Below are positions 1-64,000 of a DNA stretch of 64,000 nucleotides, in pieces; position 1 is the stretch's first letter, and every line of letters begins with the position of its first letter. Made by a program: the position numbers and the translations under genes. The notes beneath the pieces were generated by a model that was given only the letters and a program-made list of their open reading frames with translations, was not told the origin of the DNA and did no database searches. Location of the stretch: positions 3,224,001 to 3,288,000 of the forward strand of contig NZ_CP114013.1 in the NCBI RefSeq assembly GCF_028416635.1, in the 5' to 3' direction. Origin of the DNA: Baekduia alba. Its GTDB lineage: Bacteria; Actinomycetota; Thermoleophilia; Solirubrobacterales; Solirubrobacteraceae.

Positions 1-731
1 TTGTGCTCTTCGCCCGGCGGGATCTCGACCATCCCGGACAGGCCGGCCGCGGCGAGGCCGTCGAGCTGGTGCTCGGCGACGGCGCTGTCGGTCAGGCAGA
101 AGCCGCGCCCGCCCAGGCCCGGCAGGCCGGCGAGCCCGGCGCCGGCCAGCGCCAGAACGCCGCGGCCGACGAAGACGGGGTACTCGCCCGAGGCCGCGCT
201 GGCCCAGATCAGCCGCGTGCCGTCCGGCGCGGCGGCCAGCGCGCGCAGCGCGGCGTCGGCGCGGACGATGACGCCGACGTCGGCCTGCGGCAGGTGCGCG
301 TCGGCGAGCGAGGCGTACACCTCGCCACGCTCGGCGTGTAGCGCGGCGAACGCGGCGCGGTCGCGCGCCAGCGGCCGGTCGTGGCCCGCGGCGCGGGCCC
401 AGGCGACGTCGAGCGGGACGTCGAGCAGGATCGTCGTGTGGCGGCTCAGCGCGGCCTGCACGCGGCCCGACAGCACCGCGCCGCCGCCGAGCGACACCAC
501 CATGTCGGTGTCGCGCGGCGCGTCGAGCAGGTCGAGGACGACCTCCTCCTCGACCGCGCGGAACGCCGCCTCGCCGTCGCGCTCGAACACCGCGGCGATC
601 GGCTCGCCGAAGCGGGCGACGAGCAGCTCGTCGGTGTCGACGTGGTCGACCCCGCGCGCACCGGCCAGCTCACGGGCGAGGGTGGTCTTCCCCGCGCCCA
701 TGAAGCCGATGACGACGGTCAGCCGCGCCAC
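1..731 (-). CDS. aroKB: Shikimate kinase / 3-dehydroquinate synthase fusion (3' end outside window)
   Basis: Two shikimate-pathway enzymes in one reading frame. Seen: from a GTG at 731 the minus strand is open to the window edge. The N-terminal ~165 residues are a shikimate kinase, with P-loop GFMGAGKTT near residue 8 and SLGGGA in the shikimate-binding region. Without a stop the frame continues into a 3-dehydroquinate synthase N-terminus that ends at the motif PPGEEH by base 1. AroK phosphorylates shikimate and AroB makes dehydroquinate from DAHP; both are cytosolic. The GTG overlaps the aroC end by 13 nt, so translational coupling is likely. The AroB catalytic domain lies outside the window, so its integrity is unknown. 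AroK-AroB fusions are known in a few bacteria; most actinobacteria have separate genes. Confidence 0.9.
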   Translation of the reverse strand, partial: MARLTVVIGFMGAGKTTLARELAGARGVDHVDTDELLVARFGEPIAAVFERDGEAAFRAVEEEVVLDLLDAPRDTDMVVSLGGGAVLSGRVQAALSRHTTILLDVPLDVAWARAAGHDRPLARDRAAFAALHAERGEVYASLADAHLPQADVGVIVRADAALRALAAAPDGTRLIWASAASGEYPVFVGRGVLALAGAGLAGLPGLGGRGFCLTDSAVAEHQLDGLAAAGLSGMVEIPPGEEH

Positions 732-1885
732 GCGATCCGTTCGGTGTACCGCTCGACGGCCTCGCGGACGTCGTCGATGTGGTCGCCGCCGAACTTGCGC
801 CGGTAGGCGTCGGCCATCACGTAGGCCAGCATCGCCTCGCCGACGACGCCGGCCGCGGGCACGACGCAGGAGTCGGTGCGCTCGCGCAGCGCCTGCGCAG
901 GCTCGTGGGAGGCGATGTCGACCGACCGCAGCGGCTTGGTCAGCGTCGGGATCGGCTTCATCGCGACGCGCGCGACCAGCGGCAGGCCGGTCGTCATGCC
1001 GCCCTCCAGGCCGCCGGCGTGGTTGGTCTCGCGGTAGTAGCCGCGCTGCTCGTCCCAGAAGATCTCGTCGTGCGACTTGGAGCCGGGCGCGCCCGGCAGG
1101 TCGAAGCCGTCGCCGAACGCGACGCCCTTGGCGGCCTGGATCGAGCACAGCGCACCGCCGACTCGCCCGTCCAGGCGCTCCTCCCAGGAGACGTGCGAGC
1201 CGAGGCCGGGCACGAGGCCGAAGGCGATGACCTCGAAGACGCCGCCGATCGACTCGTTGGCCTTGCGCTGGATGTTGATGTGCTCGACCATCGCCTTGGA
1301 CGCGACGGGGTCCAGGCAGCGGACCTTGTCCTCGTCGACGCCCGCGAAGTCCGCGACGGTCAGCGCGGTCTCGCGCCGCTCGGCGTGCACGTCGCCGATC
1401 TGGACGACGTGGCTGCGGACCTCGACGCCGACCGCGGCCAGGAAGGCCTTGCACAGCGCCCCGCCGGCGACGCGCGCCGCCGTCTCGCGGGCGCTGGCGC
1501 GCTCCAGCACGTTGCGGACGTCGGAGAAGCGGTACTTCTGGACGCCGACGAGGTCGGCGTGGCCGGGCCGCGGCAGATGGACCTCGGGCACGTCGGCCTC
1601 GACGGGCCACGGGTTCATCCGCTCCTCCCAGTTCGCGTAGTCGCGATTGGGGACCTGCAGCGCGATCGGGCCGCCGAGCGTGCGACCGTGCCGGACGCCC
1701 GCCGTGACGTTGGCATGGTCCTTCTCGATCTTCATGCGCCCGCCACGGCCATGGCCCAGCTGCCGCCGGGCCATGTCGCGATCGATCGACTCCTGCTCGA
1801 GGGCGAGCCCCGCGGGAAGCCCCTCGACGATGGTCGTGAGGCCCGGTCCGTGGGACTCCCCTGCCGTGATCAAGTTCAGCGCCAT
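719..1885 (-). CDS. aroC: Chorismate synthase
   Basis: Converts 5-enolpyruvylshikimate-3-phosphate to chorismate with reduced FMN, the last common step of aromatic amino acid synthesis. The 388 residues match the normal family length. The N-terminus (LITAGESHGPGLTTIVEGLP) and the internal segments RPGHADL and ASARETAARVAGGA are typical of AroC and form part of the FMN and substrate sites. It starts at ATG 1885 and is followed by the overlapping aroK-aroB fusion. It also lies directly downstream of the pilus assembly genes on the same strand, a layout that places the pilus set inside the aroE-aroC neighbourhood. Confidence 0.97.
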   Translation of the reverse strand: MALNLITAGESHGPGLTTIVEGLPAGLALEQESIDRDMARRQLGHGRGGRMKIEKDHANVTAGVRHGRTLGGPIALQVPNRDYANWEERMNPWPVEADVPEVHLPRPGHADLVGVQKYRFSDVRNVLERASARETAARVAGGALCKAFLAAVGVEVRSHVVQIGDVHAERRETALTVADFAGVDEDKVRCLDPVASKAMVEHINIQRKANESIGGVFEVIAFGLVPGLGSHVSWEERLDGRVGGALCSIQAAKGVAFGDGFDLPGAPGSKSHDEIFWDEQRGYYRETNHAGGLEGGMTTGLPLVARVAMKPIPTLTKPLRSVDIASHEPAQALRERTDSCVVPAAGVVGEAMLAYVMADAYRRKFGGDHIDDVREAVERYTERIAWRG

Positions 1886-1898
1886 GCGGCGCCGAAGT

Positions 1899-2978
1899 CT
1901 ATGAGCCCGGGACGGTGAGGACGGTCGAGGTGTTGCCCACGGCCTGGCCGGCGGCGCTCTGGGCGACCGTCGAGGGCACGTTGGCGACGTCGGGGCTGGT
2001 CGCCGGGTCCTTGCGGATCAGCAGGCCGAGGCCCTTGTCGTAGTTCCAGGCCGACAGCGCGTCGGGGTCGTTGGCGACGAGCTCGCGGATGACCTCGCGG
2101 CCGGCCTTGGACTCGCGGGCGTGCGCCTTGGCGGCGACCGCCTTGGACGACGCCTTGGCCCTGCCGATGCGCTTCAGCTCCAGCTGGTACTGCACGACGC
2201 CGCCGGTGCCGCTCGACATGTCGAAGAACTCGAGGTCGCCCGGCTTGAGCGTGATCTGCTCGCAGTCGGCGGCCGACGGCTGGCACTTGCCGTCGCCGGT
2301 CGGGACGACGTCGCCGTTGATCAGGAACGTCGCGGACTTCTGGTCCTCGCTGACGCCCAGGAACACGAAGAACGGGTTGTCGGACGACGGCAGCGGCGTG
2401 AGGCGCGCGACATTGAGGTACTGCTTCTCGGCACCGGACTCGCCGAACTTCACGTCGACGCGGTAGGTGTCTTCGCTCTGCGGCTTCTTGGTGGTGTCGG
2501 TCGACCCGCTGGGCGTCGTGGTCGTCGGCGTCGTGGTCGTCGGCGCCGACGGCGTCGCGCCGCCGGTCGACGGGCCGTCCGTGGAGGAGGACGACGAAGA
2601 CGAAGACGTCTTTGACGCGCCGCCGCCGAACGCTTCGGACAGCGCACCGGCCGTGCTCTTGACGGCCTCCTTGATCTGCGCGTCGCTCAGGCGCGGCTGG
2701 TGGTGCTGGACGAACGGGTCGCGGACCTTCCCGGCCCGGGTGACCTTGCCGGCCGCCTGCTCTTCGAGGCTGACCACCTGGGCGCGCGCGGCGTCGCGGT
2801 GGTTGGCCAGGCCGTTGGCGGCGGAGGCGTCGGCGACCGCTGTCGGCGTGCTCGTGCCGGCGTCCGAGGAGCCGCCGAGGACGATCGGCACCGCGACGAG
2901 GGCGGCGACGAGCGCGACGGCCACCGGCCAGAGGCGCTTCTCGACGAGGTCGTGCAGGACGTTGCGCAGGAAGGTCAT
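1899..2978 (-). CDS. Pilus-cluster membrane protein, PilP position, function unknown
   Basis: A 359-residue single-pass protein encoded directly after pilM-pilN-pilO, the place PilP holds in proteobacterial pilus operons. Seen: a short basic N-terminus, one membrane segment at about residues 15-36, a low-complexity Ser/Thr/Pro linker (about residues 110-150), then a compact segment of about 100 residues that could be beta-rich, and an Ala/Lys-rich tail. No PilP lipobox is present and I do not recognise a catalytic motif. The stop of pilO lies only 4 nt upstream, so the gene is almost certainly co-transcribed. Inference: an envelope component of the PilMNO alignment complex, functionally PilP-like rather than a demonstrable homologue. 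Confidence 0.75.
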   Translation of the reverse strand: MTFLRNVLHDLVEKRLWPVAVALVAALVAVPIVLGGSSDAGTSTPTAVADASAANGLANHRDAARAQVVSLEEQAAGKVTRAGKVRDPFVQHHQPRLSDAQIKEAVKSTAGALSEAFGGGASKTSSSSSSSSTDGPSTGGATPSAPTTTTPTTTTPSGSTDTTKKPQSEDTYRVDVKFGESGAEKQYLNVARLTPLPSSDNPFFVFLGVSEDQKSATFLINGDVVPTGDGKCQPSAADCEQITLKPGDLEFFDMSSGTGGVVQYQLELKRIGRAKASSKAVAAKAHARESKAGREVIRELVANDPDALSAWNYDKGLGLLIRKDPATSPDVANVPSTVAQSAAGQAVGNTSTVLTVPGS

Positions 2979-2982
2979 GCTC

Positions 2983-3774
2983 TTAGTTCCCGATCAGGCT
3001 GGCGGTCGCGGTGGAGCCGGTCGTGGTGGAGGACGCGGAGCCGGTCGCCGGCGTCGTGGCGCCGGTCAGGCCCTCGTCGGCGGGCAGCAGGTAGGACGTG
3101 GCGACGACGGTCGCCTCGACGTCCGGGAAGCCGTTGGGCCCCGGCTTGAACGCCACGCCGTCGGTCGTGAGCAGGCGGCCCTTGACGCTGATGCCCTGGC
3201 CGTTGACCGTGGTCAGGTCGTCCAGCGCCTTCAGGAAGCGCTGCATGTTGAAGAACGATCCGGTGAAGTCGAACGAGAACGGCATCGTCGGGAAGCCCGC
3301 GGTGCCGACGGTGGCGCCGGGCGGGAGTGCGGCCGTCGTCGTGGCGGCGGCCGTCGTGTTGCCCGGAGCGGTGGCCGTCGTGTTGCCGTTGGCCGAGGCC
3401 ACGGCCGCGGCCGCGCCGGTGGGCGCGGCGCTGGGCGCCGCCCCGGTGCCGGTCATCTTGATCGACAGGAAGTCGACGTGGTTGGCCGCCGCGGTGTGCT
3501 GGAGCTGGTAGACGAGCGACGGCATGTCGTCGTCGACCGGCACGGCCTTGCCGAGGCGCGCCACGGTCGAGTAGTCCGACGTGTACTTCGCCTTGGCGGC
3601 GGCCGCCGTGGCGGCGCTGGCGTTCGCCGTGTCCAGGCGCGACTGCGCCGAGACGACCTGAGCCGACAGGTCTGCGGCGTCCTTGCGCTTGGGGCTGATC
3701 GCCAGGAACCAGAACGCCGCCACCAGGGCGAGCATCCCGACGACGATCAGGACGGTGCGGTCACGCGCGGTCAC
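2983..3774 (-). CDS. pilO: Type IV pilus inner-membrane protein PilO
   Basis: Part of the PilM-PilN-PilO inner-membrane platform that links the pilus motor to the fibre. The 263-residue protein has a basic N-terminus, one membrane segment at about residues 7-25 (IVVGMLALVAAFWFLAI), an Ala-rich coiled-coil stretch to about residue 70, then a PilO-type ferredoxin-like domain interrupted by an Ala/Thr/Gly-rich insert. I chose GTG 3774 because it overlaps the pilN stop as GTGA and leaves only a short N-terminus before the membrane helix. The frame is open further upstream, but that part is antisense-like noise within pilN. Confidence 0.88.
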   Translation of the reverse strand: MTARDRTVLIVVGMLALVAAFWFLAISPKRKDAADLSAQVVSAQSRLDTANASAATAAAAKAKYTSDYSTVARLGKAVPVDDDMPSLVYQLQHTAAANHVDFLSIKMTGTGAAPSAAPTGAAAAVASANGNTTATAPGNTTAAATTTAALPPGATVGTAGFPTMPFSFDFTGSFFNMQRFLKALDDLTTVNGQGISVKGRLLTTDGVAFKPGPNGFPDVEATVVATSYLLPADEGLTGATTPATGSASSTTTGSTATASLIGN

Positions 3775-4589
3775 TTGGAGGTCCCCCCGGTCGTGCTCGG
3801 AGCGGTCGTGGTGGTCGGAGCCGGGGTGGCCGTGGTCGACGGCGCCGCCGACGAGGCGGCGGTGGTGTCCGACGCGGTCGCGGTGGTGGAGCCGTTGGTC
3901 ACGGCGGCCGTCGACGACGGGGCGTTGAACCAGACGTCGACGTTGAACACCGGGTACTTGGCGTGTCCGCCGCGGCAGTCGCCGTTGGTGCCGCCGGCGG
4001 ACCCGGTCTGGGCGCCGCCCGTGCCCGAGATCTCGGCGACCTTGGTCGCGTCCTCGAGGGCGACGCGCTGGACGCCGTCGGCGAGGCGGAGGCGGGCGAG
4101 GACCTTGGAGACCGAGGCCTGGCTGGTCGTGCAGCCCTGCAGGACGATCGCCGGCGCGGTGATCGCGCCGCGCAGGGAGCCGCTCGCGCCGCCCGAGAGC
4201 GTCACGGTCGGCGACGTGGTCGCGGTCATCGACGTGACCCACGCGTTCTCGGGCAGCACGCGCGCGACTTCGCGCAGGGCGTGCGCCCAGTCGAAGCGGC
4301 TGGCGGCTAGCTGCTTGACGGTGTCGACGCGCTTGGCGCGGATGCCGGCGAACTTCGTGTAGGTCTGCAGCGACGTGGCCTTGGCCTCGGCGGCCACGGC
4401 CTGTGCCGTGACGTCGGTCAGCTTGGCCTGCTTGTCGTTCACGGACTTGCCGGAGCTGACGAAGACGCCGGCCATGACGACCAGCAGGGCCAGGGCGCCG
4501 AGCAGGATGAAAGCGCCCCCGCCGGACTTGCCGGCGGCGCCGCCGGCGCCGCGCTGCTGGTCGGACGGGATGAGGTTGACAGCCCTCAT
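3771..4589 (-). CDS. pilN: Type IV pilus inner-membrane protein PilN
   Basis: A 272-residue partner of PilM and PilO. The N-terminus MRAVNLIPSDQQR matches the conserved INLLP-type segment of PilN that docks into PilM. It is followed by a Gly-rich spacer, one membrane helix (about residues 24-46), a coiled-coil region, and a periplasmic domain (AWVTSMTATTSPTVTLSG) typical of PilN/GspL. The last ~55 residues are Ser/Thr/Ala/Pro-rich and probably disordered. The ATG overlaps the pilM stop by 4 nt (ATGA), and the stop overlaps the pilO GTG, so pilM-N-O form one translationally coupled unit. Confidence 0.92.
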   Translation of the reverse strand: MRAVNLIPSDQQRGAGGAAGKSGGGAFILLGALALLVVMAGVFVSSGKSVNDKQAKLTDVTAQAVAAEAKATSLQTYTKFAGIRAKRVDTVKQLAASRFDWAHALREVARVLPENAWVTSMTATTSPTVTLSGGASGSLRGAITAPAIVLQGCTTSQASVSKVLARLRLADGVQRVALEDATKVAEISGTGGAQTGSAGGTNGDCRGGHAKYPVFNVDVWFNAPSSTAAVTNGSTTATASDTTAASSAAPSTTATPAPTTTTAPSTTGGTSK

Positions 4590-5644
4590 GCGTGCGGGGC
4601 CTCCTCGACGGCCAGGCCGGCCGCGATCGTGAGCAGGTGGGGATCGAGCCCGTCCGGCGTGCCGTCGACGACGCCGGTCTCGACGGGCAGGCCGAGCTCG
4701 GCCGCGAGCGCGTCGTCGAAGCCGGGCACGGTGGCCGCGGCGCCGGTGAGGACGGCCCGCTGGACGCGCAGGCTCATGCCCTCCTGGGCGTGATGGAAGT
4801 CGAGCGAGTTGCGGACCTCGCCGCCGATGCGGCGGACGCCGTCGAGCAGCACGGTGCGCGCCTCCTGGGCGATCTCGTCCTGGTCTTCGGACTCGATCTC
4901 GCTGAGCGGCGTGACGAGGCCGACGTGGCGCAGCCAGCCCCGCGCATGCTCGAGCGTGAGCGCCTTGCGCTCGGCGAGCTCGACGGCGATGGCCTCGAGG
5001 CCGCCGCCGACGACGCGGGTGAACAGGCAGGTGGTGCCCTCCGCCACGGCCAGGTTGGTGAGCCCGCCGACCGACAGGTAGAGCACCGGCTCCGGCGTCT
5101 CGGTGGGCGCGGCCCGGTGCAGCGCGCGGATCATCGCGAAGGCCGAGAGGTCGATGCCCTCGGGCTTCAGGCCCGCGGCCTTGGCGGCGGCCATGACGCG
5201 CTCGATCATGTCGCGGCGGGCCGCGACGATCAGGACGCGCTGGCGACGGCCGGCGTCGGTCTCGACGATGTCGAGCAGCTGGAAGTCCAGGACCGCGCTG
5301 TCGAGCGGCATCGGGATCTGGTCCTGGGCCTGGAAGCGGATGGCCGCCTCCAGCTCCTTGCGATCCTCGAGCGGGGGAAGCTCCAGGACGCGGACGACGA
5401 TCTTCTGGTTCGCGATGCCGATGCGGACCTTCTTGTCGAGGCCCTTGTTCTCGCGGTAGAGCGAGCGGAGGGCGTCGGCGAGGGCGTCGACGTCGTTGAC
5501 CTCGCCGTCCCGGACGATGCCGGTCTCCAGCGGGGCGACGGCGGCGATCTTGACGGAGACTCGACCGTTCACCGTCACCGCCGCTGCGTGGACGGCGGAA
5601 GGCTCGATCTCGAGTCCGACGATGTGGGTTGCGCGCTTGGCCAT
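4586..5644 (-). CDS. pilM: Type IV pilus assembly actin-like ATPase PilM
   Basis: Cytoplasmic actin/FtsA-fold protein that binds the PilN N-terminus and connects to the motor ATPases. The 352 residues start with VGLEIEPSAVHAAAV (phosphate-1-like segment), continue with an FtsA-like 1C domain (ELPPLEDRKELEAAIRFQAQ) and end with the second nucleotide-binding lobe (VLTGAAATVPGFDDALA). The length fits the family. It is first in the pilM-N-O-(PilP-like) unit. About 130 nt separate it from the prepilin peptidase gene and hold short inverted repeats but no promoter I can defend. Confidence 0.95.
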   Translation of the reverse strand: MAKRATHIVGLEIEPSAVHAAAVTVNGRVSVKIAAVAPLETGIVRDGEVNDVDALADALRSLYRENKGLDKKVRIGIANQKIVVRVLELPPLEDRKELEAAIRFQAQDQIPMPLDSAVLDFQLLDIVETDAGRRQRVLIVAARRDMIERVMAAAKAAGLKPEGIDLSAFAMIRALHRAAPTETPEPVLYLSVGGLTNLAVAEGTTCLFTRVVGGGLEAIAVELAERKALTLEHARGWLRHVGLVTPLSEIESEDQDEIAQEARTVLLDGVRRIGGEVRNSLDFHHAQEGMSLRVQRAVLTGAAATVPGFDDALAAELGLPVETGVVDGTPDGLDPHLLTIAAGLAVEEAPHA

Positions 5645-5773
5645 GTTCTTGACGGTGGGTCGGCGGTTCTTGGCGGTGTCTGAAGCAGACGCCCCGACAC
5701 CCTCGGTTGTTCGTCCAACTGGACGCTCGCTTGAGGGGAGGGCGCGGTGTGGCGTCCGGTGCTCGGCGCCGCC

Positions 5774-6529
5774 CTAGAAGGTGTCGGTGTAGGAGCCGAC
5801 GAGGTCGTCGCCGACGAAGAAGGCGATCAGCGCGCCGACCGCGAGGAACGGCCCGAACGGGATCTTGGTCTTGCGCCCGGCGGTCGCGCCCTTGCGCGCG
5901 ACGACCGCGGCGCCGACGACGACGCCGAGGATCAAGGCGATGAAGATGGCCGGCGCCACGGCACGGCCCAGGTACAGGCCCAGGACGCCGACGAGCTTGA
6001 CGTCGCCCATGCCCATGCCCTTCTTGCTCAGCAGCGTGGGCAGCAGGAAGAAGATCAGCGCGGCGGCGCCGGCGGCGAGCTGCTCGGGCAGGTCACTGGG
6101 CGCCAGCAGCGCGCCGAGGGCGATCGCGAGCACGGCGGCGGGCGCGGTGAGCGCGTTGGGGATGCGCTTGACGTCGAGGTCGATGACCGCGATCGGCACG
6201 AGGAAGCTCACGAGGACGAGGCCGAGCGCCATCTGCTCGACGTCATCGTGCTTGACGGCGACGACCAACACGTACAGCGCGGCCGTGATGGCCTCGACGA
6301 CGGGATAGCGCGCGGAGATCTTCTCGCCGCACCCGCGGCAACGTCCGCGCAGGACGAGCCAGGAGAAGACCGGGATGTTGTCGTAGGCCTTGAGCTGCGT
6401 GGCGCAGCCGGGGCACTTCGAGCGGGGCTTGACCAACGACTCGCCGCGCGGGAGGCGCCAGGCGACGACGTTGAGGAACGAGCCGATGAGGAGGCCGAAC
6501 AGCGCGGCCGGTGCGAGCGCGGGAGCCAT
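5774..6529 (-). CDS. pilD: Prepilin leader peptidase / N-methyltransferase
   Basis: A polytopic aspartic protease of 251 residues that cleaves the pilin leader after Gly and methylates the new N-terminal Phe. Seen: LIGSFLNVVAWRLPRGES at the N-terminus, a zinc-binding pair of CxxC motifs (CPGC and CRGC, about residues 39-70), and the two catalytic aspartates in AVIDLDVKRIPN and GMGMGDVKL. About six to seven hydrophobic segments follow. ATG 6529 was chosen because it begins at the conserved first helix; the frame stays open upstream only as noise. Its substrates are the two pilins encoded immediately upstream on the same strand. Confidence 0.95.
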   Translation of the reverse strand: MAPALAPAALFGLLIGSFLNVVAWRLPRGESLVKPRSKCPGCATQLKAYDNIPVFSWLVLRGRCRGCGEKISARYPVVEAITAALYVLVVAVKHDDVEQMALGLVLVSFLVPIAVIDLDVKRIPNALTAPAAVLAIALGALLAPSDLPEQLAAGAAALIFFLLPTLLSKKGMGMGDVKLVGVLGLYLGRAVAPAIFIALILGVVVGAAVVARKGATAGRKTKIPFGPFLAVGALIAFFVGDDLVGSYTDTF

Positions 6530-6576
6530 ACGTCCGATGTGATCGGCAGCTGCCCCCGCGCTCTTGACGGCCGGCG

Positions 6577-6990
6577 TTACCAGGTGCCGCCGATGCAGCC
6601 CTTGGTGCCGCCAGAGCAGCCGCGCACCAGCGCACCGCCGGCAGCGCGCGAGATCGTGAACGTGCCGCCGGACTTCGACTTGGCCGTGATGAGGTAGGCC
6701 GCCGCCGAGCTGACCGCCACGTCGACCTGGCCGAGCCCGTTGCCGATCGACAGGCCCGTCGGGTCCATCAGGGCCGAGCTGCACTTGGTGTAGTCGCTGG
6801 TCGTGGCGAAGCAGGACTCGACCTGCGTCACTAGCGCGCGCGCGTTCGCCTTCGCGTTGACGTCCTGGGCCTTCTGCTCCTGGCCGAGGAAGCTCGGCAG
6901 GGCGATCGCGGCAAGGATGCCGATGATCAGGATGACGACGAGGAGCTCGATGAGCGTGAAGCCATCCTCGTCATGGATGAGGTTGTGCAA
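6577..6990 (-). CDS. Type IV pilin, copy 1
   Basis: A major or minor pilin of 137 residues. It has a 10-residue charged leader ending in DEDG, the cleavage site G|FTLIELL with the conserved Glu5, and the long hydrophobic alpha-helix that holds the fibre together. The C-terminal domain is small and has three cysteines, two of them in the RGCSGGTKGC segment, suggesting a disulfide-bonded loop. The start is TTG 6990, preceded by a good Shine-Dalgarno sequence (GGGGAGGG) 4 nt away. The 28 codons around the cleavage site are identical at DNA level to those of the second pilin. The gene sits between pilin copy 2 and pilD. Confidence 0.95.
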   Translation of the reverse strand: MHNLIHDEDGFTLIELLVVILIIGILAAIALPSFLGQEQKAQDVNAKANARALVTQVESCFATTSDYTKCSSALMDPTGLSIGNGLGQVDVAVSSAAAYLITAKSKSGGTFTISRAAGGALVRGCSGGTKGCIGGTW

Positions 6991-7055
6991 GATGCCCTCC
7001 CCGGGGCGGTCGTCTGTCAGTGCTCTGCAGCGGTCCGACGACGTCCCAGGTCAGG

Positions 7056-7064
7056 TTGCAGCAA
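7056..7064 (-). promoter_or_regulatory. Shared palindromic leader element upstream of pilin 1
   Basis: The minus strand reads GGGACTTGCTGCAA here, 66 nt before the pilin-1 TTG start. Almost the same 14-mer (GGGGCTTGCTGCAA) occurs 87 nt before pilin 2, at 7739-7747. TTGCTGCAA is a palindrome with a single central base. Both copies are followed by GGGACGTCG at different spacings. It could be an operator or part of a folded leader RNA; the sequence does not decide. Confidence 0.4.
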
Positions 7065-7170
7065 GTCCCGGTGCGTGGACGGTCCTCCGGGTTCCTCGAC
7101 CGGCATCCGCGCTTCTTTGAGGTTCAGGCAGGCGATTGGACCGATGTCCACACCGGTCCGGGAACGACTC

Positions 7171-7194
7171 GGGGCGGACCCGAAGGCCCGCCCC
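7171..7194 (-). terminator. Terminator hairpin after pilin 2
   Basis: On the minus strand a 10-bp stem (GGGGCGGGCC / GGTCCGCCCC, one G-T pair) encloses a UUCG tetraloop, 36 nt after the pilin-2 stop. The stem and the stabilising tetraloop make it a convincing intrinsic terminator or attenuator between the two pilin genes, although no strong U-run follows. Confidence 0.7.
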
Positions 7195-7229
7195 GTGATG
7201 TGCTGCGTGGTGCAGGTACTGGTGCTCGA

Positions 7230-7652
7230 CTACCAGGTCTTGTCGGAGCTGCAGCCGCCACCGCTCACGGTGTTGAGGCAGGTGCGCTTGACGACGCCGT
7301 CGGCAGCGGCCTTAGTGATCGTGAACGTGTTGGTCGACTTCGACGTGGCGACGATCACGTAGCCCAGCGCCGGGCCCGAGCCCGAAGCGGTCGCGGAGAA
7401 CGTGGTGTTGCTGATGCCCGCGTCCGTGATGGCCGTGGTGCACTTGCTGTAGTCCTGCGTGTCGGCGAAGCACGACTCGACCTGCGTGACGGCGTTGCGC
7501 GCGTCCGACTTGGCCGAGGCGTCCTGCCCCTTCTTCTGCTGGCCGAGGAAGCTCGGCAGGGCGATCGCGGCAAGGATGCCGATGATCAGGATGACGACGA
7601 GGAGCTCGATGAGCGTGAAGCCTTCGTCCTCGTTCTTGAAGCGCTGAAGCAA
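7230..7652 (-). CDS. Type IV pilin, copy 2
   Basis: A 140-residue type IV pilin. Leader MLQRFKNEDEG, cleavage before FTLIELLVV, Glu5 present, then the standard hydrophobic helix. The globular part has cysteines at VESCF, YSKCT, RTCL and GGGCSS, so one or two disulfides are likely. TTG 7652 is preceded by AGGAGGG at a proper distance. The 84 bases encoding GFTLIELL...SFLGQ are identical to pilin 1, while the rest differs clearly. A UUCG-loop terminator separates it from pilin 1, and a long leader (about 280 nt to the next gene) lies upstream, so it likely has its own promoter and probably encodes the abundant major pilin. Confidence 0.95.
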   Translation of the reverse strand: MLQRFKNEDEGFTLIELLVVILIIGILAAIALPSFLGQQKKGQDASAKSDARNAVTQVESCFADTQDYSKCTTAITDAGISNTTFSATASGSGPALGYVIVATSKSTNTFTITKAAADGVVKRTCLNTVSGGGCSSDKTW

Positions 7653-7738
7653 GACGATCCCTCCTGTGAGATCTGGTGTTTGGTCTTCACGTGCGGAGGG
7701 CCGACGTCCCTGTGGATCGCCATCCGGGGTCTAGGTCT

Positions 7739-7747
7739 TTGCAGCAA
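7739..7747 (-). promoter_or_regulatory. Shared palindromic leader element upstream of pilin 2
   Basis: Second copy of the TTGCTGCAA palindrome in context GGGGCTTGCTGCAA, 87 nt upstream of the pilin-2 start, again followed by GGGACGTCG. The remainder of 7653-7936, a 284-nt gene-free stretch, shows no ORF or RNA gene I recognise. Confidence 0.4.
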
Positions 7748-7936
7748 GCCCCGTCCGATGCCCGGTGGTCCGTCACCGCACAGTCGTGGTTGTCGGCGCG
7801 ACCCGTCCCGGCTTTCGCTCAAATGTCCGATCTCTGGACTTCTGTTCTACGGTCCGGGCCCTAGTACGACCGCGGGACCGCATGCGGCGGCGCGGCGCCG
7901 GTGCGCCGTCGTCCTGCTGCTGGGCGCCCGAGCGGA

Positions 7937-8161
7937 CTAGCTCTCGGGCGCGGGAGCGGCCGGGGCGTCGCCCTGCGCAGCGCGCTTGGCGGCCTGGGCG
8001 TCGTGCTCGGGCAGGAAGACTCCGGTGCCCTCGCACCAGGCGCAATCCACGGTGGACGGCGAGCCGCCCAGGTTGGAGATCAGCGAGCCGGTGCTGCGGC
8101 ACACCGTGCAGGGCACGGGCTCGGCGTCGACGACCTCGGGTGTCTCTTCGTCTGCGCTCAC
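7937..8161 (-). CDS. Small CxxC-CxxC zinc-ribbon protein
   Basis: A 74-residue acidic protein with two cysteine pairs, CTVC at about residue 18 and CAWC at about residue 40, each followed by G-rich turns (RSTG, EGTG). This spacing resembles half of a DnaJ-type zinc-binding domain. The N- and C-terminal ends are Glu/Asp/Ala/Pro-rich and likely disordered. It probably binds one Zn ion and may mediate protein contacts; a specific role cannot be named. It is transcribed divergently from the membrane protein at 8292 and lies upstream of the pilin genes on the same strand, but the long gap argues against a common transcript. Confidence 0.75.
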   Translation of the reverse strand: MSADEETPEVVDAEPVPCTVCRSTGSLISNLGGSPSTVDCAWCEGTGVFLPEHDAQAAKRAAQGDAPAAPAPES

Positions 8162-8291
8162 GGAGCGGCGAGCGTAGCGGCTCCTCGCCGTTCAACCGCG
8201 TGCGACCTGCCGCGACACGTCGCGACTGGTCCGGTGCGATGCGGCCGGACCGGACCTGTCGGATGGACCACTAGCGCGTTAGCGTCGCCGC

Positions 8292-8720
8292 ATGCAGCAC
8301 CTCGCCTCCTCCCCCGCCGCGCGCTCCGCGCCCCTGCGCGCCGGCCTGCTGGCGCTCGCGGGCGTCCAGCTGATCACGGGCCTGTGGCTCGTGGTCGCCC
8401 CCGGCGCGTTCTACGACGCCATCGCGGACTTCGGCCCGCGCAACGAGCACGACCTGCGCGACATGGCCGCGTTCTACCTCTCCTCGGCGCTCGTGCTCGG
8501 CGTCGCCGCCCAGCGGCCGTCGTGGCGTGCGCCGGCGCTGGCGCTCGTCGGCCTCCAGTTCGGGCTCCACGCGCTCAACCACCTGCTCGACGTCGGCGAC
8601 GCCGACCCGTCGTGGATCGGGCCCTTCGACCTGCTGTCGCTGGTGGCCGGCACGCTGCTGATCTGGGCGCTGTACCGCGCGGCCGACCGCGACGACGTCG
8701 CCTCGGGGCGGCGGCGATGA
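8292..8720 (+). CDS. Four-helix integral membrane protein, unknown function
   Basis: A 142-residue protein with about four hydrophobic segments (LLALAGVQLITGLWLVVAPG; FYLSSALVLGVAA; ALALVGLQFGLHALNHLL; LLSLVAGTLLIWALY). Conserved-looking polar residues (RNEHDLRD after helix 1, HALNH in helix 3) suggest a small DoxX- or DUF4345-like membrane family. No known enzymatic motif. The stop overlaps the ATG of the epimerase gene by 4 nt (ATGA), so the two are co-translated. Confidence 0.75.
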   Translation: MQHLASSPAARSAPLRAGLLALAGVQLITGLWLVVAPGAFYDAIADFGPRNEHDLRDMAAFYLSSALVLGVAAQRPSWRAPALALVGLQFGLHALNHLLDVGDADPSWIGPFDLLSLVAGTLLIWALYRAADRDDVASGRRR

Positions 8721-9625
8721 GGGTCTTCCTGGCGGGTGCGACCGGCGCCATCGGCCGCCCGCTCGTCGATCGCCTCGTCGCCGACGGCCACACCGTGTTC
8801 GGGACCACGCGCGACCCGGCGCGCGCGGCGGCGCTGCGCGAGCGCGGCGCCGAGCCGGTCGTCCTCGACGCCTTCGACGTGCCGGCCGTGCGCGCCGCCG
8901 TGGTCACCGCGGCGCCCGACGTCGTCGTCCACCAGCTCACCGCGCTGCCCGAGGTGCCCGACCCCAAGGCGATGGCCGCCGCGGTGGAGGCGACGTCGCG
9001 GCTGCGGCGCGAGACCGTCCCGACGTTCGTGGACGCCGCCCGGGTCGCCGGCGCGCGCCGCGTCGTCGTGCAGTCGATCTCCTTCGTCACCCGGCCCGAC
9101 GGGCGGCCGATGCACGACGAGGACGCGCCGCTGGGCGCCGACAGCGAGGCCGTCGCCGCGCTGGAGGCCGCCACGACGCAGGCCGACGGCATCGAGGGCG
9201 TGGTGTTGCGCTATGGGTTCTACTACGGCCCCGGCACCTGGTACGACCGCGACGGGGCCATCGCCACCTTGATCCGCAAGCGCCGCTTTCCGCTGATCGG
9301 CAACGCCGAGGGACGCTCGTCCTTCGTCCACGTCGACGACGCCGTCGACGCGACCGTGCGCGCGCTGGACCGCGGTGCGCCCGGCGTCTACAACGTCACC
9401 GGCGGCGAGGCGCCGTGCCAGAGCGAGTGGCTGCCCGAGGCCGCGCGGCTGCTCGGCGCCAAGCCGCCGCGCCACGTGCCGGTCTGGCTGGCGCGCCGGC
9501 TGGCCGGCGAGACCGTCGTGCACTACGCGACCACGCTCCCCGGCAACGCGGACGACCGGGCGCGCGCCGCGTTCGACTGGCGCCCGCGGCCCTGGCGCGA
9601 GGGCTTCGCGGAGGTCTTCGGCTGA
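8717..9625 (+). CDS. NAD(P)-dependent epimerase/dehydratase-family protein
   Basis: A 302-residue extended short-chain dehydrogenase. The Rossmann nucleotide-binding motif GATGAIG is at residues 7-13, and aspartate-rich segments for cofactor selection follow. A classical YxxxK pair is not obvious; the region LRYGFYYGPGTWY matches 'atypical' SDRs of the NAD-dependent epimerase group that act on sugars or as isoflavone reductase-like enzymes. The C-terminal part (VYNVTGGEA) fits substrate-binding regions of the family. The substrate is unknown. Coupled by ATGA to the upstream membrane protein; the gluQ start lies 14 nt downstream. Confidence 0.85.
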   Translation: MRVFLAGATGAIGRPLVDRLVADGHTVFGTTRDPARAAALRERGAEPVVLDAFDVPAVRAAVVTAAPDVVVHQLTALPEVPDPKAMAAAVEATSRLRRETVPTFVDAARVAGARRVVVQSISFVTRPDGRPMHDEDAPLGADSEAVAALEAATTQADGIEGVVLRYGFYYGPGTWYDRDGAIATLIRKRRFPLIGNAEGRSSFVHVDDAVDATVRALDRGAPGVYNVTGGEAPCQSEWLPEAARLLGAKPPRHVPVWLARRLAGETVVHYATTLPGNADDRARAAFDWRPRPWREGFAEVFG

Positions 9626-9639
9626 GCGACCCGCGATCC

Positions 9640-10566
9640 ATGCGCGCGGGGGCCACCGGCCGCTTCGCGCCGTCGCCGACCGGCACGCTGCACCTCGGCA
9701 ACCTGCGCACCGCGCTGCTCGCGTGGCTGTACGCGCGCGCCCAGGGCGCCCCGTTCCTGCTGCGGATCGAGGACCTCGACCGCGGGCGCGTCCGCGAGCG
9801 CTATGAGGTCGAGCAGCTGGCCGACCTCGCCGCGATCGGCCTGGACTGGGATGGCGCGATCGTGCGCCAGTCCGCGCGGACCGACCACTACGCCGAGGCG
9901 CTGGCGACCCTGGACGCCGCGGCCGCGACCTACCCGTGCTGGTGCACACGGGCCGAGATCCGTGAGGCGTCCTCGGCGCCCCACGGCCCGCTGCCCGAGG
10001 GCCACTACCCCGGCACGTGCCGCCGCCTGACCGCCGCGCAGCGCGCCGACCGCGAGGCCTCGGGCCGGCCGCCGGCGATCCGCGTGGCGGCCGGCGCGGC
10101 GGCGATCGCGTTCCGCGACCGCCTGCACGGCGAGCAACATGGGGTGGTCGACGACTTCGTCGTCCGGCGCAACGACGGCGCCTACGCCTACAACCTGGCC
10201 GTCGTCGTCGACGACGGCGCCCAGGACGTCGGCGAGGTCGTCCGCGGCGACGACCTCCTTGACTCGACGCCGCGCCAGCTCTGGCTCGCCGACCGCCTCG
10301 GCCTGGGCGGGCGCGACGGGATGTCCTTCGCGCACGTCCCGCTCGTGCTCGGCGGCGACGGGGCGCGCCTGGCCAAGCGGCACGGCGCGGTCACGCTCGC
10401 CGACCGCGCCGAGCAGGGCGAGAGCGCCGGCGAGGTCCGCGCGCGGCTGGCCGCGTCGGTCGGCCTGGCGGCGCCGGACGAGCGTCCCTCCCCCGCCGAG
10501 CTCGTCGCCCGCTTCGACCCCGAACGGTTCGCTCCGCCACCTTCGGGGCCGCTGCCGGGCCTCTGA
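9640..10566 (+). CDS. gluQ: Glutamyl-Q tRNA(Asp) synthetase
   Basis: A truncated glutamyl-tRNA synthetase paralogue that attaches glutamate to the queuosine base of tRNA(Asp) rather than to the tRNA end. The 308 residues contain only the catalytic domain, as expected. Seen: APSPTGTLHLGN (HIGH signature) near residue 10, the zinc ligands CWC followed by a Y and C in HYPGTC (about residues 100-126), and LAKRHGAV as the KMSKS-like loop. No anticodon-binding domain follows. Start ATG 9640 begins right at the signature. Its presence implies that queuosine-modified tRNA is made. It is followed after 19 nt by the RNase D gene on the same strand. Confidence 0.93.
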   Translation: MRAGATGRFAPSPTGTLHLGNLRTALLAWLYARAQGAPFLLRIEDLDRGRVRERYEVEQLADLAAIGLDWDGAIVRQSARTDHYAEALATLDAAAATYPCWCTRAEIREASSAPHGPLPEGHYPGTCRRLTAAQRADREASGRPPAIRVAAGAAAIAFRDRLHGEQHGVVDDFVVRRNDGAYAYNLAVVVDDGAQDVGEVVRGDDLLDSTPRQLWLADRLGLGGRDGMSFAHVPLVLGGDGARLAKRHGAVTLADRAEQGESAGEVRARLAASVGLAAPDERPSPAELVARFDPERFAPPPSGPLPGL

Positions 10567-10585
10567 CCGGATAGCGTGCGCGCCC

Positions 10586-11743
10586 ATGCCGCGGTCGACC
10601 GCAGAGATCGCCGAGCGCGCACGGGAGACCGGGCGGCTCGGCATCGACACCGAGTTCATGGGCGAAGGGCGCTACCAGCCGCTGCTGTGCCTGGCCCAGA
10701 TCGCGCTCGACGACGGCGAGGGCGGCAGCGAGGTCATCGTCCTCGACCCGCTGACCGAGGAGTACGACCCCGCGCCGCTGGCCGACGTCCTCGCCGACCC
10801 CGCGATCGAGATCGTCCTGCACGCCGCCCGCCAGGACGTCGCGCTGCTGCGCCGCGACTGGGGCCAGCCGCTGCGCAACGTCTTCGACACGCAGGTCGCC
10901 GCCGGCTTCGCCGGCATGCGCGCCCAGCTCGGCTACGAGCCGTTGTTGAAGGAGATGCTCGGCGTGCGGCTGCGCAAGTCCGCGTCGTTCACGCGTTGGG
11001 ACGACCGGCCGCTGACCGAGGAGCAGCTCGGCTACGCGCGCGAGGACGTCCTGCACCTGCTCCAGCTCGCCTCCGCGCTCCAGGGCCGGCTCAGCGACCT
11101 CGGCCGCCTGGAGTGGGCGCGCGAGGAATGCCGCGCGTTCGAGGAGATCGACGACCGCCGCGACCTCGACCTCGTGTTCGGCAAGCTGCCGCGCATCAAC
11201 TCGCTGGACCCGTCGCAGCGCGCGGTCGCCCGCGAGCTCGTCGAGTGGCGCGAGGACGCGGCGCGGGGCGGCGACCGCCCGGTCTCCAGCGTCCTGCACG
11301 ACGCGGCGCTGATCGAGATCGCCAAGCGCCGGCCGCAGAACGTCGACCGTCTGCGCCAGATCCGCGGCCTCAACGACGCGACGCTGCACCGGCGCGGCAA
11401 GGCGATCGTCGAGGCGGTCGCCCGCGGGCGCGACCGCGAGTCGATCCCGGTCGAGGGCGTCCGCCCCACCCAGCCCGACGCCGAGGACGCACCGCTGATC
11501 GCGCTCGGCGAGGCGCTCGTGCGCACGCGCGCGATGGAGTCCGAGCTGGCCTACGAGCTGATCGCCGCACGCGCCGACCTCCAGAAGATCGTCACCGCCG
11601 CGCGCAACGGCGACCCGGAGCCGCAGGTGCGCACGCTCCAGGGCTGGCGGCGCGAGGTCGTCGGCGTCGAGCTGCTCGAGCTGCTCGCGGGCCGGCGGAC
11701 GCTGCGGGTGGCCGACGGCCACCGCCTCGAGATCAGCGAGTAG
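10586..11743 (+). CDS. rnd: Ribonuclease D (DEDD 3'-5' exonuclease with HRDC domain)
   Basis: A 385-residue 3'-5' exoribonuclease that trims tRNA precursors. Exonuclease motif I is IDTEFMGE (about residue 20), motif II HAARQDVALL, motif III YAREDVLHLL, which supplies the DEDD metal ligands. The middle part (VSSVLHDAALIEIAKRRPQ...LRQIRGLN) is an HRDC domain for RNA binding, and a second degenerate helical domain follows. Start ATG 10586 lies 19 nt after gluQ, and the two tRNA genes are probably co-transcribed. It converges on the GGDEF gene, with 9 nt between stops. Confidence 0.93.
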   Translation: MPRSTAEIAERARETGRLGIDTEFMGEGRYQPLLCLAQIALDDGEGGSEVIVLDPLTEEYDPAPLADVLADPAIEIVLHAARQDVALLRRDWGQPLRNVFDTQVAAGFAGMRAQLGYEPLLKEMLGVRLRKSASFTRWDDRPLTEEQLGYAREDVLHLLQLASALQGRLSDLGRLEWAREECRAFEEIDDRRDLDLVFGKLPRINSLDPSQRAVARELVEWREDAARGGDRPVSSVLHDAALIEIAKRRPQNVDRLRQIRGLNDATLHRRGKAIVEAVARGRDRESIPVEGVRPTQPDAEDAPLIALGEALVRTRAMESELAYELIAARADLQKIVTAARNGDPEPQVRTLQGWRREVVGVELLELLAGRRTLRVADGHRLEISE

Positions 11744-11752
11744 TCGCGGAGC

Positions 11753-12856
11753 TCAAGCGGCGAGCGGGTACGACGCGCTCGTCGTCGCGCCGACCGCTGC
11801 GCGCTCGTGCGTCTCGTTGACGCGCACGCGGTTGCGCCCCTCCTGCTTGGAGCGGTACAGCGCGAGGTCGGCCTCGGCGAAAACCGTGTCGTACTCGAAC
11901 TCGCCGGGCTCCGAGGCGCTGACGCCGAAGGAGATCGTGACGAGCAGGCCGGCGATCGGGTCGCCGGCGATCGCGTGGCGCAGGCTCTCGGCGACCTCGG
12001 CGGCCTGGCGGCCGTCGGCGCCCGGGAGCACGATCAGGAACTCCTCGCCGCCGAGGCGGTAGGCCAGGTCGTAGGCGCGCAGCGCCTTGCGCATCCGGTA
12101 GGCCACGTCCTTGAGGACGGCGTCGCCGGCGGCGTGGCCGTGGCCGTCGTTGATGGCCTTGAAGTTGTCCAGGTCGCCGACGATCAGCGCGACCGGCTCG
12201 CGCAGGATCGCGGCCTGCTGCACGAGCTCGGCGATGCGGGTCTGCAGCGCGTTGCGGTTCAGCATCCCGGTCAGCGGGTCGATGACCGACGAGCTGCGGT
12301 GCTCGAGATCGGACTTCATCAGCGCGCTGGAGAGCAGCGCGACGGTGACGAGCAGCGCGATCGGCATGACGATCGACTGCGGGTGGTCGAGGATGTAGGG
12401 CGTGTCGACGCCGAAGGTCGTCAGGAGCAGCAGCCCGGAGACGACGGCGACGCCCACCGCGACCGCGCGGCTGTTGAAGCGCGCCGGCAGCGTCACGAGC
12501 GGGATGACCAGCCACGCCAGCGCCGGGCTCCTGGGCCCGCCGGTCAGCGCGATCGAGCCGGCGATGGCCAGCTCGGCCAGCAGCCATGCGGAGGCGATCG
12601 TCAGCTCGGGCCGCTGAGCGGTGGCGAGCTGGCGGTCGACGAGCGTGAAGCCGACGACCGCGAACGCCAGCGGGACGAGCGTCCACCAGCCGACCCAGTG
12701 GCCGGACAGGACCAGCGCGACGGCCGCCGTCGCGAACGACGCACGGCGAAACGGGCGCAGCCGCTCCTCCATGTCGACGGCACGCACGCGATCGGCCGGC
12801 TCCGGGCAGAGCCACGACCGCGGGGCGACGCTGATGTCGGCGTGGTGGTGGTCCAC
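11753..12856 (-). CDS. Membrane-bound diguanylate cyclase (GGDEF)
   Basis: Makes cyclic di-GMP from two GTP. The 367-residue protein has about five to six membrane segments in the first ~185 residues, then a GGDEF domain: DPLTGMLNRNAL, DLDNFKAIND, and the active-site motif GGEEF near residue 267. An RxxD inhibition site (RAYD) sits exactly five residues before GGEEF, so product inhibition should work. No sensory domain is recognisable other than the membrane region. It lies within the pilus region, and c-di-GMP often controls type IV pili, but no direct link is visible. The start could also be the internal Met in VDMEERLRP (near residue 29). Confidence 0.93.
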   Translation of the reverse strand: MDHHHADISVAPRSWLCPEPADRVRAVDMEERLRPFRRASFATAAVALVLSGHWVGWWTLVPLAFAVVGFTLVDRQLATAQRPELTIASAWLLAELAIAGSIALTGGPRSPALAWLVIPLVTLPARFNSRAVAVGVAVVSGLLLLTTFGVDTPYILDHPQSIVMPIALLVTVALLSSALMKSDLEHRSSSVIDPLTGMLNRNALQTRIAELVQQAAILREPVALIVGDLDNFKAINDGHGHAAGDAVLKDVAYRMRKALRAYDLAYRLGGEEFLIVLPGADGRQAAEVAESLRHAIAGDPIAGLLVTISFGVSASEPGEFEYDTVFAEADLALYRSKQEGRNRVRVNETHERAAVGATTSASYPLAA

Positions 12857-12931
12857 GTCCCTTGTGGTCGGTCGCGGCGGCCGCCGACCTGAGGTCCGAC
12901 GGACGTTCTTGCACAGCTTTTCGACGGCCTG

Positions 12932-12948
12932 GCGCAGCGAAGCTGCGC
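12932..12948 (-). terminator. Hairpin after the lipoprotein gene
   Basis: A perfect 7-bp stem (GCGCAGC / GCTGCGC) with a 3-nt loop begins 12 nt after the stop of the lipoprotein gene. No U-run follows, so its use as a terminator is an inference from position. Confidence 0.45.
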
Positions 12949-12959
12949 GGGACTCGTGC

Positions 12960-13535
12960 CTATTGGCACACGGGCATGCAGTCGGTGACGCGCCCTGCGT
13001 CCTCGACGGCGACCGCGCTGCGCGCCTGGAAGCGGAACGACCGGAAGAGCGCGCCCGCGCCCTGGTCGTCGAACGGACCGCGCCCGACGACGATCGACAG
13101 GCGCTTGCCGTCGATCCCGACGGTCGCGTCGACCTTGCCGAAGCTGCGGCCGGTCCCGCTGGCGTCGAGCATCGCCTGCGGCGCCTGGCCGGCGAGCACG
13201 GTCGCCTCGAGCTGCACGACCGGCGTGTCGCTGTCCTGCGGGCGCATCGTCAGCACGAAGGCGACGTAAGGCTTGATCTGCTCCTTGGCCGTGAACTCCG
13301 CGCATAGGCGGTTGGCCGACTTGGCCACCCGCAGCTTGACGAGGTCGCCCTGCGGCGCCGAGTCGTCCCGCGTCCCGTTGGAGCGCCGCTGGTCGCCGGC
13401 CGGGTCCGAGATGGTCACCGGCTTGCCGATCGTCGCGCAGTCGGTGAACGTCCCGTAGGACTTGCTGTCGTCGCCGCCGCAGGCGCTCAGGACGAGCGCC
13501 ACGGTGCCCAGCAGGATGGCGGTCGCCCGACGCAC
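12960..13535 (-). CDS. Putative lipoprotein of unknown function
   Basis: A 191-residue exported protein. From GTG 13535 it has a basic start (RRAT), a hydrophobic stretch, and a lipobox LSAC at about residue 19, so Cys should be lipidated after signal peptidase II cleavage. The mature part contains CATIGKPVTISDPAGDQ and has mainly beta-type sequence, with a C-terminal pair of cysteines (DCMPVCQ). The first segment resembles proteins that report 'DPAGD' domains in Thermoleophilia, but I cannot assign a function. The open frame reaches back to 13613, but that would overlap the divergent DoxX gene, so the later start is preferred. Confidence 0.7.
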   Translation of the reverse strand: MRRATAILLGTVALVLSACGGDDSKSYGTFTDCATIGKPVTISDPAGDQRRSNGTRDDSAPQGDLVKLRVAKSANRLCAEFTAKEQIKPYVAFVLTMRPQDSDTPVVQLEATVLAGQAPQAMLDASGTGRSFGKVDATVGIDGKRLSIVVGRGPFDDQGAGALFRSFRFQARSAVAVEDAGRVTDCMPVCQ

Positions 13536-13591
13536 GGCCGGGGAGTCTGACAAAGGGTTCAGCCGTCCGCGTCGCCGGGCAGGCCCAGGGC

Positions 13592-14173
13592 ATGGACATC
13601 GGCACTGTTGCACTGCGCGGAGTCGTCGGCCCGCTGTTCGTCGGGCACGGCACGCAGAAGCTGTTCGGCTGGTTCGGCGGGCACGGGTTGGAAGGGACCG
13701 GCGGGTTCTTCGAGCAGCTCGGGCTCCGGCCCGGCAAGCGCCACGCGGCGGCGGCCGGCGCGGCCGAGGCGCTGGGCGGCGCGCTGCTGACGGTCGGCGC
13801 CGCGACGCCGCTGGCGGCCACGATGGTCTCGGGCACGATGGTCACGGCGATCCGCAAGGTCCACGCCCCGAACGGCCCCTGGGTGACCGAGAACGGCTGG
13901 GAGTACAACGCCGCGCTGATCGGCGCGCTGGCCGCGCTCGTCGAGCACGGACCCGGCTCGCCGTCGGTCGACGCCCGGCTGTTCCCGAGCTGGAAGGGCA
14001 CCCGCTGGGCCATCGCGATGCTCGCCGCCGCGGCCGCGGGCTCCTTCCTGGTCGACGTGCTCCCCGAGCCCGCGCCGGAGGACACCGCCTCGGCCGGCGA
14101 GCCGGACGTCACGGCGGCCGCCGCCGAGGAGGCGCGCTTCGCCAAGGACCAGGCCTTGCGCGCCACGTCCTAG
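13592..14173 (+). CDS. DoxX-family membrane protein
   Basis: A 193-residue integral membrane protein of the DoxX/DoxD family. The N-terminal ALRGVVGPLFVGHGTQKLFG and GTGGFFEQLGL motifs are typical. Four membrane segments are visible (residues ~5-25, 50-70, 70-90, 130-155), with a loop KVHAPNGPWVTENGWEYN between helices, also family-typical. DoxX proteins are linked to redox and sulfur stress in several bacteria, but the biochemical role here is unproven. A Glu/Ala-rich tail of about 40 residues follows the last helix. It ends just before a strong bidirectional terminator. Confidence 0.88.
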   Translation: MDIGTVALRGVVGPLFVGHGTQKLFGWFGGHGLEGTGGFFEQLGLRPGKRHAAAAGAAEALGGALLTVGAATPLAATMVSGTMVTAIRKVHAPNGPWVTENGWEYNAALIGALAALVEHGPGSPSVDARLFPSWKGTRWAIAMLAAAAAGSFLVDVLPEPAPEDTASAGEPDVTAAAAEEARFAKDQALRATS

Positions 14174-14187
14174 CGGGCCCGGAACGC

Positions 14188-14215
14188 GAGGAGGGCGCCT
14201 CGCGGCGCCCTCCTC
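14188..14215. terminator. Bidirectional terminator between DoxX gene and pilC
   Basis: A perfect 12-bp inverted repeat (GAGGAGGGCGCC / GGCGCCCTCCTC) with a 4-nt loop TCGC lies 15 nt after the DoxX stop and 28 nt after the pilC stop on the other strand. Being symmetrical, it can end both convergent transcripts. Confidence 0.85.
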
Positions 14216-14242
14216 CCCTTGCCCGTAAGCGTCGCCGGTGGA

Positions 14243-15451
14243 CTACTTGATCGAGTCGTACACCTTGAAGAGCGGCATGTACATCGAGATCACGATGAAG
14301 CCGACCATGCCGCCGACGAGGATGATCATCACCGGCTCCAGGATCGACGCGAGCTGCTTGACGGCGGCCGCGACCTGGTCCTCGTAGAAGTCCGCGATCT
14401 TGGACAACATGGTGTCCATGGCGCCGGTCTCCTCACCGACGCCGATCATGTGCGTGACCATGCCCGGGAACACCGGCGCGTCCTTGAGGGGGTCGGCGAT
14501 CGTGCCGCCCTGGCGGACGGACTCGATGACGTCGCCCATCGCCTTCTCGATGCACCAGTTGCCCGCGGTCTGGCCCGTGATCTCCAGCGCCTGCATCAGC
14601 GGGACGCCGGCGGAGACCAGCGCGCTCAGCGTGCGCGACCAGCGCGCGAGCGCGATCTTCTGCACGATGTCGCCGATCTTCATCGGGATCCGCAGCTTGA
14701 ACGTGTCCCACAGCTTGCGCCCGCCGTCGGTCGCCTTCCACTTGCGGAACGCCCAGACCGCGGCGAAGCCGCCGACGATGAACGCGTACCAGTAGCCGGT
14801 GATCGCGTTGGACAGCCCGACGGTGAACTTCGTGATCGTCGGGAGGTCGCCGCCGAACTGCTTGAACGTGCCGACGAAGACCGGGACCAAGAACACCACC
14901 AACGCGATCAGCACCGAGAAGGCGAAGGTCATCACCACCAGCGGGTAGGCCATCGCGGCCTTGACCTGCCGGCGCAGCGAGTCGGAGGACTCCAGCTGGT
15001 TGGCGACGCGCTCCAGCGCGGAGTCCAGGACGCCGCCGGTCTCGCCGGCGCGCGTCATCGCGACGAACAGCGGGTTGAAGACCTTGGGATGGCGCTCCAG
15101 CGCGTCTGACAGCGGCAGGCCGGCCTCGACGTCCTTGCGGACCGACGAGATCGTGCTCGACAGCTTGTCGTTCTCGGTCTGGGCCTCCAGCACGTAGAGC
15201 GCGCGGAGGATCGTCATCCCGGAGTTGACCATGGTCGCCAGCTGGCGGGTCATGATCGTCAGGTCCTGAGCCTTGATGCGGTTCAGGAACGGGAGCTCCA
15301 GCTCCTTGGACCCGCGCTTGTCCGCGATGTCGAGGACGATCAGCCCGCGCTGCTTGAGCTGGTCGGAGACGATCTGCTTGCTCTCGGCCTCCACCTCGCC
15401 GGTCGCCTTCGCGCCGGTGAGGTCCATCGCCTTGAAGACGTAGGTGGACAT
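14243..15451 (-). CDS. pilC: Type IV pilus platform protein PilC (GspF family)
   Basis: Inner-membrane platform that couples PilB/PilT rotation to pilin insertion. The 402 residues have the two repeated GspF domains: LTIMTRQLATMVNSGMTILR (about residue 64) and ARWSRTLSALVSAGVPLMQA (about residue 270), each followed by the MTRAGE / IGVGEETG motifs. Three membrane helices are present (about 170-190, 220-240, 370-395). The N-terminal YVFKAMDLTGAKATGEVEAE is the classic PilC start. It follows pilT by 18 nt. Confidence 0.97.
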   Translation of the reverse strand: MSTYVFKAMDLTGAKATGEVEAESKQIVSDQLKQRGLIVLDIADKRGSKELELPFLNRIKAQDLTIMTRQLATMVNSGMTILRALYVLEAQTENDKLSSTISSVRKDVEAGLPLSDALERHPKVFNPLFVAMTRAGETGGVLDSALERVANQLESSDSLRRQVKAAMAYPLVVMTFAFSVLIALVVFLVPVFVGTFKQFGGDLPTITKFTVGLSNAITGYWYAFIVGGFAAVWAFRKWKATDGGRKLWDTFKLRIPMKIGDIVQKIALARWSRTLSALVSAGVPLMQALEITGQTAGNWCIEKAMGDVIESVRQGGTIADPLKDAPVFPGMVTHMIGVGEETGAMDTMLSKIADFYEDQVAAAVKQLASILEPVMIILVGGMVGFIVISMYMPLFKVYDSIK

Positions 15452-15469
15452 AGGTCAGCTGGCTCCCGT

Positions 15470-16561
15470 CTATGCGGCCTGGAGGCCGCCCAGGCCCATG
15501 GACAGGCGCTTGAGCTCCTCGGGCGTGGAGGAGCGCGACTCGGCGACGCGCTGCGTGATCTTGCCGGCGCGGATGAGCGAGGCGAGCGCCATGTCGAGCG
15601 TCTGCATGCCGGTGCCGCCGCCGGTCTGCATCGCCGACAGGATCTGATGGGTCTTGCCCTCGCGGATGAGGTTGCGGACCGCGGGGGTCGGGACGAGCGT
15701 CTCTGCCGCCACGACGCGCGCCGAGCCGTCGGCGGTCGGGATCAGCGTCTGGGTGACCACGCCCTGGAGCGCGACCGACAGCTGCGTCCGGACCTGGTCC
15801 TGCTGGTGGCTCGGGAACACGTCGATGATGCGGTCGATGGTCTGCGGCGCGCTCTGGGTGTGCAGGGTGGCGAAGACCAGGTGGCCGGTCTCAGCCGCCG
15901 TCAGGGCGGTCGAGATGGTCTCCAGGTCGCGCATCTCGCCGACGAGGATCACGTCGGGGTCCTGGCGCAGCGCGCCCTTCAGCGCCGGGCCGAAGCCCTG
16001 CGCGTCGGAGCCCAGCTCACGCTGGTTGACCATGCACTTCTTGTGGGAGTGCAGGAACTCGATCGGGTCCTCGATCGTGAGGATGTGCTCCTCGCGCGTC
16101 TCGTTGATCTCGTCGATCATCGCGGCGAGCGAGGTGGACTTGCCGGAGCCGGTCGGACCGGTCACGAGGACCAGGCCACGCGGCTTCTTGCAGAACTCGT
16201 GGACGACGGGCGGCAGGCCGAGGCCGTCGATCTTGGTGATGACCGACGGGATGAGGCGGAACGCCGCGCTCATCGCCGACCGCTGGAAGTACGCGTTGAC
16301 ACGGAAGCGGGCGGTGCCCGGGACCGCGTAGGCGAAGTCCAGCTGCCAGTCCGTCTCCAGGCGCTGGCGCTGGTCGTTGCTGAGGATCCCGTAGATGATC
16401 TCGCGGGTGTCCGTCGGGTCGAGGACCGGATAGTCCTCCAGCGACGTCAGGCGACCACGGACGCGGATCATCGGGTGCGATCCGGCCGTGATGTGCAGGT
16501 CGGAGGCACGACGCTCGAGGACATCGAGCAGGAGCTGGGCGAAATCGAACCGCATCGCCAC
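15470..16561 (-). CDS. pilT: Type IV pilus retraction ATPase PilT
   Basis: Hexameric ATPase that depolymerises the pilus for retraction and twitching. The 363 residues match. N-terminal PAS-like domain (SDLHITAGSHPMIRVRG), Walker A GPTGSGKST near residue 135, Asp box and Walker B (DPDVILVGEMRD), His box TGHLVFATLHTQSA, and the C-terminal AIRNLIREGKTHQ-type segment typical of PilT (VRNLIREGKTHQILSAMQTG). Clean ATG start at 16561. Together with pilB upstream and pilC downstream it forms the motor unit; an inserted accessory block now separates it from pilB. Confidence 0.97.
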   Translation of the reverse strand: MAMRFDFAQLLLDVLERRASDLHITAGSHPMIRVRGRLTSLEDYPVLDPTDTREIIYGILSNDQRQRLETDWQLDFAYAVPGTARFRVNAYFQRSAMSAAFRLIPSVITKIDGLGLPPVVHEFCKKPRGLVLVTGPTGSGKSTSLAAMIDEINETREEHILTIEDPIEFLHSHKKCMVNQRELGSDAQGFGPALKGALRQDPDVILVGEMRDLETISTALTAAETGHLVFATLHTQSAPQTIDRIIDVFPSHQQDQVRTQLSVALQGVVTQTLIPTADGSARVVAAETLVPTPAVRNLIREGKTHQILSAMQTGGGTGMQTLDMALASLIRAGKITQRVAESRSSTPEELKRLSMGLGGLQAA

Positions 16562-16588
16562 GATGGTCGACTCGTGGGGGTCCGTTCT

Positions 16589-16621
16589 TGAGCCGCGCCC
16601 GCGGCGCCTGGACGCGGCTCA
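16589..16621 (-). terminator. Hairpin at the end of the aldo/keto reductase gene
   Basis: A 9-bp stem (TGAGCCGCG / CGCGGCTCA) with a 15-nt GC-rich loop overlaps the reductase stop codon and lies 28 nt before pilT. It probably separates the accessory block from pilT transcription. Confidence 0.5.
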
Positions 16622-17578
16622 GTAGCGGGCGCCCACGGCCGCGGGCAGGCTGTCGAGCTCGTGCAGGTCGTCGGAGCTCAGCAGCACGTCGACCGCCGCG
16701 ACGTTCTCCTCCAGGTACGGGATGCGCTTGGTGCCGGGGATCGGGACCACGAACGCGCCCTGCGCCAGGACCCATGCGAGCGCGATCTGGCCGGGCGCGG
16801 CGTCGTGGCGGGCGGCTACGCGCCGCACCGCGTCGACGATGCGCTGGTTGGCCGCGAAGGCCTTCTGCTGGAAGCGCGGCCAGCCGCGGCGGGCGTCGTC
16901 GTCCTCCAGCGCCTCGCGGTCCAGGCGTCCGGTCAGGAAGCCGCGGCCCAGCGGCGAGAACGGGACGAAGGCGATGCCGTGGACGGCGCAGAACGCCAGG
17001 ACGCCGTTGTCGACCGGGTCGCGCGTCCAGAGCGAGAGCTCGGACTGGACGGCCGAGACCGGGTGGACGGCGTGGGCGCGCTCGAGCTCGTCGACGGAGA
17101 CCTCGGACAGGCCGATGTGCTTGGCCTTGCCCTGCTCGACGACCTCCTTGAGCGCCCCGACCGACTCCTCGAGCGGTACGTCCGGGTCCGGGCGGTGCAG
17201 GTAGTACAGGTCGACGTCGTCGACCTCGAGGCGGCGCAGCGAGCCGTCGATCGCCGCGCGGATGTGCTCGGGCCGGCCGTCGCGCGTGATCGTGCGGGAA
17301 TCGGAACCACCCACCCCGTCGAGCACCAATCCGCACTTGGTCGCCAGCGTGATCTCGTCGCGCCGGCCCTTGATCGCGTGGCCGACGAGGATCTCGTTGT
17401 GGAACGGGCCGTAGACGTCGGCGGTGTCGATCAGCGTGCTGCCGAGGTCGATCGCCCGGCCGATGACCGCGTCGGGGTCGGTGCCCTCGCGGTTGCCGTA
17501 GGCCCAGCTCAGGCCCATCGCCCCGTAGCCGATCGCCCCGACCTCGGGCCCATCGCATCCCAGATGCCGCGTCCGCAT
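16619..17578 (-). CDS. Aldo/keto reductase
   Basis: A 319-residue NADPH-dependent (beta/alpha)8-barrel oxidoreductase. The catalytic tetrad is visible: Asp and Tyr in IDTADVYGP, Lys in LATKCGL, His in YYLHRPD. The Rossmann-like C-terminal nucleotide-binding part includes IPGTKRIPYLEEN. It belongs to the AKR13/YakC-like group with the start RTRHLGCDGPEVGAIGYGAMG. The substrate cannot be told from sequence. I chose ATG 17578 because it starts at the conserved first strand; two further in-frame Met codons lie upstream at 17590 and 17611. It is part of the block inserted between pilT and pilB. Confidence 0.9.
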   Translation of the reverse strand: MRTRHLGCDGPEVGAIGYGAMGLSWAYGNREGTDPDAVIGRAIDLGSTLIDTADVYGPFHNEILVGHAIKGRRDEITLATKCGLVLDGVGGSDSRTITRDGRPEHIRAAIDGSLRRLEVDDVDLYYLHRPDPDVPLEESVGALKEVVEQGKAKHIGLSEVSVDELERAHAVHPVSAVQSELSLWTRDPVDNGVLAFCAVHGIAFVPFSPLGRGFLTGRLDREALEDDDARRGWPRFQQKAFAANQRIVDAVRRVAARHDAAPGQIALAWVLAQGAFVVPIPGTKRIPYLEENVAAVDVLLSSDDLHELDSLPAAVGARY

Positions 17579-17611
17579 GGGCTGCACCATACGAAACGGC
17601 CCGTCGCGCAC

Positions 17612-17640
17612 CGGGTCGCGACGCGCGGCGTCGCGACCCG
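17612..17640 (-). terminator. Strong terminator hairpin after the collagen-like gene
   Basis: A perfect 13-bp inverted repeat (CGGGTCGCGACGC / GCGTCGCGACCCG) with a 3-nt loop begins 14 nt after the last in-frame stop of the broken collagen-like gene. Its perfect conservation contrasts with the frameshifted gene. Confidence 0.75.
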
Positions 17641-17653
17641 ATGCGAGCGAGGG

Positions 17654-18082
17654 CTAGCTGCTGGGGATCGCGATGGCCGTTCCGCGCACCGAGCAGCTGC
17701 TGTTGGCGTCGATCGACGCGTGGATCCACGTCGTGGCTGCGGCTGGCCGGGCGCGCCGTTGGCGCCGGCGGCGCCGGTCGTGCCCGTGTCGCCCTTGGCG
17801 CCCTTGGCGCCCGCCGCGCCCGCCGCGCCTTGCCCCCGGTGGCGCCCTTGTCGCCGGTGCTGCCCTTGTCGCCCTTCGGCCCGGTCGTGCTCGACGACAG
17901 GTTGGTATCCGAGGACTTGCACTTGGTCTTGGCGCTCACGACGCGGACCTTGCGGTCTTCTTGGTCTTGCGGGCGTAGAGCGTCGCGGCGTCGGCGCGGC
18001 CGGCGACGGACAGCAACAGGGCGGACAACGGCACCAGCGCCACGGCGACGAAGCCGGTGCGGCGGTGGACGGACATGGACAT
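17654..18082 (-). pseudogene. Secreted collagen-like (Gly-X-Y) repeat protein, three frameshifts
   Basis: Seen: from ATG 18082 (or 18076) a signal peptide (TGFVAVALVPLSALLLSVAG, then ADAATLYARKTKK) is read in frame 1 and stops soon after. The next segment, VSAKTKCKSSDTNLSSSTTG then GPKGDKGSTGDKGATGG, is in a second frame. AAGAKGAKGDTGTTGAAGAN is in a third. The end, TTWIHASIDANSSCSVRGTA to the stop at 17654, is back in the first frame. Each break is explained by one missing base, and the total length (429 nt) is a multiple of three. An intact version would be a ~143-residue exported protein with a short collagen triple-helix stretch and a Cys-containing C-terminal domain. It is either a decayed gene or contains three sequencing deletions in GC-rich repeats. 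Confidence 0.75.
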
Positions 18083-18159
18083 CTGGCCTGCTGAGGGGCT
18101 TGCTGGGCTCGGGCGCATCTGCGCTCCACCGGCGCCCTTCCATACGCGGCGGGCTTTCC

Positions 18160-18172
18160 TTGACTTAGGCAA
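18160..18172. promoter_or_regulatory. MarR-operator-like palindrome
   Basis: TTGACTTAGGCAA is an imperfect palindrome (TTG-N-CT-N-AG-N-CAA), a type often found in front of MarR-family genes. It lies between the start of the collagen-like gene (18082, minus) and the beheaded MarR-GNAT gene (plus). Family-level expectation only; no binding partner is intact next to it. Confidence 0.35.
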
Positions 18173-18228
18173 CGATCGCGAGGAGCCTCGTCGCACGCCG
18201 GCGGTCCGACGCCGACGCGCGCCGCCAG

Positions 18229-18891
18229 GTGCTGGCGCTGACCGCCGCGGGACGCACGGCGTTCCGGCAGCTGGACCGCGGCGCGGCCGAGCAGTGGTCG
18301 ACGCTGCTCGCCGACCTCCCGGACGCCGACCAGCGGCGGCTGCTGGGCGCGATGCGCGCCGTAGAGGAGGTGCTGGACGGCGGGCCGCCGCGCGACGCGG
18401 GCGCCGAGGTCGTCCTGCGCGACCCGCGCTCCGGCGACTACGGCTGGATCGTCGCCCGCCACGGCGAGCTCTACGCCCAGGAGCACGGATGGGGCCTGGG
18501 CTTCGAGGCGCTGGTCGCGCGCGTGGTCGCCGACTTCGCCGCGGGCGCGGACCAGCGCTTCGGCCGCGCCTGGATCGCGGAGGTCGCCGGCGCGCCCGCC
18601 GGCTGCGTCCTGTCGGTGGACGGCGACGAGCCCGGCGACGCGAAGCTGCGCCTCCTCCTCGTCGAGCCGTGGGCGCGCGGCCTCGGCGTCGGCGGCCGCC
18701 TGATCGACGCCGTGGTCGCCCACGCGCGGGCGCGGGGGGCCCGGCGCGTCGTGTTGTGGACCAACGACCCGCTCGTCGAGGCCCGCCGCCTCTACGAGCG
18801 CCGCGGCTTCGCGCTGATCGCACAGGAGCGGCACGCCGACTGGGGCGTGCCGCTCACCGGCCAGGTGCTGGCGCTCGAGTTGGAGGTCTAG
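18229..18891 (+). CDS. GNAT acetyltransferase, remnant of a MarR-GNAT fusion
   Basis: MarR-GNAT fusions carry an N-terminal winged-helix repressor and a C-terminal acetyltransferase. Here the frame enters with ...RRRSDADARRQVLALTAAG, the wing and C-terminal part of MarR. The N-terminal ~80 residues with the recognition helix are absent: an in-frame TAG stands at 18166. GTG 18229 gives 220 residues. The GNAT part is complete: WIAEVAGAPAGCVLSV, then LLVEPWARGLGVGGRLIDAV (acetyl-CoA pyrophosphate loop), WTNDPLVEARRLYERRGF. The acetyltransferase may still fold, but DNA binding is lost. Its stop overlaps the stop of the convergent secreted-protein gene. Confidence 0.75.
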   Translation: MLALTAAGRTAFRQLDRGAAEQWSTLLADLPDADQRRLLGAMRAVEEVLDGGPPRDAGAEVVLRDPRSGDYGWIVARHGELYAQEHGWGLGFEALVARVVADFAAGADQRFGRAWIAEVAGAPAGCVLSVDGDEPGDAKLRLLLVEPWARGLGVGGRLIDAVVAHARARGARRVVLWTNDPLVEARRLYERRGFALIAQERHADWGVPLTGQVLALELEV

Positions 18892-19865
18892 TGCTTGGGC
18901 AGCTGCACGGTGGCGATCGGGGCGTCGACGGCGTCCTGGCTGGTGGCGTGGACGTAGACGCGGTCGCGGGTGAACGTCAACGCGGGCTCCGGGCCGTTGT
19001 CGGCGACGCCGAGCTTGGGCAGCCCCGTGACGGTGAACAGGCGACGGTCGGCCAGGCGGAAGAGCTTGACGCGCGGGACGTCCTGGACGGCGTCCTCCTG
19101 ACCGACCCAGCCGTCGCCGAGCACCGGGTGGTTGAAGCCGTCGGGCAGCAGGACGCGCTTGCTGGACCCGCAGCGGTACAGCGCCGGCCGGACGCTGTTC
19201 TGGCTGTCGCTCCCCTGCAGCACCCAGCGGCCGCGCGCGGCGACCGGCACCAGGGGGCCTCCGGTGTCGCCTTCGTCGACGGCCGAGATCACGTGGACTG
19301 GAGCGCAGAGCGGGGTCAGCAGGCCCGGCAGGTCGGGATCGAGGATCTGCTCGCCGCTCGGGATCACCGTCTGCGTCGCCCCCGTCCGCCAGTTCACAGC
19401 CTCGTAGCGCTCGGGCTCGTGCATGAAGTCGTTGCGCCGGACGATCCACTGCGCGCCGACCTGCTTGGGCTGCGTGGCCTCGCCCTGCCCCTCGAGACGC
19501 GACGGCGCGTCCAGGCGCACGACCTCCGCGCCGGTCAACGCCGTCACGGCAAGGTGGTGCGCCCCCGCCTGGTCGTCGGCGCCGCACCAGTACGCGAGTC
19601 GGCCGCCGCCCGCCGCCGTCGCGGAGCATCCGCTCGGCGCGGGCGCGGTCGCGACCGTCCCGTCGTCGGCGCGCAGCACCGTGGCGCCCGGCGCCCACGG
19701 CGCCCGGAACGCGACGGTCCTCGCATCGGCCTGACCGGCCCAGATCCCTGAGGCGGTGACCGTGTGCGCCTTGAGCGCGCGCACGGGCGTGGTCGCGCCG
19801 GAAGCGGCACTGGTGATGGCCATGGAGGCGATCAAGGCCGCGAGAGCAATGAGGGTCTTGTGCAT
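18888..19865 (-). CDS. Secreted protein of unknown function
   Basis: A 325-residue exported protein. A signal peptide is clear (HKTLIALAALIASMAITSA, cleavage near ASGA). The mature part is rich in beta-prone stretches with repeated motifs such as GGRLAYWCGADDQAG, GAQWIVRRNDF and GRWVLQGSD, like a beta-propeller of a type common in Thermoleophilia. Four cysteines (SGC..., YWCG, PLCAP, YRCGSS) could form two disulfides. No catalytic residues recognised. The frame also offers TTG 19877, but ATG 19865 starts directly at the signal peptide. It lies between pilB and the GNAT gene. Confidence 0.7.
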   Translation of the reverse strand: MHKTLIALAALIASMAITSAASGATTPVRALKAHTVTASGIWAGQADARTVAFRAPWAPGATVLRADDGTVATAPAPSGCSATAAGGGRLAYWCGADDQAGAHHLAVTALTGAEVVRLDAPSRLEGQGEATQPKQVGAQWIVRRNDFMHEPERYEAVNWRTGATQTVIPSGEQILDPDLPGLLTPLCAPVHVISAVDEGDTGGPLVPVAARGRWVLQGSDSQNSVRPALYRCGSSKRVLLPDGFNHPVLGDGWVGQEDAVQDVPRVKLFRLADRRLFTVTGLPKLGVADNGPEPALTFTRDRVYVHATSQDAVDAPIATVQLPKH

Positions 19866-19880
19866 CGGCTCATCCAACGT

Positions 19881-19907
19881 GGCCCGCGCGAAGAAGTTGC
19901 GCGGGCC
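19881..19907 (-). terminator. Terminator hairpin after pilB
   Basis: A perfect 9-bp stem (GGCCCGCGC / GCGCGGGCC) with a 9-nt loop stands between pilB and the secreted-protein gene, 64 nt after the pilB stop. No U-run, but position and stem favour termination. Confidence 0.6.
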
Positions 19908-19970
19908 GCGGGACGATCAGCCGGTGCCGGTCACGGGCGCTACGGCGACGAAGCGAGCAGGCGACACCGG

Positions 19971-21794
19971 CTATCCCGTGCCGGTAACGCGCGCGACCTC
20001 GGCGATCGAGGTGCGGCCCTGCTTGACCTTCTCCAGGCCGTCGTCGCGCAGCCGGCGCATGCCGTCGCGCATCGCGACCTCCGCGATGCGGTCGGCCGGC
20101 GCCCGCTCGATCGCCAGGCGGCGGATCTCGTCGGTGATGGTCATGACCTCGTAGAGGCCGATCCGGCCCTTGTAGCCCGAGCCGCCGCAGCGCGAGCAGC
20201 CCTTCGGGTCGTAGGCCTCGATGTCGACGTGGCTGCGGAAGCCGTGGTCCTGCAGCACCGGCGCGGAGATGATCACGCGCTCCTTGCAGTGCGCGCAGAG
20301 CGTGCGGCACAGGCGCTGGGCGATGACGCAGTCCACGGCGCTGGCGACCAGGAACGGCTCGATGCCCATCTCGACGAGCCGCGTGATCGACGTCGGGGCG
20401 TCGTTGGTGTGCAGCGTCGACAGCACCAGGTGGCCGGTCAGCGCTGCCTCGATCGCGATCTTCGCGGTCTCGGCGTCGCGGATCTCGCCGACCATGATGA
20501 TGTCGGGGTCGGCGCGCATCATCGCCCGCAGGCCGTTGGCGAAGGTCAGGCCGGCCTTCTTGTTGACCTGGACCTGCGTGACGCCCTCGAGCTGGTACTC
20601 GACCGGGTCCTCGATCGTGATGATGTTCTTCTCGGGCGTGTTGAGCTCGCCCACCGCCGCGTACAGCGACGTGGACTTGCCCGAGCCCGTCGGGCCGGTC
20701 ACGAGCACGGCGCCGTAGGCCTGGTGGAACGCCTTGGTGAAGCGCGCGGCGTCCTCCTCGCCCATGCCGAGCTTCTCGAAGTCGAACTGGACGTTGGACT
20801 TGTCCAGGATGCGGATGACGATGTTCTCGCCGTGCACCGACGGCAGCGTCACGACGCGCAGGTCGATGTGGCGGCCGTCGAGGTTGAGCCCGACGCGCCC
20901 GTCCTGGGGCAGGCGACGCTCGGCGATGTCGAGGTCGCTCATGATCTTCAGGCGCGACACGACGCCGCTGACCATCCGGCGCGGGACCGTCATCGTCTCG
21001 ACGAGCACGCCGTCGATGCGGAAGCGGACGCGCATCGAGCCGTCCTCGGGCTCGAAGTGGATGTCCGAGGTGCCCTGCTCGGCGGCCTGGGCGATGATCT
21101 GGTTGACGAGCTTGATGACCGGCGCGTCGTCGGCGGACTCGCGCAGGTCGACGATCTCGCCGACCCCGTCGTCCTCCCCGGTCATGTCGATCTCGGCCGT
21201 CGCGGCGACGTGCTCCAACCGCGACAACTTGGAGATCATCGTCGCGATGTCCTCGCGCGAGGCGACCGCGACGCGGACCTCGTAGCCGGTCATCAACGCG
21301 ATGTCGTCGACGGCCAGGACGTTGGCCGGGTCGGCCATCGCGATCAGGATCCCCCGCTCGCCGACGAACTGGACGGGGATCGCCTCGTAGCGCTTGGCCG
21401 CCTGCGGGTTGACGAGGTTCGCCGCCGACATGTCGACGTGGAACACCGACAGGTCGAGGTGGTCCAGGCCGTGGCGCTCGGCGACCGCGCGGGCGAGGTT
21501 CTCCAGCGACAGCGTGCCCTGGTCGAGCAGCACCTGCTCCGGCGTGGTGCCGGTGGCGCGCGCGGCCTCGACGGCCTGCTCGACCCGCGGGCGGTCGACG
21601 AAGCCCAGCTCGACGATGACGTCGGTCAGGAAGCGCGCGCTGCCGCCGCCGGTGCGGCGCGGCGGCGTGACGCCGTTCCAATCGGCTGGACGTTCGTTCG
21701 ACGGAGCCGGGGTGACCTGGGTCGGGACGTCAGCGATCGGTGCGCCGGGGATCGGCGGCACGGCGGTCAGATGAGTCGCTGGTTCCGGGGTCAT
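19971..21794 (-). CDS. pilB: Type IV pilus extension ATPase PilB (GspE family)
   Basis: Motor ATPase that drives pilin polymerisation. The 607-residue protein has an N-terminal GspE/MshEN domain (LGFVDRPRVEQAVEAARATG...LARAVAERHGL), then the ATPase core: Walker A GPTGSGKSTSLYAA near residue 365, Asp box TIEDPVEYQLEG, Walker B DPDIIMVGEIRD, His box TGHLVLSTLHTNDAP. The tetracysteine zinc site (CRTLCAHC and CSRC) that marks PilB/GspE and is absent from PilT is present. ATG 21794 was chosen over the in-frame Met at 21830; it still overlaps the aroE end by 65 nt. It follows aroE directly and opens the pilus set. Confidence 0.96.
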   Translation of the reverse strand: MTPEPATHLTAVPPIPGAPIADVPTQVTPAPSNERPADWNGVTPPRRTGGGSARFLTDVIVELGFVDRPRVEQAVEAARATGTTPEQVLLDQGTLSLENLARAVAERHGLDHLDLSVFHVDMSAANLVNPQAAKRYEAIPVQFVGERGILIAMADPANVLAVDDIALMTGYEVRVAVASREDIATMISKLSRLEHVAATAEIDMTGEDDGVGEIVDLRESADDAPVIKLVNQIIAQAAEQGTSDIHFEPEDGSMRVRFRIDGVLVETMTVPRRMVSGVVSRLKIMSDLDIAERRLPQDGRVGLNLDGRHIDLRVVTLPSVHGENIVIRILDKSNVQFDFEKLGMGEEDAARFTKAFHQAYGAVLVTGPTGSGKSTSLYAAVGELNTPEKNIITIEDPVEYQLEGVTQVQVNKKAGLTFANGLRAMMRADPDIIMVGEIRDAETAKIAIEAALTGHLVLSTLHTNDAPTSITRLVEMGIEPFLVASAVDCVIAQRLCRTLCAHCKERVIISAPVLQDHGFRSHVDIEAYDPKGCSRCGGSGYKGRIGLYEVMTITDEIRRLAIERAPADRIAEVAMRDGMRRLRDDGLEKVKQGRTSIAEVARVTGTG

Positions 21795-22605
21795 GGGGTT
21801 CGGGGATCGCTCCGCGGGCCGCGGCGGCACGCATCACGTCGATGGGCGCCTCCAAGCCGGTCCAGGCCTGGAAGCTCAACGCGCCTTGGCGGACGAGGAC
21901 CTCGAGGCCGTCGACCACCGTGCATCCCCGGCGTTGCGCTTCCGCAACGAGCCCGGTGCCGCCGGCCCGGTAGACCAGGTCCGCCACGGTCGCGTATGTG
22001 CCCAGCGCATCGGCATCGACCGGAAGCTCCTTGAACTCCCCGTCAGACAGCCCGACACTCGTGCAGTTGACCAAAAGATCCGCTGCCATCGGCCGATCGG
22101 CGGCGTCGACCCCGAGGTCGGCCGCGAGCGTCCGGGCGCGGTCGCCGGAGCGGTTCCAGACCGCGACGCGCGCGGCGCCGGCCTCGCGCAGCGCGTAGGC
22201 GACGGCGCGCGCCGAGCCGCCGGCGCCGAGGACCAGCGCGGTGCTGCCCGCGGGGTCCGGCGCGCCCGCGCCGCGCAGCGCCGCCAGGAAGCCGGGCGCG
22301 TCGGTGTTGGCCGCGTGGACGCGCTCGCCGTCGAACGTCAGCGTGTTCGCGGCGCCGATCGCGCGGGCGGCCTCGGTCGCGTCGTCGGCGAGCGCCAGCG
22401 CCGCCTCCTTGTGCGGGATCGTCACGTTGGCCCCGACGAAGCCGGCCGCCGGCAGCCCCGCGACCGTCTCCGCGAGCACCTCCGGCGGCACCGGCAGTCG
22501 CTGGTAGTGCCAGTCGCCCAGCCCCAGCTCGCGCAGCGCGGCGTTGTGCATGGCCGGCGAGCGGCTGTGGCCGACGGGCCAGCCGAGGACCCCGAGGCGC
22601 TTCAT
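21730..22605 (-). CDS. aroE: Shikimate dehydrogenase
   Basis: Reduces 3-dehydroshikimate to shikimate with NADPH. The 291 residues include VLGWPVGHSRSPAMHN (substrate site, about residues 6-21), the catalytic Lys in NVTIPHKEAA, Asp in NTDAPGF, and the NADP-binding GAGGSARAVAYAL (about residue 127). The C-terminal ~25 residues (IPEPHDPGTSDSS...) are an unusual hydrophilic extension that overlaps the pilB start. ATG 22605 follows mltG by 3 nt. The gene belongs to the ruvX-mltG-aroE block. Confidence 0.96.
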   Translation of the reverse strand: MKRLGVLGWPVGHSRSPAMHNAALRELGLGDWHYQRLPVPPEVLAETVAGLPAAGFVGANVTIPHKEAALALADDATEAARAIGAANTLTFDGERVHAANTDAPGFLAALRGAGAPDPAGSTALVLGAGGSARAVAYALREAGAARVAVWNRSGDRARTLAADLGVDAADRPMAADLLVNCTSVGLSDGEFKELPVDADALGTYATVADLVYRAGGTGLVAEAQRRGCTVVDGLEVLVRQGALSFQAWTGLEAPIDVMRAAAARGAIPEPHDPGTSDSSDRRAADPRRTDR

Positions 22606-22608
22606 CGG

Positions 22609-24276
22609 CTACGGCGCCTTGCCGCCGTTGTCGGCGCGCGCCTTGTTGTAGGCCGCGACGTCCTTCTGGAACTGCTCGTTCGTGGAGGAGAACGCGTGCG
22701 CGCCGTGGCCGCCGGGCTTGACGACGTAGTACACGTAGCCGACCTTGGCCGGGTTCAGCGCGGCCTTGATCGACGCCAGGCCGGGCGAGCCGATCGGCGT
22801 GGGCGGCAGGCCCTGGCGCGTGCGCGTGTTGAAGGCCGAGTCCTTCTGCAGCTCGGACTCCTTGAGCGGCCTGGTCCAGTTGTCCAGGCGGTAGCGCAGC
22901 GTCGCGTCGATGCCGAGCGGGATGTGGTCCTTGAGACGGTTGGAGATGACGGCCGAGATCAGCCGCCGGTCCTTGGCCACCATCGCCTCGCGCTCGATCA
23001 TCGAGGCGATGATCAGCACGTCGTAGTCGCTCAGGTTCTTGCGCTTGGCCGCGCGGCGGTCCAGCTTGTCGTAGTTGTCCTTGAACGTGGCCAGCTGCTG
23101 GGTCACGAGCGCCTTGGCGGTCGCGGTCTTGGCGCCCTTCTTGAGGTCGTAGGTCGCCGGGAACAGGAAGCCTTCGAGCGAGTTGGTGCCCTTGGGCACG
23201 CCGTAGCTCTTGAAGCCCTTGACCGTCCGCGGGTTGCGGGTCGCGGCCTTGACGTAGGACCCGCTCAGCCCCGCCTGGCGGACGAGCGGCGCGGCCTCGC
23301 CGATCGAGCGGCCCTCCGGGATCGTGACCGTGACCGTCGGCGCGGCCGCCGGGTTCTGGGTCAGCGCGTCGAGCGCCGCGGTGTAGGACATGTCGCGCTT
23401 GAGCGTGAAGCGCCCGGCCTTCAGGTCGCCGCGCTGGCCCGTGAGGCGCGAGCGCAGGTTGAAGAAGAACGCGGAGTCGATGACGCCGTCGTGCTCGAGC
23501 ACGTCGGCGATCTCCGACGCGGTCGCGCCCTGCGGGATGACGACGGCGACCGGGCTCTTGGCGTCGCCGTCGTCGTGGCCGGGCTGGAAGACGCGGTAGG
23601 CGAAGTACGCCACGGCGACCGCGAGCAGCAGGAACAGCAGCGCGACGACGCGGCGGCCGAAGCGCCGGCGGCGCGGGACGCCGCGCGGCTTGGGGGCGCG
23701 GCGCGTGCGCTGGCGCTGGCCGGCGGGCCCGCGGACCGGACCGGGCGGTGTGGGCCTCGGCCCGCCCACCGTGGGCAGGTCGGCGACCGTCGCGCGGCGC
23801 ACGCCGGCCGGCGTCTCGACCTGCGGGAAGTCCTCGGTGTAGGGCGGCGCGTGGTCGTCGAGCGGGACCGTGACCGGCTCCTGCTCGTAGACCGGCTCGA
23901 ACGGGACCTCGTACTGCGGCTCGGGGGCCGGCGCCGCGTAGGCCTGGGTCTCGGGCTCGTAGGCGACGGGCTCGGGGGTGGGCGCGGACGGCTCGGGCGC
24001 GACGGGCTCGGGCGGCGGCTCGTAGACCACCGGCTCGGGCTCGGGCTCGGGCGGCTCGGGCGCGACGGGCTCGGGCGGCGGCTCGTAGACCACCGGCTCG
24101 GGCTCGGGCGGAGCGACGGGCGCCGGCGCGTCGGGCTCGGGGGGCAGCGGCCTGCCCTCGCGCTCCGCGCGCCGGCGCTCGCGGTCCAGGCGCGCGGCCT
24201 CGCGCTCGGCCGCGCTGCGCGAGCCACCGTCGGACGGCTCGGGGCCGTCCTTCTTGCCGCCGAACAGAGGGCTCAC
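22609..24276 (-). CDS. mltG: Endolytic murein transglycosylase MltG (YceG) with Pro-rich cytoplasmic extension
   Basis: Cleaves nascent glycan strands at the membrane and so sets chain length. From GTG 24276 (GTGA overlap with ruvX) the 555-residue protein has an unusual ~200-residue N-terminal region: basic AAEREAARLDRERRRAEREG, then Pro/Glu/Val/Tyr-rich repeats (EPEPVVYEPPPEPVAPEP twice in tandem). A single membrane helix follows (VVALLFLLLAVAVAYFAYRV). The external part has a LysM-like subdomain (VVIPQGATASEIADVLEHDG) and the YceG catalytic domain with the active Glu in ASMIEREA, then LGIDATLRYR and LPPTPIGSPG. Typical MltG is 330-400 residues, so the extension is the odd part. Confidence 0.93.
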   Translation of the reverse strand: MSPLFGGKKDGPEPSDGGSRSAAEREAARLDRERRRAEREGRPLPPEPDAPAPVAPPEPEPVVYEPPPEPVAPEPPEPEPEPVVYEPPPEPVAPEPSAPTPEPVAYEPETQAYAAPAPEPQYEVPFEPVYEQEPVTVPLDDHAPPYTEDFPQVETPAGVRRATVADLPTVGGPRPTPPGPVRGPAGQRQRTRRAPKPRGVPRRRRFGRRVVALLFLLLAVAVAYFAYRVFQPGHDDGDAKSPVAVVIPQGATASEIADVLEHDGVIDSAFFFNLRSRLTGQRGDLKAGRFTLKRDMSYTAALDALTQNPAAAPTVTVTIPEGRSIGEAAPLVRQAGLSGSYVKAATRNPRTVKGFKSYGVPKGTNSLEGFLFPATYDLKKGAKTATAKALVTQQLATFKDNYDKLDRRAAKRKNLSDYDVLIIASMIEREAMVAKDRRLISAVISNRLKDHIPLGIDATLRYRLDNWTRPLKESELQKDSAFNTRTRQGLPPTPIGSPGLASIKAALNPAKVGYVYYVVKPGGHGAHAFSSTNEQFQKDVAAYNKARADNGGKAP

Positions 24277-24683
24277 GCGCGCTCGCTCCCGTGGCGTGCC
24301 AGCCAGTCCTCGAGCAGGACGGCGGCGGCGCGCGAGTCCTCGGAGGTGCGCGTTTGGGCGGGCGGGCCCGATCTTGACGCGATCCGCGTCGTGAAGCGCT
24401 CGTCGTACAGCTCGACCGGGATCGGGGTGACGCGGTCGCGCAGCTTGTCGGCCCACACGCGCGTCTCGCGCGTCTGGTCGGTGTCGTGGCCGCTGAGCCC
24501 GAGCGGCAGCCCGACCACGATGCGCCCGACCTCGCGCTCCCGCGCGAGGTCCGCGACACGCACGAGGCCCTTGCGGGTCCCCGGGCGCTCGATGTGCTCG
24601 ATGGGCGTCGCGAGCGTCCCTGTCGGGTCACTCACCGCACAGCCGCACCGGGCGGAGCCGTAGTCCAGCGCCAGCACGCGCAT
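24273..24683 (-). CDS. ruvX: Putative pre-16S rRNA nuclease RuvX/YqgF
   Basis: A 136-residue RNase H-like nuclease that takes part in 16S rRNA 5' maturation. The strand-1 motif LALDYGSARCGCAVSD provides the first Asp. VVGLPLGLSGHDTDQTRETRVWA is the hallmark of YqgF, and the last acidic motif is in YDERFTTR...SEDSRAAAVLLEDWL. The length is standard. ATG 24683 is 55 nt downstream of alaS. It overlaps mltG by 4 nt. The alaS-ruvX-mltG-aroE order is a widely kept actinobacterial neighbourhood. Confidence 0.94.
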   Translation of the reverse strand: MRVLALDYGSARCGCAVSDPTGTLATPIEHIERPGTRKGLVRVADLAREREVGRIVVGLPLGLSGHDTDQTRETRVWADKLRDRVTPIPVELYDERFTTRIASRSGPPAQTRTSEDSRAAAVLLEDWLARHGSERA

Positions 24684-24738
24684 GAAGGCTAGATGGTCGG
24701 CGCGCGACGCGCGCGGCCGCTCGATCCCGCTCCGACCA

Positions 24739-27327
24739 TCAGGCGAGCAGGGACTCGATGTGCGCGCGGGCGGCTGCGAGCGCGTCGTCCAGCTTCTCCG
24801 GATCGCGTCCGCCGGCCTGGGCCATCGTGTCGCGGCCGCCTCCGCCGCCGCCCACGACCTGGGCGGCGACCTTGACGAGCTCGCCCGCCTTGACGCCGCG
24901 CTCGACCAGCGCCGGCGCGACCGAGGCGATCAGCGCGACCTTGCCGTCGGTCACCGCCCCGAGGACGATCGCCGCGTCGCCGATCGCATTCTTGACGCGG
25001 TCGGTCGCGTCGAGCAGCGCCTTGGCGTCGCCGACCTCGACGCGCGACGTGAGCACGCGCGCGCCGCCGACCTCCTCGGCCGCGTTGGCCAGCGCGCCGA
25101 CGTCGACCGCGCCGTTGGCGCCGCCGCTCGCGCCCGCCTTCGCCGCGGCCTTGAGCTGCTGCTGGAGGTCGGCGACCTTCGCCGGCACCTGCTCGGGCGA
25201 CGTGCGCAGCTCGCCCGCCGCCTCGCGGATCAGCGCGTCGTGCGAGCGCAGCAGCGTGACGGCCTCCGGCCCGGTGACCGCCTCGATGCGCCGCACGTTG
25301 GAGGCCGACGACCCTTCCGACACGACCTTGAAGACGCCGATCTCCGCCGTCGAGCGCACGTGCGTGCCGCCGCAGAGCTCGCGCGAGTAGTCGCCCGCGC
25401 CGATCTGCACCATCCGGACGACGTCGCCGTACTTCTCGCCGAACAGCGCCATGGCCCCCATCTCCTGGGCCTCCTTCAGCGTCGTCGTGATCGGGCGCAC
25501 CGGGTCGTTCTGCAGGACCCACTGGTTGACGCGGTCCTCGACGGCCTTCAGCTCATCGGGCGACAGGCGCTGGCCGTGGGTGAAGTCGAAGCGCAGCTTG
25601 TCCGGGCCGACGTAGGAGCCCGCTTGGCGGACGTGCGTCCCGAGCGCCTCGCGCAGGGCCGCGTGCAGCAGGTGCGTCGCGGTGTGGTTGGCCTGCGTCG
25701 CGGTGCGCGCCGGGCGGTCCACGCGCGCGACGACGGTGTCGCCGGCCTTCAGCGCGCCGTCGCCCTCCAGGACGACCGCCTGGTCCTCCCCTGCGCGCAG
25801 CACCTCGCTCACCGTCGCGTGCGCGCCGTCGACGGTCTCGACGACGCCCTGGTCGCTGACCTGGCCGCCGCCCTGCGCGTAGAACGGCGACGCCGCGAGC
25901 TTGACGAACGTCCGCCCGCCCTGCTCGAGGACGCCGGCGACCGTCGTGCGCTCCTCGAGGTGCTCGTACCCCGTGAAGTCCGTCGGCTCCTCCGACAGCT
26001 GGCGGATGACCTCCTGGCGCGCGCCGACGCGCTCCTGGGCGCCCGCACCGGCCGAGGACCGCAGCCGCTGCTCCTCCATCAGCGCGTCGAAGCCCGCGAT
26101 GTCGACGGGCACCTCGCGCTCGCCGGCGATCTCGGTCGTCAGGTCGATCGGGAAGCCGTAGGTGTCGTGGAGCTTGAACGCGTCCTCGCCGGAGACCGCG
26201 CCGCCGGCGAGCAGGTCGTCCAGCATCGACAGCCCGGTCTCCAGCGTGCGGCCGAAGCCCTGCTCCTCGGCGCGGACCCAGCGCAGGATCGTGTCGTGCT
26301 CGCGGGTCAGCTCCGGATAGGCGGCGCCCATCGTCGCGATGACGACGTCGACGTACTTGGGCAGGAACTCGCCCTCGAAGCCGAGGCGATGGCCCTGGGC
26401 GATGGCCCGGCGCATCAGGCGGCGCAGCACGTAGCCGCGGTCCTCGTTGGACGGGACGACGCCGTCGGCGATCAGGAACGTCATGCCGCGCGAGTGGTCG
26501 GCCAGGATGCGCAGCGCGCGCTCGTCGATCGGATTGGTCGCCAGCGAGCGGCCGAGCTCCATCAACGGGATGAACTGGTCGGTGTCGAAGATCGAGTCGA
26601 CGCCCTGCTGGATCAAGGCCATGCGGTTGAGGCCCATGCCCGTGTCGATGTTCTGGTTGGGCAGCGGCGTCAGCGTGCCGACCGGGTCCTGGTTGTACTG
26701 CATGAACACCAGGTTCCAGTACTCGAGGAAGCGCTCGTTGTCGCCGCCGGGCAGGTCGTCCTCGGTACCCCACTCCAGGCCACGGTCGTAGTACAGCTCC
26801 GAGCACGGGCCGCACGGCCCGGTCTCCCCCGCCTGCCAGAAGTTCTCCGACCGTGGGCACGGCACGATCCGCTCGCGCGGCACGCCGATCTTCAGCCACG
26901 CCTCCACGGCCTCCTCGTCGAGGCCGAGGCCGAGCTCCTCGTCGCCCTCGAAGACCGTGACCCAGATCTTCTCCGGGTCGAAGCCGAAGCCCTCGATCGA
27001 CAGCTCCCACGCGCGCTGCGCGGCGCCTTCCTTGAAGTAGTCGCCGATCGAGAAGTTGCCGAGCATCTCGAAGAACGTGAGGTGGCGCGTGGTCGTGCCG
27101 ACGACGTCGATGTCCGGCGTGCGGAAGCACTTCTGGCAACTGGTGAGCCGCGGGTGCGGTGGCGCCTCCAGACCCTGGAAGTAGGGCTTGAGCGGATGCA
27201 TGCCCGCCGTGGTCAGCAGCACCGAAGGGTCGTAGGACGCAGGGACCAGCGGAGCGCTCGCGAGGCGCTGGTGATCGCGCTGCTCGAAGAACGACAGGAA
27301 GGTCTCGCGGATCTCGTCGGACGTCAC
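24739..27327 (-). CDS. alaS: Alanyl-tRNA synthetase
   Basis: Charges tRNA(Ala) and edits mischarged Ser/Gly. The 862 residues contain the class II catalytic core (ETFLSFFEQRDHQRLASAPL, TAGMHPLKPYFQG), a tRNA recognition domain, and the editing domain with HTATHLLHAALREALG and the Cys/His zinc-type motif CGGTHV. The C-Ala domain ends in the Gly-rich segment GGGGGRD. Start: GTG 27327 overlaps the mnmA stop as GTGA; an alternative ATG at 27345 (MCDDRSV) would overlap mnmA by 22 nt. Neither has a strong Shine-Dalgarno, so initiation is likely by translational coupling. Confidence 0.97.
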   Translation of the reverse strand: MTSDEIRETFLSFFEQRDHQRLASAPLVPASYDPSVLLTTAGMHPLKPYFQGLEAPPHPRLTSCQKCFRTPDIDVVGTTTRHLTFFEMLGNFSIGDYFKEGAAQRAWELSIEGFGFDPEKIWVTVFEGDEELGLGLDEEAVEAWLKIGVPRERIVPCPRSENFWQAGETGPCGPCSELYYDRGLEWGTEDDLPGGDNERFLEYWNLVFMQYNQDPVGTLTPLPNQNIDTGMGLNRMALIQQGVDSIFDTDQFIPLMELGRSLATNPIDERALRILADHSRGMTFLIADGVVPSNEDRGYVLRRLMRRAIAQGHRLGFEGEFLPKYVDVVIATMGAAYPELTREHDTILRWVRAEEQGFGRTLETGLSMLDDLLAGGAVSGEDAFKLHDTYGFPIDLTTEIAGEREVPVDIAGFDALMEEQRLRSSAGAGAQERVGARQEVIRQLSEEPTDFTGYEHLEERTTVAGVLEQGGRTFVKLAASPFYAQGGGQVSDQGVVETVDGAHATVSEVLRAGEDQAVVLEGDGALKAGDTVVARVDRPARTATQANHTATHLLHAALREALGTHVRQAGSYVGPDKLRFDFTHGQRLSPDELKAVEDRVNQWVLQNDPVRPITTTLKEAQEMGAMALFGEKYGDVVRMVQIGAGDYSRELCGGTHVRSTAEIGVFKVVSEGSSASNVRRIEAVTGPEAVTLLRSHDALIREAAGELRTSPEQVPAKVADLQQQLKAAAKAGASGGANGAVDVGALANAAEEVGGARVLTSRVEVGDAKALLDATDRVKNAIGDAAIVLGAVTDGKVALIASVAPALVERGVKAGELVKVAAQVVGGGGGGRDTMAQAGGRDPEKLDDALAAARAHIESLLA

Positions 27328-28730
27328 GCTGCGATCGTCGCACATCCGATGACGACATCCCCCGCGAGGAGCACGGCCGTCTGGCCTGGCGCGGGGGCGG
27401 AGAACGGCTCGTCGAGCACGACCGCGCTGGGTTCGAGCCGGCACGGCACGATCCGGGCGTGGTAGCGCAGGCGGACGCCGTCGACCTGCGCGGCCTCGGC
27501 GTGCAGCCGGATCCCGCGCAACGCCACGCGGTCGACGTCGAGCGCGTCGCGCGGACCCAAGGTGATGGTGTTGGCCTTGGCGTCGGTCTCCAGCACGTAC
27601 AGCGGCTCGGGACGCTGGACCGGCAGCCCGCGGCGCTGGCCCACCGTGTAGTGGAAGTGGCCGCGGTGGCGGCCGAGCACGGCGCCGCCCGCGTCGAGCA
27701 CGTCGCCGGGCCGCTCGCGCAGCCCGCCGTGGCGCTCCAGGAAGCGCTCGCGACCGGTGCCCGCCAGGAAGCAGAGGTCCTGGGAGTCGGGCTTGGACGC
27801 CACCGGCAGCTCGTGCTCGCGCGCGAGCGCGCGGACCTCCGGCTTGGTCAGCTCGCCGAGCGGGAAGCGCAGGCGCGCCAGCGTGGCACGGCCGAGCGCG
27901 GCCAACATGTAGGTCTGGTCCTTGGCGTCGTCGGCCGCGGCGCGCAGGAGCCCGCCCGCGGTCTGGCGCGCGTAATGGCCGGTGGCCAGCGTCGCGGCGC
28001 CGACGCGGTCGGCGAAGGCGACCATCGCGTCGAGGCGGACGTGGCCGTTGCAGCGCACGCACGGGTTGGGCGTGAGCCCGTCGGCGTGCTCGGCCAGCCA
28101 CGGCTCGACGACGCCGGCGCGGAAGCCGGCGCGCAGGTCGAGCGTGAAGTGCGGCAGCCCCATCTGGTGGGCGATCGCGCGCGCCGAGCGCACCGCGGAC
28201 GCGCTGCAGCACGAGGCCTCGGCGTCGTTCTCCGGATCGCGCCACAGCTCGAGCGTCACCGCGACGACCTCGTCGTGGGTCTGGCCCAGCAGGACCGCGG
28301 CGACCGACGAGTCCACGCCGCCGGACATCGCGACGAGCGTGCGCCGCGCGTGCGGCGGCGCCGCGCCGGACTGCGCGACCGCCGCGCCGAGCGCCTGGTG
28401 CAGCGCGTCGGAGGCGAGGTCGGCGGCGTGCAGCTTGCCGACGCTCAGCCCGCCCAGCTCCGCCGCGATCGCCGCGCTGCCGACGCGCGCGGCGTCGAAG
28501 ATCGACGCGCCGCGCACCAGCTCGACGGCCGCGCTGCCGGCTGCCTGCGCCGCGCCGCAGCCCGACGCCTCGAAGCCCGCGTCGACGACCGTGTCCCCCG
28601 CGACCGCCAGCCGCACCGTGACGAGGTCGCCGCACGCCGCGCCGCCGGCGGCACCCGCGAACGCGCCCGCGGGCTCGTGGCCGCGGCCGACCGGATGCTC
28701 CAGGTGCTCGGCGAAGCGCTCGTCAGACAA
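27324..28730 (-). CDS. mnmA: NifU/IscU-like domain fused to tRNA 2-thiouridylase MnmA
   Basis: One frame encodes two parts. Residues ~1-120 resemble an IscU/NifU scaffold: FAEHLEHPVGRG, ACGDLVTVRL (Cys, Asp), EASGCGAAQAAGSA (second Cys), and AIAAELGGLSVGKLHAADLA. The third IscU cysteine (LHCSVLAEDA in the family) is replaced by Ala. From ~residue 130 follows complete MnmA, which thiolates U34 of Lys/Glu/Gln tRNAs: PP-loop SGGVDSSVA, catalytic Cys in NPCVRCNG, second Cys in SQDLCFLAG, and the C-terminal beta-barrel. Proposed start: TTG 28730, the only plausible start near the IscU N-terminus; no clear Shine-Dalgarno. A start inside the frame just before MnmA cannot be excluded, but the upstream homology argues for the long form. 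Overlaps alaS by 4 nt. Confidence 0.88.
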   Translation of the reverse strand: MSDERFAEHLEHPVGRGHEPAGAFAGAAGGAACGDLVTVRLAVAGDTVVDAGFEASGCGAAQAAGSAAVELVRGASIFDAARVGSAAIAAELGGLSVGKLHAADLASDALHQALGAAVAQSGAAPPHARRTLVAMSGGVDSSVAAVLLGQTHDEVVAVTLELWRDPENDAEASCCSASAVRSARAIAHQMGLPHFTLDLRAGFRAGVVEPWLAEHADGLTPNPCVRCNGHVRLDAMVAFADRVGAATLATGHYARQTAGGLLRAAADDAKDQTYMLAALGRATLARLRFPLGELTKPEVRALAREHELPVASKPDSQDLCFLAGTGRERFLERHGGLRERPGDVLDAGGAVLGRHRGHFHYTVGQRRGLPVQRPEPLYVLETDAKANTITLGPRDALDVDRVALRGIRLHAEAAQVDGVRLRYHARIVPCRLEPSAVVLDEPFSAPAPGQTAVLLAGDVVIGCATIAA

Positions 28731-28823
28731 CTCGGGGCCCGAGTCTAGGACCCGAACACCGTTCCCCAGACAGCAGGGCTGCGGGCCCGCACCGCCGCGA
28801 CCGACCAACGAAGCGACACCTCG

Positions 28824-30016
28824 ATGCTCCGGATCCGCGTCGCCCTCTTCCTCCTCCTCCCGCTCGCGCTGGTCGCGACCGGTTTCGCGATGGTGCTCAC
28901 CGTCGACCACCAGCGCGACGTCGCGGCGCACGCCGCCGACCGCACGGATGCCGCCCACCAGCTGATGCTGGCGATGGTCGACCAGGAGACCGGCCTGCGC
29001 GGCTACGTGCTGTCCGACCGCCAGGCGTTCCTCGAGCCGTTCTACACCGGTGACCGCGACGGGCGCAAGGCCGAGGTCGAGGTCCGCGCCGAGGCCGGCG
29101 GCGACCCGCGCACGCTCACGCTGATCGGCGCGTTCTCCGAGCTGAAGACCGCCTGGCAGATCCAGGCCCAGAACGAGATCGCCGATCGGCGCAACGGCGA
29201 CTGGCACCGCCACGACCTCGCCGGCGCGCTGCGGCGCAAGGCGCTGATGGACCGCCTGCGCCGGATCAGCGCGCACCTCAACCGCCGGCTGGACCAGCGC
29301 CGCAACGACGATCTCGACGACGCCGGGCGCCAGGCGTTCTTCGAGGTCGTCGGGCTGATCCTGCTGCTCGGCGTCGCAGCGGTGTCGCTGATCACGCGCG
29401 AGCGCCGCCAGCGCCGCCAGGCCTTCCAGCGCGAGCTCGCCTACCGCCAGTCCCAGCGCGAGTTCACCGACGTTATCCAGGTCGTGCGCTCCGAGCCCGA
29501 GGCCCACGCGCTCGTCAAGCGCCACCTCGAGCTCTCGGTCCCGGGCGCCCGCGCCACGGTGCTCAAGCGCAACAACTCCGACAACCGCCTGGAGCCGAGC
29601 ACCGAGCTGCCCGCCGGCTCGCCGCTGAACGAGCGGCTGCGCGACGCCGAGCCCGCGTCCTGGGCGACGTGGTCCTGGCACACGTCGGCGCGCTGCTCAC
29701 CGCCACGGTGCGCGACAGCGACCTCGTCGGCCGCATCGGCGGCGAGGAGTTCGTCGTCCTCGCGCCCGACACCGACGTCGCGGGCGCGCTCGTCCTCGCC
29801 GAGACCCTGCGCGCCGCGCTGGCGGCCGAGCGCATCCCGGACCTGGACCGCGACGTGACCGGCAGCCTCGGCGTCGCCGTCCTGGCCGTCCACGCACCCG
29901 ACGGCGCGTCGCTCCTGCGCCTCGCCGACCGCGCGCTGTACGCCGCCAAGGGCGGCGGACGCAACCGCGTCGAGGTCGCCGTGGTCGAGCCCGCGGCGAC
30001 GCTTCCGGCGCTCTAG
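28824..30016 (+). pseudogene. Broken CHASE3-GAF-GGDEF signalling protein
   Basis: Seen: ATG 28824 begins a membrane anchor (IRVALFLLLPLALVATGFAM) and a CHASE3 sensor (MVDQETGLRGYVLSDRQAFL). A second membrane helix, a short coiled coil and the start of a GAF domain (LVKRHLELSVPGARATVLK) follow. Near 29660 the frame breaks. The next frame (to 30016) holds only the second half of a GGDEF domain: RDSDLVGRIGGEEFVVLAP with RxxD five residues ahead, then SLGVAVLAV and ALYAAKGGGRNRV. The rest of GAF and the first half of GGDEF, including the metal-binding Asp, are missing. An internal deletion with frameshift explains this. The product should not make c-di-GMP. Confidence 0.85.
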
Positions 30017-30055
30017 TGTCACGACACGCGGCCAGGCCGCGTCCATCCGTCGCAA

Positions 30056-30976
30056 GTGGCGCTCAACCTGGGGTGGGTCGCGGTCGACAACCCGGGTGTG
30101 GACCAGGTCAGTCGCCCCATGCAGATCGCCCTCGTGGCCGTCGTGCTGCTCGCCGGCATGTGGTTCACGGTGCTCAAGCCCAAGCCCGCCGATGACTCGG
30201 CGCCGGCTGCTGCCGCCGCACCCGCGGCCGCCGCTCCGGCCGCGTCCTCGGCGCCCGTCGCGCCCGGTGTGAAGGGTCTCGCGACCGCCGTCGACAAGGC
30301 CAAGGCCGCCTCGGCGACCTCGGACGCGACCAACGCGAAGATCGACTCCGCCTCCGGCGGCGGCAACACCAGCGCCGCCGCGACCGCGACGGCCGCGACG
30401 CCGAAGCTCGCGCCCAAGCCGGCCACCAGCGCGCCCGCCGCCAAGAAGAGCACGGCCGCCAAGAGCACGGCGAAGGCCAAGGCCACCAAGCCGGCCGCCG
30501 CCAAGCCCGGCACGAAGGCCGCGACGACCAAGGCGACGGCGAGCAAGCCCGCCGCGGCCACGCCGGCCGCCACCGCGCCCGCCGCCGCCAAGCCGGCCGC
30601 CACCAAGACTTCCACCGCGACCGCGACCGCGCCCGCGACCGCCGTCGACCCGTCCGACCGCCTCCTCGCCTACCTCAAGAAGGGCAAGGTGCTGGTCATC
30701 CTGTTCGAGGGCAAGGGCGCCGACGACAAGGCCGCGCGCAAGGCCGTGCACCGCACCGCCCAGGCCGACCCGAAGCACGTCGTCTCCGCCTACGTCCCGA
30801 TCACGGACGTCGGCAAGTACGAGGCGATCACGAGCGACGTCCAGGTCCTCGCCGCGCCGACGATCCTCGTGATCGGCACCGACGGCAAGGCCACGCCGCT
30901 CGCCGGCTACGTCGACGCCGCCGTCGTCCGCCAGGCCGTCGCCGACGCGCGCCGCGCCGCGGCCGCCACGAAGTAG
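30056..30976 (+). CDS. Membrane-anchored thioredoxin-fold protein without CxxC
   Basis: A 306-residue protein starting at GTG 30056 with one membrane segment (about residues 22-40, IALVAVVLLAGMWF), followed by an Ala/Lys/Thr/Pro linker of about 150 residues rich in KPAAAK/TKAT units. The C-terminal ~100 residues look like a thioredoxin fold: GKVLVILFEGKGADDKAARK at the place of the active site, and VLAAPTILVIGTDGKA matching the cis-Pro loop. The redox CxxC pair is absent, so it is probably a binding module. It could span the wall with the linker. Later GTG starts at 'VAVDN' or 'VDQVSRP' are possible. No partner is evident. Confidence 0.7.
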   Translation: MALNLGWVAVDNPGVDQVSRPMQIALVAVVLLAGMWFTVLKPKPADDSAPAAAAAPAAAAPAASSAPVAPGVKGLATAVDKAKAASATSDATNAKIDSASGGGNTSAAATATAATPKLAPKPATSAPAAKKSTAAKSTAKAKATKPAAAKPGTKAATTKATASKPAAATPAATAPAAAKPAATKTSTATATAPATAVDPSDRLLAYLKKGKVLVILFEGKGADDKAARKAVHRTAQADPKHVVSAYVPITDVGKYEAITSDVQVLAAPTILVIGTDGKATPLAGYVDAAVVRQAVADARRAAAATK

Positions 30977-31018
30977 CCGCAAGGCGTACCGACCGGCATC
31001 CGGGCCATCCTGTCCCGG

Positions 31019-31903
31019 ATGCACCTCGACGTCGTCGCCCTGCGCGAGAGCTCCCGCGCCCGCGCCGCCAGCCGGCCGCGCGGCCCCGAGCTGCACGCGG
31101 TCGCCGACGCGATCGTCCCCGACACGCCCGGCGTCCGCGCCCGCCACTACCGGCCGGTGCAGGAGCGCCGGCCGTTGCTGGTGTTCCTGCACGGCGGGCT
31201 GTGGGTGCTCGGCGACCTGGGCACGCATGACCGGCTGTGCCGCCGGCTCGCGGCCGAGGCCGGGATCGAGGTGCTGGCCGTCGACTACCGGCGCGCACCC
31301 GAGCACCCGTGGCCAGCCGCGGTCGACGACGCCGTCGCAGCCGCGCGCTGGGCGGCGGCGTGGCTGACCCGCGGGCACGGCGGCTCGCTGGCGATCGGCG
31401 GCGACAGCGCCGGCGGCTGCATCGCGGCCCTCGCGGCGCTGCGCCTGCGCGACGAGCCCGAGGACACGGCGCCGCTGGCGGCGCAGGTGCTGATCTGCCC
31501 CAACACCGACCTCACCGCCGCGCAGCCGAGCATGTCCGAGGTCAGCGCCGACTTCGGGCTGGACCCGGAGGCGGTCCGCGCCGCGGCCTCGCTCTGGGTG
31601 CCGCGCAGCGCCCGCCACGCCGACGGCGACGTCAGCCCGCTGCACGCGCGCTCGCTCGCCGGCTTGCCGCCGGCGATCGTCGTCACCGCCGAGCACGACC
31701 CGCTGCGCGACGAGGGCGACGCCTACGCGTCGCGCCTGGCCGGGGCCGGCGTCGCGGTCACGCATCGCTGCGAGCCTGGGCTCCCCCACGGCTTCGTGCA
31801 GAACATGGACACCGAGCGCGCCGACGCGGCGGCGGCGACCGACCGCCTGATCGCCGACGTCAGGACTGCGCTGCGGGGACCGGCGGCACGTACGTCGACT
31901 TGA
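31019..31903 (+). CDS. HSL-type alpha/beta hydrolase (esterase)
   Basis: A 294-residue esterase of the hormone-sensitive-lipase family (acetyl hydrolase type). Oxyanion motif HGGLW (about residue 58), nucleophile elbow GDSAGG, catalytic Asp in TAEHDPLRDEG, His in GLPHGF. It hydrolyses short-chain esters; the natural substrate is unknown. The 3' end runs 44 nt into the aspS 3' end on the other strand, so the two genes converge with an overlap. The last ~12 residues (GPAARTST) are therefore dictated by the aspS C-terminus and may be non-essential. Confidence 0.9.
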   Translation: MHLDVVALRESSRARAASRPRGPELHAVADAIVPDTPGVRARHYRPVQERRPLLVFLHGGLWVLGDLGTHDRLCRRLAAEAGIEVLAVDYRRAPEHPWPAAVDDAVAAARWAAAWLTRGHGGSLAIGGDSAGGCIAALAALRLRDEPEDTAPLAAQVLICPNTDLTAAQPSMSEVSADFGLDPEAVRAAASLWVPRSARHADGDVSPLHARSLAGLPPAIVVTAEHDPLRDEGDAYASRLAGAGVAVTHRCEPGLPHGFVQNMDTERADAAAATDRLIADVRTALRGPAARTST

Positions 31904-33662
31904 CCGCCAGCTCGCGCAGCTGCGTGTCGTCGACCGGTGCCGGAGCGCCGGTGAGCGGATCGCCGCCCGAGGCGGTCTTCGGGAACGCGATCACGTCGCG
32001 GATCGAGTCGCGGCCGGCCAGCAGCGCGACGATGCGGTCCACGCCCATCGCGATCCCGCCGTGCGGCGGCGCGCCCTGCTTGAGCGCGTCGAGCAGGAAG
32101 CCGAAGCGGCGCTGCGCCTCCTCCTCGCCCATGCCCAGCACCGCGAAGACCTGCGCCTGGACGTCGGTGTCGTGGATGCGGATCGAGCCGCCGCCGATCT
32201 CGACGCCGTCGAGGACGAGGTCGTAGCCGCGCGAGCCGAGCGCCCCCGGATCGCTGAAGTCGGTGCTGGTCGGCGCCGTGAACGGGTGGTGGATCGCCGT
32301 CCAGGGCTGGTTCGCGTCGCCGGTCGCCTCGAACATCGGCGGGTCGACGATCCACAGGACGTCGTGGCGCCCTTCCGGGATCAGGCCGAAGCGCTCCGCG
32401 AGCTCCAGGCGCAGGCCGCCGAGCGCGGCGGCCGCGGTGGCCTCCTGGTCGGCGACGAACAGCAGGAGGTCGCCCTCGGCCGCGCCGAGCTCGGCGTTGA
32501 CCGCGGAGATCTGCTCAGCCGTGAAGAACTTGGCGAGGTTGCCGGCCCAGCCGTCGTCCGGCCCGACGACGATCGGCGCGACCGCCTTGGCGCCGTGGAT
32601 CCGGACCACGTCGTTGAGCCCGTCCAGCTCCGAGCGCGACAGCTCGCGCGCGCCGGCGTTGAACGCTCGGACGACGCCGCCCGAGGACAGCACGCCCTCG
32701 AAGACCTTGAAGTCCGACCCCTTCAACAACGCGCCCACGTCGTGGATCTCCAGCCCGAAGCGCGTGTCCGGCTTGTCGTTGCCGTAGCGGAGCATCGAGT
32801 CGGCGTAGGTCATGTGCGGCCACGGCGCGGGCGGCACGGCGAAGCCGTCGACCAAGGCGAACACCTTGGTCATGATGTCCTCCATCACCGCGATGACGTC
32901 GGCCTCCTCGACGAACGCCATCTCGATGTCCAGCTGCGTGAACTCCGGCTGGCGGAAGCCGCGCAGGTCTTCGTCGCGGAAGCAGCGGGCGATCTGGAAG
33001 TAGCGCTCGTAGCCGGCGATCATCAGCAGCTGCTTGAACAGCTGCGGCGACTGTGGCAGCGCGTACCAGGAGCCCTGCTGCAGGCGCGACGGCACGAGGA
33101 AGTCGCGCGCGCCCTCGGGCGTCGAGCGCGTGAGGATCGGCGTCTCGATCTCCAGGAAGTCGCCCTCGTCGAGCACGTCGCGCATCGTCTTGACGATCGC
33201 GTGGCGCAGCTCGAGCGTGCGCTGCATGACGTCGCGGCGCAGGTCGACGGCGCGGTTCTGCAGCCGCAGCGTCTCGTCGACCTCGACGTCCTCGTCGACC
33301 GGGAACGGCGGCGTCTCGGCCTCGGCGAGCGTCGTCATCTCCGTCACCGAGATCTCGATGTCGCCGGTCGCGATGTTGGGGTTCTTGTTGCCCTCCTCGC
33401 GCTCGACGACCTGCCCGAAGGCGGAGATCACGTGCTCGGAGCGCAGGCGCTCGGCGGCGGCGAACGCCGCGCCGGACGTGTCCGGGTGGAAGACGAGCTG
33501 GACGATCCCGCTGCGATCCCGGACGTCGATGAAGATCAGGCCGCCGTGGTCGCGCCGGCGGTGGACCCAGCCGGCGACGCGCACCGACGTGCCGGCGTCG
33601 CCGCCGCGCAGGTCGCCCGCCCACCGGTCGCGGTAGTCATTGGCCTTGGGTGCGACCTTCAT
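31860..33662 (-). CDS. aspS: Aspartyl-tRNA synthetase (bacterial type)
   Basis: A 600-residue class II synthetase. N-terminal OB-fold anticodon-binding domain (RVAGWVHRRRDHGGLIFIDVRD), catalytic motif 2 (ARCFRDEDLRGFRQPEFTQLD), bacterial GAD insertion domain around residues 300-410, and motif 3 GIAMGVDRIVALLAGRDSIR. The C-terminal VKSTYVPPVP is a small extension. ATG 33662 overlaps the hisS stop by 4 nt. Whether it also charges tRNA(Asn) cannot be decided from the window. Confidence 0.97.
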   Translation of the reverse strand: MKVAPKANDYRDRWAGDLRGGDAGTSVRVAGWVHRRRDHGGLIFIDVRDRSGIVQLVFHPDTSGAAFAAAERLRSEHVISAFGQVVEREEGNKNPNIATGDIEISVTEMTTLAEAETPPFPVDEDVEVDETLRLQNRAVDLRRDVMQRTLELRHAIVKTMRDVLDEGDFLEIETPILTRSTPEGARDFLVPSRLQQGSWYALPQSPQLFKQLLMIAGYERYFQIARCFRDEDLRGFRQPEFTQLDIEMAFVEEADVIAVMEDIMTKVFALVDGFAVPPAPWPHMTYADSMLRYGNDKPDTRFGLEIHDVGALLKGSDFKVFEGVLSSGGVVRAFNAGARELSRSELDGLNDVVRIHGAKAVAPIVVGPDDGWAGNLAKFFTAEQISAVNAELGAAEGDLLLFVADQEATAAAALGGLRLELAERFGLIPEGRHDVLWIVDPPMFEATGDANQPWTAIHHPFTAPTSTDFSDPGALGSRGYDLVLDGVEIGGGSIRIHDTDVQAQVFAVLGMGEEEAQRRFGFLLDALKQGAPPHGGIAMGVDRIVALLAGRDSIRDVIAFPKTASGGDPLTGAPAPVDDTQLRELAVKSTYVPPVPAAQS

Positions 33663-34897
33663 CCGATGTGCCTCCCTCGCAGGACGCGGGCGACGACGGC
33701 CGTCGGCTCCAGCTCCTCCTGCTCTCCGCTTTCCATGTCCTTCAAGATGGTGCTCTCGTCGCCGAAGATCGCGACGTAGCTCGCGCCGGACCGGTCGGCC
33801 TGCTTGAGCTGGCCCTTGCGCGAGCGCCCCGCCAGCTCCATCCGCACGTTGAGCCCGGCGCGGCGCGCCTCGGCGGCCAGCGCGAAGGCGTCGACGCCGG
33901 TCCCGGCGACGTACAGGTCGCAGACCGCCTCGGGCTCCGGCCGGTGCTCGCCGGCCAGCAGGAGGCGCTCGACGCCCGCGGCCCAGCCGATCCCGGACGT
34001 CGGGCTCAGGCCGAGGACCTCGGCGAGGCCGTCGTAGCGGCCGCCGCCGCCGACGCCCGACTGCGCGCCGAGCGCGTCGGAGGTGAACTCGAACAGCGTG
34101 CGCGTGTAGTAGTCGATTCCGCGCACGAGCGTCGGGTCGATCTCGTAGGCGACTTCGGCCGCGTCCAGCCGAGCGCGGACCTCGGCGAAGTGGTCGGCGT
34201 CCTCGGGCGTGAGGTGGTCGAGCAGCAGCGGAGCGGACTCCATCACCCTGCGCGTGCCCGGGTGGTCGGCGTCGAACGCGCGCAGCGGGTTGAGGTCGAT
34301 CCGCGCGCGGACGTCCTCCGACAGCTCGTCCTCGTGGGCGCGCAGGTGCGCGATGAGCAGCTCGCGATAGTCGGCGCGTGTCGCGGGCGTGCCGAGCGAG
34401 CCGAGCCGCAGCCGCACGCCGGCGACGCCGAGCTCGGCGATCACGGTCTGCAGCAGCAGGATCGCCTCCGCGTCGACGGCCGGGTCGTCGGAGCCGATGG
34501 TCTCGATCCCCAGCTGCCAGAACTGGCGGAAGCGCCCGGCCTGCGGCTTCTCCTGGCGGAAGTACGGGCCGAGGTACCAGAGCTTCACCGGCTGGGGCAG
34601 CTTGTGCATGCCGTGCTCGTGGTAGGCGCGCATCACCGGCGCGGTGCCCTCGGGGCGCAGCGTCATCGACCGGCCGCCGGCGTCCTCGAAGGTGTACATC
34701 TCCTTCTGGACGATGTCGGTCGACGCGCCGACGCCGCGGGCGAACAGCTCGGTGTGCTCGAAGATCGGCGTCTCGACGCGGCGGTAGCCGGCGCCGCCGA
34801 GGATCGTGCGCGCGATCTTCTCGACGCCGTGGCGTGCGGCGTCCTGCTCGGGCAGCACGTCGTACGTGCCGCGCGGCGCCTGGGGCTTCTCGCTCAC
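33659..34897 (-). CDS. hisS: Histidyl-tRNA synthetase
   Basis: A 412-residue class II enzyme charging tRNA(His). RGTYDVLP at the N-terminus, motif 2 LRPEGTAPVMRAY and YLGPYFRQEKPQAGRFRQFW, the His-binding LVRGIDYYTRTLFEF, and the C-terminal anticodon domain with LAGRSRKGQLKQADRSGA. GTG 34897 gives GTGA overlap with the upstream MBL gene. The order MBL-hisS-aspS is common across bacteria and indicates an operon. Confidence 0.97.
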   Translation of the reverse strand: MSEKPQAPRGTYDVLPEQDAARHGVEKIARTILGGAGYRRVETPIFEHTELFARGVGASTDIVQKEMYTFEDAGGRSMTLRPEGTAPVMRAYHEHGMHKLPQPVKLWYLGPYFRQEKPQAGRFRQFWQLGIETIGSDDPAVDAEAILLLQTVIAELGVAGVRLRLGSLGTPATRADYRELLIAHLRAHEDELSEDVRARIDLNPLRAFDADHPGTRRVMESAPLLLDHLTPEDADHFAEVRARLDAAEVAYEIDPTLVRGIDYYTRTLFEFTSDALGAQSGVGGGGRYDGLAEVLGLSPTSGIGWAAGVERLLLAGEHRPEPEAVCDLYVAGTGVDAFALAAEARRAGLNVRMELAGRSRKGQLKQADRSGASYVAIFGDESTILKDMESGEQEELEPTAVVARVLRGRHIG

Positions 34898-35550
34898 GAC
34901 TGCGAGAGCTCGGCGAGGAAGGGGTTCGTGGCGCGCTCGGCGCCGAGCGTCGTCAGGCCCATGTGGCCCGGATGGACGATCGCGTCGTCGTCGTAGCGCT
35001 CGAGCAGCGTCGCGATGGACTGCAACAGCGTGGCGTGGTCGCCGCCGGGCAGGTCGGTGCGGCCGACCGACTGCTGGAAGAGCACGTCGCCGGAGAAGAG
35101 CATCGTCGGCTCGCCGGCGGCGTCGCCGGCGATCGCGTAGGTCACGTGGCCCGGGCTGTGGCCGGGCGTGAAGAGCACGTCGATGTCGTAGCCGGCCAGC
35201 TGCAGCCGCTCGCCGCCCGCGACGGTGTGCTCCGGATCCCAGGACTCGAACGGGCCGAAGCCCGGCCACGGCACGTAGGCCATGATGTCCTGCAGGACCG
35301 GGACCTCGAGCTCGGGGCAGTAGACCGGCGCGCCCGTGGCCTTGGCGACCGGCGCGACCGCGCCGACGTGGTCGAAGTGCGTGTGGGTGAGCAGGATCGC
35401 GTCGAGTCCGACGCCCAGCGCCTCGAGCGCGCCGAGCAGCTTCGGCGCCTCCTCACCCGGGTCGACGAGCAGGGCGCGGTCGCCGCCGTCGCGGCGGATC
35501 AGGAAGCTGTTCTCCTGCACCGGACCGACGGTGAACATCCGGACGTCCAT
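34894..35550 (-). CDS. Metallo-beta-lactamase-fold hydrolase (glyoxalase II-like)
   Basis: A 218-residue binuclear zinc hydrolase of the YcbL/glyoxalase II type. THTHFDHVG (about residue 55) is the HxHxDH metal motif, FTPGHSPGHVTY supplies the next His, and FSGDVLFQQSVGRTDLPGG the bridging Asp; HPGHM is the last His. It starts VRMFTVGPVQENSFLIRR. Probable substrates are small thioesters. It is the first gene of the MBL-hisS-aspS operon and follows a small membrane protein gene by 3 nt. Confidence 0.92.
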   Translation of the reverse strand: MDVRMFTVGPVQENSFLIRRDGGDRALLVDPGEEAPKLLGALEALGVGLDAILLTHTHFDHVGAVAPVAKATGAPVYCPELEVPVLQDIMAYVPWPGFGPFESWDPEHTVAGGERLQLAGYDIDVLFTPGHSPGHVTYAIAGDAAGEPTMLFSGDVLFQQSVGRTDLPGGDHATLLQSIATLLERYDDDAIVHPGHMGLTTLGAERATNPFLAELSQS

Positions 35551-35553
35551 GGG

Positions 35554-35904
35554 CTACCGCTTCCCTGCGGCCTTCTTGGCCTGCCGGCGCTCGTAGACCC
35601 ACTTGTCGGTGTAGAAGCCCACGCCCGTGTACAGGAAGAACATCGGGATGCCGAACGCCAGCGCGACCGCCGGGTTCTGCAGGAACGAGATGACCACCAC
35701 GAAGAGGATCGTCGCGATCGCCGAGCGGTTGGCCGCCGAGCGCCAGGTGGGCGGGCGGTCGAGCCGGTCGGTGCGCAGCGCGCCGCCCTTGCCCTTGCCG
35801 CCCTTGACCGGCTCGTTGGCCCGGCCCGTCCGGCCGCGCGACTCGACCATCCCCGCGGCGTTGCCGCGGTGCTTGGTCCGGCGCTTGCGCTTGGTCTGGG
35901 CCAT
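35554..35904 (-). CDS. Small two-helix membrane protein with basic N-terminus
   Basis: A 116-residue protein: ~60 basic residues (QTKRKRRTKHRGNA, then KGGKGKGG), then two hydrophobic segments (SAIATILFVVVISFL; AVALAFGIPMFFLYTGVGFY) and a short basic tail. It resembles small actinobacterial membrane proteins placed upstream of hisS; function unknown. Its stop is 3 nt from the MBL start, so it likely heads this operon. The N-terminal basic region could bind RNA or the membrane surface. Confidence 0.8.
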   Translation of the reverse strand: MAQTKRKRRTKHRGNAAGMVESRGRTGRANEPVKGGKGKGGALRTDRLDRPPTWRSAANRSAIATILFVVVISFLQNPAVALAFGIPMFFLYTGVGFYTDKWVYERRQAKKAAGKR

Positions 35905-35934
35905 GGCCCAGGACGATAGCTCCTAACCGCTCGC

Positions 35935-36801
35935 TCAGCCGGCCTCGTGCAGGGCTTCCTCGACGGTGCGCCGCCCCTTGACCGGGAGGTCGTCGGGGAA
36001 GCCGGCGAAGGCGAGCGCCGGCGCGAGGCCGACGAGCTCGCAGGCGGCGACGGGCGCGTGGCGGGCGACGGCGGCGACGACGGCGGCCAGCGGGACCGCG
36101 CGGTGGTCCTCGACGTTGGTCGAGACCTGGGCGATCGCGCCCTGGGCGGTGAGCTCCAGGCCGAGCGCCCGGACGCCCGGCAGGCCGTCCGCCCCGCCCT
36201 CGCGGACCGCCGCCGCGATCGCGCGCGCGTCCTCGACGGTGGCCGGCGGCGCGAGCTCGACGTTGAAGGCGACCAGCGGCGGGCGGGCGGCCACCAGGAC
36301 CGCGCCGGCGCTCGGATGGGGCACGGCGGGGCCGAAGTCGGGCACCAGCTCGCCGGCGCGCATCCGGCGCGTCAGCTCCGCGATCCCGCCGCGGCGCAGC
36401 GACGCGCGCGTCCGGCCGCCGGCGAGCAACCCGTACAGGAACACCGGGAGGCCGACGGCGTCGGACCCCAGCCGCTCGGCCACGGCCAGCGCCTCGGCGC
36501 ACGCGGCGTCGCGCCGCGCGTCGTCGAGGAAGACGACCGGGACCACGTCGAGCGCGCCGACGTGCGGGTGGATCCCCCGCTCGGCGCGCAGGTCGATCCG
36601 CGCGACCGCGGCGCGCGCGCCCTCCGCCAGGGCGGGCGCCAGCGCACCGGGCGCGGCGGCCAGCGTGTGGACGGCGCGATGGTGGTCGACGTCGGCGTGC
36701 GTGTCGAGCAGCCGCGCGCCCCCGCGCGCGTAGGCGTCGCCCACCGCGGCCACCACGGCCGCGTCGCGACCTTCGGAGATGTTGGGGACGGCCAGGAGCA
36801 C
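35935..36801 (-). CDS. ftcD: Glutamate formimidoyltransferase
   Basis: Transfers the formimino group between formiminoglutamate and tetrahydrofolate, linking histidine breakdown with one-carbon pools. The 288 residues start with AVPNISEGRD, then LDTHADVDHHRAVHTL and GIHPHVGALDVVPVVFL, all hallmark motifs. It is the stand-alone transferase without the cyclodeaminase domain. The start is GTG 36801. A 13-bp hairpin begins one base further upstream, leaving no room for a Shine-Dalgarno, so translation may use a leaderless or later-starting mRNA. No hut genes are in the window. Confidence 0.92.
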   Translation of the reverse strand: MLLAVPNISEGRDAAVVAAVGDAYARGGARLLDTHADVDHHRAVHTLAAAPGALAPALAEGARAAVARIDLRAERGIHPHVGALDVVPVVFLDDARRDAACAEALAVAERLGSDAVGLPVFLYGLLAGGRTRASLRRGGIAELTRRMRAGELVPDFGPAVPHPSAGAVLVAARPPLVAFNVELAPPATVEDARAIAAAVREGGADGLPGVRALGLELTAQGAIAQVSTNVEDHRAVPLAAVVAAVARHAPVAACELVGLAPALAFAGFPDDLPVKGRRTVEEALHEAG

Positions 36802-36802
36802 G

Positions 36803-36835
36803 GGCGGGCGCGGAGGCTATTGCTCCGCGCCCGCC
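36803..36835. terminator. 13-bp perfect hairpin between GH3 gene and ftcD
   Basis: GGCGGGCGCGGAG / CTCCGCGCCCGCC, loop GCTATTG. It stands 27 nt after the GH3 stop codon and one base before the ftcD GTG. Probably the terminator of the glucosidase gene; it may also fold in the ftcD leader. Confidence 0.75.
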
Positions 36836-36861
36836 GCGCGTCCCCTCAGCGTCTCAGCGGG

Positions 36862-38889
36862 TCACCAGCCGCCGTGACCGCCGCGCGTCCGCAGCCCGAA
36901 CCCGTACGGGAACAGCGGGTCGTAGTTGGCGTCGCCGACGTTGATCGGCTCCTGGTCGATCGTCTTCGGCCAGGTCATCGGCAGCTTGCCGGTGAACGGC
37001 TTGGCGCCGAACAGGACGTCGGCCACGCCTTCGCCCTCGCTGCCCGGCAGCCAGGACGCGACGAGCGCGTCGGTCTCGTCCAGCTGCGCCGGGTCGATGA
37101 TCAGCGGGCGCCCGCTCACGACCAACACGATGCACTTGGTCGTCGCCGCGCAGACCTTGTCGACCGCCGCCTTGTCGGCGTCGTTGAGCGTCATCGTCTG
37201 CGGCGGCCGCGGCACGTTGTTGTCGCCGGGGTCGTAGGCCCACTGCGGGCCGCCGACGTCGCCGAAGCCCTCGGCGTACGGCGTCTCGCCGACGACCACG
37301 ACGCCGGTCGCGCCGTCCGGGATCGGAGCGCTCGCATCCGGGCTGGAGACGACCTGCGTCCCGCCGGCCGCGTCCTGGATGCCCTTGAGGATCGTCGTCC
37401 CCGGGATCACGTTGGTCGAGCCGCCCTGCCACGTCAGCGTCCAGCCGCCGGCCTGGTTGCCGATGTTGTCGCTGTTGCTGCCGGCCACGTAGATCGGCGC
37501 GTCGCCCTTGATCGGCAGCGCGTCGTCGTCGTTCTTGAGCAGGACCTGCGACTCGGCCACGGCGCGGCGCGCGACGGCGCGGTGCTGCGGCGAGCCGATC
37601 TGGTCCTGGTCGGTCCGGTCGGTGTAGGGATGCTCGAAGAGACCCAGCTCGAACTTCTTGGCGAGGATGCGGCTCACGGCGTCGTCGATGCGGCTCATCG
37701 CGACCCGCCCGTCGTTGACCGCGGCGGTCAGCGACGTGATGAACTGCGCGTAGTTCTGGGGCTGCATGAACATGTCGATGCCGGCGTTGACCCCGGCCAC
37801 GACGTTCTCGTCGAACGTCCCGCCGATGTGGTCGATGCCGTTGTAGTCGGAGATCGCGAGCCCGTCGAACTTCATGGAGCCCTTCAGCACGTCGGTGATG
37901 AGCTCCTTGTTCCCATGCATGTTGATGGGGTTGCCGAGCCCGTCCTCGGTCCAGTCGACCGACGAGTAGGACGGCATCACGCTGCCGGCGTGGTGTTGAC
38001 GGATGGCCGGGACGTACTGGCGCAGCGCCTTGTCCCAGAAGTCGCCGCGGCTGGTCTGCGAGACGCCCTGGTCGATCTTGTAGTCGCCCGAGCCGGTGCC
38101 GTAGACCGTGTCGCCGTCGCCCGCGTAGTGCTTGGCGGTCGCCAGGACGCGATCGCGATGGGCGAGGTCGCCCTTGCCGTTGCCCTGGAAGCCGTCGATC
38201 GCGGTCTCCAGCTTGATGACGAGGTCGGGGTCCTCGGAGAACGACTCGTAGGTGCGGCCCCAGCGGTCGTCCTGCGCGGCGCAGATGCACGGCGCGAAGG
38301 CCCACTGCGGGCCGGACGCCCGCGTCTCGTCGGCGGTGACGTGCTCGACGTCGCGCACCAGCTGCGGGTCGCGCGTCGCGCCCAGGCCGATGTTGTGCGG
38401 GAACACGGTCGCGCCGAGGAGGTTGCCGTGGCCGTGGACCGAGTCGACGCCGTAGAGCAGCGGGATCTTCAGCCGCGTGCTCAGCGCCGCCTTCTGGAAG
38501 TTGTCGACCATGTCGGCCCACGCCGCCGGCGTGTTGGGCGTCGGGACCGAGCCGCCGCCCGACAGGACCGAGCCGAGGCCGAGCGTCGTGATCTCGGCGT
38601 CGTCGTCGGCGAGCTCGGCGCGCTCGGCCTGCGTCATCTGGCCGATCTTCTCGGCGAGCGTCATCCGCCCGACGAGGTCGGCGACCCGCTTGGGGATCGG
38701 CGCGCGCGGGTTCAGGTAGGTCGGCTGGCCGTGGTCACCGCCGCCGCCTCCCCCGCCATGGCCCGGAGGCCCCCCGCCGCCCGGCCCGTGCCCGCCCGGG
38801 CCTCCTCCCGCGAACGCTCCCGGCACGACGATCGCCGCGCTCGATGCGACAGCGGCGACCGCCATCACGATGGACCCACGCCTGACCAT
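36862..38889 (-). CDS. Secreted GH3 beta-glucosidase
   Basis: A 675-residue exported glycoside hydrolase of family 3. Signal peptide (MAVAAVASSAAIVVPGAFA), a Gly/Pro/His-rich linker (residues ~27-55), then the (beta/alpha)8 domain: VADLVGRMTLAEKIGQMTQ, PLLYGVDSVHGHGN, AKHYAGDGDT, and the nucleophile Asp in GLAISDYNGI. The second domain with ALPIKGDAPIYVAGSNSDN and VVVGETPYAEGFGD completes the enzyme. Expected to release glucose from cellobiose or laminari-oligosaccharides outside the cell. ATG 38889 has a GGGGGAG Shine-Dalgarno. It is divergent from the STAS gene. Confidence 0.93.
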   Translation of the reverse strand: MVRRGSIVMAVAAVASSAAIVVPGAFAGGGPGGHGPGGGGPPGHGGGGGGGDHGQPTYLNPRAPIPKRVADLVGRMTLAEKIGQMTQAERAELADDDAEITTLGLGSVLSGGGSVPTPNTPAAWADMVDNFQKAALSTRLKIPLLYGVDSVHGHGNLLGATVFPHNIGLGATRDPQLVRDVEHVTADETRASGPQWAFAPCICAAQDDRWGRTYESFSEDPDLVIKLETAIDGFQGNGKGDLAHRDRVLATAKHYAGDGDTVYGTGSGDYKIDQGVSQTSRGDFWDKALRQYVPAIRQHHAGSVMPSYSSVDWTEDGLGNPINMHGNKELITDVLKGSMKFDGLAISDYNGIDHIGGTFDENVVAGVNAGIDMFMQPQNYAQFITSLTAAVNDGRVAMSRIDDAVSRILAKKFELGLFEHPYTDRTDQDQIGSPQHRAVARRAVAESQVLLKNDDDALPIKGDAPIYVAGSNSDNIGNQAGGWTLTWQGGSTNVIPGTTILKGIQDAAGGTQVVSSPDASAPIPDGATGVVVVGETPYAEGFGDVGGPQWAYDPGDNNVPRPPQTMTLNDADKAAVDKVCAATTKCIVLVVSGRPLIIDPAQLDETDALVASWLPGSEGEGVADVLFGAKPFTGKLPMTWPKTIDQEPINVGDANYDPLFPYGFGLRTRGGHGGW

Positions 38890-39088
38890 TGCTGGACTCC
38901 CCCTCTGCTCCTGCGCTGCTGAGCTGGACGGGCGCGCGGATACCCTGGTCTAGTCCACTCCTAACCGGGCGAGGGCCGCCGGCTGACGACCGGGATCCGT
39001 TGCATCGCGCGGGCGCGGCGAGGAGCCGATGGTGTTTGGTCGCCAGGCCGGAGGGGAACCCACCCGCCAACGTCAGGAGGAGGCTGTG

Positions 39089-39448
39089 GTGCATGGCTTC
39101 GAATTGACGGTCCAGCACATGGGGACGGGCGCGGTGTCGATCCGTCTCCGAGGGGCACTCGACCTCGCGCACGCCTACAAGTTCGACGACGAGCTGCGCC
39201 ATGCGGAGCGCGACGCGCCGTCCTGTCTGGTCCTCGACCTGCGCGAGCTCGACTTCGTCGACTCGGCCGGGATCTCGCGGATCCTCGCGGCGCGGCGACG
39301 CGCCCGCCGCGCGGGCCGTCGCCTGGTGCTCGTGCGGGGCTCGAACGCCGTCCAGCGCTTCCTGCAGGTCGCGGCGCTCACCGAGCACTTCGAGTACGTC
39401 GCCGAGCCGGGTGATGCGCTCGCGGCGCTGAACCCGCGCCTCAGCTGA
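39089..39448 (+). CDS. STAS-domain anti-sigma factor antagonist
   Basis: A 119-residue single STAS domain, the switch type that frees a sigma factor by binding its anti-sigma kinase. VSIRLRGALDLAHAYKF and LVLDLRELDFVDSAGISRIL contain the conserved Ser that is phosphorylated in SpoIIAA/RsbV homologues. GTG 39089 is preceded by a strong AGGAGGAGG at 39075-39083 with 5-nt spacing; an adjacent GTG at 39086 is too close. No anti-sigma kinase or sigma gene is next to it. The 199-nt gap to the GH3 gene should hold two divergent promoters. Confidence 0.9.
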   Translation: MHGFELTVQHMGTGAVSIRLRGALDLAHAYKFDDELRHAERDAPSCLVLDLRELDFVDSAGISRILAARRRARRAGRRLVLVRGSNAVQRFLQVAALTEHFEYVAEPGDALAALNPRLS

Positions 39449-40292
39449 CGAAGCGCCGCACGAACGCCAGCGCGGTGTCGCACACCTCGCGCCAGCCGCC
39501 GTCGATCGTCAGCGCGTGCCCGCGACCCTCGATCTCGGTGATCTCGGTCACCGCCTCGTTGCGCTTCTGCTTCTTGTAGGAGGCGTTGGCGATCGCCCAC
39601 GGCACCGTGTTGTCCTTCTCGCCCGAGATGATCAACAACGGGCCGCGGTCCGGGCTCTTGCTGTTGACCTTGGCCTCGGTCCACGGGTTGAGGTTCGCGG
39701 TCGCGGCCTGGAAGAGCGGAACGCCGGCGGCCGGGACCGCGAACGTGTTGTACAAGTCCTTGGCCTCGTCCTCGGAGACGGCGTTGGCGAACGCGAACCG
39801 GAACTGCTCGTAGGTCAACGGCACCGCGCGGTTGCGGTTGGCCGGGTTGCCGAGCACGGGGCGCGAGGACTTCAGCGCGGAGATGGGCAGCGGGAGCACG
39901 CCGCGGAACGGCGCCGGGTCGATCGCGACCGACGCGGCCGACAGGCCGCGGCCGGCGATGATCTGCGTGAGCAGGCCGCCGAAGGAGTGCCCGATGACCG
40001 CGGGCTTCTTGGTCAGCTGGCCGATCAGCGCGCCGATGTGGTCGGCCACCTGGCCCACGGACTTGCCCGCGAAGACCTCCGGATGGGCGTTGGCCTCGGC
40101 GACCGTGTCGGGGTCGTCGGGCCAGCCGGGCAGCACGGGCTGGTAGCCGGCCTGCGCGAAGACCTCGGCCCACCGGTCCCAGCTGCTCGGGAGCAGCCAC
40201 AGCCCGTGGATGAAGACGACGGGCGTCAGGCCCGAGTCGTTGGCCTCCTGGATCTGCTGCTCGTCGTGGGAAGGAGCGGTGGTCGCGGCCAT
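39441..40292 (-). CDS. Alpha/beta hydrolase
   Basis: A 283-residue soluble alpha/beta hydrolase. VVFIHGLWLLPSSW holds the oxyanion residues, GHSFGG the nucleophile Ser (about residue 103), the acid is in ISGEKDNTVP, and the base in GRGHAL. It resembles the non-heme chloroperoxidase/esterase-like proteins with the MAATTAPSHDEQQIQEANDS start often seen in actinobacteria. Start ATG 40292; an open frame upstream is noise. It converges with the STAS gene and overlaps it by 8 nt. Confidence 0.9.
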   Translation of the reverse strand: MAATTAPSHDEQQIQEANDSGLTPVVFIHGLWLLPSSWDRWAEVFAQAGYQPVLPGWPDDPDTVAEANAHPEVFAGKSVGQVADHIGALIGQLTKKPAVIGHSFGGLLTQIIAGRGLSAASVAIDPAPFRGVLPLPISALKSSRPVLGNPANRNRAVPLTYEQFRFAFANAVSEDEAKDLYNTFAVPAAGVPLFQAATANLNPWTEAKVNSKSPDRGPLLIISGEKDNTVPWAIANASYKKQKRNEAVTEITEIEGRGHALTIDGGWREVCDTALAFVRRFVS

Positions 40293-40323
40293 GGGCGCGA
40301 GCCTACCGCCGTTCGCAGGGCTT

Positions 40324-40714
40324 TTAGAAGGCCGGATCGGTGAACGCGTGGACGACGGCCCCGGCCGCGTCGCGCCACACCATCCGGTGGGGGAACGCGT
40401 CGGGCGCGCCGCGCGGGATCGCGACCGACAGCACGTTGTCGTGGACCTGCACCGTCTTGATGAAGGCGCTCGGGAAGACCGCCGGCTTGAAGTACCTGCC
40501 GCGGGAGATCTTCTTGGGGTACTCGAGCGTGACCGAGGCGACGCCGTCGGGCACCAGGCTGAACGTCTCCAGCGCGACCGAGCGCAGCGTCCTTGGGCTC
40601 GATGCCCGGCGGATAGGGCGACGGCGGGCTCCCGGCCAAGGCGGCCGCGGCGCCGCCGCCCGTGACGAGGGCGACGGCGAGCGTGGACAGGACGAGCGCG
40701 CGGCGACTGGTCAC
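40324..40714 (-). pseudogene. Small exported protein with one frameshift
   Basis: Frame 1 starts at GTG 40714 with a signal peptide (SRRALVLSTLAVALVTGGGA) and SPPSPYPPGIEPK. The protein-like sequence then continues in another frame, TLRSVALETFSLVPDGVASV, to KTVQVHDNVLSVAIPRGAP and the stop at 40324. One extra base (or two missing) at the CCCAAGGACG stretch near 40600 explains the shift. Without it the gene would encode about 130 residues. Function unknown; a recent inactivation or an assembly error. Confidence 0.65.
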
Positions 40715-40768
40715 GACGTATGAGCGTCGCGAACGCGCTGTCTTGTGACAGACGGGGCGGCGGTCGGC

Positions 40769-41071
40769 CTAGAACAGCCCGTAGGAGCCGACGACCGTCG
40801 CCTGCCCGGGCGCCGGCGGGCCGGCGACCCACTCGCGCAGGCCCTGCTGGAAGGCGCCGAACTCCGGCAGCTGCGGGAGCGGGTTCTCGACGCCTTCGGC
40901 GATCTGGAGCAGCGCGAGGTAGGTGACGCCGTCGGCGAGGCGCAGCGACGCGTACTTGATGCCTTGGGGCTGGGCGCGGTCGATGGCCGCGAACAGCGTG
41001 GCCGCGGCGGCGTCGACGTCGCCGACGTGCTCGGGCTTGACCTGGGTGTTGACGATCATGATCGTGTTCAT
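40769..41071 (-). CDS. Small ABM-like (dimeric ferredoxin-fold) protein
   Basis: A 100-residue protein, VNTQVKPEHVGDVDAAAATL at the start and LREWVAGPPAPGQATVVGSY at the end, in the size and pattern of antibiotic-biosynthesis-monooxygenase-like dimeric alpha/beta-barrel proteins. The exact substrate is unknown. It is divergent from the gene at 41131; only ~60 nt separate the starts. Confidence 0.7.
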   Translation of the reverse strand: MNTIMIVNTQVKPEHVGDVDAAAATLFAAIDRAQPQGIKYASLRLADGVTYLALLQIAEGVENPLPQLPEFGAFQQGLREWVAGPPAPGQATVVGSYGLF

Positions 41072-41130
41072 GGCGCGTTGACCGGCGCTGGCGCGCGGAT
41101 GTGACAGGGCTCTACCGTTCGGAACGCGCC

Positions 41131-41571
41131 ATGCCCTCCGCCGCCGACCACCGACTCGTGCGCGCCAGCGACCTCAAGCGCCAGCGCGGCTGGACCGAAG
41201 GCCTCGTCGTCGCGCTCCTCGGCGCGCCGGACGCGCTGTCGCCCAACCCGCACGGCTGGCGCGCGCCGATGCGGTGGTTCCGGGTCGACCGGGTGGAGGA
41301 CGCGGAGCGGTCGTCCGCGTTCGCCGCGCGTGTGGCGGTGCTGCCCGAAGGGTCGGCGTGGCGCCGCGAGCTGCCGACGCGGTCGTGGTCCGCCGACGAG
41401 GTCGAGGGCCTGGAGTGGCTCGACGACCCGGCGCGGATCGCGTTGTTCCACGCACCGCGGCGACCGCGGGTGCGGCTGCGCCGGCCGCCTTCGGAGGCGT
41501 CGCCGGCACGCGAGCCGGAGCACGCGGTGATGTACGCGCTGCCGCGGTTCGAGGTGCTGCGGCTGTTCTGA
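41131..41571 (+). CDS. Conserved hypothetical protein with 'GWT' HTH-like N-terminus
   Basis: A 146-residue basic, acid-dotted protein. The N-terminal part (ASDLKRQRGWTEGLVVALLG, then PNPHGWRAPMRWFRVDRVED) matches a recurring module in uncharacterised proteins that starts like a helix-turn-helix, followed by a short beta hairpin. The rest is Arg/Pro/Glu-rich with no known motif. ATG 41131 is chosen over GTG 41101, as similarity starts later. No functional call. Confidence 0.6.
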   Translation: MPSAADHRLVRASDLKRQRGWTEGLVVALLGAPDALSPNPHGWRAPMRWFRVDRVEDAERSSAFAARVAVLPEGSAWRRELPTRSWSADEVEGLEWLDDPARIALFHAPRRPRVRLRRPPSEASPAREPEHAVMYALPRFEVLRLF

Positions 41572-41600
41572 GCGGCGGGCCGCGAGCCGCGGGCCGCGGG

Positions 41601-42104
41601 TCAGCCTCGGTTGCCGTTCTTGATGGCGCTGTTGGCCATCGCGACGAAGGCCTCGCGGCCGCCGCGGGCCTTGGCCTGGATCTCGTAGCGCACGCCCTTC
41701 TGGATCCAGGCGATCGATGGCGGCGAGCAGGAGGCGCCGCAGCTCAGGGGCCGGTAGTGGCCCTTCATCCCGAGGGCGAGCTTGACGTTGGTGGCCTTGT
41801 ACCCCAACTTGGCTCCCCGCTCGCCCGTGAACGTGGCGAGGAAGCACGCGTTGGCGCCGCCGCAGTCCTTCGCACCGCTCAGCGCGAGGTGGTACTCCCC
41901 CTTCTTGCTGTCGCCCTCCGGGTAGGTCTTCGTGCTGGACGCGATGTCCAGGTCGACCCGCGACGGCAGCAGGACCGGCACGTCGATGCTCGCGGCGTCT
42001 GGGATCTCGGCGCCGAGCCGGGCCGGGACGTCGACCGTCCGGGCGACGGCGGACGCGGTGAGCAGGGCGAACGCCACGACGGTGAGGGCCAAGGCGCGGA
42101 GCAT
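41601..42104 (-). CDS. Small secreted protein, unknown
   Basis: A 167-residue exported protein. Signal peptide LRALALTVVAFALLTASAVA; the mature part contains four cysteines (KDCGGANAC and SCGASC) likely forming two disulfides, and beta-type segments (VDLDIASSTKTYPEG). It lies 10 nt downstream of the LuxR regulator stop and could share its transcript. The function cannot be deduced. Confidence 0.7.
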   Translation of the reverse strand: MLRALALTVVAFALLTASAVARTVDVPARLGAEIPDAASIDVPVLLPSRVDLDIASSTKTYPEGDSKKGEYHLALSGAKDCGGANACFLATFTGERGAKLGYKATNVKLALGMKGHYRPLSCGASCSPPSIAWIQKGVRYEIQAKARGGREAFVAMANSAIKNGNRG

Positions 42105-42114
42105 GCCGGCCAGC

Positions 42115-43167
42115 CTACGTGCCGACCGCCGCCCACGCCGTGGCCGCCGCGTCCGCGGCGTTCGAGACCCCCAACTTGGCGTAGGCGTTCTGGAGGTGCT
42201 TCTCGACGGTGCGCCGCGCGATCCGCATCCGCTCCGCCACGTGCGCCGCCGGCTGGCCGAGCGCGACCCACCGCAGCGCCTCGGCCTCACGCGCGGTCAG
42301 CCCGAGGCTGCGCAGCGCGGCGACGGTCAGCTCGCCCGCGCCCGGCTCGATCAGCAGCACGTCGCGGCGATCGGCCGACGGGCGCGGCAGCAGCCGCACG
42401 GTCAGGGTGGTGCCGGCGACCGTCAGCGTCAGCGGCTGCGGCGGGCCCGGCTGGCCACGGCGGTCGGCGATCCAGTCGCGGATCGGCACCGGAAGCGCGT
42501 TGCGCTGCGGTCCCGGATCGCCGAGCAGGCGCCGCGCGGTCGCAGTCGCGAACTCGACGCGACCGTGCGGATCGAGGACGACGACGTGATCGCCCTGCGT
42601 CTCGAGCCCGGCCTCCAGCGCGTGCAGGGCGGCGGCGCGCGCGCTGGCCAGCTCGGCCGTCCGGTAGGCCTGGATCAGGTGCGGCCGTGCGAGCGTGAGC
42701 AGCTCGACCTCGCTGTCGGAGTAGTCCTCCGCCCCACGGCTCAGCGCCAGCGCGACCACGAGCGGCGGCCGGGCCGGGAGCGTGAACGCCACCTGCGACT
42801 CGACGCCCATCGGCAGGTAGCACTCGCGGTAGAGGTCCAGGCGCCGGAACGCGTCGCGGTCGAGCAGGTCGCTGATCCGGCGCGGGCGGCCGTCGAGCGT
42901 CTCGCGGTAGGCGGCCAGCACCGGGTTCTGGTCCGAGTACGTCACCCACGCGCCGAACACCTCCTCGGGGAAGCTCGGCACCACCAACGAGTACGTGTTC
43001 TCGGGCGTGCCGTCGACCTCGTTGTAGGACACCCACGCCGACGGCACCGCACGGTCGAGCACCTCCATGATCCCGGGGCGGAACTCGTCGATGCCATCGA
43101 AGGCATACACCTCGCCAACGAGGTCGAGAAGCCGCTTGTCGATCATCCTGGTCCGACGCTCAGCCAT
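42115..43167 (-). CDS. LuxR-family transcriptional regulator
   Basis: A 350-residue regulator. The C-terminal HTH (LTAREAEALRWVALGQPAAH, then RMRIARRTVEKHLQNAYAKL) is the GerE/LuxR four-helix DNA-binding domain. The long N-terminal region (residues 1-270) has a GAF-like part and a PAS-like part (GDHVVVLDPHGRVEFATATA). No receiver domain or AHL-binding signature is recognised, so the signal is unknown. It reads into the small secreted protein gene. Start ATG 43167. Confidence 0.9.
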   Translation of the reverse strand: MAERRTRMIDKRLLDLVGEVYAFDGIDEFRPGIMEVLDRAVPSAWVSYNEVDGTPENTYSLVVPSFPEEVFGAWVTYSDQNPVLAAYRETLDGRPRRISDLLDRDAFRRLDLYRECYLPMGVESQVAFTLPARPPLVVALALSRGAEDYSDSEVELLTLARPHLIQAYRTAELASARAAALHALEAGLETQGDHVVVLDPHGRVEFATATARRLLGDPGPQRNALPVPIRDWIADRRGQPGPPQPLTLTVAGTTLTVRLLPRPSADRRDVLLIEPGAGELTVAALRSLGLTAREAEALRWVALGQPAAHVAERMRIARRTVEKHLQNAYAKLGVSNAADAAATAWAAVGT

Positions 43168-43239
43168 ACGCGCCCGGGAGTATCGCTTTCGCGGGCCGCT
43201 CGATCCAGCGCCGCGCGGTCCGCAGGTGGCATCCGTCGG

Positions 43240-43767
43240 TCAGCGACGCTGAGCCGTGAACTCCAGCCGGCCCGTGCAGTCCTTGCTGACGATCGACGAC
43301 CGCCCCTTGGCGGTGTAGGTCACACGGCCGGTCGCCTTGCCGTCGCGGAGGGTCACCGTCAGCCGCGTCGCGTCGCTGTAGCCGGGTCCCGACGACTTCG
43401 TCTTGATGTCGACCCGGCCACTCGCCGAGACGGCGGCCGCGGCAGGCACGCTCCGCCGCTCGTCGGCCGGCCGGTGCACCGGGTCCGCGTCGTTCCAGTA
43501 CGCGCAGACGACCGGCATCGAGATGCCCGGGGTCCACGTCAGGCACAGCGCGCGCTTGAAGGTGCCATCCCCCATCGGGCAGCTCGGCATCACCTTGACC
43601 GAGAACGCCAACTTCTTGCCCTTGGCGTTCGTCGTCGTGCCCTTCGTCGCCTTGCCGGCGTACCGCCCGGCGTCCGACGAGGCGCCGTTCGCCACCGTCA
43701 CCCCCACGCCGGCGACCACGACGAGGCCGGTCACCAGACCGAGGACGAGACGACGCGTGCGGTTCAT
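43240..43767 (-). CDS. Small secreted protein, unknown
   Basis: A 175-residue exported protein. Signal peptide (RRLVLGLVTGLVVVAGVGVT) then a mature domain with cysteines at SCPMGDG, LCLTW, VVCAYW and DCTGR. It carries a typical 'YAGKATKGTTTNAKGKK' type beta-start seen in several Thermoleophilia secreted proteins. No enzyme motif. Confidence 0.7.
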   Translation of the reverse strand: MNRTRRLVLGLVTGLVVVAGVGVTVANGASSDAGRYAGKATKGTTTNAKGKKLAFSVKVMPSCPMGDGTFKRALCLTWTPGISMPVVCAYWNDADPVHRPADERRSVPAAAAVSASGRVDIKTKSSGPGYSDATRLTVTLRDGKATGRVTYTAKGRSSIVSKDCTGRLEFTAQRR

Positions 43768-43836
43768 CGCGCGACTCTAGTCGCCCGCCAACCTCGTGCG
43801 GGCGGCTTCCCGCTCGTTGCCTGCACTCGCGTTCAG

Positions 43837-44133
43837 CTACGCGTCGGCCACGCGGCTGCCCCAGATCTCGTGGACCGGGAACTTCTCAGGCTCGGAGAGC
43901 TCGACGCCGGCCGTGGCCAGCGCGGCATGGAGGCTGCCATCCCAGGCCTGCTGCCACGCCTCCTCGGACTGCCAGATCTCACTGACGCGCAGGTCCGGCT
44001 CCTCACCGAACAGCACGTGGAGCTGGAGCGCCGCAGGCGGCCCGTCGGGACCGTTCTCCCGCAGGGTGGCGTTGACCTGGTCGTACTGCGCGCGCGTCAG
44101 GGAGGACGGCGCGTAACGGATGAGGATGGACAT
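43837..44133 (-). CDS. Small ABM-like protein
   Basis: A 98-residue soluble protein with the pattern of a dimeric ferredoxin-like fold: ILIRYAPSSLTRAQYDQVNA, then LRVSEIWQSEEAWQQAWDGS. Such proteins are seen as antibiotic-monooxygenase-like or signal-associated small proteins; the substrate is unknown. It is the last minus-strand gene before the 394-nt gap that precedes the toxin-antitoxin pair. Confidence 0.75.
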   Translation of the reverse strand: MSILIRYAPSSLTRAQYDQVNATLRENGPDGPPAALQLHVLFGEEPDLRVSEIWQSEEAWQQAWDGSLHAALATAGVELSEPEKFPVHEIWGSRVADA

Positions 44134-44371
44134 GACTCGAAGCTAACCCACACGACGGCCGCGCGCAGGAGGTCGCCTAGGCACCAGTGCCGCTCTGCGT
44201 GCGCCACGCAGACGTCAGGCTCGCTTTGCGCTGACCGAACGACGACGAGACCGGTCCGCGGTGCCGCGGGACGCGTCGCGTACTCCCGAGACGCTGAGCG
44301 ACAACCGCTCGACCTCAGAGTGCCGCTGCGTCGCTGAGCTGAGGGCCCGGGTGGTGCCTCCCGAGGACGAC

Positions 44372-44395
44372 GAAGCCCCGCGCCTGCGAGGCTTC
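44372..44395 (-). terminator. Hairpin beside the tRNA-Met 3'-end copy
   Basis: GAAGCC-C-CGC / GCG-A-GGCTTC with loop GCCT. On the minus strand it lies just past the displaced tRNA 3' sequence (44404), where the original tRNA terminator would be expected after integration of an element. Confidence 0.45.
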
Positions 44396-44403
44396 CGGAC
44401 CTT

Positions 44404-44423
44404 TAGTTGGGGAGACTCGAGCC
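44404..44423 (-). repeat. Degenerate direct copy of the tRNA-Met 3' end (possible att site)
   Basis: Forward TAGTTGGGGAGACTCGAGCC compares with TAGCTGGGGAGGGACTCGAACC at 45141-45162, the 3' end of tRNA-Met: 18 matches, two substitutions and a 2-nt gap, same orientation. It is about 740 bp from the tRNA. Copies of a tRNA 3' end are the usual scar of site-specific integration. Confidence 0.55.
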
Positions 44424-44494
44424 GGGCTGCGTTTGCGGATGTGTGCAACGCGCGACGGCGAGAAGGCCTGATCCACACGCCGGGAAGATTGTCG

Positions 44495-44524
44495 TTGCTC
44501 TCGGTACGATCTTGGTACCATAAT
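44495..44524 (+). promoter_or_regulatory. Putative promoter/operator of the toxin-antitoxin pair
   Basis: TTGCTC (44495-44500) and CATAAT (44519-44524) are separated by 18 nt. The -10-like box ends 3 nt before the antitoxin ATG, which would give a leaderless or nearly leaderless mRNA. GGTAC occurs twice in between (GGTAC-N6-GGTAC), a possible operator for autorepression. Confidence 0.4.
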
Positions 44525-44527
44525 GGG

Positions 44528-44761
44528 ATGAGCAAGCAGATCGCGGTGCGCCTTTCGGACGAGCTGGTGGCGTTCGTCGACGAGTTGGTGGACTCGGGCG
44601 CCGAGCGCAGTCGGGCGGCCGTGGTGTCCCGAGCCCTGACACGTGAGCGGCGTCGGGCGGTCGCGGCACGCGATGCGGAGATCCTCTCGCGCACCGGCCC
44701 AGATCCCGAGCTACAGGGCTTGGCCGAGCACGCGGTCGAGCTGCGCTCGGACCTGGCTTGA
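44528..44761 (+). CDS. Ribbon-helix-helix antitoxin (MazE-like)
   Basis: A 77-residue antitoxin. The N-terminal KQIAVRLSDELVAFVDELVD is a ribbon-helix-helix DNA-binding segment, and the C-terminal part (EILSRTGPDPELQGLAEHAV) is probably the toxin-wrapping tail. RHH antitoxins repress their own operon and neutralise the partner toxin. ATG 44528 was chosen because it begins at the RHH strand; the frame is open far upstream but without sense. Its stop overlaps the toxin ATG (TGATG type), a standard arrangement. No close Shine-Dalgarno; leaderless translation is possible. Confidence 0.88.
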   Translation: MSKQIAVRLSDELVAFVDELVDSGAERSRAAVVSRALTRERRRAVAARDAEILSRTGPDPELQGLAEHAVELRSDLA

Positions 44762-45060
44762 TGCGGCCGATCCACGTCGCCCAGCTCGACAGGGCGCGGC
44801 CGGTGCTGGTCCTGACGCGCGAGCTCGTCCGCCCGCACCTCGCGACGGTCACGGTGGCGCCGATCACGACAACGATCCGTGGCCTGTCCACCGAGGTGCC
44901 CGTCGATGCCGCAAACGGGCTCGCCGGACCATCCGTCGCCAGCTGCGACAACATCACCACGATTCCCACCAGCGCCCTGGGAGAGCACGTCGGGATGCTG
45001 CTCGACCATCAAGAGCAGATGCTGAGCAACGCGGTCCAGGCGGCGTTCGATCTCGACTGA
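44761..45060 (+). CDS. MazF/PemK-family endoribonuclease toxin
   Basis: A 99-residue toxin of the MazF fold: PIHVAQLDRARPVLVLTREL, VTVAPITTTIRGLSTEV, and GLAGPSVASCDNITTIP. The MazF-typical Arg in the first strand-loop and the Thr/Ser of the active site are present, so RNA cleavage at specific short sequences is likely. The start overlaps the antitoxin stop. Together with the antitoxin it makes a complete type II system. The pair lies between the tRNA-Met gene and the degenerate copy of its 3' end. Confidence 0.88.
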   Translation: MRPIHVAQLDRARPVLVLTRELVRPHLATVTVAPITTTIRGLSTEVPVDAANGLAGPSVASCDNITTIPTSALGEHVGMLLDHQEQMLSNAVQAAFDLD

Positions 45061-45087
45061 CGTCGTGTTTGCTCCAGGGACCATCTC

Positions 45088-45103
45088 GGCTTCCGACGAA
45101 GCC
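45088..45103. terminator. Hairpin between toxin gene and tRNA-Met
   Basis: A perfect 6-bp stem (GGCTTC / GAAGCC) with a 4-nt loop CGAC, 28 nt after the toxin stop and 38 nt after the tRNA 3' end on the opposite strand. It could serve both convergent transcripts. Confidence 0.5.
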
Positions 45104-45140
45104 CCCGAAACACCGCCGAACGCCCTGCGAAACGGCCTGA

Positions 45141-45214
45141 TAGCTGGGGAGGGACTCGAACCCTCGACCTCACGATTATGAGTCGTGCGCTCTAACCAGC
45201 TGAGCTACCCAGCC
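45141..45214 (-). tRNA. tRNA-Met (anticodon CAT)
   Basis: The minus strand folds as a complete 74-nt tRNA: acceptor GGCTGGG / CCCAGCT (first pair G-U) with discriminator A, D arm GCTCAGCTGGTTAGAGC, anticodon stem CACGA / TCGTG with loop CTCATAA, T arm GAGGGTTCGAGTCCCTC. CAT could be elongator Met or lysidine-modified Ile; the acceptor and D arm favour elongator Met. The 3' CCA is not encoded. It sits 14 nt from the stop of the secreted-protein gene. Confidence 0.93.
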
Positions 45215-45228
45215 AAGGGCCGCGGATT

Positions 45229-46641
45229 CTAGCGGCCGGTGACGGCGAGTATGCGTTCGGTGGTCGGACCGGGTGGTGTCGAGGGTGTCGTGGGATCGGG
45301 GCGGGTGGCGATGATCGTCGCGGTGCCGGTGCGGTCGAGGCCGGCGGAGGCGGAGGGCGTCTGGCCGTAACTGGTCGGCTGGAGTGGGCCGGACAGGACG
45401 ATCTGCGGGACCGTGGGTCGTGCCCCTCGCAGCGTGGCGGCGGAGATGGTGTAGGACTTGCGGTCGCTGCAGGTGTACCCGACGACCGAGCGGCCGTGCG
45501 CCGCGGCCACCGAGGGCGTCGAGCACAGCAGCTTGCGGCGCCCGGCGCCGTCGACGTCGACGTCGCGCGGCTTGCCGAACGTCGTGCTCGCACCGCCGCC
45601 CTGGGCGATCGCGAAGCGGACCGTGCTGCTCACGCCGTTGAACCCCACCGACCGATCCTGGCCGTAGCGCTCCGGGCTCCAGGCGAGCGTCGTGCGGCCC
45701 TCGTCGTCGGCCGCCAGCGCCACGTCGTCCAGGTAGTACCCCGCGTCGATTCGATCGACGACCTGCAGGCGCCGCCCGGCGAAGCTCCCGCCCGGCGGTC
45801 GTCGCACCGCCGCCACCCCCCAGCGCGCCGCGGGGTGGTCGGCCTTGCGGGCCTTGAAGGCGATCGTCGCCGCCCCGTCCGGTCCCGCCGCGACGTGGAC
45901 GGCGCCGTAGCGGCCGATCGGCGTGACCGCCGTCGGCCGGCCGACGCGCCCGGCCACCGTGTCCACCGTCACCGCCCACACACGCCGGTCGCGCAACCAC
46001 GCGACGATGCCCTTGCCGTCGACCCCGATCGCCGCGGCCGGCGGCCCGGACAGCTGCGCGTCCACGACGACCGGCGCGCCGAACGCCCCGCCCACCGCCC
46101 GCGTGCTCACCGCGACCGCGCCCTTCAGGCTCAGGTGGGCCTTGCGCGTGTCGGTGTTGTAGGCCAACAGCCCGTGCCCGGACGGGTCGATCGCGAGCGC
46201 CGGATGCCGGACGCCGTTGGCCTGCTCGTCGCTGACCTGCACCGGCGCGCCGAACGCCCCACCCGGATCGCGCGCGAAGGCGACGATCGCGCCGTAGCGC
46301 TTGGGCGTGTCGATCCGCCACGCGACCGCCGCGGCGCCGAGCCCCGCCGCCGCGACGACGGGCCCGGCGACCTTGCCGAGCTTGCGGCCCGGCAGCCGCT
46401 CGGACGCGCCCCACGCCGCGGCGCCGCTCGCCCGCTGCACGAGCCGGGCGCCGCCGTCGACCCGGAGCATGACAGCGGTCGCCCCACCCCCGGCGTCGGT
46501 CGCCGACACGACGCCGACCCCGAAGGGCCCGTGGCCCAACTCGACCGGCGCCGAGAACGCGGCGTCCGCGGCGGCCGGCGCGCCCACAGAGCACACGGAG
46601 ACGATCCCGGCAACCAAGAGCACGGTCCGACGACGCACCAC
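45229..46641 (-). CDS. Large secreted beta-propeller-like protein
   Basis: A 470-residue exported protein. From GTG 46641 (adjacent GTG at 46638) a signal peptide is read (RRTVLLVAGIVSVCSVGAPA, then AADAAFSAPVELG). The rest consists of repeated units with 'W-A/G-G...A-x-V-A-W' patterns (ATAVMLRVDGGARLVQRASG, VAWRIDTPKRYGAIVAFARD, AAIGVDGKGIVAWLRDR), which suggests a propeller of exo-alpha-sialidase-like folds seen often in Thermoleophilia. A C-terminal region with LLCSTPSV and GYTCSDRKSYT has a cysteine pair. Function unknown. It follows a 66-residue membrane protein by 2 nt. Confidence 0.75.
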   Translation of the reverse strand: MVRRRTVLLVAGIVSVCSVGAPAAADAAFSAPVELGHGPFGVGVVSATDAGGGATAVMLRVDGGARLVQRASGAAAWGASERLPGRKLGKVAGPVVAAAGLGAAAVAWRIDTPKRYGAIVAFARDPGGAFGAPVQVSDEQANGVRHPALAIDPSGHGLLAYNTDTRKAHLSLKGAVAVSTRAVGGAFGAPVVVDAQLSGPPAAAIGVDGKGIVAWLRDRRVWAVTVDTVAGRVGRPTAVTPIGRYGAVHVAAGPDGAATIAFKARKADHPAARWGVAAVRRPPGGSFAGRRLQVVDRIDAGYYLDDVALAADDEGRTTLAWSPERYGQDRSVGFNGVSSTVRFAIAQGGGASTTFGKPRDVDVDGAGRRKLLCSTPSVAAAHGRSVVGYTCSDRKSYTISAATLRGARPTVPQIVLSGPLQPTSYGQTPSASAGLDRTGTATIIATRPDPTTPSTPPGPTTERILAVTGR

Positions 46642-46643
46642 CG

Positions 46644-46844
46644 TCAACCCCCGGGCCGCCGCTCGCGGTCCCGATCCTCCGCCTGCCCCACCGCGTAGAA
46701 CGCCGACGAGACGATCCCGACGCCCCCGACGCCGGCCACCATGATCCCGACCGCGTCGAGCCACGTCGCGGTGCCGATCGCCGCGATCGCGCAGCCGATC
46801 ACGATCAACGCCACCGACAAGAGCGCCAGCCGGGCAGGAGCCAT
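46644..46844 (-). CDS. Very small membrane protein
   Basis: A 66-residue protein with two hydrophobic segments (LALLSVALIVIGCAIAAIGT and AVGIMVAGVGGVGIVSSAFY) and a charged tail (EDRDRERRPGG). It starts at ATG 46844, 25 nt from the divergent UDP-sugar pyrophosphorylase start, and ends 2 nt before the secreted propeller gene, so both are probably co-transcribed. Function unknown. Confidence 0.65.
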   Translation of the reverse strand: MAPARLALLSVALIVIGCAIAAIGTATWLDAVGIMVAGVGGVGIVSSAFYAVGQAEDRDRERRPGG

Positions 46845-46869
46845 GGGACGCACAGTACCGTCAGAGCCC

Positions 46870-48248
46870 GTGACGGCCGACCCGCTCCAGCTCGCCCTCG
46901 ACAAGCTCGCCGAGGACGGCGCGGCGGAGCCGGTCCGGGCGGCGTTCGCGCGGCGGTTTGCCCAGCTCCAGGACCCGGACGCCGGACTGCTGGCCGGCGA
47001 CGCGCTCGAGCCCGTCGACGATGTGCCGGCGCTGGACGACCTCGAAGGCCAGGGCGGCGACCCGACCGCCATCCTCCCCCGCCTCGCGGTCATCAAGCTC
47101 AACGGCGGGCTCGGCACGTCGATGGGCCTGCGCGGGCCCAAGTCGCTGATCGACGTCAAGCCCGGCATCACGTTCCTGGACGCCATCGCGCGGCAGGTGC
47201 TGGCGCTGCGTCAGGCCGCGCCCACGACCGCGCCCGTCCCCCTCGTCCTGCTCGACTCCTTCTCTACGCGCGCGGACACCCTCCGGGCGCTCGCCGACCG
47301 CCACCCGGACCTCGCCGCCCCGCCGATCCCCGCGGACTTCCTGCAGTCCCGCGAGCCCAAGCTGGACGCCGAGACGCACGCGCCGATCGCGTGGCCGCGG
47401 CATCCCGACCTCGAGTGGTGCCCGCCCGGCCACGGCGACGTGTACGTGTCGCTCGCGGCCTCTGGCATGCTCGCGACGCTCCTCGACCACGGCATCGACT
47501 GGGCCTTCATCAGCAACAGCGACAACCTGGGGGCGACGGTCGACCCGCGCATTCCGGCCTACGCCGACGCGCACGGCATCCCGTTCGTGATGGAGGTCGT
47601 CCGCGGCACGCCCGCCGACCGCAAGGGCGGGCACATCGCGCGCCGGCGCGACGACGGCCGCCTCGTCCTGCGCGAGACCGCCCAGACGCCGCCCGGCGAC
47701 GACAGCTTCACCGACGTCGAGCGCTGGCGTTTCTACAACACCAACAACCTCTGGGTCGACCTGCGCGCGCTGCGTGCGACGCTCGACGCCGACCCCGCCG
47801 GCCCCGCGCTCCCGCTGATCGTCAACCGCAAGACCGTCGACCCGCGCGACCCCGCCAGCCCGGCGGTCCTCCAGCTCGAGACCGCGATGGGCGCCGCGCT
47901 CGGCGCGATCGACGGCGCCCAGGCCGTCCTCGTCCCCCGCACCCGGTTCGCGCCCGTCAAGACGACCGACGACCTGCTCGTCGTGCGCTCCGACGCCTAC
48001 GCGATCGGCGACGACGGCCGCGTCACCCCGACGTTCGACGGGCCGCCCCCGGTCGTCTCGCTCGCCGCGAAGTTCTACAAGTCGCTGCCGGACATGGAGG
48101 CGCGGTTCCCGGCCGGGCCGCCGTCGCTGCGGGCCGCGCGCTCCTTCGCTGTTACGAAAGACACCACATTTGGTGCGGATGTGCGAATTATCGGTGACGT
48201 CTCCGTGACCTCCGGCGGGATCGTCCCGGACGGCGAGACACTGCACGC

Positions 48249-48252
<4 letters not shown>
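46870..48252 (+). CDS. UDP-glucose/UDP-sugar pyrophosphorylase (UGP2 family)
   Basis: Makes UDP-sugar from sugar-1-phosphate and UTP. The 460-residue protein is of the eukaryote-like UDPGP type, not the short bacterial GalU type. The nucleotide-binding signature KLNGGLGTSMGLRGPKS is near residue 78, FISNSDNLGA the uridine site, WRFYNTNNLWVDL and RTRFAPVKTTDDLLV further family motifs. GTG 46870 is preferred; the frame extends upstream without homology. It overlaps galK by 4 nt (ATGA), which ties it to galactose metabolism. Such enzymes in bifidobacteria and plants can accept galactose-1-phosphate, so a UDP-galactose-forming role is possible but unproven. Confidence 0.88.
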
Positions 48253-49301
<1,049 letters not shown>

Positions 49302-49352
49302 GCGCGGGCGCTCCCCGCCGGGCGGGCCGAAGCGAGGCGAGGCGAAGGCCGC

Positions 49353-49712
49353 TCAGGCCGCGCCGCCGCCCTCCTCGCGCTGCTCGGCCAGCAGCCGGTC
49401 CCGCTTGGCCTCCTGCTCCTGGAGCTGCTTGCCGAGCGGCCGCAGCAGCGCCCACGTGATGAACGACCCGCCGAGCGCGAGCATCCCGCCGCCGGCGATC
49501 AAGTTGATGTGGACGCCCGCGGCCTTGGTGATCTCCGCTTCGGAGTCGTTGAGGCCGACGATCGTCAGCACCACGCCGTAGAGCAGGAACAGGCCGCCGA
49601 TGATGCGGCGCAGGTCGAAGAGGTTCGCCGCCAGCGCCTCGCGCGTGCCGGTCTCGGCCCCCGCGCCCGCGTCCCGATCCGGCTGCTGCCCGTTCGTTCC
49701 CTGGTCGGTCAT
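49353..49712 (-). CDS. Small membrane protein beside the symporter gene
   Basis: A 119-residue protein with two membrane helices (IGGLFLLYGVVLTIVGLN and INLIAGGGMLALGGSFITWA) and a C-terminal coiled coil (KQLQEQEAKRDRLLAEQREE). It is 15 nt downstream of the sodium symporter gene on the same strand, so it may be an accessory subunit like the short partners of SSS transporters. It converges with galK. Confidence 0.75.
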   Translation of the reverse strand: MTDQGTNGQQPDRDAGAGAETGTREALAANLFDLRRIIGGLFLLYGVVLTIVGLNDSEAEITKAAGVHINLIAGGGMLALGGSFITWALLRPLGKQLQEQEAKRDRLLAEQREEGGGAA

Positions 49713-49727
49713 GTCGCTCGCTCCCGC

Positions 49728-51407
49728 CTAGAAGAAGATGATGGTCAACACGATGCCCAGGGCGATCGCCCCGAACCCGAGCAGCTTGGGCGACTCCCAC
49801 CATCGGTCGTGCGTGATGGCCACCAACGGATCCTCCTCGTTGGCCATCCCCCACACCAGCCCCTGCAGCTCCTCGATCGGCTTGGCCGGCGTGAACAGGG
49901 TCACCGCCACCGTGACGACCGCGTCGACCACGAACGCCGCGCCCGCGCCCCAGAACGACTCGTCGAGGTCGGAGCCGAACGTGAACCATCCGGCCCACTT
50001 GTACCCCACGTAGGTCACCAGCGCCGCGGTCGTGCCGGCCACCAGGCCCCACAGGCCCGCCGCCGGCGACATGCGCTTCCAGAACATCCCGATGATGAAC
50101 GTCGCGAACAGCGGCGCGTTGAAGATCGAGAACAGCGCCTGCAGGTAGTTCATCAGGTTCTGGTAGGACGACGCGATGAGCGCCGTGCCGATCGCGACCA
50201 CGATCCCGCCCACGGTCACGTAGCGGCCGACCCTGATGTAGAACGCGTCGTCGCGGTCGCGCGCGATGTACGGCTCCACGATGTCGGTCGTCACCACCGT
50301 GTTGAACGCGCTGACGTTCGCCGCCACGCCGGCCATGAACGAGGCCATCAACCCCGTCAACGCGATCCCGAGCATGCCGTTGGGCAGGTACTCGTTCATC
50401 AGCAGCGGGATCGCGTTGTTGTAGGCCAGGTCCGCATCGCCGCCACCGAGATGCGGGATCTTCCACAGCGCGATCAGGCCCGGGATCACCACGACCGCCG
50501 GGATCAGCAGCTTCGGGTAGGCGCCGATCAGCGGCGTGCGCTGGCCAGCGCTGAGGTCGCGGGCGCTCAGCGCGCGCTGGACCTCGGCGAAGTTCGTGGT
50601 CCAGTAGCCGAAGGACAGGATGAAGCCGAGGCCGAAGACGATCCCGATCCACGTCGCCCCGATCGGGTTGGTCACGGCGCCCGGATCGGTGCCCTGCAGC
50701 GCGTGCAGGCCGGCCTCGCCCAGCTTGGTGTCCTTGATCTTGTCGGTCAGCCCGCCCCAGCCGCCGGCGTCGTGCAGGCCGACGATCGTCAGCGGGATCA
50801 GCGCCGCCATGATCACGAAGAACTGCAGCACCTCGTTGTAGATCGCCGAGGACAGGCCGCCGAGCGTGATGTAGGCCAACACGATCCCGGCCGCGACCAC
50901 GATCCCGAGCAGGATCGGCCACCCGAGCAGCAGCTTCAGCACGAGCGCGAGCGCGAACAGGTTGACGCCCGCGATCAACACGGTGGCCAACGCGAACGAC
51001 CAGGAGTTGAAGAGGTGCGAGCGCTTGTCGAAGCGCATCAGCAGGTACTCCGGCACGGACCGCACGCGGGCGCCGTAGTAGAACGGCATCATCACGAGCC
51101 CGAGGAAGACCATCGCCGGGACGGCGCCGATCCAGTAGTAGTTGACCGTCGCGACGCCGTACTGCGCGCCGTTGGCGCCCATGCCCAGGATCTCGGTCGC
51201 GCCCAGGTTCGCGGACACGAACGCCAGGCCCGTGATCCACGCCGGCAGCGACCGCCCGGACAGGAAGTAGTCCAACGACGTCTTGATGTAGCGCTTGGCG
51301 ACGAAGCCGACCCCGAGCACGACGACGAAGTAGACGCCGAGGATCGCGAAGTCCAGGGCGTTCGTGTTCAGGCGCACGTCGGCGGCGGCGAGCATGGCGC
51401 GGAGCAT
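49728..51407 (-). CDS. Sodium:solute symporter (SSS/SglT family)
   Basis: A 559-residue polytopic transporter. It has about 14 membrane helices in the LeuT-type fold with family motifs: LDYFLSGRSLPAWITGLAFV at the first helices, GATEILGMGANGAQYG, RSVPEYLLMRFDKRSHL, YITLGGLSSAIYNEVLQF and AGVAANVSAFNTVVTTDI. It resembles the SglT/galactose-type cotransporters of Vibrio and bacterial homologues, which fits the neighbouring galK. Start at 51407 or the next Met at 51395. Divergent from the sedolisin gene with a ~170-nt gap. Confidence 0.92.
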   Translation of the reverse strand: MLRAMLAAADVRLNTNALDFAILGVYFVVVLGVGFVAKRYIKTSLDYFLSGRSLPAWITGLAFVSANLGATEILGMGANGAQYGVATVNYYWIGAVPAMVFLGLVMMPFYYGARVRSVPEYLLMRFDKRSHLFNSWSFALATVLIAGVNLFALALVLKLLLGWPILLGIVVAAGIVLAYITLGGLSSAIYNEVLQFFVIMAALIPLTIVGLHDAGGWGGLTDKIKDTKLGEAGLHALQGTDPGAVTNPIGATWIGIVFGLGFILSFGYWTTNFAEVQRALSARDLSAGQRTPLIGAYPKLLIPAVVVIPGLIALWKIPHLGGGDADLAYNNAIPLLMNEYLPNGMLGIALTGLMASFMAGVAANVSAFNTVVTTDIVEPYIARDRDDAFYIRVGRYVTVGGIVVAIGTALIASSYQNLMNYLQALFSIFNAPLFATFIIGMFWKRMSPAAGLWGLVAGTTAALVTYVGYKWAGWFTFGSDLDESFWGAGAAFVVDAVVTVAVTLFTPAKPIEELQGLVWGMANEEDPLVAITHDRWWESPKLLGFGAIALGIVLTIIFF

Positions 51408-51580
51408 GCGGCGGCAGTTCCCGCGCGGGCGCTCGACTAAGCGTCGAACCGCGCACCGACGGTCGGTCCGTCGCGACCGTGCATCCGGAGCGCCGCCGTG
51501 CCGGCATCTCCGCGTGCCGTGCCAACTTCTGACCGACCGTGGTTCGACCTTCAGGCAGCCTGGGTATCGGGCCCGCCGCC

Positions 51581-53632
51581 ATGATGCACCGAGCACTCAG
51601 GCGAGCCCTGCTCGCATCCACCACGGCGGCCGCGCTGTCACCGGCCGTAGCCGCCGTTCCCGCCCACGCAGCCCAGCCGGGCCGCGCAAACCTCGATGGC
51701 AGCGTCCCCACCTGGGCGCAGCCGGCCCGCGACCAGGGCGCCGCCGACGCCAGCCAACCGACCGAGATCAAGGTCTACCTGCCGCTGCGCGACGCCGCCA
51801 CGGCGGAGGCGATGGTCCGCGACGTGTCCGATCCCAAGAGCGCCAACTACGGCAAGTACCTCTCGCCGGCGGACTTCCGCTCGCGGTTCGCGCCGACGAC
51901 GGCCGACGTCCAGACGGTCGAGCAATTCCTGACCGATGCCGGCCTGAGCATCGGCGCGGTGCCGAGCAACAACCACAGCATCACCGCGACCGGCACGCTG
52001 CAGCAGGTCGAGACGGCCTTCGGCGTCGACGTCCACAAGTACGCCTACCGCGGCAAGGTGCTCAACGCGCCGACCGGCGACCTGACGATCCCGACCGCGC
52101 TGCAGGGCAAGGTCATCGCCGTCTCCGGCGTGGATCAGTCCGGCCTGCTGACCCAGCCCGCCAACTCGCACTCGCGCGGCACCGACGAGTCCTACCTGCG
52201 CGCCAAGCCGGACGCCCCGGTGGCCGCTGCGCCGCAGCCGACCGCGCGGCTCAAGGCGACCGGCAGCGCGCCGCCGCCCGACGCCTTCGTCAACGCGCCG
52301 CCGTGCTCGACGTACTTCGGCGAGAAGATCGCCAAGGACCTCCCGCCCGCGTTCGGCAGCAAGCAGCCCTACGCACCGTGCGGCTACACGCCCGCCCAGT
52401 TCCAGGGCGCCTACGGCGTCGACCAGCCCATCAAGAAGGGCCTCGACGGCCGCGGCATCACGGTCGCGATCACCGACGCCTACGCCGCGCCGACGATCGA
52501 GGCCGACGCCAACCAGTACGCGCAGACGCACGGCCAGGCGCCGTTCGCCAAGGGCCAGTTCAAGCAGGTCCTGCCCAAGAAGCCGTACCGCTACGGCTAC
52601 GACGACCCGGACAACCCGTGCGACGAGCAGGGCTGGTACGGCGAGGAGACGCTCGACGTCGAGGCCGTGCACGCGATGGCGCCGGGCGCGAACGTGGTCT
52701 ACGTCGCCGGCCGTTCCTGCGATGACGGCGACCTCGACGGCGCGCTGAACAAGGTCGTCAACCAGAAGCTGGCCACGATCGTGACGAACTCGTGGGGCGG
52801 GATCGGCGGCGACTCCGCGCCGGCGTACCTGAAGGCCTACCAGCAGACGTTCATCCAGGCCGACCTGGAGGGCATCGGCATGTTCTTCAGCAGCGGCGAC
52901 AACGGCGACGAGAGCCAGTACACGACCGACGGCGCACCCGGCGCCGACTTCCCGGCGACCGATCCGTTCGTGACCGCCGTCGGCGGCACGGCGCTGGCCG
53001 TCGGCCAGGCCAACGACTACCAGTGGGAAGTCGGCTGGGCGTCGGGCACGAGCTCGCTCGGGCCCAACGGCAAGAAGTGGCAGCCCACCCCGCCCGGCGA
53101 CTTCCTCTACGGCGGCGGCGGCGGGATCAGCGCCATCTTCGACCAGCCCTACTACCAGCAGGGCGTCGTGCCCGACGGCATCGCCCAGGGCAAGCGGGCG
53201 ACGCCGGACATCGCGATGGACGCCGATCCGCAGACCGGCATGCTCGTCGGCGAGACCCAGACGTTCCCCGACGGCACCGCGAAGTACAGCGAGTACCGCA
53301 TCGGCGGCACGTCGCTGGCCTCGCCGCTGTACGCGGGTATGGAGGCGATCGCCGACCAGGTCTACGGCCGCGCGCACGGGTTCGTGAACCCGTCGATCTA
53401 CGCGCTCAACGGCACGAGCGCCGTCCGGGACGTCGTCCCGCGCGCGCCCAGCGCCGTCGTCCGCGTCAACTACAACAACGACGTCGACGACAGCGCCGGC
53501 ACCACGCCGATCCTGCGGTCGCTCGACGACGAGGCGCAGTCGATCCACACCGGTCCGGGCTGGGACACGATCACGGGCGTCGGCACCCCCAACGGCCTGG
53601 CGTACCTCACCAACCTGGGGTACACGAACTAG
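51581..53632 (+). CDS. Secreted sedolisin-type serine-carboxyl protease
   Basis: A 683-residue exported acid protease. The signal peptide (LLASTTAAALSPAVAAVPAH), the pro-kumamolisin domain (residues ~40-210: IKVYLPLRDAATAEAMVRDV, NYGKYLSPADFRSRFAPT), and the catalytic domain follow. The triad is seen: Glu and Asp in GEETLDVEAVHAM, Ser in GGTSLASPLYAG; the oxyanion Asp in FFSSGDNGDES. The C-terminal Ca-binding loop GPGWDTITGVGTP is intact. The two ATGs at 51581 and 51584 are equally possible. The gene lies between the galactose symporter and the amidohydrolase and has no obvious partner. Confidence 0.95.
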   Translation: MMHRALRRALLASTTAAALSPAVAAVPAHAAQPGRANLDGSVPTWAQPARDQGAADASQPTEIKVYLPLRDAATAEAMVRDVSDPKSANYGKYLSPADFRSRFAPTTADVQTVEQFLTDAGLSIGAVPSNNHSITATGTLQQVETAFGVDVHKYAYRGKVLNAPTGDLTIPTALQGKVIAVSGVDQSGLLTQPANSHSRGTDESYLRAKPDAPVAAAPQPTARLKATGSAPPPDAFVNAPPCSTYFGEKIAKDLPPAFGSKQPYAPCGYTPAQFQGAYGVDQPIKKGLDGRGITVAITDAYAAPTIEADANQYAQTHGQAPFAKGQFKQVLPKKPYRYGYDDPDNPCDEQGWYGEETLDVEAVHAMAPGANVVYVAGRSCDDGDLDGALNKVVNQKLATIVTNSWGGIGGDSAPAYLKAYQQTFIQADLEGIGMFFSSGDNGDESQYTTDGAPGADFPATDPFVTAVGGTALAVGQANDYQWEVGWASGTSSLGPNGKKWQPTPPGDFLYGGGGGISAIFDQPYYQQGVVPDGIAQGKRATPDIAMDADPQTGMLVGETQTFPDGTAKYSEYRIGGTSLASPLYAGMEAIADQVYGRAHGFVNPSIYALNGTSAVRDVVPRAPSAVVRVNYNNDVDDSAGTTPILRSLDDEAQSIHTGPGWDTITGVGTPNGLAYLTNLGYTN

Positions 53633-53666
53633 GAGGAGGGCCACGAAGGCAGTAGGTTGCCGGGGC

Positions 53667-54908
53667 GTGAGCGACAGTTCGCGCCCCGGCCGCCTGCACT
53701 CCGCGATCGCGGAGCTGGCGACGTTCAACGACGATCCCGCCAGCGGCGGAATCACGCGCGAGGTGTACACGCCGACCTACGCGCGGGCCCTGGAGCGGGT
53801 CGTCGCGTGGATGCGCGAGGTGGGGCTCGAGCCCCGGCTGGACGCCGTCGGCAACCTGTACGGGTCGTGGACGGGGACCGACGCGACGGCGCCGCGGGTC
53901 CTGACCGGGTCGCACGTCGACACGACGTTGAACGCCGGCGCCTATGACGGGGTTCTTGGTGTCCTTGGAGCGATCGAGGCGGTGCGCACGTTGCGCGACG
54001 CCGGGTTCACGCCCCGCCGCACCGTCGAGGTCATCGCCTGGGCCGGCGAGGAGCCGCGCTTCGGCACCGGGTGCGTGGGGTCGCGCTGCGCGGCCGGCGA
54101 CCTGTCGCGCGCCGACCTGGACCGGCTGGTCGACCGCGACGGGATCACGATGGCGGTGGCGCTGCGCGAGGCCGGCTTCGACCCGGACGCCGTGAAGGAC
54201 GCGGTCGTCGCGCCGCCGACCGTCCACGCGCTCGTCGAGCTCCACATCGAGCAGGCGATCGTGCTCGAGACGCACGGCGAGCCGATCGGCGTGGTCGAGG
54301 CGATCGCCGCGCCGCACGACTTCCGGATCGTCTTCGAGGGCGCCGCGACCCACGCGGGCGCCACGCCGATGGGCCTGCGGCGCGACGCGCTGGTCGGCGC
54401 CGCCGAGGCGGTCGCGGCGATCGAGGAGATCGCCCGCGGCTCGTCGTCCGGGACGACGGTCGGCACGGTCGGCGTGATCCGGGCGCTGCCGGGCGCGATC
54501 AACGTCGTACCGGGCGTCGCGTCGCTGGACGTGGACGTGCGCGACAGCGACGAGCCGGCGCGCGAGGCGGTGGTGGCGGCGATCGTCGACGCCGCGCGCG
54601 CGATCGGGACGGCCCGCGGGCTCGACGTCGGCGTCGAGGAGATCGTCACCGACACGCCGGTCGCGTGCGATGCCGCGGTCGTCGCGGCGTCGGTCGCGGC
54701 GTGCGAACAGCTGGGGCTGACGTACCGCCGCATGATCTCCGGCGCCTACCACGACGCCATGATCATGGGCCGTCGCGTGCCCGTCGGGATGATCTTCGTG
54801 CCCTCGCGCGGTGGCGTCAGCCACCACCCCGACGAGTACACGTCGCCACAGGAGCTGGACCGCGGCGTCGCGGTGCTCGCCGGGACGCTGCGGCGCCTGG
54901 CGTCGTAG
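53667..54908 (+). CDS. allC: M20-family allantoate amidohydrolase / ureidoglycolate hydrolase type
   Basis: A 413-residue metallo-amidohydrolase of the allantoate/carbamoyl-amino acid hydrolase group. Metal ligands: His in GSHVDT, Asp in AYDGVLG, Glu pair in GEEPRFG, His in VELHIEQA, and the last His in GVSHHPDEYT. The dimerisation (lid) domain runs from about residue 210 to 330 (FEGAATHAGATPMGLRRDAL). It may open allantoate or ureidoglycolate to ammonia, CO2 and glyoxylate. The cluster to the right (uricase, XDH, AllE) supports a purine role over general carbamoyl hydrolysis. GTG 53667. Confidence 0.85.
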   Translation: MSDSSRPGRLHSAIAELATFNDDPASGGITREVYTPTYARALERVVAWMREVGLEPRLDAVGNLYGSWTGTDATAPRVLTGSHVDTTLNAGAYDGVLGVLGAIEAVRTLRDAGFTPRRTVEVIAWAGEEPRFGTGCVGSRCAAGDLSRADLDRLVDRDGITMAVALREAGFDPDAVKDAVVAPPTVHALVELHIEQAIVLETHGEPIGVVEAIAAPHDFRIVFEGAATHAGATPMGLRRDALVGAAEAVAAIEEIARGSSSGTTVGTVGVIRALPGAINVVPGVASLDVDVRDSDEPAREAVVAAIVDAARAIGTARGLDVGVEEIVTDTPVACDAAVVAASVAACEQLGLTYRRMISGAYHDAMIMGRRVPVGMIFVPSRGGVSHHPDEYTSPQELDRGVAVLAGTLRRLAS

Positions 54909-54939
54909 CGGACGCGCCGGCACGCTAGGTTCCCGGGCC

Positions 54940-55668
54940 ATGCTCGACGGGCGCGTGGCGTTGGTGACGGGCGGCAGCGGCGGCATCGGCGCGGCGCTGT
55001 GCCGGCGGCTGGCCGCCGAGGGGATGGCGGTCGCCGTCCACTACCGCGACCGGGTCGAGCTCGCCGACGCGATCGCGCGCGACATCGTCAGCCAGGGCGG
55101 TCGAGCGGTCGCGGTCCCCGCCGACCTCCTGGTCCCGCGAGCCGCCGAGCTCCTGGTCGACCAGGTCGAGGCGCAACTCGGGCCGGTCGACGCGCTGGTC
55201 GCCAACCACGGGCTCGCGCATCGCGCGACGTTCGACGAGGTCGACGCCGGCGCCTGGGACGAGACCATGGCCATCAACCTGCGCGCGCCGTTCCTGCTCG
55301 CCCAGCGCGTGCTCCCGGGCATGAAGGACCGCGCGTACGGCCGGATCCTCTTCGTGTCCTCGGTCGCCGCGTTCACCGGCGGGATCGTCGGACCGCACTA
55401 CGCGGCGTCCAAGGCGGGCCTGATCGGCCTCACCCACCACCTGGCCTCACGCGTGGCCGAGGCCGGCATCACCGTCAACGCGATCGCCCCCGCGCTGATC
55501 GAGCACACCGACATGCTCCCCGGCGACCCCGGCTACCTCGCGCGCGCGATCCCGGTCGGCCGCCTCGGCCAGCCGGAAGAGGTCGCCGACATGGCGGTCG
55601 CCATGCTTCGCAACGGCTACCTGACGAGCAAAGTGGTCTCGCTCGACGGAGGGATGCACCCCCGCTAG
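54940..55668 (+). CDS. Short-chain dehydrogenase/reductase
   Basis: A 242-residue classical SDR. TGGSGGIG is the NAD(P)-binding turn at residues 10-17, ANHGLA the NNAG-like motif, and YAASK the catalytic Tyr-Lys pair. The C-terminal VVSLDGGMHP is family-typical of FabG-like enzymes. The substrate cannot be told. Its start is 31 nt after the M20 gene on the same strand, so co-transcription with it is likely. Confidence 0.9.
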   Translation: MLDGRVALVTGGSGGIGAALCRRLAAEGMAVAVHYRDRVELADAIARDIVSQGGRAVAVPADLLVPRAAELLVDQVEAQLGPVDALVANHGLAHRATFDEVDAGAWDETMAINLRAPFLLAQRVLPGMKDRAYGRILFVSSVAAFTGGIVGPHYAASKAGLIGLTHHLASRVAEAGITVNAIAPALIEHTDMLPGDPGYLARAIPVGRLGQPEEVADMAVAMLRNGYLTSKVVSLDGGMHPR

Positions 55669-55770
55669 GCCGATTGTCCGGTCCGGATCGTCGTGGCTGA
55701 CGTCGCCGGCCCAGCGGCAGCGTGCGCCCGCACGTGAAGCGGGTTGGCGACCGTCAGACGCGGCGCGGCG

Positions 55771-55786
55771 GCCCGGACAACCGGGC
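55771..55786. terminator. Terminator hairpin between SDR and DUF2630 genes
   Basis: A perfect 6-bp stem GCCCGG / CCGGGC with loop ACAA directly after the stop of the minus-strand DUF2630 gene and 103 nt after the SDR stop. Candidate bidirectional terminator. Confidence 0.5.
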
Positions 55787-56046
55787 TAGCCGAGATAGCC
55801 CTCGACGGTGCCTTCGCCGCGCAATTGCTCGGCGTCCGGGTCCCGGCCGGCGCGCGCCGCGGCCTCGCGGCGGCGCAGGAGATCCCAGAGCTGGTCGAGC
55901 TCGACCTTGATCGCGGCCAGCCGCGCGGCGTCGCGCTCGATGACCTCGGGATGCCCGGTCTCGGCCGCCGCGCCCTCCTCGGCGCGCAGCTTGCGCTCCT
56001 CGCCCTCGAGCTGCTCGATGCGGTTGCGGATCTGTGCGTCGTCCAT
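55786..56046 (-). CDS. DUF2630-family small coiled-coil protein
   Basis: An 86-residue helical protein. The pattern IRNRIEQLEGEERKLRAEEG, then LAAIKVELDQLWDLLRRREA and EGTVEGYL closely follows the DUF2630 family of small actinobacterial proteins with unknown function. ATG 56046. The gene lies just beyond a decayed secreted-protein gene. Confidence 0.85.
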   Translation of the reverse strand: MDDAQIRNRIEQLEGEERKLRAEEGAAAETGHPEVIERDAARLAAIKVELDQLWDLLRRREAAARAGRDPDAEQLRGEGTVEGYLG

Positions 56047-56056
56047 GGAACCGAGC

Positions 56057-56459
56057 CTACCCCGCGTGCGACCGCGCGCACTGGTAGTCGATGACCAGGA
56101 GGTGGAAGTGATGATCGCCCTGCGGGCGGGTGTCGACGAGCGTCGGGTCGGCCGGGTCGACCCCGTCCGGCCCGTTGATCGTTCAGGAGCCGATGCCCGA
56201 CCCGCCCTCCTCGTCCTGGCAGGCGTAGGCCAGCGCGATCCTCGCGCCCTGCGGATAGGTCGCCCCGGAGGCCGCGGCGTGTCGATCGTGGCCGTCGGCG
56301 GCGTGCTGTCGCTCTCCTCGTAGATCACGCGGAACGTCTCGGGGTCCAGGACCCCGGGCGCCGGCGCCGGGTAACGACCGCCCCACTGCTCCGGACCGGG
56401 TTGTTGGCGTACTTGGACCCGAGCGAGAACGGCTTGCCGTTCAACGTCAGCCCCACCAT
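56057..56459 (-). pseudogene. Decayed C-terminus of a secreted Ig-like-domain protein
   Basis: Protein-like pieces occur in alternating frames. AMVGLTLNGKPFSLGSKYAN (to ~56405) is followed by GPEQWGGRYPAPAPGVLDPE and TFRVIYEESDSTPPTATIDT, then GATYPQGARIALAYACQDEE with GGSGIGSC, and finally DGVDPADPTLVDTRP ending at 56057 with LLVIDYQCARSHAG. At least three single-base shifts separate them. The TPPTATIDTP...GATYPQG segment is a common extracellular repeat in Thermoleophilia. No start or catalytic domain is left. Confidence 0.6.
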
Positions 56460-56529
56460 GGCGTCAGGCACGCCTCGCAGACGACGGCGAGGGCGAGCGA
56501 GTACTTGGAGCATCCGTGCAAAGTGCGCG

Positions 56530-56542
56530 GCACTACAAGTGC
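56530..56542 (-). terminator. Small hairpin after the ureidoglycine aminohydrolase gene
   Basis: GCACT / AGTGC with loop TGT directly follows the allE stop on the minus strand. Short; an overlapping alternative pairing (AGTGCcgcGCACT) exists. Weak candidate. Confidence 0.3.
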
Positions 56543-57289
56543 TCAGAAACCGTCGCGCCAAGTGTCCTTGTACAACAGGTACTCGGCCGGCCCGTCGGCG
56601 CTCGCGGTGAAGCCCTGCGGGCAGTAGGGCGCCATGTAGATGAAGTCCTCGGCCTGGACCGCGTGCTCGTCGGTGCCCAGGACGTAGGTGCCGCCGCCCT
56701 CGGTCATCCAGAGGCCGTGCTCCTCGTCGTGGACCTCGATCTTGTCGAGGCCGACGCCGGGCTCGAAGCGCAGCAAGGACATCGCGAAGTCAAAGGCGGG
56801 GTCGTCGACCGGCAGCAGCTCGCGGCGGGTGAAGCCGGCGACCGCGGTCGGGGCGAAGGGCTGGTCGTCGCGGTGGCCGGACAGCGCGCCCGGCGCGTCG
56901 TGGGCCGCGTGGCCTTCGTACTGGCGCTTGACGATCAACAGCCGCGCGGGCGCGTCGTCGCCGGCACGCAGCTCGTAGGCGGTGTCGGACGGCAGGTAGG
57001 CGAAGCCGCCGGCGGGCAGCGTGCGGCGCTCGCTGGCGGCGATGCGCACCGTCACGGCCCCGTCCAACACGTAGAAGAACCGCTCGTAGCCGGCGCCGAC
57101 GCGGCGCGTCGTGCCGCCGCCCGCATGCAAGGACACCAGGTACTCGCCGATACGCGACGGCGCCATCCGCGGCGTGACGAGCTTGACGACCGGCTGGTCG
57201 CCGAACTCCGGCAGCCGGCTCGGGTAGTGGTTGGCCGGCGTGACCACGGTGTAGCCGTGGCCGAGCGCGCCGCGGTCGGCGTCGGTCAT
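56543..57289 (-). CDS. allE: (S)-ureidoglycine aminohydrolase (bicupin)
   Basis: A 248-residue double-cupin enzyme that hydrolyses ureidoglycine to ureidoglycolate and ammonia. The first cupin has FFYVLDGAVTVRI, the second GVGLDKIEVHDEEHGLWMTE with the Mn ligands (Glu, His, His, Gln-type) and TYVLGTDEHAVQAEDFIYMA. The start YTVVTPANHYPSRLPEF is a family hallmark. ATG 57289 overlaps the xanthine dehydrogenase stop by 4 nt, so it is the last gene of the xdh transcript. It completes the allantoate-ureidoglycine branch. Confidence 0.92.
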   Translation of the reverse strand: MTDADRGALGHGYTVVTPANHYPSRLPEFGDQPVVKLVTPRMAPSRIGEYLVSLHAGGGTTRRVGAGYERFFYVLDGAVTVRIAASERRTLPAGGFAYLPSDTAYELRAGDDAPARLLIVKRQYEGHAAHDAPGALSGHRDDQPFAPTAVAGFTRRELLPVDDPAFDFAMSLLRFEPGVGLDKIEVHDEEHGLWMTEGGGTYVLGTDEHAVQAEDFIYMAPYCPQGFTASADGPAEYLLYKDTWRDGF

Positions 57290-59709
57290 CGCGCGTGTTC
57301 CTCCTCGTCGACATGGACAACAAGCTCCTCCGGCCGGACCGGCGCGCGCGGCAGCTCGTGGCCGGTCGCGGCGCGCAGCGCGGCGAGGATCGCGGGCGTC
57401 GAGGACAGCGACGGCATCTCCCCCACGCCCCGCAGCCCGTACGGCGTCTCGGGATCGCCGAGCTCCAGGATGATGGAGTCGACCGGCGCGGCGTCGACGA
57501 TCGTCGGGATCCGGTAGGAGCCGAGGGACTGCGTCTGGACCAGGCCGCCGGCGAGCAGCACCTCCTCGCTCAACGCGAGGCCCAGACCCTGGATCGACCC
57601 GCCCTCGAGTTGGCCCTCCAAGGCCATGGGGTTGATCACGCGGCCGACGTCCTGGGCGCACGTGAGCTGGACGACGCGCGCGAGGCCCAGCTCGACGTCG
57701 ACCTCGACGACCGCGCGGTGCGCGACGAACCCGAAGCCCGCGTGCGCGTCGCCCTGGCCGGTCACGGGGTCCAACGCCTCGGTCGGCGCGTGGCGATAGG
57801 TGCGCGTGGCCTCCAGCGGCTCGGCCCCGCCCTCGACGAGCTCGACGAGGTCCAGCACGCGCTCGGCGCCCTGCCAGACCGCGCCGTCGCGCAGCGCCAG
57901 CGCGGTGTCGCGGCGGCCGAGCCAGTCGGCCGCGCGCTCCAGCGCCGCGGTCCGCACCGCGACGCACGCGGCCCGCACCGCGCCGCCGACCATCCACGTC
58001 AAGCGGGAGGCGGAGGCCGAGCCGGCGGAGTCGATCGCGGTGTCGGCGGCCGCGACGACGACCGCCTCGACGCCGAGCTCGGTGCGCGCGATCTGCTCCT
58101 GGACGCCGAGGACGCCCTGGCCGACCTCGACCGCGGCGGTGTGGACCTCGACGACGGCGCGGCCGTCGCGCGCGGTGAGCCGGGCGCGCGCCGTCGAGGC
58201 GTCGTCGAAGCCCTCCGAGAAGGCGATGTTCTTGAACGCGGCCGCATAGCCGACCCCGCGCCGGACGCCCTCGCCGCGCGTGGCGGCGAACTGGCTGCCG
58301 GGCAGGTCGCGCGGGTCGACCGCCGCGCCCGCGGGGCGCTCCGCCGGCAGCGGATGCTCAGCCAATGCCTCCAACAACGCGACGGTCGCGATCGGTCCGC
58401 GCACGACCTGGCCGGTCGGGAGCACGCCGCCGTCGCGCAGCGCGTTGCGGCGCCGCAGCTCGATCGGGTCGAGCCCCGACGCCGCCGCGAGCTTGTCCAT
58501 CTGCGCCTCGTAGGCGACGGCGACCTGCACCGCGCCGAACCCGCGCATCGCGCCGCACGGCGGGTTGTTGGTGTACACGACGGTCCCGAGCAGGTCGACG
58601 TCCGGGCACGCGTACGGGCCGGCCGCCAAGGTGGTGGCGTTGGCGACGACCGCCGTCGAGGACGACGCGTAGGCGCCGCCGTCCAGCCAGAGGCGCGCGC
58701 GGACCGCCGTCAGCAGCCCGGTCGCCGCGTCGGCGCGGTGCTCGTACTCCATCCAAGCCGGATGGCGGTGCACGTGACCGCCGGTGAACGACTCGTCGCG
58801 CAGGTAGGCCATCTTCACCGGCCGCCCGGTGACCAGCGCGAGCATGCACGCGTGCAACTGGATCGACAGGTCCTCGCGCGCGCCGAACGCGCCGCCGACG
58901 CCGCCCAGGACGAGCCGGACGCGCTCGGCCGGCAGGCCGAGGCCGGCCGCGACCTGATCGCGGTCGACGTGCAGCCATTGGGTGGCGATGTGCAGCTCGA
59001 CGCCGCCCTCGCCGTCCGGGATCGCCAAGCCGGACTCCGGGCCAAGAAACGCCTGGTCCTGGATGCCGACCTCGTAGCGGCCGGTCACGACGACCTCGCC
59101 CGGCGCCGGCGCGTCGGCGATCGGCGCGCCCGCCAGGATCGGGACCGCGCGCAGGACGTTGCCGGCCGGGTGCAGCGCGGGCGCGTCGGGGGCCAGTGCG
59201 GCCTCGACGGTCGTCAGCGGCTCGACGGGCGCGTACTCGACCACGACCAGCGCCGCCGCCCGCCGCGCGGTGACCGCGTCCTCGGCCGCGACGATCGCGA
59301 CCGGCTCTCCGTGGTGGCGCACGCGGTCGATCGCGAGGACCGGCTGGTCGGGCAGCGTGTTGCCGACGAGCTTGTCGCCGGGCACGTCGGCGTGCGTCAA
59401 GACCACGTGCACGCCGGGGACGTCGAGCGCCGCCCGGACGTCGATCCCGCGGATGAGCGCGGAGGCGTGCGGGCTGCGGACCGTCGCGCCGAACAGCATG
59501 CCTTCGACGCGCAGGTCCGAGGAGTACAAGAACTCCCCCGCGACCTTCGCCGGCCCGTCGCTGCGCGTCAGGCGCGCGCCGACGTGCCCGGCGCGGGCCG
59601 CGCGCTCGGCGTCCTCGTCCAGCAGCGCCTCGGGCTCGGCGCCCGTGCCGGTGTGGCGCACCGTCCGCGGGTGCTGCGCCTGCCACGTGTCGCCCTGCTG
59701 CGGGCTCAT
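57286..59709 (-). CDS. xdhA: Xanthine dehydrogenase, molybdenum-binding subunit
   Basis: Catalytic Mo subunit of an XDH-type enzyme that oxidises hypoxanthine and xanthine to urate. The 807-residue chain has the Mo-Co domains: VGARLTRSDGPAKVAGEFLY at the N-terminus, GGVGGAFGAREDLSIQLHAC, TNNPPCGAMRGFGAVQ, and the catalytic Glu in GLRGVGEMPS near the end. Together with the [2Fe-2S] and FAD subunits it forms the heterotrimer. ATG 59709 and stop 57286 overlap the neighbouring genes by 4 nt each. The length fits the split-subunit form. Confidence 0.93.
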   Translation of the reverse strand: MSPQQGDTWQAQHPRTVRHTGTGAEPEALLDEDAERAARAGHVGARLTRSDGPAKVAGEFLYSSDLRVEGMLFGATVRSPHASALIRGIDVRAALDVPGVHVVLTHADVPGDKLVGNTLPDQPVLAIDRVRHHGEPVAIVAAEDAVTARRAAALVVVEYAPVEPLTTVEAALAPDAPALHPAGNVLRAVPILAGAPIADAPAPGEVVVTGRYEVGIQDQAFLGPESGLAIPDGEGGVELHIATQWLHVDRDQVAAGLGLPAERVRLVLGGVGGAFGAREDLSIQLHACMLALVTGRPVKMAYLRDESFTGGHVHRHPAWMEYEHRADAATGLLTAVRARLWLDGGAYASSSTAVVANATTLAAGPYACPDVDLLGTVVYTNNPPCGAMRGFGAVQVAVAYEAQMDKLAAASGLDPIELRRRNALRDGGVLPTGQVVRGPIATVALLEALAEHPLPAERPAGAAVDPRDLPGSQFAATRGEGVRRGVGYAAAFKNIAFSEGFDDASTARARLTARDGRAVVEVHTAAVEVGQGVLGVQEQIARTELGVEAVVVAAADTAIDSAGSASASRLTWMVGGAVRAACVAVRTAALERAADWLGRRDTALALRDGAVWQGAERVLDLVELVEGGAEPLEATRTYRHAPTEALDPVTGQGDAHAGFGFVAHRAVVEVDVELGLARVVQLTCAQDVGRVINPMALEGQLEGGSIQGLGLALSEEVLLAGGLVQTQSLGSYRIPTIVDAAPVDSIILELGDPETPYGLRGVGEMPSLSSTPAILAALRAATGHELPRAPVRPEELVVHVDEEEHAR

Positions 59710-61076
59710 GTCCCCGGCGCCGCCAGCGCCATGCGGCCGCTCTCGCGCCGCAGCTCGGCAGCGAGCGTCACCGGGTCGGCGGTGCGCAGCTCGGCGTCCT
59801 CGACGACGACCTCGCCGCCGACGACGAGCGTGTCGACCGGGCGCGTCGGGCCGAAGGCGAGCGCCGCGATCGGATCGGCGATCCCGGCGAAGCCGACCTC
59901 GTCGAGGTTCCAAAGCGCCACGTCGGCCAGCGCGCCGACGCTCAGGTGCCCCAGCTCGTCCTCGCGCCCGAGGCAGCGCGCGCCGTGGCGCGTCGCCATC
60001 TCCAGCGCCTGGCGGGCGCTCAGCGCGCGCGGCCCACGCGCGACGCGAGCCAGGACCATCGCGGCGCGCAGCTCGTCGACCAGCTCGCCGCACTCGTTGG
60101 ACGCCGCGCCGTCGACACCGAGCCCGACCGGCGCGCCCGCGGCCAGCAGCGACGGCACCGGCGCGATCCCCGCGCCGAGCCGGCCGTTGGACGTCGGGCA
60201 GTGCGCGACGCCCGTCCCGGCCGCGCCCATCCGCACGGTCTCGTCCTCGTTGAGGTGCACGCAGTGCGCGAGCCAGACGTCGTCGCCCAGCCAGCCCAGG
60301 TCGTCGAGGTACTGCAGCGGGCGCACGCCGAAGCGCTCGAGGCAGAACCGCTCCTCGTCGTCGGTCTCGGCGAGGTGCGTGTGCAGCCGGACGCCGCGGG
60401 CCCGCGCCAGCTCCGCGGTCTCGCTCATCAGCTCGCCGGTCACGCTGAACGGCGACGTCGGCGCCAGCGCGATCCGCACGCGCGCGCCGGGCTCGGGGTC
60501 GTGATGGCGGTCGATCGCCTCGGCGCACGCGGTGAGGATCGCGTCGCGGTCTTCGACGACGTCGTCGGGCGGCAGGCCGCCGGCGCTCTTGCCGAGGTCC
60601 ATCGCGCCGCGGCACGGGTGGAAGCGCATCCCGATCGCGCGGGCCGCGTCGATCTCGACGCCCAGCAGGTCGCCGGCATGGCGCGGGAAGATGTAGTGGT
60701 GGTCGGTCGTCGTCGTGCAGCCCGACCGCGCCAGCGACGCCAGCCCCGCGCGCGCCGCCGCGGCGACCACCGCGTCGTCGATGTGCTGCCAGACCGGGTA
60801 GAGCGCGACCAGCCACTCGAACAGCGTGGCGTCGGTCGCGTAGCCACGCGTCGCCCACTGGTAGAGGTGGTGATGGCAGTTGATGAGGCCGGGCGTCGCG
60901 AGCTTGCCGGCCGCGTCGATGCGGCGGATCGCCTTGTTGGTGTGGTCGCTGGCGGCGGGTCCTTCGCCGACCGCGACCAACCGCTGGTCCTCGATCACGA
61001 GGTGGCCGTCGGCGATCTCGCGGCGCTCGTCGTCGACCGTCGCGATCGCGCAGCCCTCGATGACGATCGTGCTCAT
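59706..61076 (-). CDS. Amidohydrolase, probable 8-oxoguanine/guanine deaminase
   Basis: A 456-residue zinc (or iron) amidohydrolase of the TRZ/ATZ group. Metal ligands: LINCHHHLYQW (HxH), HTHLAETDDE (His and Glu), LAHCVHLNE, and GVDGAASNECGEL with the last Asp. The 8-oxoguanine deaminase group shares TPGLINCHHHLYQ and CRGAMDLGKS. In this position between xdh subunits it would feed urate directly from 8-oxoguanine or xanthine from guanine. Hydroxyatrazine-type hydrolase is an alternative, judged less likely in this context. Both ends overlap the neighbours by 4 nt. Confidence 0.85.
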   Translation of the reverse strand: MSTIVIEGCAIATVDDERREIADGHLVIEDQRLVAVGEGPAASDHTNKAIRRIDAAGKLATPGLINCHHHLYQWATRGYATDATLFEWLVALYPVWQHIDDAVVAAAARAGLASLARSGCTTTTDHHYIFPRHAGDLLGVEIDAARAIGMRFHPCRGAMDLGKSAGGLPPDDVVEDRDAILTACAEAIDRHHDPEPGARVRIALAPTSPFSVTGELMSETAELARARGVRLHTHLAETDDEERFCLERFGVRPLQYLDDLGWLGDDVWLAHCVHLNEDETVRMGAAGTGVAHCPTSNGRLGAGIAPVPSLLAAGAPVGLGVDGAASNECGELVDELRAAMVLARVARGPRALSARQALEMATRHGARCLGREDELGHLSVGALADVALWNLDEVGFAGIADPIAALAFGPTRPVDTLVVGGEVVVEDAELRTADPVTLAAELRRESGRMALAAPGT

Positions 61077-61552
61077 GGCGTGCGCTCCTCGCTGGCGGCG
61101 GCCGCGGCGCGCCGCACCGCCTCGATGATCTTCGTGTAGCCCGTGCAGCGGCAGAGGTTGCCGTTCAGGCCCTCGCGGATGTCGGCGTCGGTCGGCTCCG
61201 GGTTGCGCGCCAGGAGGTCGCGGGCCGCGACGACCAGCCCCGGCGTGCAGAACCCGCACTGGACGGCGCCGGCCTCCAGGAACGCCTCCTGGAGCGGATG
61301 CAGCCCGCCGCCGTCCGGCGCCGCGAGCGCCCCCGCGGTCTCGACGGTCGTGCCGTCGGCCTGCGCCGCGAGCACGAGGCACGCGCACGCGATCTCGCCG
61401 TCGATCGCGACCGTGCACGACCCGCACTCGCCCTGCTCGCAGGCGTTCTTGGCGTTCGTGACGCCGAGGACGTCGCGCAGGACGCGCAGCAGCGACTGGC
61501 CCGCATGCGCGTCGTCGACCGCGTGCGCCGTGCCGTCCACGACGATCCTCAT
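61073..61552 (-). CDS. xdhC: Xanthine dehydrogenase, [2Fe-2S] subunit
   Basis: A 159-residue electron-transfer subunit with two Fe-S clusters. The plant-type ferredoxin cluster is bound by CEQGECGSC...CACL. The second cluster is bound by CGFCTPG and CRCTGY. It passes electrons from the Mo site to FAD. ATG 61552 is 4 nt into the FAD-subunit end. The gene symbol follows the common XdhABC naming for split enzymes and could be numbered differently. Confidence 0.93.
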   Translation of the reverse strand: MRIVVDGTAHAVDDAHAGQSLLRVLRDVLGVTNAKNACEQGECGSCTVAIDGEIACACLVLAAQADGTTVETAGALAAPDGGGLHPLQEAFLEAGAVQCGFCTPGLVVAARDLLARNPEPTDADIREGLNGNLCRCTGYTKIIEAVRRAAAAASEERTP

Positions 61553-62403
61553 GCGGCGTCCAGCCCCTCGACGGCGCGCGTCAGCGCGCGCCGCGCCAGG
61601 ACGCCGGTGACGTGGCGGCGGTACTCGGCGCTGCCGCGCGCGTCCGCGATCGGGTCGACCGCGGCGGCCACGAGCGCGCCGAAGCGCTTGGCCGTCTCGG
61701 GCGCGGCCAGGACGTCCCAGTCGGCGGCGATCAGCGCCTCGGCGACCTCGGGCCGGATCGCGGTCGGGGCGACCCCGACCGCGCACGCCGACGCGCGGCG
61801 CCGCCGCGGGTGCAGTGCGACCGCGACGCCGCAGACGGCGCGGGCCATCGCGTTGCGCGCGCCGGCCTTGGCGTAGGCGACGGGCCCGTCGGCGACCGGG
61901 ACGCGCAGCGCGACGACGAGCTCGTCGTGCGCGAGGGCGCAGCGGCCGGGCGCGGTGACGAACGCCACGGCGTCGATCGTGCGGCGGGCGGTGGCGCTCG
62001 CGACATCGACCGTGGCGCCTGCCGCGCCGAGCGCCGCGAGCGCGTCGCTCGACGGGTCGCCGAGGACGAGCGCGCCGGCCAGCGTCGCGCGGTTGCGGAT
62101 CTGGCGCGAGGCGACCGTGCGCGCGGCGGCGGCCAGCCCGGGCAGCGTGTCCGCGTGGCGCTCGAGCACGTCGGTGTAGGTGGTGGTCGCACCGAGCACG
62201 ACGACGTCTCCCTCGCGCGCGGTCGCGCGCAGGTCCGCGCAGGCGCTGAGGTCGATCAGCGTCGGCGGGTCGATCGCCCCGCGGTTGAGCTCGACGAGGA
62301 CGCCCGTTCCGCCGGCGACGATCGTCGCCTCGGGGTGCGCGACGCGTGCCGCGAGGGCGTCGTCGAGGGTGCGGGGTCGAAGGATGGTCAGGAAGCTGTC
62401 CAA
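61549..62403 (-). CDS. xdhB: Xanthine dehydrogenase, FAD-binding subunit
   Basis: A ~284-residue flavoprotein subunit. TILRPRTLDDALAARVAHPE at the N-terminus, IVAGGTGVLVELNRG (FAD pyrophosphate loop), GATTTYTDVLE, SRQIRNRATLAGAL (second FAD motif), and a C-terminal CO-dehydrogenase flavoprotein domain with AEYRRHVTGVLARRAL. The start is uncertain: TTG 62403 gives the most typical N-terminus; TTG 62415 is another choice. No good Shine-Dalgarno is present. It is first in the XDH transcript and divergent from uraD. Confidence 0.9.
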   Translation of the reverse strand: MDSFLTILRPRTLDDALAARVAHPEATIVAGGTGVLVELNRGAIDPPTLIDLSACADLRATAREGDVVVLGATTTYTDVLERHADTLPGLAAAARTVASRQIRNRATLAGALVLGDPSSDALAALGAAGATVDVASATARRTIDAVAFVTAPGRCALAHDELVVALRVPVADGPVAYAKAGARNAMARAVCGVAVALHPRRRRASACAVGVAPTAIRPEVAEALIAADWDVLAAPETAKRFGALVAAAVDPIADARGSAEYRRHVTGVLARRALTRAVEGLDAA

Positions 62404-62476
62404 GCTGGGAGACAACGCTGGCCCGGTGCCGAGGGCCGCGCCTGACCAGGGCGTCGCTGGACGATGGGCGGAATCT

Positions 62477-62509
62477 AGCGTACGAAGACGCTCCCACCCA
62501 CCCTGTAAT
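62477..62509. promoter_or_regulatory. Putative control region of the purine divergon
   Basis: The ~118-nt gap between the xdh FAD-subunit start and uraD holds an inverted repeat AGCGT-N6-ACGCT (62477-62492) and a -10-like TGTAAT (62504-62509) 11 nt before the uraD ATG. It could be the operator shared by both arms; no regulator gene is adjacent. Confidence 0.35.
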
Positions 62510-62520
62510 GTCCGCGATCC

Positions 62521-63102
62521 ATGACGCACGACCCGCCCGCCCCGCGCGGCCGGGTCGCCGACCGGGGTCACCGGCGACTGGGCATCCATGACGCGGCCAC
62601 GCTGAGCAGCGACGGCTTCGTCGCGCGCTTCGGCGGCGTCTTCGAGGACTCGGCCTGGGTCGCGGAGACCGTCTGGAGGCGCGGGCCGTTCGCGTCGGTC
62701 GCCGAGCTACACGCGGCGATGGTCGCCGTGGTCGACGAGGCCGACCCCGAGGCGCGCCTGGCGCTCATCCGCGCGCACCCGGAGCTCGCCGGCAAGGCCG
62801 CGATCGCCGGCGAGCTGACCGAGGAGTCCACGCGCGAGCAGGCCGCGGCCGGCCTGGACCGGCTCACGCCCCAGCAGCACGCCGACCTCCTCGCGCTGAC
62901 CGCGGCGTACCGCGAGCGCTTCCGCTTCCCCTTCGTCGTGTGCGCGCGCGAGCACACGGCCGACTCGATCATCGCCGCGGCGCGCGAGCGCCTGGCGCAG
63001 GACTCCGACGCCGAGGAGGTGACCGCCCTGGCCGAGATCGCGAAGATCGCGGCGCTGCGGCTGGACGACCTCGTCGTCGACGAACCAAGGACATCAGGTT
63101 GA
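62521..63102 (+). CDS. uraD: OHCU decarboxylase
   Basis: Decarboxylates 2-oxo-4-hydroxy-4-carboxy-5-ureidoimidazoline to (S)-allantoin. The 193-residue all-helical protein has the catalytic-site motif RAHPELAGKAA with the essential His, then ELTEESTREQAAAGLDRL and FPFVVCAREH. The N-terminal ~25 residues are unstructured-looking. ATG 62521. It overlaps uricase by 4 nt (TTGA), so the two act and are made together. The preceding enzyme, HIU hydrolase, is not in the window. Confidence 0.93.
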   Translation: MTHDPPAPRGRVADRGHRRLGIHDAATLSSDGFVARFGGVFEDSAWVAETVWRRGPFASVAELHAAMVAVVDEADPEARLALIRAHPELAGKAAIAGELTEESTREQAAAGLDRLTPQQHADLLALTAAYRERFRFPFVVCAREHTADSIIAAARERLAQDSDAEEVTALAEIAKIAALRLDDLVVDEPRTSG

Positions 63103-63920
63103 CCGACGCCCGCATCTCCTACGGCAAGCTCTCGGTGCCCGTGCACCTCGTGCGCGGCGAGCGCCTGCTCGCCGCCGACGTCAGCATGGAGGTACTGGGC
63201 CAGGGCTTCCTGCCGGCCTACACCGAGGGCGACAACTCGGCGGTCGTGGCGACCGACACCATGAAGAACGTCATCCTGCGCCGCGCGCACGAGTACGACG
63301 GGGAGACGCTCGAGGGGTTGTTGTACGACCTGGGTCGCGGGTTCCTGGAGACCTACCCGGAGATGGAGGGCCTGCGGCTGTGGGCCGAGGCGCAGCCATG
63401 GGTACCCGAGAGCGGCAAGCTGTTCCGCCGTGTGGAGGGCGACCACGCGATCGCGACGCTGGAGCTCGCGCCCGGCGGCGGCGTCATCGACCACGAGGCC
63501 GGCCACGTCGGGCTGCAACTGCTGAAGACGACGGGCTCGGCGTTCACGAAGTTCGCGCGCGACGACGACACCACGTTGCCGGAGCGCAAGGACCGGCCGT
63601 TGTTCATCCACCTCGACGTGCGCTGGAAGTACGGCGACGCGACCGACGCGGTGGGCGACGCGCACGTGCCGTCGGGCGACGTGCTCGCGGTCGTCCTGGA
63701 GACGTTCGACGAGCTCGTGTCCGAGTCGATCCAGCACCTGGTGTACGAGATGGGCCAGCGCGTCCTGGCATCGTTCCCGGCGCTGACGCAGGTGTCGTTC
63801 CGGGGCGAGAACCACACCTACGACCCGGTGCCCGGGGCGGCCGACGCCGACCCGCTGGCCAAGACCTACACCTCGCCGTTCCCCGCATGGGGGTTGATCA
63901 CGCTGGTGCTCGATCGATGA
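63099..63920 (+). CDS. Urate oxidase (cofactor-free uricase)
   Basis: A 273-residue cofactor-free oxidase that turns urate into 5-hydroxyisourate with O2. It has the tandem T-fold: ARISYGKLSVPVHLVRG, the conserved active-site TDTMKN with Thr and Asp near residue 50, and further VRWKYGD and ESIQHLVYEMG segments. TTG 63099 overlaps the uraD stop; AAGGA at 63087-63091 serves as Shine-Dalgarno. The order uraD-uricase is common in urate operons. Its stop overlaps the next ATG. Confidence 0.93.
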   Translation: MTDARISYGKLSVPVHLVRGERLLAADVSMEVLGQGFLPAYTEGDNSAVVATDTMKNVILRRAHEYDGETLEGLLYDLGRGFLETYPEMEGLRLWAEAQPWVPESGKLFRRVEGDHAIATLELAPGGGVIDHEAGHVGLQLLKTTGSAFTKFARDDDTTLPERKDRPLFIHLDVRWKYGDATDAVGDAHVPSGDVLAVVLETFDELVSESIQHLVYEMGQRVLASFPALTQVSFRGENHTYDPVPGAADADPLAKTYTSPFPAWGLITLVLDR

Positions 63921-64000
63921 GCGCGGGCGCGCGCTCGCTCGCCGACCTCCGCGCGCCGGAGATCGCGGACCGGCTGTCGCCGTCGTCCGTGCTGCTGCAG
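63917..64000 (+). CDS. Creatininase-family amidohydrolase (3' end outside window)
   Basis: Only the first 28 residues are inside the window: RSLADLRAPEIADRLSPSSV then LLQ, as in the N-terminus of creatininase-family proteins, where a 'P.G..EQHG' metal motif would follow outside. ATG 63917 overlaps the uricase stop by 4 nt. The family includes creatinine amidohydrolase and related hydrolases, some found near urate or ureide genes. The assignment rests on a short piece. Confidence 0.5.
   Translation, partial: MSAGARSLADLRAPEIADRLSPSSVLLQ

Follow-up and report, generated by a model that had tools for sequence, protein, structure and literature searches.

Two questions about MnmA, the tRNA 2-thiouridine-34 synthase, await an answer (PMC11784392, PMC8584467): how it obtains sulfur in bacteria without a Tus relay, and how MnmA of the CxxC-C type uses a cluster. 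Both bear on an mnmA gene of Baekduia alba whose reading frame carries an IscU-like domain in front of the enzyme. What is this domain, and what might it do for MnmA? The gene was examined within a stretch of 64,000 nucleotides, here called the window, together with its relatives in other Actinomycetota.

The mnmA frame begins with an IscU-like domain

Translation of the minus strand from 27324 to 28730 gives 468 amino acids and a stop, from a TTG start at 28730 to a TGA at 27326-27324. All features described below are on this strand. Pfam NifU_N matches residues 5-115 (E=2.9e-21, 76.4 bits, cut-off 22), and the MnmA equivalog NCBIfam NF001138 matches residues 131-466 (329.9 bits, cut-off 284). 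The NifU_N-MnmA architecture and coordinates given in a preliminary description of this DNA are therefore exact, and the lack of a NifU_N match, which it had named as grounds for abandoning the idea, did not occur; the match is clear.

The IscU-like domain was assigned to residues 1-118 (28377..28730) by Pfam, AlphaFold2 and the VIA Z score. A short linker, residues 119-128 (28347..28376), joins the last NifU_N helix to strand 1 of the PP-loop in the predicted model. MnmA occupies residues 129-468 (27327..28346), with the PP-loop SGGxDS present as SGGVDS. Its CxxC-C active-site cysteines are C224 and C227, in TPNPCVRC (28050..28061; E. coli Asp99/Cys102 positions), and C320 (27771..27773; E. 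coli Cys199 position). All three are invariant in alignment A1, and CxxC is present in every MnmA surveyed. The next gene of the operon, alaS (24739..27327), overlaps the mnmA stop in GTGA, and is followed by ruvX, mltG/yceG, aroE and gspE/pilB.

If translation really started just before the PP-loop, the upstream frame would have stayed open by chance, its DNA being rich in GC. The frame is indeed open for 790 codons, and the TTG lacks a clear Shine-Dalgarno sequence ahead of it. Relatives, however, have ATG or GTG at the residue homologous to this TTG and share the conserved 118-residue domain, to which Pfam gives the strong match above. Compared with the nearest relative, the domain is 73% identical and MnmA 70%, and dN is 0.25 for both. 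Homologous starts and equal dN rule out a chance ORF for the N-terminal part. At the level of sequence a start artefact is already refuted, and we give it practically no chance of being correct. The same comparison indicates that in the window's order purifying selection on the domain equals that on MnmA, and both change equally slowly.

Fold and family of the N-terminal domain

AlphaFold2 predicted the N-terminal domain alone with a pLDDT of 93.5. The model resembles A. fulgidus IscU 4eb5_C (VIA Z 20.6, rmsd 1.7 Å over 123 residues), and the predicted full 468-residue chain has structure matches to both MnmA and IscU. Structure prediction, as the preliminary description had proposed, thus pairs the domain with solved IscU chains.

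Membership in a named subfamily is less clear-cut. The domain scores below the equivalog cut-offs of NifU_clost (74.8 bits, cut-off 187.9) and IscU (57.6 bits, cut-off 192.4), and below that of SufU, TIGR01994 (38.6 bits, cut-off 92.5). By profile score (NifU_clost versus SufU) it is nearer to IscU/NifU than to SufU.

Four metal-site ligands are retained

The domain contains the motifs A-C33-G-D35, S-G-C58-G and GGL..K-L-H101-A102. Domains of the same type (lineages f1-f5 and f23 of our survey) were compared at these positions. Cys33 (28632..28634), equivalent to IscU Cys37 and to the SufU acceptor Cys40-41, Asp35 (28626..28628; IscU Asp39) and Cys58 (28557..28559; IscU Cys63) are each present in 43/43 domains. 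His101 (28428..28430; IscU His105) is present in 41/41 sequences of f1-f5 and 9/9 of f23. Across the 43 domains no more than nine columns reach 95% identity, Cys33, Gly34, Asp35, Gly57 and Cys58 among them.

The third cysteine is lost, as the preliminary description stated. Ala102 (28425..28427) stands where E. coli IscU has Cys106, and the loss is fixed, with cysteine in 0/43 domains; Ala, Gly or Val, never Cys, occupies the position across f1-f5 and f23, and in seven same-type sequences it is Ala or Val, after His. The Zn ligands of SufU are Cys, Asp, Cys and Cys; here they read Cys, Asp and Cys, then His101-Ala102. Similarly, the three cluster cysteines of IscU (C37, C63, C106) are represented by C33, C58 and an alanine. 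Yet Zn(II) bound by Cys37, Asp39, Cys63 and His105 without Cys106 is the geometry computed for IscU (PMC4243993). Since the four invariant residues match this set, losing one ligand leaves the metal site complete.

These results change the grounds on which a sulfur shuttle can be proposed. The preliminary description had argued from the missing ligand to a sulfur shuttle or docking module in place of a classic scaffold. The second half holds, in that no fused domain surveyed keeps the five IscU ligands, but the argument itself does not, as the metal site survives the loss. The case for a shuttle comes instead from the retention of Cys33. SufU takes up sulfur with its first cysteine (PMC10216065), the one kept here, and Cys37 of IscU has also been proposed as the first sulfur acceptor (PMC2854127).

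Sulfur supply in the genome

TusA was found neither in the window's genome nor in the 9 genomes listed from its order. Family searches of the window's genome also found no IscS-type desulfurase. The best match to an IscS query (E=6.9e-29) was read as a SufS cross-match, and the two next-best class-V aminotransferases are below every NCBIfam desulfurase cut-off. The genome has one SufS (SufS family, 500 bits), which carries ...GIHPHDV...RAGHHC and adjoins a separate, true SufU. The second histidine of HPHD is the Zn-swapping His354/342 that docks SufU (PMC10216065). Because TusA is absent and an IscS-type desulfurase was not found, the N-domain could stand in for IscS/TusA, and the earlier suggestion that it replaces this relay is consistent with the genome. 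In f5, iscS-tusA pairs are located elsewhere in the genome, and the domain therefore does not simply take the place of TusA.

The domain probably plugs MnmA into the cell's sulfur supply. Our best explanation, held with slightly less than even confidence, is that an IscU-derived domain both docks a cysteine desulfurase and accepts sulfur, feeding MnmA directly in cis. The desulfurase would be SufS here, and IscS where iscS adjoins the fused gene. Zn(II) held at Cys33, Asp35, Cys58 and His101, as in SufU, may cover Cys33 until docking, when Cys33 would give up its place on the metal to the SufS histidine. Persulfide sulfur could then be taken on Cys33 and passed to C224, C227 and C320 within the same chain, replacing a TusA/IscU step. 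Several observations count against this relay: the domain has no counterpart of the third ligand of SufU, its profile score is nearer to IscU/NifU than to SufU, f5 genomes have iscS-tusA, and in f7, f34 and f16 the domain has lost ligands, as described below.

Distribution of the fusion and decay of the ligands

The survey and the ligand counts cover Actinomycetota lineages, which are numbered f. The N-terminal survey of Thermoleophilia proposed in the preliminary description found the fusion throughout the class, and it extends well beyond, to several other Actinomycetota lineages. Its recurrence, and a rate of change in the domain as low as that of MnmA, rule out an error of annotation or assembly. 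The fusion may have had one origin or several: the MnmA tree requires 6 changes between fused and separate states, and several of its deep branches are unsupported.

Unfused iscS-iscU-mnmA operons occur in f6, f29 and f51, and there every unfused iscU with all genes separate keeps all five ligands. iscS lies directly upstream of the fused gene in f23, f10 and f11. This ancestry of a scaffold adjoining iscS, the four potential ligands that remain and the CxxC-C MnmA half, of a type that carries [4Fe-4S] in T. thermophilus (PMC8584467), would suit an in-cis scaffold, a domain that builds or takes up an Fe-S cluster and so supplies MnmA with its [4Fe-4S] cluster. We consider this improbable. The full IscU set is present in 0 fused domains surveyed versus every unfused neighbor with separate genes in f6, f29 and f51; the cluster ligand Cys106 is gone in the window's lineage, and the window's genome has a SUF system for Fe-S assembly. 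MnmA also remains of the CxxC-C type in lineages whose domain is free of cysteine.

Of the fused clades some retain the His and others the third Cys, and later decay leaves one Cys or none. The ligand retained shows no simple dependence on the type of desulfurase: His is found in f23, where iscS is adjacent, and likewise in f1-f4, which have SufS alone. The first cysteine is kept in all fused f8, f9, f10, f11 and f55 sequences and in most of f16, where Asp39 is lost and sometimes Cys37 too. In f7 and f34 the domain is recognizable (for f7, 63 columns against an IscU-domain profile, hhalign probability 96%, E=2.9e-9) with zero ligand cysteines. The decayed f16 and Cys-free f7 and f34 domains imply that the chemistry of the domain is not needed everywhere, and a strict single-Cys sulfur carrier is rejected as a universal function since f7, f34 and part of f16 have lost Cys37.

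Retention of a Cys-free domain is what would be expected if it only tethered MnmA to the desulfurase, with persulfide passing from SufS or IscS directly to the MnmA cysteines and the metal merely stabilizing the fold. Zn does stabilize IscU (PMC4243993), YrvO transfers sulfur directly in B. subtilis (PMC11784392), and SufS possibly does so in Plasmodium (PMC10219651). Pure docking, however, needs no constraint on the ligands, which in f1-f5 and f23 show the highest conservation within the domain, and in f9 Cys37 is kept in 8/8 while the remaining ligands are lost. We regard docking alone as rather unlikely.

The domain might also be a passenger, acquired when a stop codon was lost between operon neighbors and serving stability, tRNA binding or metal/redox sensing with no role in sulfur flow. 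The intermediate stage exists: in f29 and f51 iscU and mnmA are in frame with one stop codon between them. Ligands decay step by step in several lineages, and in f8 the MnmA proteins of L101 and L102 lack the domain. Purifying selection equal to that on MnmA in the window's order, and the invariant ligands, argue against a passenger, which appears quite improbable.

The relay in cis can be extended tentatively into a fuller account, itself possible but doubtful as a whole. A metal would release Cys33 on docking, and sulfur would be passed within one polypeptide; after fusion the five-ligand site would have given way to alternative C/D/C/H or C/D/C/C sites, and then, depending on lineage, to single-Cys and Cys-free forms.

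Comparison with known systems

In the fused family a scaffold protein is seen turning into a domain of its client. The family is a natural experiment in which the donor domain is separate, fused with either four-ligand site, fused with one Cys or none, or absent, and it allows a test of what matters: docking, the transfer of persulfide or the supply of a cluster.

The domain resembles IscU and the NifU N-terminus (E. coli, A. fulgidus 4EB5) in its fold (Z 20.6), in its equivalents of Cys37, Asp39, Cys63 and His105 and in its iscS-iscU-mnmA origin. It differs by lacking the third cluster cysteine, by LSVGK in place of LPPVK and by being covalently part of MnmA. With SufU of B. subtilis and M. 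tuberculosis (PMC10216065) it shares the IscU fold, three of the Zn ligands (the first Cys, the Asp and the second Cys) and a SufS with the docking His in the genome. Unlike SufU, it has Ala for the third Cys with His before it, is fused to MnmA, scores below the SufU cut-off and coexists with the genome's own SufU.

The MnmA half is like the T. thermophilus CxxC-C enzyme (PMC8584467) in its PP-loop and three active-site cysteines; the window's protein has the extra domain, in a genome without detectable IscS or TusA. In B. subtilis, too, a desulfurase, YrvO, feeds MnmA without Tus (PMC11784392, PMC10219651), but the two are separate proteins, the desulfurase is a dedicated one and no IscU-like domain is described there.

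Term searches of the open literature turned up no description of a NifU/IscU-MnmA fusion, though Shigi 2020 or Zhou 2021 may mention one. The closest precedent among published work that came up is the apicomplexan MnmA of Plasmodium falciparum (PMC10219651), whose putative N-terminal SUF-type acceptor domain is proposed to pass sulfur from SufS to the C-terminal MnmA. That domain is SufE-like, not IscU/NifU-like, and belongs to a eukaryotic plastid.

Fusion of an IscU-like domain to MnmA

The fused gene nifU_N-mnmA (28730-27324, minus strand) encodes 468 residues from a TTG start. NifU_N matched residues 5-115 (Pfam, E=2.9e-21) and MnmA matched residues 131-466 at equivalog level (329.9 bits against a cut-off of 284), in agreement with the preliminary description of a NifU/IscU-like domain joined to MnmA. 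The residue homologous to the start is an ATG or GTG start in relatives (Solirubrobacteraceae, Svornostia abyssi and Patulibacter medicamentivorans genomes). Identity to the nearest relative is 73% for the IscU-like domain and 70% for MnmA, with a dN of 0.25 for each. The mnmA stop overlaps the alaS start (GTGA), and alaS is followed by ruvX, yceG/mltG, aroE and a T2SSE ATPase gene. A 15-bp palindrome, ACTCGGGGCCCGAGT (28730-28744; arms of 7 around one base), lies directly at the TTG start and is a possible operator or terminator arm. The divergent neighbor (28824-30016, plus strand) is a diguanylate cyclase gene with CHASE3 and GGDEF parts in different frames. The GGDEF domain also lacks its first third, which suggests that a deletion shifted the frame and disrupted the gene.

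The N-terminal domain was confidently modelled using AlphaFold2 on eight relatives (mean pLDDT 93.5 alone, about 90 in the full chain). Foldseek with the full model ranked MnmA structures (2hma, 2det) highest, followed by IscU chains (4eb5_C, E=2.4e-9). The isolated domain was aligned by VIA-align with A. fulgidus IscU (Z 20.6, rmsd 1.7 Å, 123 residues) and with B. subtilis SufU (Z 14.5).

Distribution and ligand loss

The survey covered 159 genomes from the class and 396 from the phylum. Within the window's order (lineages f1-f4) essentially all families have the fusion; elsewhere in the class it occurs in f5, f8, f9, f10 and f11, and outside the class in f23, f16, f55, f73 and f34. iscS directly precedes the fused gene in f23, f10 and f11. 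In f6, f29 and f51 the genes of the iscS-iscU-mnmA operon are separate; in the latter two, iscU is in frame with mnmA and one stop codon separates them. Six changes between fused and separate states are required on the MnmA tree, which leaves one versus several fusion origins unsettled.

Cys37, Asp39, Cys63, His105 and Cys106 of E. coli IscU correspond to Cys33, Asp35, Cys58, His101 and Ala102 in the window. Among 43 domains of the same type (f1-f5 and f23) only nine columns are at least 95% identical, and these include the invariant Cys33, Asp35 and Cys58. Histidine occupies the His101 position in 41/41 f1-f5 rows and 9/9 f23 rows. The third cysteine, described earlier as lost, is indeed never present in f1-f5 and f23, being replaced by Ala, Gly or Val. 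One of five ligands is therefore lost, and the other four are under the tightest constraint within the domain. In the calculated Zn site of IscU, Cys37, Asp39, Cys63 and His105 are the ligands and Cys106 points away; with His105 mutated, the site consists of three cysteines plus Asp39 (PMC4243993).

Unfused neighbors in f6, f29 and f51 have C/D/C/H/C at these positions (7/7). Fused domains have C/D/C/H/not-C in f1-f5 and f23, and C/D/C/not-H/C in f10, f11, f55, 1/2 f73 and 5/9 f8 rows. Cys37 is the sole ligand kept in f9 (8/8), f16 retains Cys63 and mostly Cys37, and no ligands are left in f7 and f34. In f7 only some 80 residues of the domain remain and the ligand loops are gone, but the IscU-domain profile still recognizes it (hhalign prob. 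96%, E=2.9e-9). The full set, with both His105 and Cys106, occurs in no fused domain surveyed. At one f23 locus (L172:5355-5400, genome G459) the fused gene is split by an overlapping stop/start, TAATTG, with the fused-type ligand set kept; the two parts either separated secondarily or are coupled in translation.

These patterns bear on two alternatives. The domain might tether MnmA to a desulfurase with no chemistry of its own, a less likely reading that keeps some weight because in lineages devoid of any cysteine docking or structure alone can suffice. Cluster delivery to MnmA is possible because the window's MnmA is of the CxxC-C type, which in T. thermophilus carries [4Fe-4S] (PMC8584467), but the systematic loss of the full ligand set upon fusion makes it unlikely.

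Sulfur supply and proposed mechanism

The genome that contains the window consists of a single contig of 5.86 Mb. Judged by model scores, SufS (500 bits, cut-off 475) is the only true desulfurase among its class-V aminotransferases, and the SufS gene adjoins sufC and sufU. An IscS query of this genome gave cross-hits only, nothing better, and TusA is absent from it and from 9/9 genomes that the phylum survey lists for f1-f2. SufS contains IHPHD...RAGHHC, and it is the second histidine of HPHD that takes the place of the first SufU cysteine on Zn, freeing that cysteine for persulfide (PMC10216065). In the sufU product C/D/C/C is intact. This SufU (L105:6427-6864; own genome C1 about 1282430) scores 97.1 bits, barely above the cut-off of 92.5, and its second-to-third cysteine spacing is short, 45 residues by count, as typical of IscU. 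In an f5 genome (G122, locus L211) a tusA-like reading frame lies close behind iscS; f5 genomes therefore hold an iscS-tusA pair besides fused MnmA.

Fusion, fold and ligand conservation occur together with a SufS bearing the docking His and no detectable IscS or TusA. We favor sulfur transfer, in which the IscU-like domain would bind Zn and dock on SufS, Cys33 would take the persulfide, and sulfur would move on to the MnmA cysteines. In IscU the third cysteine is generally regarded as a ligand of the cluster; its counterpart in SufU-type sites binds Zn. The first cysteine, by contrast, accepts sulfur in SufU (PMC10216065) and has been proposed to be the initial acceptor in E. coli IscU (PMC2854127). 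Keeping the first while losing the third therefore speaks against a scaffold role and is compatible with sulfur transfer.

Relation to known systems

No report of an IscU/NifU-MnmA fusion, or of its wide distribution and decay series, was found in the open literature, where coverage of key MnmA work is incomplete. The architecture is likely already present in domain databases. In f9, a molybdopterin oxidoreductase (Molybdopterin and Molydop_binding domains) shares one frame with a C-terminal IscS-like cysteine desulfurase (L210:2543-5980, L212:93-3650), and similar open frames of 1150-1310 aa are found in G066, G012, G042, G112, G036 and G088. Since IscS sulfurates formate dehydrogenase via FdhD, the L210/L212 fusion looks like another enzyme joined to its own sulfur donor. 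Apicomplexan MnmA is proposed to carry a SufE-like domain at its N-terminus (PMC10219651). This arrangement follows the same idea with another acceptor family, SufE-like versus IscU/NifU-like, and is the nearest in kind among the published relatives found. We take the fused gene to be a variation on a theme already known, in which a thiolase carries a domain for docking or for accepting sulfur.
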